Below the pieces are notes generated by a model, which saw only the letters and a program-made list of their open reading frames with translations, searched no databases and was not told the DNA's origin. This document shows positions 1 to 39,995 of a DNA stretch of 39,995 bases, piece after piece (the stretch's first letter is position 1; every line of letters begins with the position of its first letter). The position numbers and the translations under genes were made by a program. Origin of the DNA: Candidatus Kuenenia stuttgartensis (lineage in GTDB: Bacteria > Planctomycetota > Planctomycetia > Pirellulales > UBA1268); assembly GCA_945870505.1 (NCBI GenBank), contig CAMBSN010000018.1, positions 1-39,995 on the forward strand. The letters are read 5' to 3'.

Positions 1-8
1 GGCGATTC

Positions 9-938
9 TCACACGTTTTCAACATTGGCGGCGTGCCGCCGCATCCACCCTGGCGAGACGAACCGCCGCAGGAGCGCCCGCCCCGTCCGGACGGCGTCGG
101 CCTGCCACTGGCGATCGTCGGGATCGCCACCTCCATGGAGGCCGTCGAAGCGGAGCCGGCAGGGCCAGCCGCGAGACTCGGCCACCACATTGAATCGCTC
201 CGCGATCCGGAGCGTCCAGGCGGCGCCGAGCGTCTCCCGCAGGGCGAGATAGGCCGTGCCAAACGCAGCCAGATCGGCCTGACTGCCGCGCCGCGTGGCC
301 ACCTCGGCCACCTCGCTCCCGACAACTCGTCGCTGAGCCTGCTGCAGCCACGACTGCGCTGCCGCGACGATCGCGCCGCTGGCGACGAGCCACGCGGCAA
401 CGGCGTCGAGTGTGGCCCCCTGCTGCCCCACGGACTCGACGAACGGCAGGAACTGCCGGAGCAGGATCACCTGACCGACGGCCACCATCACCGCCGCCAC
501 GCCATGGCGGGTGGCGGCGAAGTTCATCGCGGCCACGAGCACCAGCGCGAGCATGAACCAGCGCTGGAGGGCATGCACGTCGGGCGGCGATCCCGGCCGC
601 ACGAGCGCCGCCGACGCCGCCGGCAGCGCGACGATTCCCGCGAGCGACGCCACGATGAACTGCCAGACACCATGCTGCGGCCGCTTCGCCCCCAAGAGCG
701 ACATGATCGGACAGAGCGAGACCGCCACCACGGCGAGCCGGGCTGAGGCCTGCGATGCTGGATCGACGAGGCCGCCACTCCCGCGAACCGCTGACTCGAC
801 CGCGAAGGCGACCGCGGCTCCACAGGCCCACCAGGCGGCTGGCACGGCCGTGGTGCCGCGAGCCAGGAAGGCCCCGGCGCAGGCGGCCACCGCGGTGATC
901 AGGGCGGCAACACACGAAAGGCCGACGGCTACGGGCAT
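9..938 (-). CDS. Polytopic membrane protein of unknown function
   Basis: I do not recognise a named family. The 309-residue product starts with a hydrophobic helix and shows about six further hydrophobic stretches up to residue ~200, including one after a conserved-looking 'LLGAKRPQHGVWQFIV' segment. A basic, soluble-looking C-terminal third follows (residues ~205-309, rich in Arg, with 'RFDGLHGGGDPDD'). The stop codon lies at positions 9-11, so the gene is complete. It is separated by about 140 bp from the next gene, which runs the other way. The GC-rich strand opposite carries long shadow ORFs, but only this frame has a membrane-protein pattern. The 'GAKRPQHGVWQFIV' stretch resembles hypothetical proteins I associate with planctomycetes; that is memory, not a search. 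The gene is very likely real; its function is unknown. Confidence 0.8.
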   Translation of the reverse strand: MPVAVGLSCVAALITAVAACAGAFLARGTTAVPAAWWACGAAVAFAVESAVRGSGGLVDPASQASARLAVVAVSLCPIMSLLGAKRPQHGVWQFIVASLAGIVALPAASAALVRPGSPPDVHALQRWFMLALVLVAAMNFAATRHGVAAVMVAVGQVILLRQFLPFVESVGQQGATLDAVAAWLVASGAIVAAAQSWLQQAQRRVVGSEVAEVATRRGSQADLAAFGTAYLALRETLGAAWTLRIAERFNVVAESRGWPCRLRFDGLHGGGDPDDRQWQADAVRTGRALLRRFVSPGWMRRHAANVENV

Positions 939-1080
939 CCCGACAGGCTACCACCGTGGGGTTCGATGATGACGATTGGGCGGGCTGCGGCGGCCGCGGT
1001 GCACGTGGCGGCCGCGCGAGGACGATGAGCCATGTGGTCCACGTGCGGCCCCATCGCGGCACGATCCCGGGAGGCTCTCC

Positions 1081-1479
1081 ATGCGCCGCGTTTCCCTCGT
1101 CGCCATCGTCGCGGTCGCCATCCTCGCGGCTGAGTCGCAGGCCATCGAGATGTTCACCTTCTACGGCGACGGCAGCCGAATCGGGCTGCCCAACCTCGAA
1201 GTGCCGATCGAGGCCTACCCGGGCATCCCGCTACGAAGCGACCGGATCCGCGCCCGGCGGCGGGCCATGCAGACCGGCTCGGCCGTCCGCGTCGGCCCCG
1301 GCACGCCCGTGGGCAGCGTGACGATCCGCCCCATGCCCACGAGATCGATGCCCACGACGTCTATGCCAGAAGCAGTGGCCCAACCGGCAGCCGAGCCGAT
1401 CCCAGCGCCACGGCCGTCGCCGGCGCCCTCCGATAGCGACGACGATCCGAAAACAACGAGCCGGCCAGTGGCTGACTGA
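1081..1479 (+). CDS. Small secreted Pro-rich protein, unknown function
   Basis: The 132-residue protein has an N-terminal signal peptide ('MRRVSLVAIVAVAILAAESQA', likely cut after SQA) followed by a short, probably structured part ('IEMFTFYGDGSRIGLPNLEVPIEA'). The tail is Pro/Ser/Met-rich and looks disordered, with the repeats 'PTRSMPTTSMP' and 'PAPRPSPAP'. The ATG at 1081 was chosen over the longer ORF start at 976 because the signal peptide begins there and a purine-rich GGGAGG lies 6-11 bases upstream. No family is recognised. The stop lies within a strong hairpin (see the terminator entry) and the next gene converges from the other strand. The likely location is the periplasm or cell surface. 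Confidence 0.65.
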   Translation: MRRVSLVAIVAVAILAAESQAIEMFTFYGDGSRIGLPNLEVPIEAYPGIPLRSDRIRARRRAMQTGSAVRVGPGTPVGSVTIRPMPTRSMPTTSMPEAVAQPAAEPIPAPRPSPAPSDSDDDPKTTSRPVAD

Positions 1480-1500
1480 CGCCGCCACTGACCGGCCCTT
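1461..1500. terminator. Hairpin between convergent genes, possible bidirectional terminator
   Basis: CCGGCCAGTGGC (1461-1472) pairs with GCCACTGACCGG (1484-1495) through 12 positions with one mismatch, leaving an 11-base loop that contains the stop codon of the upstream gene. A second weaker pairing (CGGCCC 1493-1498 with GGGCCG 1511-1516) overlaps it. The element sits in the 42-bp gap between two converging genes, the expected place for a terminator. There is no proper T-tract on either side, so intrinsic termination is an inference from stem strength and position. Confidence 0.4.
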
Positions 1501-1521
1501 GAAACTGTGGGGGCCGAGCGA

Positions 1522-2898
1522 TTACTTCTCGCCCGCTTCCTTCTTGAGGGTGGCGAGCAGGTCGGCGGCCTCCGACTTCGTGGCGAACATCGGCTCGTTC
1601 GCGATCACTTCCTCGAGGATCTTTCGAGCCAGGTCCTTCTCGCCGCGGTCGGTGAGAATCTTCGCCACATAGAACGCGCCGTCACTCGACAGCGCGTTGC
1701 TGCGGCGAACCTGCTCCAGGATCCGCTCGGCGTCTTCGCGACGGCCGAGCTTGTAGAAGACCCAGGCGAGTGTCGTCACCGCCGGGATCTGCTGCGGCGT
1801 GTTCTCCCGGTACTTGGCGACGTTGGTGTCGGCCAGTTCGAGGGCACGACGACGGGCCTCTTCGTCGTCGCTCTCGATGAGAACCAGGGCCAGCGAGTTG
1901 CTCACATCGAAGTTGCCCGGCGACTGGAAGTGGGCCTCGTTGAGGAACTTCTGCGACGTGGCGTAGTCGCGGCCCACGCGGGCCACGAGCCCCCGAACGA
2001 ACTTAGCCTCGAGGCTCTTGGCGTCGAGCTTCAGGGCCGTGTCGGCTGCGGCCTTGGCCGCCTCGAGGTCGTTTTGCTGGAGATACCAGCGGGCCGCGAA
2101 GAGCTGCACGGCGGGATCGGTCGGAGCCGCCTTGATGGCATCCTGGATCCACTTCTTGGCCGCGTCGCGCTTCTTGGCCTCGTCGTTCCGCTGGGCCATC
2201 GCCAGTTCGGGGAGCGGCGAGTTCTTGTCGATCTTCTTCGCTTCCCTGAACTCGGCGAGCGCCTCGGGCTCCTTGCCGAGCTGGAAGAGGACGTTGCCCA
2301 TCCGCAGCCGCGAGCCGGCGTTGTCGGGATCGAGCTCGATCCACTTGGAGAGCTGCTTTTGGGCGTTTTCCCACTGCCGGCGGCGCTCGGCGACGGCGGC
2401 GGTGCCCGCTGCGCAGCGGATGTCGAAGTCGCGACGGCGCTTCGGGTTTTCGTTGTAGGCCGAGGTCAGCTCAGCGGCCTTCGCGAAGAGCACGTCGGCG
2501 TCGGTGATCCGCCCTTCGCCGAAGGCGAGGTCGCCGAGCTTGAGGTACGACTCCGGATCGGCCGGAAACTTCACGGCGGCGTTCTCGAGTTCCTCACGCG
2601 CCTGCGGGAGTTGGTTCACCGCCATCCAGAGCGTCGCCATCATCACGCCCGGCGGGGGCAGCTTGGGATTGTTGCTCTTGGACCGCTCGAGGATCGCCCG
2701 GCAGCCGTCGATGTCGCGGTCGCGAAACCGCGCGATGGCGTTGGTGACCTCCTTGTTCATGGTGTCGTCGGAGACAGCGGTGCCGATCAACGCCTGGGCG
2801 GTGATCTGCGCCTGCACCGCCGCGCCACTGGCTGCAGCGGCGATGACCACCAAGGCCACCACCAGACGACGGAACGGAAACCTGAAGCCGTAGTCCAT
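1522..2898 (-). CDS. Secreted TPR-repeat protein
   Basis: The 458-residue protein has an N-terminal signal peptide (basic 'FRFPFRR', then a hydrophobic core ending in 'AAVQAQ') followed by helical tetratricopeptide-type repeats over nearly the whole mature length. Clear TPR signatures include 'PESYLKLGDLAFGEGRITDADVLFAKA', 'GSRLRMGNVLFQLGKEPEALAEFREA' and 'TTLAWVFYKLGRREDAERILEQV'. Such repeats act as protein-protein scaffolds, here in the periplasm or at the envelope. No catalytic motif is visible. An AGGAG lies about 10 bases before the ATG, which supports the start. The neighbour upstream is a divergently transcribed ABC-2-type permease, so the two may share the 2899-3033 region. The specific role is unknown. 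Confidence 0.85.
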   Translation of the reverse strand: MDYGFRFPFRRLVVALVVIAAAASGAAVQAQITAQALIGTAVSDDTMNKEVTNAIARFRDRDIDGCRAILERSKSNNPKLPPPGVMMATLWMAVNQLPQAREELENAAVKFPADPESYLKLGDLAFGEGRITDADVLFAKAAELTSAYNENPKRRRDFDIRCAAGTAAVAERRRQWENAQKQLSKWIELDPDNAGSRLRMGNVLFQLGKEPEALAEFREAKKIDKNSPLPELAMAQRNDEAKKRDAAKKWIQDAIKAAPTDPAVQLFAARWYLQQNDLEAAKAAADTALKLDAKSLEAKFVRGLVARVGRDYATSQKFLNEAHFQSPGNFDVSNSLALVLIESDDEEARRRALELADTNVAKYRENTPQQIPAVTTLAWVFYKLGRREDAERILEQVRRSNALSSDGAFYVAKILTDRGEKDLARKILEEVIANEPMFATKSEAADLLATLKKEAGEK

Positions 2899-3033
2899 GC
2901 TCGAAAACTCCTAGAAGGATGAGTCGTGGTAAAGCCGGTGGAGCCGCGGGCGAATCCCGAAACCCGTATGTTCGGTTACTCTATACGTCGATTTTCCCCT
3001 TTTCCATGGGCCGGCCAAATCCGGCGGCGAGCG

Positions 3034-4716
3034 ATGTTTCTGGGAGCGGTCTGCGAGCGGGAGGTGCTGGTGGCCCCGAGGGCCCGCGGCCTGTTCGTGG
3101 CCAGGGCCGTCTATGCCGGCACGCTGCTGGGAATCATCGCCACCTGCTGGCTGCTGGTGTCGGGCACCCGGCCAATCACCACCGTGGGCGACACTGCCCG
3201 CTTCGGCGGCACGCTGCTGCGGATTCTCGGCCCCCTCCAACTGGCTCTGGCGATGATGTCGGCCGCCCTCACGAGCGTGGTGGCGGTGGGCGTCGAGAAG
3301 GACCGCAAGACGCTCGAACTGCTTCTCGTCAGCCAGCTCGACGACGCCCAACTCGTGCTCGGCAAGCTCGCCGGCAGCCTTCTTCGCACCGGCCTCCTGC
3401 TGGTGGCCGCGGTGCCCGTGTTCGCGCTGGCCACGGCCTTCGGGGGCGCCACGCCCGCCCAGATGGCGCGGGCCTTCCTGGTGACCGCGGCGGCGGCGGC
3501 GACGGCGGCCGCAGTGGCAAACGCAATCGCCTTCTGGCGCGACACCACCTTCCAGTCGCTGGCGATCACGCTGTTTGCGATCGTCGCCTGGCTGGCCACG
3601 GGCGAGGCGGTGGCCGCCCTGCGTGGCGGCGACGCCGCGGCAGCGATCTCGCCCGTTCGGGGCCTGTTTGCCGCGCTCTCGCCCACGGGGAGCAGCATCC
3701 TCGCACCCCTGCTCGGCTCGTGCGGCGCGATCGCGGTGATCGCAACCGGCTGGGCGATCGCGCGGGCCCGGGCCTGGAACACGCGAGTTCAGGTGCGGCC
3801 ACGATTTGAGGACGAGGCCGGCGGCGCGACGACTGGCGCCCGGAGGGAGCCACGGACGGTCTGGCGGAATCCCGTTCTCTGGCGGGAACTCCGCACCCGC
3901 GCCCACGGTCGGGCGATGCTCGCGGTGCGGATCGCCTGGCTGCTGCTCTTCGCCGCGGCGGTTGCCGGGATCGTCGCCGAGACCAAGACTCCGCGGCCCG
4001 ACCGGATCGGCATCGCCACCGCCGTGGTGCCGATGGTGGTGGCAAGCCTGCTGGCCATCACCGCGCTGGCCGTCACCAGCGTGACCACCGAGCGAGACCG
4101 GGGGACGTTCGATCTGCTGCTCGTCAGCGATCTGGAGCCGAAGGAGTTTGTCTGGGGGAAGATCCTCGGGGTGCTCGGGGCAGCCGCCGACATGGTGGTG
4201 CTCCCAATCGGCCTGTGCCTGGCGCTGGTGCCCCTGGGCATCGCCACGCCGGAACATGGCGGCGAGTTGGCCGTCGGCCTCGCGGTGCTCACGTTCTTCG
4301 TGGCCGTCCTCGGCGTCTACGCCGGGCTGTCGCACGTCGCCTCGAGGCGGGCGATCGCGGTGGCCCTCGGCGTGGTGGCCTTTCTCTTCGTGGGCGTGGC
4401 CACCGCGATGCGGATCATGGTGGCGTTCGGCGGCAGCTTTGAACTGCAACTGGCTCCGTTTCTCGCCGCGATCGTGGGGGGCGCGGTCGGGCTCTACGCG
4501 GCGCTCTCCGCCCGCAACCCGTCACCCGCGGTGGGCTGGACATCGGCCCTGCTGCCGGCGCTCACCTTCGTGGCGATCACCAGTTTCCTGCAGGGGAGCA
4601 GTCTGCAGGTGCTCCTCGTCGTGCTTGCGGCCTACGGCTTCGCCACGCTCGCGTTGCTCGTGCCGTCGATCGCCGCCTTCGACCTGCTCACCGGACGCAC
4701 CACCACCGGCGAGTGA
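3034..4716 (+). CDS. ABC-2-type transporter permease, tandemly duplicated
   Basis: This is a membrane subunit resembling ABC-2 family permeases, about 560 residues with roughly 12 hydrophobic helices in two similar halves. Each half has a cytoplasmic 'REVL'/'RELRTRA' segment before the first helix and a 'DRKTLELLLVSQL' or 'DRGTFDLLLVSDL' segment after the second, followed by 'LGKLAG'/'WGKILG'. This pattern is typical of planctomycete ABC-2 permeases. The ORF is open back to 2926, but the ATG at 3034 ('MFLGAVCEREVLVAPR') matches the usual family start, and the upstream codons look unconserved. No ATP-binding subunit is adjacent, so the partner must lie elsewhere. The stop is only 3 bp from the stop of the convergent TPR lipoprotein gene. 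The substrate is unknown. Confidence 0.8.
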   Translation: MFLGAVCEREVLVAPRARGLFVARAVYAGTLLGIIATCWLLVSGTRPITTVGDTARFGGTLLRILGPLQLALAMMSAALTSVVAVGVEKDRKTLELLLVSQLDDAQLVLGKLAGSLLRTGLLLVAAVPVFALATAFGGATPAQMARAFLVTAAAAATAAAVANAIAFWRDTTFQSLAITLFAIVAWLATGEAVAALRGGDAAAAISPVRGLFAALSPTGSSILAPLLGSCGAIAVIATGWAIARARAWNTRVQVRPRFEDEAGGATTGARREPRTVWRNPVLWRELRTRAHGRAMLAVRIAWLLLFAAAVAGIVAETKTPRPDRIGIATAVVPMVVASLLAITALAVTSVTTERDRGTFDLLLVSDLEPKEFVWGKILGVLGAAADMVVLPIGLCLALVPLGIATPEHGGELAVGLAVLTFFVAVLGVYAGLSHVASRRAIAVALGVVAFLFVGVATAMRIMVAFGGSFELQLAPFLAAIVGGAVGLYAALSARNPSPAVGWTSALLPALTFVAITSFLQGSSLQVLLVVLAAYGFATLALLVPSIAAFDLLTGRTTTGE

Positions 4717-4719
4717 CGC

Positions 4720-5547
4720 TCACCGCCGCGTCGTCGGCCCAGCGGAGCGGGAGGCGGTCGCCCCGGCGGCCGCACCCTCCAGGACAGCCAGCCGTTCGGC
4801 CGCATCGGTCGGCCCGCCGCCGCGAGCGATCGCGGTGCGATAGCTGTCGATCGCATCGGCGGGCCGGCCGAGCGCCTCCTGCGCCAGGCCCTCGAGCACG
4901 AGCACGTTGGCGGGAGTCTGGCTCGGACCGTAGGTCTCGCTCAAGACGGCCAGCGTGGCGAGGGCCCGCTGCGGTCGGTCGAGCCGCCGGTAGGCCTCCG
5001 CGGTGTCGATCAGCACGCTCCGGTCGGATGGATCGATCGCCAGGGCCCTGTGGAAGTCGGCGAGTGCCGGTTCGGGCTGACCGCGAGTGAGCGACACCTC
5101 GCCTCGCAGGTGCCAGGCATCTGCCGATCCCGGCGCCACGCGAACCGCCTCGCGGGCGAGTCGGTCCGCGTCGTCGAAGAGCCCCATCTCCAGATACATG
5201 CCCCCGCCCTGCACGCAGAGCTCGGCATCCTCCGGGGAGAGTCGCAGCGCCTCGTTGATCTGCGCCACGGCCTCCATCCGCTCGCCCCGCTTCCAGAGCA
5301 CCTCCGCGTAGTGGCGGCGGGCATCGATGTCGCCGGGGCAACTCTTCACGGCCCTCTCCAAGAGCCCCTCGGCTCGCACGAGGTCGCTGTGATCGGCTGC
5401 CGACAGACCCTCGTTGCACAGCCGCCTGGCCTCCGCCACGTCCGGCGCCACCGGCCCGCCCCGCTGGACGAGTCTGCACCCCGTCCCCGACGTCGCGACG
5501 AGCGTCGCGACGACCAAGACAACGGCTGCGGAGCGTGGTGGCACCAT
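4720..5547 (-). CDS. TPR-repeat lipoprotein
   Basis: The 275-residue product has a lipoprotein signal ('VVLVVATLVATSGTGC', cysteine near residue 25), so it is probably lipid-anchored. It carries about five TPR-like repeats, for example 'ARRHYAEVLWKRGERMEAVAQINEAL', 'ADAWHLRGEVSLTRGQPEPALADFHRAL' and 'LVLEGLAQEALGRPADAIDSYRTAI'. The ORF is open further upstream to 6051, but the ATG at 5547 was chosen because the signal peptide starts there and the upstream part reads as the antisense of the thioredoxin-like gene. The gene is convergent with the permease gene (3 bp apart) and divergent from the thioredoxin-like lipoprotein. It is likely an envelope scaffold or assembly factor; the partner is unknown. 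Confidence 0.8.
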   Translation of the reverse strand: MVPPRSAAVVLVVATLVATSGTGCRLVQRGGPVAPDVAEARRLCNEGLSAADHSDLVRAEGLLERAVKSCPGDIDARRHYAEVLWKRGERMEAVAQINEALRLSPEDAELCVQGGGMYLEMGLFDDADRLAREAVRVAPGSADAWHLRGEVSLTRGQPEPALADFHRALAIDPSDRSVLIDTAEAYRRLDRPQRALATLAVLSETYGPSQTPANVLVLEGLAQEALGRPADAIDSYRTAIARGGGPTDAAERLAVLEGAAAGATASRSAGPTTRR

Positions 5548-5708
5548 CTCGAAATCAAGCGGTGGAGATCCGCCGTACAGTAGCGGGCCAGGCCGACGGT
5601 CGACAGGCGTGTTGGAGCCTGCCGAAATCCCGCCGCCCCCCAAGCTTGCCGCCGCGCACGAACAGGCCTTGTGGCCCGGAGATCGTCCACCTACCACCCC
5701 CGCTCGAC

Positions 5709-6281
5709 ATGCCATCCCCCTCGCCGAGCCTCGCGTCCGCCGCCCTTGCCGCCGCCCTCCTGGGAGCGGCCGCGGGCTGCACCGTGCGCGACGAGCAGGC
5801 GACGAACAGCGGCGATGGCCGGTGGTGGGCCGCGGCCCCTTCCCGACCAACCAGCGGCCTGATCGGCGGTGGGGCGGTCGCTCCGCTCGCGACTCCCGCC
5901 ATCGACTACGTCGACGGATACGAGACGGGCTCGCGGCGTGCCATGGAGTCGGGCCTGCCGATGCTCGTTGTCTTTCGGGCGGCCTGGTGCCGCTGGAGCG
6001 GCGAACTCGTGCAGGCCGCGGTGGCCGACCCGCGGGTCGTGCGGCTCTCACGACGCTTCATCTGCATGGCCGTCGATGCCGACCGTCATGCCGACGCCTG
6101 CCGGCAGTTTGGCGTTCAGGCATTCCCCACGGTGATCATCCTCGACGCCACTGGCACCGAGCGGTTCCGGGCCACCGGTTCGGCCGCCTCGGTGCACATC
6201 GCCACGGCCATGAGCGAGGCTCTGACCGATCAACCTCGGCCCCGCCGCATCGCAGCCGAGCCAAGCGGTCCCGCGCGGTAG
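5709..6281 (+). CDS. Thioredoxin-fold lipoprotein with degenerate active site
   Basis: The 190-residue protein has a lipobox ('AALLGAAAGC', cysteine near residue 24), a variable linker and a thioredoxin-like domain from about residue 75. The beta strand 'MLVVFRAAWCRWSGELV' occupies the position of the WCxxC active site, and 'CRQFGVQAFPTVIILDATG' provides the conserved cis-Pro loop. The motif reads W-C-R-W-S, so the second cysteine is replaced by serine. Classical disulfide exchange is therefore unlikely. The protein may act as a chaperone or binding domain, or through a single thiol; 'DACRQF' holds another cysteine. The ATG at 5709 was chosen because the signal sequence begins there. It is divergent from the TPR lipoprotein gene across a gap of about 160 bp. 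Confidence 0.8.
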   Translation: MPSPSPSLASAALAAALLGAAAGCTVRDEQATNSGDGRWWAAAPSRPTSGLIGGGAVAPLATPAIDYVDGYETGSRRAMESGLPMLVVFRAAWCRWSGELVQAAVADPRVVRLSRRFICMAVDADRHADACRQFGVQAFPTVIILDATGTERFRATGSAASVHIATAMSEALTDQPRPRRIAAEPSGPAR

Positions 6282-6283
6282 GA

Positions 6284-6377
6284 GTACAAGCCGACCGGCC
6301 GTAAGGCCGCGGGCGAACCACGCGAGACCCAGCCTTCTCCTGGCCGCACCCCACGCCTCACGGCGTTGGGCTTGTAC
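6284..6377. repeat. Structured intergenic element with GTAA-loop hairpin (repeat family A)
   Basis: This 94-base element lies between the thioredoxin-like gene and the sulfotransferase. GTACAAGCC (6284-6292) is exactly complementary to GGCTTGTAC (6369-6377) and would close the element. Inside are CGGCC-GTAA-GGCCG (6296-6309, a five-base-pair stem on a GNRA-type loop) and ACGCC-TCAC-GGCGT (6353-6366). The first 24-base block (6291-6314) recurs identically at 39287-39310 and 39339-39362. This could be a mobile MITE-like repeat or a structured RNA in the 5' leader of the sulfotransferase. The function is not known. Confidence 0.65.
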
Positions 6378-6501
6378 AAACGGCTGCGCATCGCTCGTGG
6401 AGAACCCGGAGCGGATGCGCTCCGACCGTTTCCGCTACGATTGCCGCGGTCGGGCCGGCAGGAGGAGTCAGGCCCCCCGATCACCACCCCGAACCGTCCC
6501 C

Positions 6502-7659
6502 GTGTCGAAATCCCCCAGCCCGTCCGCCGCCGCGAAGAAGGGGGAGTTCCACGCCTATCCCTGGTGGAGCCCGCGGTTCTGGCACGGCATGCCTGCCGGC
6601 GTGTGGTTTGGCCTGCTCCGTGAGTACGGCTACCGGATCGACTTCATGAAGCTCGGTCTGGCGGCCACGGTGTCGATGATGACGGGCTTCAACTCGCTGA
6701 TGGGCCCGCTGTCGGATGCGCGATTCCGCCGCCGCCTCCGCGACCGGCCCACCACGCCGCCGCCGCTGTTCATCATCGGCCACTGGCGGAGCGGCACCAC
6801 GCTGCTGCACGAACTGGCGATGCTCGATGACCGCTTCTGCTGCCCCAACACCTATGAGTGCTTCGCCCCGAGTCACTTCCTTCTCACCGAGGACGTGATG
6901 ACGCAGGCCCTTCGCTGGATGATCCCGTCGAAGCGGCCGATGGACGACGTCGCTGCCGGCTGGGACCGCCCGCAGGAGGACGAGTTTGCCCTGATGAGCC
7001 TCGGCGCGCCCTCCTGCTACCGGCGGATCGCGTTTCCGGTGAGCAGCCCTGCGCGGCCGGAGGCGCTCGACCTCACAAAGCTCCCGCCGGCCGAACTCGA
7101 CCGCTGGAAGCAAACGCTCCGCCGATTCCTCGCGATGCTCGCGGTCCGCGACCCGCGGCGGCCGGTCCTCAAGAGCCCCCCGCACACCGCGAGAGTCGGC
7201 GTGCTCGCCGGCATGTTCCCCGAGTCGCGGTTTCTCAACGTCGTTCGCGACCCGTTCGTGGTGATCCCCTCGACGCTACGGCTCTGGAAGTCACTGCACG
7301 ATGTGCAGTCGCTGCAGGTCGAACGGGGCGCCACGCTCGAGGAATACGTCTTCGCCGCCTTCGCGGAGATGCACGACGCCTTCGAACGCGACCGGGCCAC
7401 GCTCCCTGCCGACCGTCTGCACGAGGTCCGCTACGAAGAACTCGTCGCTGATCCGGTGGGAACGCTGGCCACGTGCTACGAGCGGCTCGACCTGGGCGAC
7501 TTTGGCCGCGTCCGCCCCGCCCTCGAACGGCAGGCTGAGTCGATGCGCCGCTACCGCACCAACACCTACCGCCACGACCCGCGACTCGTCGCGGAGATCG
7601 CCTCCCGCTGCAAGCCGTTCCTCGACCGCTACGGCTACGCCGCCCCGGCCATCGGCTGA
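6502..7659 (+). CDS. Sulfotransferase family protein
   Basis: This is a PAPS-dependent sulfotransferase-like protein of 385 residues. It has the 5'-phosphosulfate-binding loop 'FIIGHWRSGTTLLHEL' near residue 90. Further along is 'FLNVVRDPFVVIPSTLRLW', the 3'-phosphate-binding region with the expected Arg and Ser, and then 'EVRYEELVADPVGTL', typical of the C-terminal part of the Sulfotransfer_3-type fold. The family transfers sulfate from PAPS to hydroxyl or amino groups of carbohydrates, lipids or proteins; the acceptor cannot be read here. The start is uncertain. GTG at 6502 precedes the first plausible protein sequence, while the ORF is open to an ATG at 6415 and a GTG at 6397. The 3' end overlaps the convergent flhB-like gene by 25 bp. 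Confidence 0.85.
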   Translation: MSKSPSPSAAAKKGEFHAYPWWSPRFWHGMPAGVWFGLLREYGYRIDFMKLGLAATVSMMTGFNSLMGPLSDARFRRRLRDRPTTPPPLFIIGHWRSGTTLLHELAMLDDRFCCPNTYECFAPSHFLLTEDVMTQALRWMIPSKRPMDDVAAGWDRPQEDEFALMSLGAPSCYRRIAFPVSSPARPEALDLTKLPPAELDRWKQTLRRFLAMLAVRDPRRPVLKSPPHTARVGVLAGMFPESRFLNVVRDPFVVIPSTLRLWKSLHDVQSLQVERGATLEEYVFAAFAEMHDAFERDRATLPADRLHEVRYEELVADPVGTLATCYERLDLGDFGRVRPALERQAESMRRYRTNTYRHDPRLVAEIASRCKPFLDRYGYAAPAIG

Positions 7660-8369
7660 CGCTGACGCTGCTGCTGCAGCATCCGCACCTTGGGATCGGC
7701 CTGGGCACTCTTCGCCTCCTCGGCAAACTCCTCCGGCGTCATCCGGATCTGCTGCTCGAACCGACGGCGGGCCGCCAGCCAACGCACGACCGCGACAACC
7801 GCGGCGGCGACGAACAGCCAGGCTGCTGCTCGCCAGGCCGCGGCAGCCACCCGTGGCTCGTCGCCGATCGCCGACAGCCCTGCCGTCCCAAGCAGCGGCC
7901 GCATCGCCAGCACGGCGGCAGCCACCAACACGGCGAGCCCGGCACCGCCGCCCAGCGCGGCCGTCACCGTCCGCCAAGAAAAAATCCGCGACAGGCCGGC
8001 GAACGGATCGATGCGGCGCAGGCTTGGCGTGATCCGCGCCGGCTGCCACGAGAAGCCGTCGAGCACGAACCGCGTCGCCAGGCCGGCTGCGGCCGCGACC
8101 ACCACCACCGCCGTCGTGGGCAGGGCGACAGCGATCAGCCCGGGCCAGAGATCGATCGGCTGTCGTCCTCCAGCACCACGGATCGCGGTGCGGACGAGAT
8201 CGGCGGCGGCGGGCATCGTCGCCGTGGCCCAGACGGGCAGCAGGAGCGTGGCCGTGCCGGCGGTCGCCACCCACGCAGGCAGCGCCGCGGTCGGCATTGC
8301 CCCCTGGCGGCGGGCGGCCTCGCGCCGCCGCGGCGTGGCTGGGATCACACGATCGGAGTCGTCGGCCAT
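7635..8369 (-). CDS. flhB: FlhB/SctU-like export gate protein lacking the autocleavage domain
   Basis: The 244-residue product matches the membrane half of FlhB, the switch protein of flagellar/type III secretion export gates. The N-terminus 'DRVIPATPRRREAARRQG' corresponds to the family's 'ekTEkPTprRlreAReeGq'. Four hydrophobic hairpin segments follow, with 'FSWQPARITPSLRRIDPFAGLSRIFS' between the first and second pairs as in FlhB. The linker 'MTPEEFAEEAKSAQADPKVRM' corresponds to the family's 'MskqEvkdEyKetEGdPhiK'. The gene stops about ten residues later, so the cytoplasmic FlhB-C domain with the NPTH cleavage site (normally some 100 more residues) is absent. No other minus-strand frame downstream contains it. 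It is the last gene of the fliF-fliO-fliP-fliQ-fliR-flhB run, 28 bp after fliR, and its 3' end overlaps the convergent sulfotransferase gene. Confidence 0.85.
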   Translation of the reverse strand: MADDSDRVIPATPRRREAARRQGAMPTAALPAWVATAGTATLLLPVWATATMPAAADLVRTAIRGAGGRQPIDLWPGLIAVALPTTAVVVVAAAAGLATRFVLDGFSWQPARITPSLRRIDPFAGLSRIFSWRTVTAALGGGAGLAVLVAAAVLAMRPLLGTAGLSAIGDEPRVAAAAWRAAAWLFVAAAVVAVVRWLAARRRFEQQIRMTPEEFAEEAKSAQADPKVRMLQQQRQRQPMAGAA

Positions 8370-8397
8370 CGAGGTTTCGCGTTCTCGGTGAGGGGCG

Positions 8398-9204
8398 TCA
8401 GGGGCGGATGTCGTGAAAGCACCGCTCGAGCGGCGACTGCACGGCGGCAGCGAAGCCACCGATCCAGGAGTCGGCCCCGCCGCACACCGCAGCGAGGAGC
8501 ACGAGCGAGGCCACCGCCTGGAGCAGCCCTTGGCCGGGGTCGAAGCCGACCGACCGCACGGCAATCGCGGCGACGAGGTGGCAGGCGAGCACGGCGACGA
8601 GCGCCGGCAGCGCGAGCGACATCGCGAGTGACAGACCGATCGAAGGCATCGTGGCGACGAGTTCAAGCAGGTCGTCACGGGCGGTCGCGGCGGCGACCGC
8701 GCCGATCGGCAGGCTGCGGACGCCATCGACGAGTCCAGCGACGACCACCTCGTGGCCCCCGGCGGCGACGAACCCCGCCAGCCCAAGCCACCAGGCGAGC
8801 CGCCCGACGCCGGCCGATTCCGAACCCGGACCGTCGCCGAAGTCGTCGGCCCAGGAGAGCCCGGTGACGGTGCCGAGCAGTTGGCCCGCCCACGACGCCG
8901 ACGCAAACACGGCTGCGACGGCCAGTCCGATTCCGAGCCCCACCACTGCCTCCCCGAAGAGGAGCCCCAGGATCGATGAGCCATCGACCACCGGTGTCGG
9001 CGATGCGGCGAGGGCCGCCGGAGTGGCGGCCATGGCGAGGACCGCGGCGACCGCTCCCTGAACGCGAAGGCCGGTACCCGTGGCCAGCGGCATGGCACCA
9101 GCCCAGACCGCCACGGCCATCCGCACGAGCACGCCGGCCGCCACCACCGCATGGGCCGGGGTGAACGTGGCCAGCCACGGCAGCATGTGCGGGTCGATCG
9201 GCAT
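8398..9204 (-). CDS. fliR: FliR/SctT-like export gate protein
   Basis: This is a putative core component of the type III export channel, where one FliR joins FliP5 and FliQ4. At 268 residues it has the normal FliR length and about six hydrophobic segments. Family-like features are the N-terminal 'LPWLATFTPAHAVVAAGVLVRMAVA', the 'GEAVVGLGIGLAVAAVFASASWAGQLLGTVTGLSWA' region (compare the usual 'Ei..GlalGla..l.f.a.q.aG.iidlqmG') and a hydrophobic C-terminal third. Sequence similarity to canonical FliR is modest, and the call rests partly on its place between fliQ and flhB. The ATG at 9204 was chosen because the upstream part of the ORF overlaps fliQ and is unlike protein. It starts 25 bp after the fliQ stop. 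Confidence 0.85.
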   Translation of the reverse strand: MPIDPHMLPWLATFTPAHAVVAAGVLVRMAVAVWAGAMPLATGTGLRVQGAVAAVLAMAATPAALAASPTPVVDGSSILGLLFGEAVVGLGIGLAVAAVFASASWAGQLLGTVTGLSWADDFGDGPGSESAGVGRLAWWLGLAGFVAAGGHEVVVAGLVDGVRSLPIGAVAAATARDDLLELVATMPSIGLSLAMSLALPALVAVLACHLVAAIAVRSVGFDPGQGLLQAVASLVLLAAVCGGADSWIGGFAAAVQSPLERCFHDIRP

Positions 9205-9229
9205 GGATCGCTCCAGTCGCAGCGTGGCC

Positions 9230-9484
9230 TCAGGGGCCGGCGGCCGCCTCACGAAACAGTTCGGCCAGCCGCTCGACCATCCACGGCAACGACACGACGA
9301 GGGCCGCGGCCATCGCCAGGGCTTTGGGCGCAAACCCCACGATCGGCTCGTGAACGCCGCTGGCAGCCTGCACGAGCCCCATCGCCACGCCCACCGCGAG
9401 CCCCGCCACGAGCACCGGCAGGATCACCAAGCAGCCGGCGATCACAGCCTGCCTCACGAGTTCCACGAGTTGCGACTCCGTCAT
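9230..9484 (-). CDS. fliQ: FliQ/SctS-like export gate protein
   Basis: The 84-residue protein has two transmembrane helices and the standard FliQ layout: 'ESQLVELVRQAVIAGCLVILPVLVAGLAVGVAMGLVQAASGVHEPIVGFAPKALAMAAAL'. The 'GLVQAAS...E...GFAPK' stretch matches the conserved family motif (QAaTqiqEqTLsFvPK). In the export gate, FliQ subunits wrap around the FliP/FliR channel in the membrane. The ATG at 9484 gives the family's usual N-terminus; the open frame continues 12 codons upstream. It lies 32 bp after fliP and 25 bp before fliR, consistent with co-transcription. Confidence 0.92.
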   Translation of the reverse strand: MTESQLVELVRQAVIAGCLVILPVLVAGLAVGVAMGLVQAASGVHEPIVGFAPKALAMAAALVVSLPWMVERLAELFREAAAGP

Positions 9485-9516
9485 GATGCAGTCGCCTCCT
9501 TGCTCACCAGGGAAGT

Positions 9517-10362
9517 TCACGAGGGCAGTCCGCGGACGCTGTCGAGCAGCGTCCGGACGACGAGCGACCAGCCGTCAGCCGCGACAAACACGAGTAGCTT
9601 CAGCGGGAGCGACACCAGCGACGGCGGCAGCATCACGAGCCCCGTCGCCGTCACGAGCGTGGCCACCAGGATGTCGAGCACGAGGAACGGCAGCAGCATC
9701 CGGAAGCCGATCGTGAAGGCGGTCTCGAGTTCGCTGACGAGAAACGCCGGGAGCAGCACCTCCACCGGCACGTCATCGTAGGTCGCGGCCTGCCGGGGGC
9801 CGCCCGGGTGCCGTTCGAGGAACAGGAGCATCGTGTCGCGGTTGCCGGCATGCTCGATCTGGGCCGCCATCCAGCGGCGCAGGGGGAGCGAGCCCTTCGT
9901 CAACGCCTCGCCCGCCGTGAGTTCGCCCTGGTGGTACGGCTCGACGCCATCCCGCCAGGCCTGCGTCCAGACCGGCCACATCACCATGGCCGAGAGGAAG
10001 ATCGCCAGCGACGCGACAATCTGGTTCGAGGGAATCTGCGCGGCGCCCAGCCCCTGCCGGACGAGCGCCAGCACCACCGACATCCGCACGAAGCAGGTCG
10101 TCATGAGCAGCACCGCGGGCGCGAGGCTGACGATGCCAAACATCATCAGCGACGGCAGTAGCGACTCCAGGGGCCGGTCGCCGAGTCGGCTGAGCCACCC
10201 GCCCACCGCGGCCGACGACGACGCGGCCACCGCCGCCTGCGGATGATCGATCGCCTGCAGCGGACCGGCGAGGTCGTCGGCTGACGACGCGCGGCCGGTC
10301 AGGAGCACGGCGGCCACCGCGAGGACCACCGTGGCACGGCGCATGGCGAAGAGGGGAATCAC
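9517..10362 (-). CDS. fliP: FliP/SctR export gate protein
   Basis: This forms the main pore-lining ring (five copies) of the flagellar/type III export gate. It is the best conserved member of the cluster at 281 residues, with a cleavable-looking signal peptide ('MRRATVVLAVAAVLLTGRASSA') as in flagellar FliP. The diagnostic regions are 'LAPAVLLMTTCFVRMSVVLALVRQGLGAAQIPSNQI' and 'LPAFLVSELETAFTIGFRMLLPFLVLDILVA', followed by 'MLPPSLVSLPLKLLVFVAADGWSLVV'. The start taken is the GTG at 10362: it overlaps the fliO stop as GTGA and has GGGAGA about 8 bases upstream. An ATG at 10344 is the alternative and would still leave the signal peptide intact. FliP needs FliQ and FliR, both encoded directly downstream. 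Confidence 0.95.
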   Translation of the reverse strand: MIPLFAMRRATVVLAVAAVLLTGRASSADDLAGPLQAIDHPQAAVAASSSAAVGGWLSRLGDRPLESLLPSLMMFGIVSLAPAVLLMTTCFVRMSVVLALVRQGLGAAQIPSNQIVASLAIFLSAMVMWPVWTQAWRDGVEPYHQGELTAGEALTKGSLPLRRWMAAQIEHAGNRDTMLLFLERHPGGPRQAATYDDVPVEVLLPAFLVSELETAFTIGFRMLLPFLVLDILVATLVTATGLVMLPPSLVSLPLKLLVFVAADGWSLVVRTLLDSVRGLPS

Positions 10363-10910
10363 GCGCGGATCTCCCGCCGGCTCGCACGCCGGTCGGCGGC
10401 GGGAGCCACGCGAACACCCCGGCAGGCGGTGACGATCGCGTCGGTGGCCTGCGGGTCGGCGAGTTCGGCGAGCGTCTGGCAACCGGAAGCCGAGACACCG
10501 AGCAGGAGCGTCCGGGGACCGAATCGCACGATCCGGACCGACTGCTGACCGCCGAGCGACGCCTCGCCCAGGACCTCAAAGACGTCGTGGGGCAGCGCGG
10601 CGACCCGCCGCGCCGCGAACAGCCGATACCCCGCGAGCGCGGCGAAGGCACCGCCGAGGGCAATGAGGACCCGCCAGTCGGGGAGCGGACGCGGCGGTGC
10701 GACTCGTGGACTCTCAGACGACGGCCCACCCAGTGGCAGCGGTGCGGCCGAAGACGCGGCGGCGGTCGTGAGCGTGGCGGGCTCGACGCCACCGTCGGCG
10801 ACAAGCGGCTCGGGTGATGGGGCCACCGGCGCGTCGGCAGACGCCTGCCCGGCGGCCAGGAGGGCCACGGTGAGGACGGCGACAACGCGGTGGAGATGGG
10901 GGGAACGCAT
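10359..10910 (-). CDS. fliO: FliO-like protein
   Basis: FliO is a small membrane protein that helps assemble the FliP ring. This 183-residue product has a signal-like N-terminal helix ('VVAVLTVALLAAGQASA'), a Pro/Ser-rich periplasmic linker, one further transmembrane helix ('WRVLIALGGAFAALAGYRLF') and the FliO-type beta domain ('VFEVLGEASLGGQQSVRIVRFGPRTLLLGVSASGCQTLAEL'). That domain agrees with the family pattern of a 'Lg....l.lv..g.r.lLlGv....v..L' core. FliO sequences diverge strongly, so position immediately before fliP, with a 4-bp overlap, is half of the evidence. It begins 13 bp after the FliF-like gene. The ATG at 10910 was chosen because the signal helix starts there. Confidence 0.82.
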   Translation of the reverse strand: MRSPHLHRVVAVLTVALLAAGQASADAPVAPSPEPLVADGGVEPATLTTAAASSAAPLPLGGPSSESPRVAPPRPLPDWRVLIALGGAFAALAGYRLFAARRVAALPHDVFEVLGEASLGGQQSVRIVRFGPRTLLLGVSASGCQTLAELADPQATDAIVTACRGVRVAPAADRRASRREIRA

Positions 10911-10923
10911 GATTGGATCAGGC

Positions 10924-12492
10924 TCACGCAGCCATCCGCCGCGGTGGAACGGCGGCGGTGGTGTCGGCATCGGGGGCATCGTCGACCGTGGTCCAGTCGA
11001 TCCGCGACCGCGGCGAACGCTGGCCGGCATCGGCCGTACGGCGGCGCGACGACCGCCCATCGGCGGACCGAGCGCCGCTATGAAACAGGATGTAGGCGAG
11101 GATCGCGGAGCACTTGGCGGTGAACACCATCCAGACCTCGCGGGGCACGTCGCCAAATCGCCCCTCGGAAACCGCCTGGATCGTCACGTCGATGTAGTCG
11201 CCGATCGTGCTGGGCGCCGCCGCCGGAGTGGCGGTTGCCGTCTGGTTGCCGGTGGCGGCCGGCGGGGCAGACGACGACACGGAACCCGCGGCACCCGGCC
11301 GGGGTGGCGGCTCAGGCCGCGATGAAACGACGGGGAACCTCGTGATCACGACCCGGCGGCCATCGGCTCGCGAAATGGGGGGCAGAAGTTCGAGGATGTG
11401 CCCCCGGAGTCGCTCCTCCTCCCGGCGATCGACCTCGGCCACGGCCATCTGCATATCGCGTTGCCGTGCAGACCTGACGACGGCATCAAACCAGGTCTCC
11501 GGTACCGCAACCGACACCACGATCGAGTCGATGCGGCCCTCGCGGGATGGCGAGGGCACCGGGGCGACGGCAGCCGCCTCTGTGACTTCCACCTCGGCGG
11601 GCGCGTTGGCATCCGCCACCCGTTGCTGCCGCGGCGGCAGGTTCGGTTCCACTGGCGGCGCAGGGGCCGTGTCGTCGGCGAACGTGACGGTCACATCGAC
11701 CACCGCTCCCTTCACGAACGCCAACCCCTGACGGACCTTGGAGACGAGGTGATGCTCGTGGGCGATCTGCCGGGCGAGGGCGGGATCCGCGACAGGCGGC
11801 GGCTCGGCGGCATCGACGGGCGAGAGCGGGCCGGCGTGGACGTGGCCGCTGCGGAGATCGGTGACGGCAACCTGCTCCGGGTCGAGCCCGGCGATCGACG
11901 CCGCCACGAGGACGCGGATCGCCTGCACGCGGGAGGGCTCCAACTCGACGTCGAGCTGCGTCCGCACGTTGACGCTCGCGGTCTGCGTTGGCCCGCCGCC
12001 GAGCGTGCCATCGAATGCCGCGCGGTCATTGACGTCGTAGAGCACCGCCGCCCGTTCGATGCCCGGCATCGAGCAGATGACGTGGGCGAGTTCCTCCTGC
12101 ACGGCCACGCGGAGCAGTTCCTCCTGCGCCGCCCTGCTCTGCCACGGGCTGTTGCTCTCGAGCGCGCGGCGGAGGCTGCTGCCGAACTCCCGGGGGAGCG
12201 CTTCGGCGTCGACGAGTGCCCGCATGTAGGCGCTCTGCCGCGGGCGCGACACCCAGACGCGGCCGTCCTCGGTGCGGTGGCCGCTGAGTTGCGCGCGGTC
12301 GAAGGCCGCCTCGACGATGGCCAACTCCGACGACGGCAGCACCGTGCCGGGGAGCAATTCCACCTCTTCGCTGGCGGGGCGGTCTCGCAGCACCCACGCG
12401 CCCCAGCCGATCGAGGCGGCGACGAGCCCCAGCGCGATCACCTGCGCGGGCGTGACCCGTGAGGAGCGGCTTGGTTCGGCGGATGTGTCCAT
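10924..12492 (-). CDS. fliF: FliF-like MS-ring protein
   Basis: FliF forms the membrane ring that houses the export gate. This 522-residue protein has a short cytoplasmic N-terminus, a helix ('VIALGLVAASIGWGAWVL') and ring-building domains. The first has 'LLPGTVLPSSELAIVEAAFDRAQL' followed by 'SAYMRALVDAEALP', matching FliF 'L..gL...d...iv..L...gi' and 'R..LA..GLP'. The second has 'VQEELAHVICSMPGIERAAVLYDV', then 'TASVNVRTQ' and 'VQAIRVLVAASIAGLDPEQVAVTD', closely matching the YscJ/FliF signature. A low-complexity Pro/Ala region precedes the C-terminal helix ('VWMVFTAKCSAILAYILFHSG') and a tail ending near 'DDAPDAD'. Whether the tail binds a FliG cannot be judged. The ATG at 12492 fits the family start. 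Confidence 0.88.
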   Translation of the reverse strand: MDTSAEPSRSSRVTPAQVIALGLVAASIGWGAWVLRDRPASEEVELLPGTVLPSSELAIVEAAFDRAQLSGHRTEDGRVWVSRPRQSAYMRALVDAEALPREFGSSLRRALESNSPWQSRAAQEELLRVAVQEELAHVICSMPGIERAAVLYDVNDRAAFDGTLGGGPTQTASVNVRTQLDVELEPSRVQAIRVLVAASIAGLDPEQVAVTDLRSGHVHAGPLSPVDAAEPPPVADPALARQIAHEHHLVSKVRQGLAFVKGAVVDVTVTFADDTAPAPPVEPNLPPRQQRVADANAPAEVEVTEAAAVAPVPSPSREGRIDSIVVSVAVPETWFDAVVRSARQRDMQMAVAEVDRREEERLRGHILELLPPISRADGRRVVITRFPVVSSRPEPPPRPGAAGSVSSSAPPAATGNQTATATPAAAPSTIGDYIDVTIQAVSEGRFGDVPREVWMVFTAKCSAILAYILFHSGARSADGRSSRRRTADAGQRSPRSRIDWTTVDDAPDADTTAAVPPRRMAA

Positions 12493-12527
12493 GATGTCGG
12501 TTCTGGTCGTGGGGTGGGAGACGGCGG

Positions 12528-13031
12528 TCAGGCAGCCTGCCGGCGGGCGCCGCGCCGCGGAAACCGGACGGTCACCGCCGTGCCTCCGGTGGCACAGGGC
12601 GAGACCGTCAACTCCGCACCGCATCGGGCGGCGGCGTCGCGGACGTCCTGCGGAATCCGAGCCGTGCCCGGCTGATCGGGTCCTGAATCGGCGATCTCCA
12701 CCTCGACCGCGTCGGTGGTGGCGACCACGGCGACGTCAACTTCGCGAAGAGAGGGGCCGTCGGATGTGCCCGTGGGGCCGGCGGCGTTGGCGAAGGCTGC
12801 GGCAACGAGCGGCTCGAGCAGGTCGCGGACCACCGCCGGATCGGCGTCGATCTCGTGCCCTTCACCGCCATCGAGTCCGACGCGGACAGCGGCGTGGGCC
12901 GCCGATTGGCGGCCGACGAGCGCGTCGACGACGGTCCGAAGCGAGTTCGGACGCGCCGCAACCAGCGGCAGGATACGGGGCTCCACGTCGATCGAGGAGC
13001 GGTGGGCATCGCGGCCCGCATGGAGTGTCAT
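12528..13031 (-). CDS. Stand-alone HATPase-like domain protein (degenerate)
   Basis: The 167-residue protein resembles the ATP-binding domain of histidine kinases (GHKL fold) with no dimerisation/His-phosphoacceptor or receiver domain. 'IDADPAVVRDLLEPLVAAAFANAA' corresponds to the N-box helix, 'AVEVEIADSGPDQPG' to the G1 box (DxGxG, last glycine changed to Asp) and 'GGTAVTVRFPR' to the G2 end strand. The N-box asparagine is not in its usual context, so ATP binding is uncertain. It lies 47 bp after the hydrolase-like gene and 35 bp before fliF, so it is probably part of the same operon. A regulatory or structural partner of the export gate is possible. This is inference from position and weak motif similarity. 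Confidence 0.65.
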   Translation of the reverse strand: MTLHAGRDAHRSSIDVEPRILPLVAARPNSLRTVVDALVGRQSAAHAAVRVGLDGGEGHEIDADPAVVRDLLEPLVAAAFANAAGPTGTSDGPSLREVDVAVVATTDAVEVEIADSGPDQPGTARIPQDVRDAAARCGAELTVSPCATGGTAVTVRFPRRGARRQAA

Positions 13032-13078
13032 GGGAATCCTTTCCCGGTGACGAGGTGATGGAATGACGATCGGCGAGA

Positions 13079-13759
13079 TTAGCCGGCAATGGCCGCCCGT
13101 GTGACGGATGCCGGACCACAGATCTCGTCCATGAGCCAGCGGTTGACGTCGGCGAGCGCGGTGGCGGCGAGGTCGCGTCGGCGGGGATAGATCCGCATCG
13201 CGAGCGTGGCACCGGCGGCGTGAAAGAGTCGCAGCATGCGGTCGGTCTGATTCGCCGCCCCCGCCGCGTCGGCCGCGGTGCAGCAGTAGAGCATCGGTAT
13301 CTGTCGCACGACATCGATCCGGGCAAACAGCGATTCGTCGAGCGGGAAGCCTCCGCCGAGCGAGACGACGCCCGCGAATGACTCGGGATGCTGGCAGGCG
13401 ATGCGAAAGGCCTCGGTGCCGGCGGCATCTTGGCCGACCAGCCAGATCCGGCGCGGATGGATGCTCAGGCGATCCGTCACGCGATCGACCGCCTGCCAGA
13501 CGGCGGTCGCGCCCCCGGCGGCCTCGACCGCGACGAAGTTTCTCAGGCTCACCCGGGCCATGCAGCGGCCGAGATCAACGGAAGATCCGAGCGGGTCGCT
13601 AAGCCAGACGAGCAGCGGATAGTCGTATCCGGCCTCGTAGCCCTGCGGAATGAACACGGGCAGGCCGCCGGTCCAGTCGGCGAGCGGATGCCTGCGGTCA
13701 TCCGCGGCCACCCTGGGGCTGCGGACGCGATCGGTCCCATTCGACTGCCGGCTGCTCAT
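13079..13759 (-). CDS. Alpha/beta-hydrolase-like protein without catalytic serine
   Basis: The 226-residue product resembles the phospholipase/carboxylesterase (esterase D-like) group of alpha/beta hydrolases. It has 'GYDYPLLVWLSDPLGS' for the oxyanion-side strand, and 'IHPRRIWLVGQDAAGTEAFRIACQHPESFAGVVSLGGGFP' for the strand, nucleophile elbow and helix. The elbow normally reads G-x-S-x-G/A; here it is G-Q-D-A-A-G, so the serine is Asp. The C-terminal region where the catalytic histidine is expected reads 'YPRRRDLAATALADVNRWL', with no histidine. It is therefore probably a non-catalytic binding protein, or uses different chemistry. It is the first gene of the fliF-flhB run. The start at 13759 has AAAGG about 7 bases upstream. 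Confidence 0.75.
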   Translation of the reverse strand: MSSRQSNGTDRVRSPRVAADDRRHPLADWTGGLPVFIPQGYEAGYDYPLLVWLSDPLGSSVDLGRCMARVSLRNFVAVEAAGGATAVWQAVDRVTDRLSIHPRRIWLVGQDAAGTEAFRIACQHPESFAGVVSLGGGFPLDESLFARIDVVRQIPMLYCCTAADAAGAANQTDRMLRLFHAAGATLAMRIYPRRRDLAATALADVNRWLMDEICGPASVTRAAIAG

Positions 13760-13969
13760 GATCGACCTTTACTGGATGGGAGCGGCTGCGGCCGCGGCGG
13801 TTCCGCCATCGGCGGGCCGGCGGGTTCTATCCCAGGCTTTCCCCCCGGGGCAACGCCAGCACGGCCGCCGGGGGCCCGGCCGCCGCCGTGGCCGATAAGT
13901 GGGGTAAGCAGGGCAGCCCGGGGGCCACTCAGACGGGTCACACTTGATGCTCGCGCGTGTATCAGGCTC

Positions 13970-14100
13970 GGGACTGCCCATGCCCGTCGCCGGACACTCG
14001 CTACGGCCCTCCAGGCCTTCGCTCGCTCGATGCTGACTTCGCTCCGCCATCCGTGGCTGTGCTTGTCAGCAACGCCGGCTCCCGGGCACGGGCAGCCCCT
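13970..14100. repeat. Dispersed repeat family B, copy 1, with terminal inverted repeats
   Basis: GGGACTGCCCATGCCC (from 13970) is the imperfect inverse of GGGCACGGGCAGCCCC (ending at 14099). The interior aligns with 39382-39540: both share CGTCGCCGGAC near the left end, CTCGATGCTG in the middle and AGCAACGCCGGCTCCCGGG near the right end. Terminal stem bases differ between the copies, yet pairing is kept (CTGCCC/GGGCAG here, ATGCCC/GGGCAT in copy 2). It looks like a MITE-like or structured-RNA repeat. Confidence 0.65.
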
Positions 14101-14173
14101 CGCTGCATCATTCCGCCCATGTGATTCCGGAAAGGGGAGCAGCCGGATCGGAGGCACGCGCAGAAGCCGGTGA

Positions 14174-14228
14174 GACTTGTGCCCCGCTGCGGTCGCTCCG
14201 AAGCGTTTGAGCAGAGAACTCACAAGTC
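14174..14228. repeat. Inverted repeat downstream of mdh
   Basis: GACTTGTG (14174-14181) is exactly complementary to CACAAGTC (14221-14228), enclosing 39 bases that include a small CGCTCCGAAGCG hairpin. It lies about 70 bp past the mdh stop on the transcribed side. It could be a terminator-type structure for mdh or part of another dispersed repeat. No T-tract is present. Confidence 0.4.
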
Positions 14229-14300
14229 CCGCCGGCGCCGAGCATGTCTCCGGCCGGCTGCGGTGCCGCGACGACGCGCGAGGTTCACGTGTGAGCCGTA

Positions 14301-17618
<3,318 letters not shown>

Positions 17619-17622
<4 letters not shown>

Positions 17623-17912
17623 GGCGCGGAGTGCTCCTGCGTCTCACCATCGGCAGCGGCCGCCTTCTGCCGCCGCATCTCTCGCCAGACGTAGGCGCCG
17701 AAGGAGCCCACGAGCGTGAAGGGCATCGCGAGCATGAGGAGGATGCTGTAGAAGTAGCCCCGCGCGACGTTGAGCCCTTCGGGATCGGACGTGTTCACCG
17801 CGTCCTTGCAGTTCGGGCAGCCAAGAGCTTCCGCACCGGCCACGACCGCCATGACCGCCGCGATCAGCAGCAGCGGAACGAACTGACGGAAGGCAGCATT
17901 CAGAGATCGCAT
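17619..17912 (-). CDS. Small CxxC membrane protein
   Basis: The 97-residue protein has an N-terminal hydrophobic segment ('FVPLLLIAAVMAVVAGAEA') followed directly by 'LGCPNCKDAV'. A second helix ('GYFYSILLMLAMPFTLVGSFGAYVW') and a basic, charged tail follow. The CPNC pair would face the periplasm if the first segment is a signal or anchor helix, and could bind a metal or form a disulfide. It lies 33 bp after the DUF420 gene and overlaps the next gene by 4 bp (ATGA), so it is firmly in the oxidase run. A role in copper handling or oxidase assembly is plausible from context but is not shown by homology that I can recall. Confidence 0.75.
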
Positions 17913-17945
17913 GGTTCGTACCTCAACACCATTGTAGGCAGGCCG

Positions 17946-18404
17946 TCAGGGGCCGGGAAACCAGTGGTAGAGCATGAGGTAGATCACCACGCCGGTCACC
18001 GACACATAGAGCCAGATCGGCAGCGTGATCCGGCCCAGGCGGCGGTGCGACTCCCACCGCCCCTTCCAGGCCAGGAAGAACATCCGCAGGGCCAGCACCG
18101 GCACCGCCACGGCGAGGAGGATGTGCGAGATCAGGATCGCAAAGTAGACCGGGCGGACCATCCCCTCACCGCGAAATGGCACATGCCCGACCAGGTAGTG
18201 GTACGTGAGGTAGCAGGCCAGAAACACGGCCGAGGTGACGAAGGCCGCGGCCATCGCGGCCCGGTGGCCCCGGACGTTACCCCGTTTGATGTACCTCCAG
18301 CCGACCACGAGCAGCACCGTGGCCAGCGTGTTGAGCAAGGCGTTAATGGTGGCAAGCGGATGCACGCCTGCGACGGCGGTGGCGTCGGCGATGAGGGCGA
18401 TCAT
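17946..18404 (-). CDS. DUF420 family membrane protein
   Basis: The 152-residue protein has four or five helices and the features of the DUF420 family (YozB/CtaM-like), often found beside caa3-type oxidase genes. 'LATINALLNTLATVLLVVGWRYIKRGNVRGHRAAMAAAF' is followed by 'LACYLTYHYLVGHVPF' and 'HILLAVAVPVLALRMFFLAWKGRWESHRRLGRITLPIWLYVSVTGVVIYLMLYHWFP'. Conserved histidines (HRAAM, YHY, SHILL, SHRRLGR) may bind haem or copper. Related proteins are reported to assist oxidase maturation in Firmicutes. Its start overlaps the SCO gene stop by 4 bp. Confidence 0.9.
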   Translation of the reverse strand: MIALIADATAVAGVHPLATINALLNTLATVLLVVGWRYIKRGNVRGHRAAMAAAFVTSAVFLACYLTYHYLVGHVPFRGEGMVRPVYFAILISHILLAVAVPVLALRMFFLAWKGRWESHRRLGRITLPIWLYVSVTGVVIYLMLYHWFPGP

Positions 18405-19165
18405 GGAACGATTCCCGCGTCGGACGCGGAGGTCTTCTCGGCCAGGACCTCGCGAATCAACCTCTTGAGCAGGTCCACGCGATCCTGCTGGAGCAGGTGA
18501 TAGCCGCCCCGCATCCGCCCCTGGCGATCGAAGACAACGCCACGCTCCGAATGCACGCCGAGTTCCACCGGTAGCCGAAACACCTTTTGGCCCACCTGCT
18601 CGATGAGCTTCAGGTCACCGGTGAGGAACTTCCACCGCTTTGGATCGGCATCGAACCTGGCCGCATACGACGCCAGCGTCTCGGGCGTGTCGTTGGCGGG
18701 GTCGCAGGTCAGGCTCACCACCAGGAAGTCTGGGTCGTCGATCTCGCGCAGGATTTCGGCGATCGCCTGGTTCTCCCGGAAGCACGGGCCTGGACAGTTG
18801 GCGAAGAAGATGGCCCCCATCCAGACGCGGCCCTTCAGCGACTCCGACGAGAACTCGGCTCCGGTCTGGTCGCGAAGCGTGAAGGGCACGTCGGCGAGGT
18901 TCGGGGCGTCGGCGGCTGTCTCGTCCACGGTGCCAGCCACCGGCGCGGGACGGGACGAATCGACCACGGGGGCCACGGAAGACTTCGAGCAGCCGACCAC
19001 GATGGTCAGCATCAGGCTGAGCAACGTGCTCCATGCCACCTTGGCCAACGCGGCCAACGCGCCAAAGCCGGCTGCGGGATGGCATGAGTTGGCTCGCGCG
19101 GGCAGGATAGCCCCAGGCTCGCCATCCTCACGCCAGTCCCTCCGCCTCCGCTGGTGGTTGCTCAT
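18401..19165 (-). CDS. sco: SCO1/SenC-type copper chaperone
   Basis: SCO proteins deliver copper to, or reduce, the CuA site of oxidase subunit II. This thioredoxin-fold protein (254 residues from the ATG at 19165) has the CxxxC copper-binding motif in 'IFFANCPGPCFRENQAI' and the distal ligand histidine in 'LGVHSERGVVFDRQGRMRGGYH'. A hydrophobic segment ending in 'LMLTIVVGC' (Cys near residue 59) looks like a lipobox, but about 40 charged residues precede it. The true start may therefore be further in, for example the GTG at 19039, or the protein may be anchored by that helix. It sits between subunit IV and the DUF420 gene, matching an assembly role for the oxidase encoded upstream. Confidence 0.92.
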   Translation of the reverse strand: MSNHQRRRRDWREDGEPGAILPARANSCHPAAGFGALAALAKVAWSTLLSLMLTIVVGCSKSSVAPVVDSSRPAPVAGTVDETAADAPNLADVPFTLRDQTGAEFSSESLKGRVWMGAIFFANCPGPCFRENQAIAEILREIDDPDFLVVSLTCDPANDTPETLASYAARFDADPKRWKFLTGDLKLIEQVGQKVFRLPVELGVHSERGVVFDRQGRMRGGYHLLQQDRVDLLKRLIREVLAEKTSASDAGIVP

Positions 19166-19208
19166 GAAGGACTCGTTCGCTGTTCCAGGGCGGTGCGAAA
19201 CACGTGGT

Positions 19209-19700
19209 TCAGTGGGCCTGGACCGCAAACGGGCCCTCGGTCGAGGCCTTCTCGAGCACCTTCAGATCAGCGCCACGGGCCATGTGGAGGGCCCGCTCCT
19301 GCGACACCATGCGGTTTCGCATGCCCACGTCGGGAATCAGCATGATCGCGAGAAACAGCGCCATCATCGCGGCGGGGATGGTGAGCACGTACTTCCAGTT
19401 CGCTTCCCACCAAACGTGCATGAAGAACAGGATCACGAGCATCGCCTTCGTGCATGAGACGGCCATCATGAACGTCCAGCCGACCTGCGGCTGATCCCGC
19501 CACGGCCACGCGGGCGAGTAGGTGAAGAACGACATCGTCGTCAGGCCGCAGAGGGCCAAAAACACGAGCAGGTATTTGCCGAGCCCGCCATGCGCGTGGT
19601 GGTCGCCGTGCTCAGACTCGATCGAGTGCTGCAGCGTCTCGTCGGCCGATTCGCCGGAGCGGGTGACGGGGCCGTGGGAGTGGGTGCCGTGATCGGACAT
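19209..19700 (-). CDS. ctaF: Cytochrome c oxidase subunit IV (caa3 type)
   Basis: The 163-residue protein corresponds to the small prokaryotic oxidase subunit IV. It has a His-rich N-terminus ('SEHGDHHAHGG') and three helices: 'YLLVFLALCGLTTMSFF', 'WTFMMAVSCTKAMLVILFFMHVWWE' and 'YVLTIPAAMMALFLAIMLIPD'. The 'K.MLVILFFMH' helix is the family's hallmark. The ATG at 19700 was chosen over upstream codons that overlap subunit III. It starts 10 bp after the subunit III stop, so the two are co-transcribed. The His-rich tail is unusual in length and also occurs in subunits I and III here. Confidence 0.9.
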   Translation of the reverse strand: MSDHGTHSHGPVTRSGESADETLQHSIESEHGDHHAHGGLGKYLLVFLALCGLTTMSFFTYSPAWPWRDQPQVGWTFMMAVSCTKAMLVILFFMHVWWEANWKYVLTIPAAMMALFLAIMLIPDVGMRNRMVSQERALHMARGADLKVLEKASTEGPFAVQAH

Positions 19701-19710
19701 GGTTGGGCCT

Positions 19711-20751
19711 TCAGAACAGGTACATGAGCGGAAACAGGAAGATCCACACGAGATCGACGAAGTGCCAGTAAAGGCCGATGTTCTCGATCGCCCCGACCCG
19801 CTTTGCGTTGAGCGTCCAGGTGCACATGATCCCGAACACGAGCAGGCCGACAGCAACGTGGATCGCGTGGAAGCCGGTGAGCAGGAAGTAGGTGCTGGCC
19901 CACATGTTGCCGCCGGGGATCACCGTGGGGAGCCTCAGCCAACGGAAGGCGTCGTTGAGCCCATGGGCCCCGTGGCCGCCTCCGTGGTCGGCCCCTTCCG
20001 CCGGCAGCGGCATCACCTGATCCGCGACGACCGCCATGTCGAATGCCTGCTGGTCGGCGCTCATCACAATCTTCTGAATCTGCTGCAGGCGGGTGCGGGC
20101 CGTCTGCTGGTCGGCGGAGAGGCGGTCGGCGGGCGCCGCGTCGAGCCGCTGCAAGAGATCGACCGTGTCGCCCGACTTGGCCTCGGCGTCGGCCGGATCA
20201 CGGAGGGCGCTCGGCACCTGCCCCACGGGCGTCTTTCGTAGTTCATCGAGGCGCGCCCGGACAGCTGAGCCGTAGTAGAGGTCGGGCCGCTCGTAGATCC
20301 GGCTGTGCGGCATCGCGGGGTAGATGCCGTGGGAGAACTTCGCGGAGTACTCGTAGCCCTTCACGCCAAGGAAGAGCGTCCCGAGCAGGAGGGTGAGCAG
20401 CATCCAGATCTTCGCCAGGCTCGCCTTGTTGGCGCGGGCGGCCTCGAGTGCCAGCACCACGGTGACGCTGGAGCAGATCAGCACAAACGTGTTGAACGCG
20501 CCGATCGGCTCGGAGAGGTGCACGTGGTGCGGCTTCGGCCAGATCGGGGCACCGAAGCGGAGCACCACGTAACTGCCGAGCAGCGCCGCGAAGAACATGA
20601 TCTCCGTCGAGAGGAAGAGCCACATGATCAGCTTGCCGCGGGAGAGCGGCAGGCCGGGCTGATACTGGAGCGTGACGTGGCCGTGATGGCCGTCATCACC
20701 GGCATGGCCATCATCGTGACCCGGAGAGATCGAGGCGGCGTGAGCGTGCAT
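19711..20751 (-). CDS. ctaE: Cytochrome c oxidase subunit III with large insert
   Basis: Subunit III supports the oxidase core. The protein is 346 residues, longer than the ~200 usual for five-helix caa3 subunit III. The N-terminus is His/Asp/Gly-rich ('[14 protein letters not shown]'). Helices include '[27 protein letters not shown]', '[20 protein letters not shown]', '[22 protein letters not shown]', '[24 protein letters not shown]' and '[20 protein letters not shown]'. Family motifs 'TGFHAIHV' and 'WHFVD..W' are intact. Between the third and fourth helices (about residues 138-262) lies a ~120-residue hydrophilic insert with a helical, charged stretch ('[24 protein letters not shown]'). It lies 24 bp after ctaB. 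Confidence 0.95.
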
Positions 20752-20775
20752 GTCGTTGCTTGGGATTCGAGAGGA

Positions 20776-21750
20776 TCAGACCGGCCTGCCAAACGCGACC
20801 GCCGCAGTGAGCAGGCCGAGCAGGGAGCCAAGGGACGTGAACAAGAGAACGCGGGCGGAGGCGTCGTCGCGGCGAACTGCGAACCGGATCGACGCCACTA
20901 CATAGACGATCGAGGCCACGGCTGCCGCGAGAAACAGGCGGATGCTGCCGGAGGGCACCGCGAGCACGAGGCTGGCGGGCACCATGGCGAGCGCCGCGGT
21001 GAGCGACTGGCCCGCCGCACGGAGGCCGGAGGGATCAACGACCGTAAGCATCTTCAGTCCCGCCGCGTCGTACTGGTGGCGATAGAGCCAGGCGATCGCC
21101 ATGAAGTGGGGAAACTGCCAGAGGTAGAGGACCGTCGCCAGGGCCGCCGCGGCCAGCCCGCCCCGGGCATCGCCAGCGGCGAGCCGCTCGGGCCCACCGG
21201 CGGCGAGCCAGCCAATGGCCACGGGAAGGGCCCCAGCCACGGCGCCAACGGCGGTGTTAAGCGGCGTCGTCAACTTGAGCGGCGTGTAGAGCAGCACATA
21301 GAGCAGCCAGGTGGCGACAGCGGCGGCGGTCGGCTGCCAGCCACTCGACGCCCACACGAAAGCCACACCCACGATGAGCGTCGCAGCCGTGAGCCACCAG
21401 GCGTCGCGGATCCCGAGCCGACCCGCCGCGAGCGGTCGGTTGGCAGTGCGCTGCATCAGGCGGTCGGTCTCGCGCTCGAGAATCTGATTGGCGATGCTGG
21501 AACTCGCCGCCACGAGCGCCGTGCCCACGAGCAGGAAGGCCACGGCGGCAGGATTCTCAGGTCGGCCTCCGGTCAGCCAGAGTGCGGTGACGACCGTCGC
21601 GAGCACCATCACGGCGATCCGTGGCCGGGTGAGCCGCGACAGTTCTGTGGCCCATGAGGCGGCGTGCGTCACCGGCGGCGCGGCATCGGCGACACGCCCA
21701 GCGAACGGCGGCGACACGGCAACAGCGTCAGTGAAGGTCGGCGACGTCAT
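20776..21750 (-). CDS. ctaB: Protohaem IX farnesyltransferase (haem O synthase)
   Basis: This membrane UbiA-family prenyltransferase converts haem B to haem O, the first step toward haem A for the oxidase encoded in the same run. The 324-residue protein has about nine helices after a hydrophilic N-terminus. The prenyl-diphosphate-binding motif is in 'SIANQILERETDRLMQRTANRPL', with Glu replacing the first Asp of the usual NxxxDxxxD. The second conserved loop is 'YLWQFPHFMAIAWLYRHQYDAAGLKML'. 'LYTPLKLTTPLNTAVGAVAGALP' also matches the family. Its ATG overlaps the ctaA stop by 4 bp, indicating coupled translation. Confidence 0.95.
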   Translation of the reverse strand: MTSPTFTDAVAVSPPFAGRVADAAPPVTHAASWATELSRLTRPRIAVMVLATVVTALWLTGGRPENPAAVAFLLVGTALVAASSSIANQILERETDRLMQRTANRPLAAGRLGIRDAWWLTAATLIVGVAFVWASSGWQPTAAAVATWLLYVLLYTPLKLTTPLNTAVGAVAGALPVAIGWLAAGGPERLAAGDARGGLAAAALATVLYLWQFPHFMAIAWLYRHQYDAAGLKMLTVVDPSGLRAAGQSLTAALAMVPASLVLAVPSGSIRLFLAAAVASIVYVVASIRFAVRRDDASARVLLFTSLGSLLGLLTAAVAFGRPV

Positions 21751-22712
21751 GCGAAGGCCCTTTCAGACGCGCGCCCCTCGCGGACGCCGGCGGCACGGCC
21801 GATCGCCCCGGCCTCGATCGCAAGCACGACCGACGCGCCGAGGATCAGCATGCCGAGGACGACGTGCCCGGTGACGACCAGCGCGTTGCCCACGCTGCGG
21901 GCCCGCAGCGGTTCGGCCAACTGCCACCCCTCCGGCAGGATGCTCGAAGGCACGCCCCAGTTGGCGACCCAGGCGCCGCAGCCGAGCAGAAACTGCACGA
22001 TCACAAAGGCGACGATTCCCTTCGACCACCGCCGCGCGGCGGTCGAGCCGTCCTCACCGAGGACGACCGCACTGACGACCGAAAGCACCGTGACGGCGAC
22101 GGCGCCGAGGATGTGCAGAGCGACGAGCCCACGGAAGGTCGCCGGATCGACCGTCGCGTCGAGGTGCCGCAACTGGGCGCCGGCCACAAGCTGCAGGTAG
22201 GCCGCGACGAGCAGCGCGACGGGCAGTCTGGTGGCACCTCCGGCGACGACCTCCGCCGACCGCCTCGAGAGCGTGGCGATGGCGACGGCGACGGCAAAGA
22301 ACAGCGGCCCGGTGCAGGCGTGGACCTTGGCGACGGTCTTGTCGTCGAGCAGCACCCGCGCGCCACCGAGCACCCCTTGGATCACGACGAGCGCGACCGC
22401 GGCCACGGCGAGCCAGCGAACAGCCGGCCGGACGCTCGACCGCCACGCCACGGCGGCGAGGCAGAGCGTCACCATGCCCGTCACTGCGCCGAGCAGCCGG
22501 TGCCCGTGCTCGAGAAACAGATCCCACGGGCCGTGAAACCACTCGTCCCAGGGAAACAGGAACATGTTGTGGCCGTAGGTCGCCGGCCAGTCAGGCACGG
22601 CCATCGCCGCTTCGTACGTGGTCACGAGCGCCCCGAACGACAGCAGCATCGCCGTCACACCCACCAGCAGGCAGGCGACGATGTGCGTCCAGTTGTAGGC
22701 GGAAATTCTCAT
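21747..22712 (-). CDS. ctaA: Haem A synthase (CtaA/COX15 family)
   Basis: This oxidises haem O to haem A in the membrane, directly serving the adjacent oxidase. The 321-residue protein has eight helices in two similar halves with histidines placed as in the family: 'LEHGHRLLGAVTGMVTL', 'AKVHACTGPLFFAVA', 'LVALHILGAVAVTVL' and 'VVTGHVVLGMLILGASV'. 'IQGVLGGARVLLDD' and 'QFLLGCGAWVANWG' match the usual 'QG.lGg..V'. The ATG at 22712 was selected as the family start; the longer ORF reading upstream enters the intergenic region after subunit I. It begins 182 bp after that stop, the widest gap of the oxidase part, so an internal promoter is possible there. Confidence 0.93.
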   Translation of the reverse strand: MRISAYNWTHIVACLLVGVTAMLLSFGALVTTYEAAMAVPDWPATYGHNMFLFPWDEWFHGPWDLFLEHGHRLLGAVTGMVTLCLAAVAWRSSVRPAVRWLAVAAVALVVIQGVLGGARVLLDDKTVAKVHACTGPLFFAVAVAIATLSRRSAEVVAGGATRLPVALLVAAYLQLVAGAQLRHLDATVDPATFRGLVALHILGAVAVTVLSVVSAVVLGEDGSTAARRWSKGIVAFVIVQFLLGCGAWVANWGVPSSILPEGWQLAEPLRARSVGNALVVTGHVVLGMLILGASVVLAIEAGAIGRAAGVREGRASERAFA

Positions 22713-22894
22713 GATTGCGACCGACACGGACCCAAACTGAGGCAGGCGAAGGGACTGGCGGAAGTTCGACGAGCGTTGGAGATTTCGCTCGCCGCAGTTC
22801 TGCCCCTTCGGTCCGGGTAGTGCGAAATATCCCCGCGAGGAGAACTCCGCCATCCCGAAGCCGTCTTTGGCTCACTGACCGTTGCGGGCTCCTC

Positions 22895-24721
22895 TCAGTG
22901 TGCCGCCGCCGCCGCCGCGGCGGCAGCATTTGGCGGATCGGTCTGCATGAGGTGATCCTTCTCAACGCCCGGCACCGAGTACTCGTAGGGCCCGCGGTGC
23001 ACGATCGGCTGGTAGTCGAAGTTGCCGTGGCCCGGCGGGCTCGGCGCGGTCCACTCCAGCGTGTTGGCGTTCCACGGGTTTCTGCCGGCGAGCGGGCCCC
23101 AGAACATGCTGTAGATGAAGTTGGCCGCGAAGATCACCTGCGTGGCCACCATGCCGATGGCGCAGTAGGTCATGAAGGCGTTCATCGGCTGGAGGTGATG
23201 GAACGTCTCGTAGTGGTAGGCGTCGGCGAGCCGCCGCGGAAAGCCGACCGCCCCAAGGATGTGCATCGTGAAGAACGTGCCGTTCAAGAAGATGAACGTG
23301 AGGAAGAAGTGCACCTTCCCCCAGAACTCGTTCATGGTGCGGCCGAACATCTTCGGGAACCAGAAGTAGATCGCCGCCCAGACACCCATCGCCGTGCCAG
23401 CGAAGAGGACGTAGTGGAAGTGGGCCACGATGAAGTAGGTGTCGTGAATGAAGATGTCGACCGGCGTGGCGGCCATGAAGATGCCGGAGAGGCCGCCGAT
23501 GATGAACATCGACACGAACGAGAGGGCGAAGAGCATCGAGGTGGTGAACTGGATCTTGCCGCCCCACAGCGTGCCGAGCCAGTTGAAGGTCTTCACAGCG
23601 CTGGGCAGGGCGATCATCATCGTTGACACCATGAAAGTGATGCCGAGCGCCGGGTTCATGCCCGACATGAACATGTGGTGGCCCCAGACGATGAAGCCGA
23701 GGCCCGCGATGCCGGCGATCGAATAGACCATCGGCCGGTAGCCGAACAGCGGCTTGCGGGCGAAGACGGTAAGAATGTCGCTCACCATGCCCATCGCCGG
23801 GAGGATCATGATGTAGACGGCCGGATGGCTGTAGAACCAGAAGAGATGCTGCCAGAGGAGCGGTTGGCCGCCGCCGGCACCCGCGATCGCGTTGTTGACG
23901 ACGTTGCCTTCCGGCGAGAAGAAGCCCGTGCCGAGCATCCGGTCGGAGAGTTGCATGAACCCGGCGGCCGTGAGCACCGGCAGGGCGAAGGCCTGGAGGA
24001 TGGCGGTGATGAACATCGCCCAGATCGTCATCGGGAGGCGAAACATCGTCATGCCGGGTGCCCGCATGAGGATGATGGTCGTCATGTAGTTGACGCTTCC
24101 GAGCATGCTGGAGACGCCGACCATCGTGAGGCCGAGTAGCCACATCGTCTGCCCCATGCCGCTGGCCGGCGACGAGGCGGGGTTCGTCGAGAGCGTGGGG
24201 TAACTCGTCCAGCCGCCCGAAGCCGCACCTCCTTCGACGAAGAAGCTTGCTCCGAAGAAGAAAAAGGCGGGCCACATGAACCAGTACGACAGCATGTTGA
24301 GCGTCGGAAACGCCATGTCATCGGCGCCGATCATCAGCGGGATGAGGAAGTTGCCGAACGCACCCGCGAGGATCGGGATGATCACGAGGAAGATCATCAC
24401 CGAGGCATGCATGGTAAAGAGCATGGTGTAGAACTCGGGCGACATCTGGCCACCCTCCTGCGCGAAGAGCTTGCCGATCACCGGCACGTCGGACCACGGC
24501 CATGCCACCTGCCAACGGACGGCGAGGGCGAGCAGGCCGCCGATCAGAAACCAGAGCAGCGTCGAAAACAGGAACTGCAGCCCGATGACCTTGTGGTCCT
24601 TCGAGAACACATAGGTCGAGAGGAAGTGCGACAGCCCCGCCTTCGGCGCATGGCCGTGGGCGTGTCCAACGACGGTGCCGTGCTCGACGGCGGGCGTTGC
24701 GGTGACGGGGGGCGGGGTCAT
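22895..24721 (-). CDS. ctaD: Cytochrome c oxidase subunit I
   Basis: This is the catalytic haem-copper subunit (haem a, haem a3-CuB), 608 residues, with twelve core helices. Metal ligands are visible: 'MHASVMIFLVI' (haem a), 'FYSHPAVYIMILPAMGM' (CuB His and cross-linked Tyr), 'WGHHMFMSGM' (CuB His pair) and 'HDTYFIVAHFHYVLFAG' (haem a3 and haem a). The YSHPAV form, lacking the glutamate of HPEVY, is characteristic of A2-type oxidases; this is family knowledge. The C-terminus ends in a poly-Ala run and His. The ATG at 24721 follows subunit II by 43 bp. It has a His-rich cytoplasmic N-terminus ('HGTVVGHAHGHA'). Confidence 0.97.
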   Translation of the reverse strand: MTPPPVTATPAVEHGTVVGHAHGHAPKAGLSHFLSTYVFSKDHKVIGLQFLFSTLLWFLIGGLLALAVRWQVAWPWSDVPVIGKLFAQEGGQMSPEFYTMLFTMHASVMIFLVIIPILAGAFGNFLIPLMIGADDMAFPTLNMLSYWFMWPAFFFFGASFFVEGGAASGGWTSYPTLSTNPASSPASGMGQTMWLLGLTMVGVSSMLGSVNYMTTIILMRAPGMTMFRLPMTIWAMFITAILQAFALPVLTAAGFMQLSDRMLGTGFFSPEGNVVNNAIAGAGGGQPLLWQHLFWFYSHPAVYIMILPAMGMVSDILTVFARKPLFGYRPMVYSIAGIAGLGFIVWGHHMFMSGMNPALGITFMVSTMMIALPSAVKTFNWLGTLWGGKIQFTTSMLFALSFVSMFIIGGLSGIFMAATPVDIFIHDTYFIVAHFHYVLFAGTAMGVWAAIYFWFPKMFGRTMNEFWGKVHFFLTFIFLNGTFFTMHILGAVGFPRRLADAYHYETFHHLQPMNAFMTYCAIGMVATQVIFAANFIYSMFWGPLAGRNPWNANTLEWTAPSPPGHGNFDYQPIVHRGPYEYSVPGVEKDHLMQTDPPNAAAAAAAAAH

Positions 24722-24764
24722 CAGGATTCCTCCGGAAACAAAAGGGATTCCACTCGGCGATTGG

Positions 24765-25565
24765 TCATTCGGCGGCGGCCACGTCGGCAGCCTCCGGCGG
24801 GGGCTGCGTGGCACCCTGCTCGGCATACTTCCGTTCGAGCCATGCATCGAAGGCGGCTCGCGGCTCGAACGTGACGCGGCCCTTCATCTTATAGTGGCCC
24901 CAGCCGCAGAGTTCGGCGCAGACGATGTCGAACTCGCCAGCCTCGCGGGCCTTGAACCAGACGGGGATCTTCATGCCCGGCACGGCGTCCTGCTTGATGC
25001 GGACGTTCGGCAGGAAAAATGAGTGGAGCACGTCCATGCTCTTGAGTTGAACCAGCACATCTTCGTCGATGGGGAGGTGCAGGTCGTTGACAAGAAACAG
25101 GTCGTCGGCTGTGCCGAGCGTGCCGTCGCGGCCCGGATACCGCAGCCGCCACTCGAACTGCCGTCCCACAACCTCCACCGTCGGAGACATCGCGGGCCGC
25201 CGCATCTTCACGTCGGCCCAGGCGTTCATCTGGTAGATGGCGAGAAACAGGAGCGTGGCCGCGGGAATGATCGTCCAGACCACTTCGAGCGTGTGGCTGC
25301 CCTGGATGTAGGTCGCCTCGCCCTTCTGCTTTGCCGCGTCGTACTTCCACATGAACCAGAACAGCAGCACTTCCGTGACCACGAACACAACGCCCGTCAA
25401 CGCGAGGATGAAGTAGAAGAGCGAGTCGATGCTCGCCCCATGCTCCGACACGTCTTTCGGCAGCCAGTAGTCGTAGGCGGGAGCGATGGCGAACGTCGCC
25501 ACACCCAGCACCGGGACGGCGAGAAAAAGCAGGGACCAGAAGATTCCGGCGAGTCGCTTGCCCAC
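24765..25565 (-). CDS. ctaC: Cytochrome c oxidase subunit II (CuA)
   Basis: This subunit receives electrons at the binuclear CuA centre. The 266-residue protein has two N-terminal helices ('FWSLLFLAVPVLGVATFAI' and 'FYFILALTGVVFVVTEVLLFWFMW'). A cupredoxin domain with all CuA ligands follows: 'DVLHSFFLPNVRIKQDAVPGM' supplies the first His and 'VCAELCGWGHYKMKG' supplies Cys, Glu, Cys, His and Met. The aromatic patch appears as 'QFEWRLRYPG'. There is no C-terminal haem c domain, so the oxidase is not a fused caa3 type; separate carriers are encoded just upstream. It lies 39 bp after the dihaem cytochrome gene. Confidence 0.97.
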   Translation of the reverse strand: MGKRLAGIFWSLLFLAVPVLGVATFAIAPAYDYWLPKDVSEHGASIDSLFYFILALTGVVFVVTEVLLFWFMWKYDAAKQKGEATYIQGSHTLEVVWTIIPAATLLFLAIYQMNAWADVKMRRPAMSPTVEVVGRQFEWRLRYPGRDGTLGTADDLFLVNDLHLPIDEDVLVQLKSMDVLHSFFLPNVRIKQDAVPGMKIPVWFKAREAGEFDIVCAELCGWGHYKMKGRVTFEPRAAFDAWLERKYAEQGATQPPPEAADVAAAE

Positions 25566-25604
25566 GTCGATGAACTCCCTCGTCGATTGACCGTTCGTGC
25601 CGCT

Positions 25605-26900
25605 CTAGAGCCGATCCTTCGCCACCATCGGGCGATCAGCCCCAAGTTCGCCATCGAACTCATAGGGCAGCGACCGGATGTAGTTGACGATGTGCCAGAT
25701 TTCCGCGTCGGCGACACTCCCCTTGCCACCAGGGCCCGAGGGGCCGACGCCAGGCATCGGTGCGCCGTTGATACCCGTGTAGAGCCGGCGGTAGAGATCG
25801 ATCGGACGGCGACCGCCGCGGTACAGGCCAAGCCTCAGATTTCGCGGCGGGATGGGCCGCGGCCGGAGGGCGTCGCCCTCGATCACGTCAGTTGCTGCAT
25901 GGAGCCACGCCGCCCGGCCGGCATCGTCCTGAGACGCACCAAGGCCGCCGGCAACCTCCTTGCCCCACTCGACGATCACCTTGTTCCAATCGTCGTAATC
26001 ATTGGCCTGACCGTCGCCGAGCGCCGTCACGCCGTGACACTTCACGCAGCCACCATCGCCGTGGAAGAGCGCCCGGCCGCGGGCGACCGACTCGTGATTG
26101 GCAGGGTCGTCGCCGGGCTTCGTGAAATCCAAGGTGGTGGGCACCGCAGCGATTGGAATCCGGGCCTCCTCGGCCCCCTGCCACTTTTCGACGATCGGCG
26201 TGAGGATCTCGTCAACAAGAAACTCTTTCGTCGTCGGCATCGTGTCGTCGACGCCAAGTTCCTGCTCGGCGTAGGTGTAGAGCGCCAATTCCGTCTCGCC
26301 CCGCATCGACAGGTAGCGAACGTATTCCACCAGTGCGTCAACCTTCGCAGGGGGCAGGAGCGCGAACGATGGCATCGACGAGCCGGGCACGCCGTCGTGC
26401 AGAACGCGAGTGAGGTCGTCGCGAGCAGGCCGGGCATCCCGCCAGGTACTCTTGAACTTGTACTTCCCGGGACGATAGTCGCGGGGATACGGATTGAGAA
26501 ACGCCGCGGTCGGCCCCATACCGTCGCCGCTGATGCCGTGGCAATGGGCACAGTGCTCGCGATAGAGGCCGTTCTTACGACCCACGATGTCGCTGCGGAC
26601 CGGGCCGGCGGCAAGTTGAAGCTTCGCCAGATCGAGACCCGTTTCGGCGAGGGCCACAGGCGCGTCGGGCGTGCCGTACATCGCCTCCAGAATCGTGGCT
26701 ACCTGCTTCTGCCGGTCGTTGGCCCACGACGACCAGGGCTTTTCCATCCCCGACTCCGGGGCCGCGGTCTTGGTGGCCTGCACCATGTTGAGCCGGAACG
26801 ACGCGGGGGGCGTTTTGCCACACCCGACGGCGGTGGCGACGAAGGCCATGATGAAGGTGAATCGCATGGTGGATCGAGTCGCTGCGGACGACGTCTTCAT
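25605..26900 (-). CDS. Dihaem cytochrome c lipoprotein
   Basis: The 431-residue protein has a lipobox ('FIMAFVATAVGCGK') and two class-I cytochrome c domains. The first is 'YREHCAHCHGISGDGMGPTA' with methionine ligand region 'GVPGSSMPSFALL'. The second is 'DGGCVKCHGVTALGDGQ' with 'NGAPMPGVGPSG'. A ~100-residue region with no haem motif separates them. It is likely an outer-face membrane-anchored electron carrier between the bc-type complex and the CuA subunit, whose gene follows 39 bp later. The ATG at 26900 was chosen since the lipoprotein signal starts shortly after; an internal ATG 12 codons on is possible. The region upstream in the same open frame overlaps the copper protein gene and is not protein-like. 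Confidence 0.92.
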   Translation of the reverse strand: MKTSSAATRSTMRFTFIMAFVATAVGCGKTPPASFRLNMVQATKTAAPESGMEKPWSSWANDRQKQVATILEAMYGTPDAPVALAETGLDLAKLQLAAGPVRSDIVGRKNGLYREHCAHCHGISGDGMGPTAAFLNPYPRDYRPGKYKFKSTWRDARPARDDLTRVLHDGVPGSSMPSFALLPPAKVDALVEYVRYLSMRGETELALYTYAEQELGVDDTMPTTKEFLVDEILTPIVEKWQGAEEARIPIAAVPTTLDFTKPGDDPANHESVARGRALFHGDGGCVKCHGVTALGDGQANDYDDWNKVIVEWGKEVAGGLGASQDDAGRAAWLHAATDVIEGDALRPRPIPPRNLRLGLYRGGRRPIDLYRRLYTGINGAPMPGVGPSGPGGKGSVADAEIWHIVNYIRSLPYEFDGELGADRPMVAKDRL

Positions 26901-26938
26901 GGGACTGGGGTTGCGTGTGGTGGACGGATGGTTGCTGA

Positions 26939-27823
26939 TCACGTGCCGATCGATCCCGCCGGAACTTCGAGCGTGCCGAGGTCCTTGTTCTCGTCGGCCT
27001 GCAGCGTGATTACGAAACGGCCCTTGGGATTCCACTTGAGATCGGGTCGCTCGAGCACCACGCCGCCACCAGAACCGGTGGAACGGGAGTGCCAAACCTG
27101 AAACTCCAGCGGTTCGCCCGCGGGCAGGTCGGGGATCGCAAACGATCCGTCGGTGGCGGAGACGGCAACGTAACCGTCCTTGCGAAAGATCACGTACGAC
27201 TTCATCCATGGATGGATGTTGCAGGTGGCGGTCTTCGGCGCGCCCATCTCCGTGTCGGGCTTGTAGGTGGTGCCCTGACCGGCGGGAATCAACTGGTTGA
27301 AGCTCGTGCCGTCGATGTTGGTGTTGTGCCCCACCGGATCGCTGTTTCGCACGTCGATCGGCTGGCCGACCCGGGCGGCGAACACCGGGGTGAGGAACTC
27401 GCAGTTCTTCTGGTCAAACACCTGCGGCGCATCGGGAACGGGATTCTTCACGCGGCTCGACTTCCGCACGAACACCACCACGTCGGCAAGCCCCTTGCTG
27501 GAGGCGTCCACCCGCAACGACTGGTCGAAGAGCTTTGCAGACTTGCCGCAGACTTCGGTGTCCTTATCGACGGCCAGTGCCTTCGGCTGTCCGGGGTCGC
27601 CAGTGAAGACGAAACGCCCCTTGAGCCCGGCCCAGCCGGTGCCTGTGGCGGCTGCCTCGCCCCCACTCACGGCTGCCGCCGTTGTCGACGCGAGCCCCTC
27701 GCGGATCGTCACCGCGGCCGCCGCGTCGGCGACGGGGCTCGATACCCGCCGCGGCCCGCAGCCGACCACGGTCGCGGCGACCATGCAGACACACAGGGCG
27801 AATGAGCGACTGGGCAACATCAT
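26939..27823 (-). CDS. Amicyanin-like type-1 copper lipoprotein (paralogue 2)
   Basis: The roughly 294-residue protein has a lipobox ('CVCMVAATVVGCGP') and a cupredoxin-like fold. Predicted type-1 copper ligands are the histidine in 'NSDPVGHNTNI' and the CxxHxxM loop 'ATCNIHPWMKSY', the same spacing as amicyanin. A C-terminal beta domain follows ('DGSFAIPDLPAGEPLEFQVWH'), of the kind found in carboxypeptidase-regulatory-like modules. It is clearly paralogous to the gene immediately upstream (shared 'VCGK', 'VVVFVR', 'GHN.NI' and 'CNIHPWMK'). ATG 27823 is used here; a GTG at 27853 would overlap the upstream stop (GTGA) and is also plausible. It is a candidate electron carrier between the bc complex and the oxidase. 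Confidence 0.85.
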   Translation of the reverse strand: MMLPSRSFALCVCMVAATVVGCGPRRVSSPVADAAAAVTIREGLASTTAAAVSGGEAAATGTGWAGLKGRFVFTGDPGQPKALAVDKDTEVCGKSAKLFDQSLRVDASSKGLADVVVFVRKSSRVKNPVPDAPQVFDQKNCEFLTPVFAARVGQPIDVRNSDPVGHNTNIDGTSFNQLIPAGQGTTYKPDTEMGAPKTATCNIHPWMKSYVIFRKDGYVAVSATDGSFAIPDLPAGEPLEFQVWHSRSTGSGGGVVLERPDLKWNPKGRFVITLQADENKDLGTLEVPAGSIGT

Positions 27824-27849
27824 GGACACTGAAACTCGCGTTGTGAGGA

Positions 27850-28629
27850 TCACTTCTGGAAGACAGCTGGGGCGAGCAGGATCTCACCGAGGTCGGTGCC
27901 ACCCGCGGCCACGGCCACCTTCTTGCGGCCCTTCGACGCCTTCTCGGCCTTTCCTCCGATCGTCATCTCGCCGAGGTAGCCTGCCTTCTCATGCCAGAAC
28001 TGCAGTTCGACTTCGCCGACCGGCACGTCCTTGATCTCGAACGTGCCATCGGCCTTCGAGACGGCGCCATACGGATTCGGCCGGACCACGAGCCAACCCT
28101 TCATCCAAGGGTGGATGTTGCAGGTCACCTGGGCGGGAACGGCCTCGTCGCTGGTGAACTTGATCGCCGTCTCGCCTCCCGCTGGGATCAGGTTGTTGGA
28201 CGGCGGGTTCTTCACCGTGGCGATGTTGCTGTTGTGGCCGACGGTGTCGGAGTTCTTCACCACGAGGTCCTGGCCCACCTGCACGAACGCGACGTGCGGG
28301 TCGAACCGGCAGTCCTTGTTGTCGAGCGTCACCTTTGCGGCGGCCGCCTTGGCGGCTTCGGGGTTGACCTTCACGTCCTTGTCGCGAACGAACACCACGA
28401 CGTTGGCAATCCCCTTGTCGGCACCGACGACGAGTTCCTCGGCGAGCAGTTTGTGCTTTCCGCAGACCTCCGGATCCTTGTCGACCTTCAGCTCACCCGC
28501 CGACGGCGGGGCACCACCGAACACAAACTTGCCCTTGATCGTCCCCCACTCGTCGGCGGCCACGATGTCGCCGAGGAACAGCGTGGCGAGGATGACGGCG
28601 GCAATCGAAAGCGGGGGAAGGCGTGTCAT
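27850..28629 (-). CDS. Amicyanin-like type-1 copper protein, secreted (paralogue 1)
   Basis: The 259-residue protein has a cleavable signal peptide ('LSIAAVILATLFLGDIVAA'), a cupredoxin-like domain and a C-terminal beta domain. Ligand candidates are 'KNSDTVGHNSNI' (His) and 'VTCNIHPWMKGW' (Cys, His, Met in amicyanin spacing). The C-terminal part ('DGTFEIKDVPVGEVELQFWHEKAGY') matches that of its paralogue downstream. Unlike that paralogue it lacks a lipobox cysteine, so it is probably soluble in the periplasm. It lies 65 bp after the octahaem cytochrome gene. It is probably a soluble electron shuttle; a copper-storage or chaperone role cannot be excluded. Confidence 0.88.
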   Translation of the reverse strand: MTRLPPLSIAAVILATLFLGDIVAADEWGTIKGKFVFGGAPPSAGELKVDKDPEVCGKHKLLAEELVVGADKGIANVVVFVRDKDVKVNPEAAKAAAAKVTLDNKDCRFDPHVAFVQVGQDLVVKNSDTVGHNSNIATVKNPPSNNLIPAGGETAIKFTSDEAVPAQVTCNIHPWMKGWLVVRPNPYGAVSKADGTFEIKDVPVGEVELQFWHEKAGYLGEMTIGGKAEKASKGRKKVAVAAGGTDLGEILLAPAVFQK

Positions 28630-28694
28630 CGAAGTGCTCCAGGAAAGTAGGGCGAGGTGCTGGCGGTGGGATCCGACGAAAGAAAGCTCTAGGG

Positions 28695-31600
28695 TCAGTT
28701 TAGTGAGGCGGCGGCGGACGGGGAGCGGGTGGATGAAAGTGGTGCCGATTCAGCCGCCGAAGCTGAACCCGACGCCGCCCGCGGTTGGCCGGCGGTGGGC
28801 TGCTCTGCTGCCGGCTGAGCCGACTGGCCGGCTGGCGCCGCCGGGGGCTGCTGCCGCAGGAACGCTTCGAGCGACATGTTTCGCTTGGCAAACGCGTCGA
28901 ACTGCATGAGCAGGTCGGTGAGGGCATCCACCTGCTGCTCACTCGTGCCCTGGTAGAGGTCCTGACTCACGGGCTGGTTGTAGGGGATGTTCACCGGCAT
29001 ACCCGTGTACGGCAGGAACCGCTTCGGGTTGGCGATCCAGCCGTGGACGTAGTCGGGCCGCAGCCGCTCGTGCACCCGCTGCAACTGCGGCGCTAGCGCC
29101 TTCACGCTGCCCGCCGGCGCGTAGTCGCCCACGAGGTGGCACTTCACGCAATAGTTGTTGTTGGTCACGATCTTCAGGGCCCCGTCCAGATGACCCGGGT
29201 GCGCCTGCTCCGCCGCGGCGACCGATGACTCGTCGAGCCGCGGGTCGTAGACGTACGGGTATTCGGCACCGTCTACAGAAGCGAAGTAGTTGACGAGCGC
29301 CGCGGCCTTGGCGGAATCGAAGTTGAACTTAGGCATCCGCAGCACGGCCGGTGGGCGGATCGGATGGGGATTGAGCAGGAACTTGTGCAGCCACGCCGAC
29401 TGCACCTTCTTGCCCTCGCCCACCAGCGGCGGCGGGAGCCAGCCCCAGGCGTCGTCGGGCTTCACGTTCGGGTTCACCTGCTTCTCGTCGGCGATCACCA
29501 CGGGGAAGAGCAACTTGGCGAGGTCGCCGCCCCAGCCCGGGTAGTGGTGCCCCGCGGCGAGTGCATCCTGCGGAACGATCAGATTTTGGCCGCCCACGAT
29601 CCGCGGCGCACCGTCCACGAGGGCGTCCTGCCAGAGCGCGAACGGACGATGCACCACCGACTCGGCGTCACCCTCCTCGATCGGCACACCGTCCTCGTCA
29701 ACGAGCTGCGGCTTGCCCGTCTCTGGATCGAGCGTCGGCATCCCGACCAGGATCGCCTTTCGACGGCCCTGCCGGTCGGTGGTCAGCGAGACGGCGACCT
29801 GATCGGGGGTGAAGTGAGGAGACAGGAACGGATAGTCGGCGAAGGCCGGAGGCTCACCGAGCGACTCGGGCTTGTAGCGGATGTCCCAGCGATCCATGCG
29901 AAGCTGATGGCAGCCACCGCAGTTGTACTGCTCCGCCACCACCAGGCCGTCGAGGCGGGCCTGCTCCCGCGGGGCGGGTTGATGCACGTACTGCGGAGCC
30001 GGCGGCTCGGCGACCAGGCCGAGCACGAACGTCATCACCGCCTCTCGCTGGTCCTCGTTGAAGGGGAACTGCGGCATCCGGTACCGCTCATTGTAGGTTT
30101 TGTTCTCGGCCTTCTTGTAGTCGTAGCTCCGCGGCGCCCGGAGCTTCTGCCAGAGGAAGCCCTCCCGCTCGTGGCCGAGAAGTTTCTCGAGGAAGTAGCC
30201 GATGCTGGGATCGAGCGATTCGGGATCGACGTGGGCCTCGGTATGAGTCGCCTTGTAGGCGAGATCGGGTGCCAGCGACCCATCCTCCGCCGTCGGCTCG
30301 GCGCCGCCGTGCTGCCCGTGACCACCCGAGGCATGATGCCCGTGGCCGTGGCCGCCGGCCAACTGGCGCGTCACCAAGTGCGACACCTGCTCGAACGCGA
30401 TCCGCGAGGGATCCTTGCGGCCCCAGTCGGCGAGCGCGGCACCTGCCGGCTTGCTGTCCTCGAAGCCGGGGATGTCGTGGCACGAGTAGCAGGCAAGCTT
30501 ATTAATCGTCTTCTTGCCCACGTAGGTGAGCAGAAGGCGGTCGCGTTCGGCCCCGTCAAGGCCCACGAGCATCTGCTCGTCGCCCTGGATACCGGCCGCG
30601 TCGCTGACACCCGCGGCGAGCACCTGCTCGGCGCGAACCACCGTGAACCGCTCCTTGAGGTACATCAGCGCAAGTTCGTCGAGTGCCTTCCGCTCCTCTG
30701 CCGACAGTGAACCAGCCGACGCCATCGGGAAGGACGTCTCGCCGTCGAGCGTCTCCACCTGCCAGTCGGCGGCCGGCTTCCAGTCGCCGCCCGACCCCAT
30801 CAGGTATTCGGTCGCGTCGGCGGCGGGATCGCTCACGCTGCCGTCGGCGAGCGTCACCGGCTCGAGCAAGACGTTCGGCATGATCGTCTTGGGGTGGTAC
30901 CGCGACGGCTCGCGGAGCCAGCTGTAAAGCCACTGCTTGCCCTGCGGCAGCGAGGCCGCCTTGCCACCGATCCGCGACAGGTTGGGGCCGTGCATGCTCG
31001 TGGCCTCGGGGAAGTCGTCGTGCTGGTGGCAGGCGAGGCAGCCCCGGAGTTGGACGACCTTGCGGCCCCGCGCGGCGTCGGCCGTCGCGGTGACGCCGTC
31101 GAACGGCTTGACGTAGTCGAACGGGGCACTCGACGTGGTGAGGTAGTGCACCATGGAGCGGATCTCGAGCGGCTCGTACCGCTTCGACTCCTCGAGTTGC
31201 TTGCCCTCGAGGTGGCTCCAGAGTCCAAAGAACCGGGGCATCTTCGTCGAGGGGCGGAACTCCTGCGGATTTCTCAGCCACGAGTAGAGCCAGTCGAAGC
31301 CAACCTTGCTGGCGACGTGCCGCAGGCTCGGGCCGACTTTCGGTAGCGTGCCAGGTGTCTCGGGATCCTTGAGGACCGTGGCGAGTTGGTGCGAGCGACC
31401 GGAGAGCTTGGCATCGGCACCAGCGGCCGCGTCGCGATCGAGCGCCTCGCGGAGCCGCACCCGTGATTCATGGCTGTCGGGGCCCGAGCGAACGTCGGTC
31501 ACCCAGCGGGCGACGGTCTCCCCCATGTCCTTGAGGCCGGGATCGGTGGCGAGGGCCTCGGCCACCTCGTGGTAGTTCGACTCGAGCCGCATGTCGGGGC

Positions 31601-33266
31601 CGATTCGCTTCTCGGGTCCGGCCCAGCCGTTGATCTCGTGGCATCCATAGCAGCCGTACTGCCTGATGAGGTGATAGCCCTCGACGAGCTTTGGCGCGGG
31701 TGGCTCGGGGAACTTCTCGCTCGGCTCGAGATCGACCACCTGGTGGTGGCACTTCAGGCAGCTCGACTCCTCGAACCGCTCAGGCAGCATCGGCTGGATC
31801 CAGTGGTGGTTGTTGAACCAGCCATGCTCATCGTGCCACTCGTGGGCCTGTTTGGGCGTGTTGGGCGTGTGCGAAGACCACTTGAAGCTCGTGGCGCTCC
31901 CCTGCCCCTGATGGCAGATCGTGCAGCCGAAGTTCTTCATGGGATGCGGGCTCGAATCGCCCACGAAGAGGTCGAGCCGCGGGTGGCTCGAATAAGGCTG
32001 CGGCACGCCGCGGCGCACCGTGAGCGAGAGGGGCTTGCCCCAGGCGGGCGTGTCGAGAAGCGACGTGACGGCCATCTTGCGAGCCAGCGTCTTGCCGCCG
32101 TCCACCGCCTCGATCACGTCGCCGGGCTGGAGGCCCGCGACCGCCGCCGGCGACTCGGGCACCACCACGCTGACGGTCGGATCATCGGAAGCAAACAGCC
32201 CGTGGGCCGCAAGCCGCAGGCCGTAGGAGGCTTCGAGCCCGTCGTTCCCGTCGCCGGCCGGCGCCTCCGGCTTCGCCGCAGGCGTCGCGAGCGCCACCGT
32301 CATGGTGGACGCCTCGGGATACCCGGGCTCGGTCGGCGCTCCAGCCATCGACTTGTCCATCCCGCGGTGGCAGGTCGTGCAACGGTCGAAGCGGGCGACG
32401 TCTCGGAAGTTGTTGTTGAGGGTGAGCTGCGGCAGCCAGATCTGATCGACCCTGATCGGGCTGTTGAAGGCTTCGAGCACCGGGAGTTCGAGCAGACTCT
32501 TTCCAGCATTCGGCTGCCGCATGGCGAGCGTCTTCTGGAGTTGCACAAGCTTGGCGCGATGGTCGGCCAAGGCCTTGGCCGCTTCATCCTCGCCCTTGGT
32601 CATCTGCCCCAGCAGAGCGTCGAGTTTCTTGCGGTGGGTGTTGGCATCCTGAAACGCCAGGCTCGCGGCAGCCACCTCCTGACGCTTGGAGTCGGCGAGC
32701 ACGAGCAGCGAGGCCTGGCGATCGGCCGGGGCTTCTTCGGCCACGGCGAGCTCGTAGTCGGCGCGGTTCTTGTCGAGCTCGGCCCGCCGCAGTTTCAGCG
32801 CGCCGGCCAGGTTGTCTTCGCGAAACTTCGTTCGCTTGACGATGTCGCGAAGCCGGGCCAGGAGGTCGCCGCGAACCACCAGCCGCTGCTCCGGGTCCTG
32901 CTGGGACTTCAGCTGGTCGATGTCGAGTTCCGCCCGATCGGCTGCCTGGGCGTCCTCGGTCACCGTCCGGACCTGCGTGATGAACGCCTGGGCCACGTCG
33001 CCGTCAAGATCAGCTCGCCGCGCGTCGCCGAGGGCCGCCTCGAGTTCGTCTCGCCGGGCCTCGTAGGACTTGGAATCCTGCTCGTCAATCCGCGCCTGCG
33101 CGTTCCAGGTCTCGAGTTCGCGGAACTCGCGGGCGTACTGCTTCCACGGACGGTTGTGATCGCCCGTCAACACGAACACGGTCGCCGCCAGGAGCGCCAC
33201 GGCGGTCGCCGCGAACACCACGTGCAGGAGTTTGAGGTTCCACCAGGTCTGTTCTGTTGCGGGCAT
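28695..33266 (-). CDS. Octahaem cytochrome c with coiled coil and PDZ domain
   Basis: The 1523-residue protein has one N-terminal anchor helix ('LLHVVFAATAVALLAATVFVLTG'), then a charged, coiled-coil-like region to about residue 260. Eight CxxCH sites lie near residues 296 (CTTCH), 448 (CTICH), 503 (CLKCH), 539 (CYGCH), 743 (CLACH), 926 (CYSCH), 1116 (CGGCH) and 1373 (CVKCH). A PDZ-like domain lies between the first two ('SPAAVAGLQPGDVIEAVDGGKTL'). The last five sites are each followed by a Met-Pro ligand candidate (TKMPRF, TIMPNV, YRMPQF, LRMPKF, TGMPVN), suggesting five class-I domains. The first three lack this and may be bis-His. Encoded next to cytochrome b, it probably replaces cytochrome c1. 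The C-terminus is a Pro/Ala/Ser tail. The ATG at 33266 was chosen because the helix follows directly. Confidence 0.92.
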   Translation of the reverse strand: MPATEQTWWNLKLLHVVFAATAVALLAATVFVLTGDHNRPWKQYAREFRELETWNAQARIDEQDSKSYEARRDELEAALGDARRADLDGDVAQAFITQVRTVTEDAQAADRAELDIDQLKSQQDPEQRLVVRGDLLARLRDIVKRTKFREDNLAGALKLRRAELDKNRADYELAVAEEAPADRQASLLVLADSKRQEVAAASLAFQDANTHRKKLDALLGQMTKGEDEAAKALADHRAKLVQLQKTLAMRQPNAGKSLLELPVLEAFNSPIRVDQIWLPQLTLNNNFRDVARFDRCTTCHRGMDKSMAGAPTEPGYPEASTMTVALATPAAKPEAPAGDGNDGLEASYGLRLAAHGLFASDDPTVSVVVPESPAAVAGLQPGDVIEAVDGGKTLARKMAVTSLLDTPAWGKPLSLTVRRGVPQPYSSHPRLDLFVGDSSPHPMKNFGCTICHQGQGSATSFKWSSHTPNTPKQAHEWHDEHGWFNNHHWIQPMLPERFEESSCLKCHHQVVDLEPSEKFPEPPAPKLVEGYHLIRQYGCYGCHEINGWAGPEKRIGPDMRLESNYHEVAEALATDPGLKDMGETVARWVTDVRSGPDSHESRVRLREALDRDAAAGADAKLSGRSHQLATVLKDPETPGTLPKVGPSLRHVASKVGFDWLYSWLRNPQEFRPSTKMPRFFGLWSHLEGKQLEESKRYEPLEIRSMVHYLTTSSAPFDYVKPFDGVTATADAARGRKVVQLRGCLACHQHDDFPEATSMHGPNLSRIGGKAASLPQGKQWLYSWLREPSRYHPKTIMPNVLLEPVTLADGSVSDPAADATEYLMGSGGDWKPAADWQVETLDGETSFPMASAGSLSAEERKALDELALMYLKERFTVVRAEQVLAAGVSDAAGIQGDEQMLVGLDGAERDRLLLTYVGKKTINKLACYSCHDIPGFEDSKPAGAALADWGRKDPSRIAFEQVSHLVTRQLAGGHGHGHHASGGHGQHGGAEPTAEDGSLAPDLAYKATHTEAHVDPESLDPSIGYFLEKLLGHEREGFLWQKLRAPRSYDYKKAENKTYNERYRMPQFPFNEDQREAVMTFVLGLVAEPPAPQYVHQPAPREQARLDGLVVAEQYNCGGCHQLRMDRWDIRYKPESLGEPPAFADYPFLSPHFTPDQVAVSLTTDRQGRRKAILVGMPTLDPETGKPQLVDEDGVPIEEGDAESVVHRPFALWQDALVDGAPRIVGGQNLIVPQDALAAGHHYPGWGGDLAKLLFPVVIADEKQVNPNVKPDDAWGWLPPPLVGEGKKVQSAWLHKFLLNPHPIRPPAVLRMPKFNFDSAKAAALVNYFASVDGAEYPYVYDPRLDESSVAAAEQAHPGHLDGALKIVTNNNYCVKCHLVGDYAPAGSVKALAPQLQRVHERLRPDYVHGWIANPKRFLPYTGMPVNIPYNQPVSQDLYQGTSEQQVDALTDLLMQFDAFAKRNMSLEAFLRQQPPAAPAGQSAQPAAEQPTAGQPRAASGSASAAESAPLSSTRSPSAAASLN

Positions 33267-33352
33267 AGGAGTATTCGTCGTCGAGGCGACCGTGCAGCGT
33301 GTTGGGCGATGAGCACCGTGCTGGCTGGCGCGATTGGCGCCGCCAGCCATCT

Positions 33353-34678
33353 TCAAAAGTTCAGCGAGATCTCGGGGATGCTGATGATGTATTTCAGGTT
33401 CAAGGTCCAGCGAAGGATCATTTTGATGGGCAGCGTGAGCATGAGCAGCATCAGGTTCGCCATCACCATGTAGCGGACGAACCCAAGTTTGGCGAAGAAC
33501 CCGCGAAAGATCGTCACCGCCAGAAGCGGCGGTAGCAGGAGCAGGTAAGCGCCCATGACGAGCAACCCGGGAGCTTCCCGGAGAAGCACGTAGCCCGCCT
33601 GGACCAGCCCACTCGCGCCGGCCGGTGCCTTGGGCAGGGGCTGGTCGAGCAGGTTCACCCAGAACATCTGCGGCAGGTCAACGTTGTTGAGCACCTCGAC
33701 CTTGTAGGGCGTCCAATACTCGAACGGCCCGAAAAAGTTCCAGTTGGGACCACGGAGGAACGTTCCCAGGATGATCAGCGTGATCCAGAGCACGAAGAAG
33801 CCGAACTGGTAGGTCAGATAGCTAAACTTTCGCTCTTCGATCGAGTAGTAGCCATTACCGTTCTTGTTGAAGTCGAGGTAGGGCATCGCCATCAGGCCGA
33901 AGACGACAAGGCTCGGCAGCACCACGCCCGCATACCAGGGGTCGAAGTAGACGAGCATCTCCTGAAGCCCGAGGAAGTACCACGGGGCCTTCGATGGGTT
34001 TGGCGTCTTCACGCTGCTGGCCGGTTCCTCGAGCGGCGCTGGCAGGAAGATCGCCCAAACCAGCAGGAACGCCATCACGGCCACCATGCAGATCAGTTCG
34101 GTGTAGACAAGGTCGGGCCAGACGAGCACCTTCTCGTCGTTCTCTTTCTCAACCGTCGGTAGGCCGCGGGCGATCCGGTCGTCGTTGACGACGGCCTGCT
34201 TGGTGGCGAGCCAGGTGAAGAAGGCGAGCAGGAAGACGAGGCCCACGATCGGCACGTTGTCGGGCTTCATCACAATCGCGGCAAAGTTCTCGTCGGCCAT
34301 CGACAGGCCCATGAGCACGAGCATCGCATTGAGGATGCCCCAGGCCACCATCGGCTTGACGAAGAAACTGCGAAACACGAACAGCACCGTGAGCAGCGCG
34401 AACGTGCCGAGGGTGTAGAGCATGGGTCCGGAGAGACGATTGACGAGGCTGCGGACCGAGGCGGGCAGCGCCGGCACCATCCCGGGGGAGGCCGAGAGGG
34501 CGAGGCTCGCGAGCACCATCATCGCGATCGCCAGAGCCGTCCAGACCATTGCCCAGCCCAGCTGTCCCTTCTTCCGCCAGAGGATCAGCGCGGCGATCCC
34601 GTTCATGATCGCGATGCAGGAGTAGTAGCCGCCTAGAAAGCCGGCGACGTCCTGAAGGAAAAAGCCATTGGAATGCAT
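33353..34678 (-). CDS. Cytochrome b C-terminal part (subunit IV-like), bc-type complex
   Basis: The 441-residue membrane protein has about ten to eleven helices. The core corresponds to the C-terminal half of cytochrome b (subunit IV of b6f). 'SSVKTPNPSKAPWYFLGLQEMLVYFDPWYAGVVLP' is the Qo-site loop, with APWY in place of PEWY. Compared with plant-type subunit IV (~160 residues) it has a long N-terminal extension of five or so helices ('YYSCIAIMNGIAALILW', 'WTALAIAMMVLASLAL', 'MLYTLGTFALLTVLFVF' and others) and additional C-terminal helices. It lies 10 bp after the cytochrome b N-terminal gene and 86 bp before the octahaem cytochrome gene, and would build a quinol-oxidising complex with the neighbours. 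The ATG at 34678 was chosen because upstream codons overlap cytochrome b. Confidence 0.9.
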   Translation of the reverse strand: MHSNGFFLQDVAGFLGGYYSCIAIMNGIAALILWRKKGQLGWAMVWTALAIAMMVLASLALSASPGMVPALPASVRSLVNRLSGPMLYTLGTFALLTVLFVFRSFFVKPMVAWGILNAMLVLMGLSMADENFAAIVMKPDNVPIVGLVFLLAFFTWLATKQAVVNDDRIARGLPTVEKENDEKVLVWPDLVYTELICMVAVMAFLLVWAIFLPAPLEEPASSVKTPNPSKAPWYFLGLQEMLVYFDPWYAGVVLPSLVVFGLMAMPYLDFNKNGNGYYSIEERKFSYLTYQFGFFVLWITLIILGTFLRGPNWNFFGPFEYWTPYKVEVLNNVDLPQMFWVNLLDQPLPKAPAGASGLVQAGYVLLREAPGLLVMGAYLLLLPPLLAVTIFRGFFAKLGFVRYMVMANLMLLMLTLPIKMILRWTLNLKYIISIPEISLNF

Positions 34679-34688
34679 GTCTGTGTCG

Positions 34689-35462
34689 TCACAGCGGCCC
34701 GCTGATGCCGCCGTCCTTTCGCACGCGCCAGAAGTGGATCGCCAGAAGCAGCGCCACCGCGAGCGGGATCGCGATGCAGTGGAGCACGTAGAACCGGTTG
34801 AGCGTTTCCTCGCCGACGAACCGGGCGCCGAGGAGGCCAAAGCGGGCGTCCGAGGCATCGGTGATCATGTCGATTCCGCCCACCGTGAGGAGTTGCTGCC
34901 CCGGGCCTTCGTAGCCGAGGAAGGGGGTGGCACGGGCCATGTTCGAACCCACCGTGATGGCCCAGATCGCCAGCTGGTCCCACGGCAGGAGGTAGCCGGT
35001 GAACGAGAGCAGGAGCGTGAGCAGCAGGAGGATCACGCCGATCACCCAGTTGAACTCGCGTGGCGGCTTGTAGCTTCCAGTGAGGAACACCCGGTACATG
35101 TGGAGCCAGGTGGTGATCACCATCGCGTGCGCCCCCCAGCGATGGAGTTCGCGAAGGATGCCGAGGCTCGTCACGTCGCGGAGGGCGAGGATGTCGTTGT
35201 AGGCCCATTCGAGCGTGGGCCGGTAGTAGAACATCAAGAGCACGCCCGTGACCGTCTCCACCAGAAACAGGAAGAAGGTCACACCGCCCATGCACCACGT
35301 GAACGACAGGGCGATGCCCTGCTTCTTGATCGAAACCGGGTGAAGGTGGAGGAAGAAGTTGGTGAGCATCACCACGATCCGGTTGCGCCGATCGAGCGGC
35401 ATCGGATGGCGGAAGATGCTCTTCCAGATCTGAGAGTTGCGGATGGTCTCGCCGATGGCCAT
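34689..35462 (-). CDS. petB: Cytochrome b N-terminal part (b6-type), bc-type complex
   Basis: The 257-residue subunit carries the two b haems. Ligand histidines occur in '[40 protein letters not shown]' and '[21 protein letters not shown]'. The last pair is separated by 14 residues, as in b6-type proteins, rather than the 13 of bc1. The family pattern '[21 protein letters not shown]' is intact. The N-terminus '[35 protein letters not shown]' also fits. It begins 21 bp after the Rieske gene. With the following gene it makes up a split cytochrome b. It sits in the cytoplasmic membrane and oxidises quinol. Confidence 0.96.
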
Positions 35463-35483
35463 GGTCTGCTCGCGGTCCCTTCG

Positions 35484-36548
35484 TCAGACGGTCACGTATG
35501 AATCGGGGTCGGCCCACTGGCCGAGCTCTTCCTGGAACGTCTTGCTCTTGTCGATCTCGAGTTGCCCGTCGTCGGCGACGCGGATCGAATATCGCTCGAG
35601 CGGACGAGGCGCCGGCCCCTCGAAGTTGACGCCGTCCTTGTAGAAGCCGCTCCCGTGGCAGGGGCACTTGAACTTCTGCTCGGCCTCGAGCCAGCTGGGC
35701 GTGCAGCCAAGATGGGTGCAGACGGTTTTGAGGGCGTAGATCTGCTGCAGGCCCTGAAAGTCGCCGTTGACGACCCAGACGCCGTACTGCGGGACGTACT
35801 TCGTCTCCACCTTGCCCGATGGGAAGGCATCCTTGAAGCCGACCTTGAACTTGCTCGGCGGCTCAGCGAGCACGTTCGGAAACAGGAACCGAGCCAGGCC
35901 GAGCGAAAACAGGCCGCCGGTCACCGCGAGGGCGGAGAAGCCAACAGCCATCGCCGACCCTAGGGCGATCTGAAGGAAGCCACGGCGGTCTTCGGCGTCC
36001 TCTCCCTTCTTGGCGGGCTTCAGGGGCTTGGAAGGAAGCGTGGCCACCGTCCGCGACGGCGCGGCCTTCTCCTCAACAGGCTTCGCCTCGCGGGGCTTCG
36101 GTGCCGGACGCGATGGGGCGTCGGCCTTGCTCATCGGCCCCGGCTTCGCCCCGGCGCGGGCGGCGGCCAGAATGCTGGCGGTATCGCGTTGCACGCCGGT
36201 CTTCGCTGCCCCGGCGGCAGCGATGGGCTTCGCAGTTGGCTTGGCCGCAGCGGATTTGGCGGCGGGAGCAGTTGCCGGCTTGGCGGCGGGTTTGGCGGCC
36301 GGGGCCTCACCGGCCTCTTTTTTCGCCCTGGCCATGGCCATGATGTCTGCCACGCTCGGCCGGGCGCCGCCTGCGGCCGGCTTCAGCTTCCCGGCGGTCG
36401 CCTTTTCCGCGGTTTCCTCAGCGGCCGGTTGGGCGGCCTCCGGTTCCGCGGCCGGTGTTGGAGCCACAGACGCTGCCCCACCCTTGCCGTCCGACGACCG
36501 GGCAGCCGCGAGAATCTCAGCCACCGACATCTTCTTCTTGTCTGCCAT
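35484..36548 (-). CDS. Rieske iron-sulfur protein with repeated N-terminal extension
   Basis: The 354-residue protein carries the 2Fe-2S Rieske domain in its C-terminal ~130 residues, with cluster motifs 'VCTHLGCTPSW' and 'KCPCHGSGFY'. A membrane anchor ('ALGSAMAVGFSALAVTGGLFSLGLARFLF') follows a twin-arginine-like 'DRRGFLQIA'. Before it lies a ~190-residue Ala/Pro/Lys-rich extension, probably cytoplasmic, with three copies of a short helical motif: 'MSVAEILAAARSS', 'PSVADIMAMARAK' and 'DTASILAAARAG'. Canonical Rieske proteins have little before the anchor. It is the first gene of the respiratory run and lies downstream of a good promoter (36682-36709). It transfers electrons from quinol to the c-type cytochromes. 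Confidence 0.95.
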   Translation of the reverse strand: MADKKKMSVAEILAAARSSDGKGGAASVAPTPAAEPEAAQPAAEETAEKATAGKLKPAAGGARPSVADIMAMARAKKEAGEAPAAKPAAKPATAPAAKSAAAKPTAKPIAAAGAAKTGVQRDTASILAAARAGAKPGPMSKADAPSRPAPKPREAKPVEEKAAPSRTVATLPSKPLKPAKKGEDAEDRRGFLQIALGSAMAVGFSALAVTGGLFSLGLARFLFPNVLAEPPSKFKVGFKDAFPSGKVETKYVPQYGVWVVNGDFQGLQQIYALKTVCTHLGCTPSWLEAEQKFKCPCHGSGFYKDGVNFEGPAPRPLERYSIRVADDGQLEIDKSKTFQEELGQWADPDSYVTV

Positions 36549-36649
36549 AGGAGGCGCCTCGGCGCGGCACCGCCCTCGGTCAGCGGGGCCAAAACACCGC
36601 CGACGGGACGCGGGACCACGTAAAAAGCATGTTTCGGCCGCGTTTGCGC

Positions 36650-36675
36650 GAGTTCGTGAAGTTTTTCACGAACTC
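36650..36675. promoter_or_regulatory. Perfect inverted repeat, operator or leader hairpin
   Basis: GAGTTCGTGAA (36650-36660) and TTCACGAACTC (36665-36675) are exact complements around a 4-base GTTT loop. On the minus strand the site begins about 7 bases after the predicted -10 box, so it covers the expected transcription start. That placement fits a repressor operator, or a hairpin at the extreme 5' end of the mRNA that affects stability. No T-tract follows, so a terminator is less likely. Confidence 0.6.
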
Positions 36676-36678
36676 CAT

Positions 36679-36706
36679 TTAACTGTATCGGCAGGCCCGG
36701 TACTGT
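36679..36706 (+). promoter_or_regulatory. Possible divergent promoter toward purD
   Basis: On the plus strand TTAACT (36679-36684) and TACTGT (36701-36706) are spaced by 16 bases and almost coincide with the minus-strand boxes, because the segment is imperfectly palindromic. A start near 36713 would give a leader of about 200 bases before purD. The match to consensus is weaker than on the minus strand. Confidence 0.35.
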
Positions 36707-36709
36707 CAA
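36682..36709 (-). promoter_or_regulatory. Sigma-70-like promoter of the respiratory gene run
   Basis: On the minus strand TTGACA (36704-36709) is a perfect -35 consensus. It is followed after 16 bases by TACAGT (36682-36687), four of six matches to TATAAT including the key first A and last T. A start near 36675 would give a leader of about 127 bases before the Rieske ATG. This is the only convincing promoter upstream of the respiratory genes. Confidence 0.55.
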
Positions 36710-36919
36710 CTTCGGCTTTCACCAAAGTACCCCCCTGAAAGTGCTGCTCTCTCGATTCGGCGGCGGCGAAAGCCCTCTCCAGTCCCCCTAGAAGTCCACA
36801 CGGCCACCGACGCGGAGTGACCCGAGGGTTCGCACGGCCACTAAGTTCGGTACAACCACGCTCCCGCGCTGGACGAAAAAGTTCCGACCGCAACAGCCTG
36901 CCGCCCAAGGAGCCCGACC

Positions 36920-38254
36920 GTGCCCCCATCCCGCCGCGTTCTCGTTGTGGGCAGTGGCGGACGCGAACACGCGCTGGTCTGGAAACTCATCCAGGATGGG
37001 GCCGAAGTGCTGGTGGCGCCCGGGAACGCAGGCACGGCTTCGATCGCGGAAAATGTGCCCATCGCCGCCACGGATATTCCGGGGTTGCTCGACGTCGCCC
37101 GCCGCCGCGGCGTGGACCTCACCGTGGTCGGCCCAGAGGTGCCGCTCGTGGCGGGGATCGTTGATGAGTTCACCGCCGCCGGCCTGCGGATCTTCGGCCC
37201 CACGAAGCGGGCCGCCCAGATCGAGGGCAGCAAGTCGTTCTGCAAGCAGATCCTCCACCGTGGCGATGTGCCGACCGCCATGTTCCGGGAGTTTCGCACG
37301 CCCGCGCAGGCCCGGGAATACATCGAGGTCCGCGAGGACATCCCGGTGGTGGTGAAGGCCGACGGCCTCGCGGCAGGCAAGGGCGTGTTCGTGTGCGACG
37401 ACCGCGCCGCCGCTCTCGCGGCCATCGAAGCCTTGGCAGCCGATCCGCTCCTGGCCGCCGCGTCGGGCAACATCCTCATCGAGGAGCGGCTCGATGGCAT
37501 CGAGGTGAGCGTGCTGGCGATCACCGACGGCCGCACGATCGTCACGCTCCCACCGCTTCAGGACCACAAGGCCGCGCACGACGACGACGCGGGCCCGAAC
37601 ACCGGCGGCATGGGAGCCTACTGCCCCACGCCGTTTGTCGACGAGCCGCTCCTCGCCGAGATCGAGGCGCGGATTCTTGTGCCCACCGTGCACGCGATGC
37701 GGCGGGCGAAGGTGCCCTTCCAGGGAGTTCTCTATGCGGGGCTGATGCTCACCGCGCAGGGCCCGAAGGTGCTTGAGTTCAACGCCCGGTTTGGCGACCC
37801 CGAATGCGAACCGCTGCTCCTGCGAATGGAATCGAGCCTGCTCGAACTTCTCGACGCCACGGTCGATCGCACGCTCGAAACCTGCCAGCCCCCGCGATGG
37901 CGTGACGGGGCGGCGGTGAGCGTGGTGATGGCGAGCGAGGGCTACCCTGGCCCCGTCTCCAAGGGCCAGCCGATCCGCGGGCTCGAGGCCGCGGGCCGTC
38001 TTCCCAACGTGCAGGTGTTTCATGCGGCCACGCGCCTGGCAGACGGCGCGGTCGTCGCCGATGGTGGTCGCGTGCTTGCCGTGACGGCCCTCGGCTCGTC
38101 GCTCGCTCGAGCCAAACTCCAGGCCTACACCGCTGTCAAAGAGATTCGCTGGGCCGGCGCCTGGTGCCGCAAGGACATCAGCGACAAGGGCCTGCGGCGT
38201 GAACGAGAACTCCTCGCGGCCGAAGTCGCGAGCGAGGAGCCGGCGGCCTCATGA
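36920..38254 (+). CDS. purD: Phosphoribosylamine-glycine ligase (GAR synthetase)
   Basis: This is the second step of purine synthesis: ATP-dependent joining of 5-phosphoribosylamine and glycine, in the cytoplasm. The 444-residue protein has normal length, with the N-terminal 'VLVVGSGGREHALVWKL' and 'APGNAGTA'. The ATP-grasp region includes 'PVVVKADGLAAGKGVFVCDD', 'LIEERLDGIEVSVLAITDG' and 'AHDDDAGPNTGGMGAYCPTP'. The metal/ATP-binding end is 'VLEFNARFGDPECEPLL'. The GTG start at 36920 is supported by AAGGAG 7 bases upstream and by the family N-terminus. The stop overlaps the next gene's ATG by 4 bp, indicating translational coupling with the Gfo/Idh/MocA protein, an unusual partner for purD. 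Confidence 0.97.
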   Translation: MPPSRRVLVVGSGGREHALVWKLIQDGAEVLVAPGNAGTASIAENVPIAATDIPGLLDVARRRGVDLTVVGPEVPLVAGIVDEFTAAGLRIFGPTKRAAQIEGSKSFCKQILHRGDVPTAMFREFRTPAQAREYIEVREDIPVVVKADGLAAGKGVFVCDDRAAALAAIEALAADPLLAAASGNILIEERLDGIEVSVLAITDGRTIVTLPPLQDHKAAHDDDAGPNTGGMGAYCPTPFVDEPLLAEIEARILVPTVHAMRRAKVPFQGVLYAGLMLTAQGPKVLEFNARFGDPECEPLLLRMESSLLELLDATVDRTLETCQPPRWRDGAAVSVVMASEGYPGPVSKGQPIRGLEAAGRLPNVQVFHAATRLADGAVVADGGRVLAVTALGSSLARAKLQAYTAVKEIRWAGAWCRKDISDKGLRRERELLAAEVASEEPAAS

Positions 38255-39261
38255 AGCTCCGCGTTGGCATCGTCGGGCTGGGTGATCAGTGGGAGGGCCG
38301 CCACCTTCCCGCCCTGAGGATGCTGGCCGACCGGTTCGAGGTACGGGGCGTCTGCGAGCAGGTGTCGCATCGCGCGGAGCGGGCCGCGAAAGAACTCGCC
38401 TCCGCCGCCGTCGATGGCTTTCGGGCACTCGCCGCCCGCGACGACATCGACGCGATCCTGTTCCTCGCCGACCAGTGGTTTGGCGCCACGCCGATCCTCG
38501 CCGCCTGCGACCACGGCAAGGCGGTCTACTCGGCGATCTCGTTCCCGCTCGACCCCGCCGAGGCCGAGGTGCTCGGGCGGCGCGTCGAGGAGTCGGGCAT
38601 CGCCTTCATGGCTGAACTGCCGCGGCGGCATGCCGCCGCCACGGTGCGGCTCAAGGAACTCATCGCCACCCGGCTCGGATCTCCGCGGATGCTCTTCTGC
38701 CACCGCCGCGTGCCACTCTCGGCGGCCTCCGGCCCCGCCCCGGCGAGAGACCGCGCCAGCGAGGCCCGGCATCTGATGGAACTCGTCGACTGGTGCAACT
38801 ACGTGGCCGGCGTCGCACCCACGAGCGTGGTCGCCGTGCGGCACGCGGAGACGGTTGGCGCCGAGGCCGACGACTACCGGATGATGAGCCTCGACTTCTC
38901 GGCCACCGGCCGGACCGGCGACGGTCCTCTCGCCCAGATCAGCTGCGGCTACTACATGCCGCGGGCCTGGGAGGAGGCGGTCGGCTTTCGGCCGCCGCCG
39001 GGCCTGCAGGTGGTCTGCGAGCGCGGGATCGCCTTCGTGGATCTTCCGCAGACGCTCGTCTGGTTCGACGACGCGGGCCGCCACCAGGAGTCGCTGGAGA
39101 GCGAGCGGCCGGTGGGCGAGCGGATGCTCGGCCAGTTCCATCGGATGGTGACGAGCCTTGTCCGCCAGACGAGCGGCCTCGACGACACGCTCCTTGCGAT
39201 GCGGATCGTGGAGGCCGCCGACAAGAGCGTCGCCGACGGCATCCGCGTGCGGCTGGGCTGA
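38251..39261 (+). CDS. Gfo/Idh/MocA-family oxidoreductase-like protein
   Basis: The 336-residue protein has an N-terminal Rossmann fold: 'LRVGIVGLGDQWEGRHLPAL' (a GxGxxx(x)G-like loop), 'VRGVCEQVSHRAERAAKEL', and 'DIDAILFLADQWFGATPILAACDHGKAVYS'. The family C-terminal beta-sheet domain follows. At the position of the usual catalytic E-K-P motif it reads 'YSAISFPLD', so the lysine is missing. Normal sugar dehydrogenase chemistry is therefore doubtful; it may bind NAD(P) or a ligand, or use another residue. It overlaps purD by 4 bp. The substrate is unknown. Confidence 0.85.
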   Translation: MKLRVGIVGLGDQWEGRHLPALRMLADRFEVRGVCEQVSHRAERAAKELASAAVDGFRALAARDDIDAILFLADQWFGATPILAACDHGKAVYSAISFPLDPAEAEVLGRRVEESGIAFMAELPRRHAAATVRLKELIATRLGSPRMLFCHRRVPLSAASGPAPARDRASEARHLMELVDWCNYVAGVAPTSVVAVRHAETVGAEADDYRMMSLDFSATGRTGDGPLAQISCGYYMPRAWEEAVGFRPPPGLQVVCERGIAFVDLPQTLVWFDDAGRHQESLESERPVGERMLGQFHRMVTSLVRQTSGLDDTLLAMRIVEAADKSVADGIRVRLG

Positions 39262-39286
39262 GCAGTGCCCCCGTCCGCCTAGAAAG

Positions 39287-39362
39287 CCGACCGGCCGTAA
39301 GGCCGCGGGCGTCCCCCACGCTGGGGCTCGTGTTCAAACCGACCGGCCGTAAGGCCGCGGGC
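39287..39362. repeat. Two tandem copies of GTAA-loop hairpin repeat (family A)
   Basis: The 24-base block at 39287-39310 and again at 39339-39362 is identical to 6291-6314. Each contains CGGCC-GTAA-GGCCG. The 28-base spacer includes CCCCA-CGC-TGGGG and a tail resembling the CCCACGC...TGGGCTTGTACAAAC end of the 6.3-kb copy, but shorter. Confidence 0.7.
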
Positions 39363-39381
39363 TCCTGCCGATGCGCCGCTC

Positions 39382-39540
39382 GGGGATGCCCACGCCCCGT
39401 CGCCGGACGTTCACTCCGTCCATCCTGGCCTCCGCTCACTCGATGCTGCCTACGCTCCGGCATCCATGCCTCCGCCGACCAATCCGCCTGCGGCGGATCG
39501 GTGCCCGAGCAACGCCGGCTCCCGGGGCATGGGCATCCCC
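39382..39540. repeat. Dispersed repeat family B, copy 2, with terminal inverted repeats
   Basis: GGGGATGCCCACGCCCCG (39382-39399) and CGGGGCATGGGCATCCCC (39523-39540) are complementary at 17 of 18 positions. The interior aligns with 13970-14100. This copy carries an additional ATCCGCC-TGC-GGCGGAT hairpin (39482-39498) absent from copy 1, which accounts for most of its extra length. Confidence 0.7.
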
Positions 39541-39569
39541 TCGCTTCATCACTTCATCGCTTCCCCGTA

Positions 39570-39629
39570 GCACAGGTTTTCAACCTGTGCCTGTCCGGTG
39601 CGTTCCCAGAGCAATCGCTTTTCAGCGAT
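39570..39629. repeat. Two adjacent small perfect hairpins
   Basis: GCACAGGTT-TTC-AACCTGTGC (39570-39590) is a perfect 9-bp stem, and ATCGCT-TTTC-AGCGAT (39614-39629) a perfect 6-bp stem. They lie between the convergent Gfo/Idh/MocA and leuB-like genes, so a role in transcription termination is possible, though no T-tract follows. I recall similar 'GCACAGGTT...AACCTGTGC' units between genes of related bacteria, but have not checked. Confidence 0.55.
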
Positions 39630-39675
39630 GAACGCCCGACGTTTCTAGGCTCACAAATACCCGCTGCCGCCCGCC

Positions 39676-39995
39676 TTACCCCAGCGCCGCCACGACGAGG
39701 TCGCCGACTTCCTTCGTGCCGTAGCCCATCTTGCCGGCGGCCTGGCTCTTCATCTTCGTGCCGGTGATGTGGGCGACAGCCTTCTCCACGCGGGCGCCCG
39801 ACGTCGGGTGGCCGCTGTGCTCCAGCAGCATCGCCATCGCGTTGATCGCCGCCACGGGATTGATCACGTTTTGGCCTGTGTACTTGGGCGCGCTGCCGCC
39901 CATCGGCTCAAACATGCTCACGCCGCCCGAGTCGGGATTGAGGTTGGCGCCAGCCGCCACGCCCATCCCGCCCTGCAGGATGCCGCCCAGATCGG
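39676..39995 (-). CDS. leuB: 3-isopropylmalate dehydrogenase, C-terminal fragment (runs off window)
   Basis: The last ~106 codons of an isopropylmalate/isocitrate dehydrogenase family enzyme lie here; the 5' part is outside the window. The frame continues to the window edge ('DLGGILQGG' before the first internal Met). Diagnostic is 'GVAAGANLNPDSGGVSMFEPMGGSAPKYTGQNVINPVAAINAMAMLLEHSGH', which carries the 'GSAPKYTGQNVINP' NAD-binding loop typical of LeuB-like enzymes. LeuB oxidises 3-isopropylmalate in leucine synthesis. A related member such as NAD-isocitrate or tartrate dehydrogenase cannot be excluded from this part alone. The stop TAA is at 39676-39678. Confidence 0.88.
   Translation of the reverse strand, partial: DLGGILQGGMGVAAGANLNPDSGGVSMFEPMGGSAPKYTGQNVINPVAAINAMAMLLEHSGHPTSGARVEKAVAHITGTKMKSQAAGKMGYGTKEVGDLVVAALG

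Follow-up and report, generated by a model that had tools for sequence, protein, structure and literature searches.

A predicted Rex operator at the promoter of a Rieske/cytochrome b gene cluster in Pirellulales-type planctomycetes

The window, a contiguous stretch of 39,995 nucleotides, contains a cluster of respiratory genes that begins with a Rieske [2Fe-2S] protein and is preceded by a promoter and an exact palindrome. The palindrome overlaps the predicted transcription start of the cluster and is very probably the operator of the redox-sensing repressor Rex (Table 1). The core shared across the order, TYGTGAAnnnnnTCACRA with an A/T-rich (A-rich) spacer, corresponds to TTGTGAAN4TTCACAA, the operator sequence published for Rex (PMC2883068, PMC5355995, PMC8376106). 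The site is predicted to bind Rex, to repress the cluster and to respond to NADH.

Table 1. Coordinates of the promoter, the predicted operator and the neighboring genes in the window.
Feature	Position	Strand	Description
-35 box TTGACA, Rieske-operon promoter	36704..36709	-	TTGAC in 29/29 anchored sequences
-10 box TACAGT	36682..36687	-	16-bp spacer to -35
Exact 11-bp inverted repeat, 4-nt loop; predicted Rex operator	36650..36675	.	GAGTTCGTGAA-GTTT-TTCACGAACTC
Second leader element CGAAAC-N4-TTTTT	36622..36636	-	16/19 genus members, same offset
Rieske [2Fe-2S] protein, first gene of cluster	35484..36548	-	ATG at 36548; PF00355, E 3e-10
Cytochrome b/b6 gene	34689..35462	-	PF00033, E 2e-39
ORF with petD-like cytochrome b C-terminal domain	33353..34858	-	PF00032, E 2e-5
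Very large multihaem cytochrome c protein	28695..33356	-	PF00034 and related c-type cytochrome families
purD, divergent neighbor	36920..38254	+	Pfam GARS domains

A promoter scan between 36500 and 36960 returned TTGACA-N16-TACAGT as the sole promoter-like match, with agreement at 10 of 12 positions and a mean of 0.0 matches in shuffled sequence. The original prediction described this promoter as pointing into the respiratory genes, and its sequence on the minus strand is as described. The palindrome begins ~7 bp past the -10 box, at a predicted position of about +1 to +26; the sequence confirms the perfect 11-bp repeat that had been proposed there. The operator core within it is TTCGTGAA-N4-TTCACGAA (36653-36672). 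No second perfect repeat with an arm of at least 11 and a loop of 3-10 occurs in the window. Shuffled windows contained on average 0.35 perfect repeats of that size, so the symmetry of the palindrome alone is not significant for one window, and a statistical proof based on symmetry by itself was rejected as near chance.

Conservation upstream of the Rieske orthologues settles the question that symmetry does not. The Rieske gene was traced across 40 relatives, which are planctomycete MAGs, many of them derived from lakes and several labelled Pirellulales. The GTGA-N6-TCAC core is located upstream of the Rieske gene in 29 of 30 loci. All of L002-L030, which span the genus, the family and the order, have it, in most cases at a distance of 75-220 bp from where the Rieske match begins; the sole exception among the 30 is L031, where the core is absent. 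In a second collection, which is independent but shares some genomes with the first, the core is present at 71 of 76 Rieske loci, and none of these 71 operators departs from GTGAA or TCAC. The original prediction had staked its case on conservation upstream of orthologous Rieske genes, and both collections bear it out. Alignments anchored on the core align TTGAC and a TACAGT-like -10 box at nearly fixed spacing across families. Among the 19 genus members, identity reaches 90-100% in most columns of the promoter and operator, and it is mostly 20-60% in the stretch between these elements and purD. The promoter with a protein-operator palindrome at its predicted start site thus looks like a real, conserved and functional element.

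The cluster downstream encodes the Rieske protein, cytochrome b components and a multihaem cytochrome c. The ORF with the petD-like domain probably has its true start downstream of the listed one, and the multihaem cytochrome c gene probably belongs to the cluster. A long N-terminal extension of the Rieske protein is rich in Ala and Lys and contains repeated SVAEILAAAR / SVADIMAMARAKK segments. The second leader element lies at a fixed spacing 19 bp past the operator core and is possibly the site for another regulator. Its version in one relative (G003) is a nearly full dyad, TCGAAA-N6-TTTCGA.

A palindrome at the 5' end of an mRNA could also act as an RNA hairpin that controls stability or translation. 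The predicted fold of the leader contains the 11-bp stem, which is stable, and both arms of the palindrome changed together in G014. However, families with a broken stem (e.g. G025, G034 and G036) retain the DNA core, which makes a role as an RNA hairpin less likely. The identical core is also found at nuoA, nqrA, atp and mqnA, and the strict invariance of the GTGAA and TCAC bases exceeds what pairing needs. Comparison of the leader with Rfam gave no relevant family and only a chance eukaryotic IRES match far below threshold. An RNA function for the palindrome is considered highly improbable.

The details of the site are largely those of a DNA operator of the Rex type. The central bases of the spacer are mostly A or T in the 71 operators of the second collection, and the placement of the site, ~7 bp past a conserved -10 box in the promoter of an energy gene, fits the type. 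Each half-site in the window is a close variant of the Rex consensus with one T-to-C substitution, and the form TCGTGAA rather than TTGTGAA counts against the Rex reading. The TTGTGAA form is present in other families of the order. The original prediction called the palindrome operator-like and left the regulator unnamed; the operator is supported, and Rex is the regulator proposed here.

CRP sites have the form TGTGA-N6-TCACA, and their core is common to Rex-type sites. The GTGA-N6-TCAC core is therefore compatible with both families, and a CRP/FNR-family regulator could bind the palindrome. One order member (G037) has TTGTGAGCTAGCTCACAA before a CRP-family gene (L118:1541); its spacer differs, and it is likely a site of the CRP type and not one of the Rex-like sites. 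Against a CRP/FNR regulator, none of the 10 family genomes searched, all with intact operators, yielded a CRP-type HTH that passes the Pfam cut-off, and several classmates without rex encode CRP-family proteins but have no operator; this comparison covers few independent lineages. The inner AA/TT, the A-rich spacer and the repression-type position at +1 to +26 favor Rex over CRP. Binding of a CRP/FNR protein to the palindrome is accordingly judged very unlikely.

The distribution of rex was compared with that of the operator. The Rex domain PF06971 is present in 34 of the 40 relatives, and one representative relative encodes a Rex that is full-length by NCBIfam (E 1e-76) and that solved Rex structures match at E 3e-48. 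The nuoA site was found in 6 of 6 rex-bearing order members tested. In a rex-less family of the same class the site is absent at the Rieske gene (0/6) and at nuoA (0/3), and a rex-less order member (G152) has no site at nuoA; this co-absence of rex and operator represents essentially one phylogenetic split plus G152. Several observations count against Rex. One relative (G026) has rex and no site at its best Rieske match. Neither rex nor a rex flank or neighbor gene was found in the MAG that contains the window, which is 87% complete, and rex was not found in G005, G007 and G008. G008 is rated 97% complete, yet it has the operator, also at nuoA. G003 is negative for PF06971, yet a rex-locus fragment at the end of one of its contigs includes the 3' portion of the gene. 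Recovery of rex in this MAG through the rex locus of a relative matched only a dispersed repeat. It is plausible that the MAG's own rex lies in an assembly gap, because contig ends interrupt the rex locus of G003 and the neighbor gene is highly repetitive. The dispersed repeat is up to ~270 bp long (L047:2195-2470) and matches this MAG at ~110 places and G005 at ~90. One of its frames reads a peptide with STGFQPV, which also occurs in the window ORF 39371-39631. The ~700 bp before each of 30 rex genes in the order contain no operator, and autoregulation of Rex by its own operator was rejected for this reason. This also counts against the Rex reading, since known Rex proteins often autoregulate; the trait is common rather than universal and is not a strict defining feature.

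Genome-wide scans, carried out as pattern searches, show that exact TYGTGANNNNNNTCACRA sites are rare, with 2-9 per genome of this family versus 0-2 for the reversed control. The intergenic sites in the relatives include 14 before Rieske genes and 12 before nuoA, one of the latter from this genome. A further 5 are located before nqrA, 2 before ATP-synthase leader genes and 2 before mqnA, and the remaining non-coding sites are at genes for CBS-domain proteins (4 loci) and scattered others. The original prediction had suggested a search for other genomic copies of the palindrome, and this genome does have perfect sites upstream of nuoABC and of nuoH. Another motif copy in this genome (C24:7499) lies inside a large ORF and was judged to be chance, as were the copies at C10:35978 and C43:11535. 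The genes that share the motif form a predicted respiratory regulon. The CBS-domain proteins with a Rex-like motif upstream (L087, L132, L141 and L143) are possible further members; L132 has two Rex-like sites, 75 bp apart.

The mechanism proposed for this regulon is a redox switch. When NADH is scarce, NAD+-bound Rex would occupy the palindrome at about +1 to +26 and block RNA polymerase. A build-up of NADH, caused by electron-acceptor limitation or reductant excess, would release Rex and induce the Rieske cluster, together with the site-bearing genes of nuo, nqr, ATP synthase and menaquinone synthesis. In this way Rex would dampen the respiratory chain in cells that are short of NADH.

The original prediction also held that one site could control both directions through matching boxes facing purD. 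The operator does sit between divergent genes, a single-site repressor may affect both sides, and purD is divergent in 58 of 71 operator loci. The boxes are weak resemblances that the promoter scan did not return; the hexamers facing purD are the Rieske -10 and -35 boxes read in reverse, and they are variable outside the Rieske promoter. In 6 of 29 loci the fetched sequence contains no divergent purD, and the promoter and operator persist there; they also persist in 13 of 13 such loci of the second collection. Because the purD boxes mirror the Rieske boxes and the operator is kept without purD, control in both directions was rejected as the main reading, and a shared operator-promoter that regulates the Rieske cluster and purD is thought very improbable. 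The purD start is ~245 bp away, and purD has a conserved block of its own closer to that start. This block, TGGTTGTACCGAACT in the minus-strand reading (36844-36858), lies 60-75 bp before purD and is a candidate for purD's own control region. The palindrome site probably does not control purD, and its predicted target in the window is the Rieske cluster.

The T-to-C change in the half-sites was compared with the residues of Rex. The wing residue Arg60 contacts the T before GTGA in the Thermotoga maritima complex (PMC8836258), whereas the Rex proteins of this order have Pro at that position. This family has C in place of that T in 19 of 22 left half-sites and in 22 of 22 right half-sites of its Rieske operators. 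Other families with Pro at the wing position have mixed T and C in their operators, and a clean covariation of Rex residues with operator T or C was rejected as mixed (e.g. G087). A tentative and rather doubtful proposal is that the altered wing (Arg60 to Pro) no longer needs the T and that TTGTGAA drifted to TCGTGAA, a natural specificity shift that, with the CGAAAC-N4-TTTTT element, would put Rieske/cytochrome b under NADH control. It is advanced at this strength because the Pro families are mixed for T and C and the DNA of the window is GC-rich (68%). The proposal offers a natural change in protein-DNA specificity for testing.

A Rex operator, which is a system of a known kind, is the best explanation for the site. 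No published Rex regulon for this lineage was found in the paper library searched. The same search found no Rex study of uncultured freshwater Pirellulales-type planctomycetes. The analysis names a predicted regulator of respiration in these organisms together with its regulon, both concrete enough to be tested, and it extends predicted Rex control to the Rieske/cytochrome b complex and menaquinone synthesis. In the T. maritima Rex-NAD+-DNA complex, Arg48 and Lys49 of the recognition helix read the GTGA core (PMC8836258), and both residues are conserved in the Rex of the relatives. The Streptomyces avermitilis Rex system has a similar palindrome, and Rex protects -3 to +25 at cydA1 (PMC5355995), which is the placement predicted here. 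In Streptomyces, experiments support nuo and atp as targets of Rex (PMC5355995); S. avermitilis Rex controls both, and both gene sets are preceded by the motif in this order. Unlike the Streptomyces regulon, the order has no operator at rex itself, the half-site in the window is TCGTGAA, and the predicted targets include the Rieske/cytochrome b cluster, nqr and mqnA. Staphylococcus aureus Rex prefers an A/T-rich spacer, TTGTGAAW4TTCACAA, and its binding is promoted by NAD+ and relieved by NADH (PMC2883068). The S. aureus operator and the site described here are alike in sequence and in their A/T-rich spacer, but S. aureus Rex represses anaerobically induced genes, whereas the predicted targets in this order belong to the respiratory chain.
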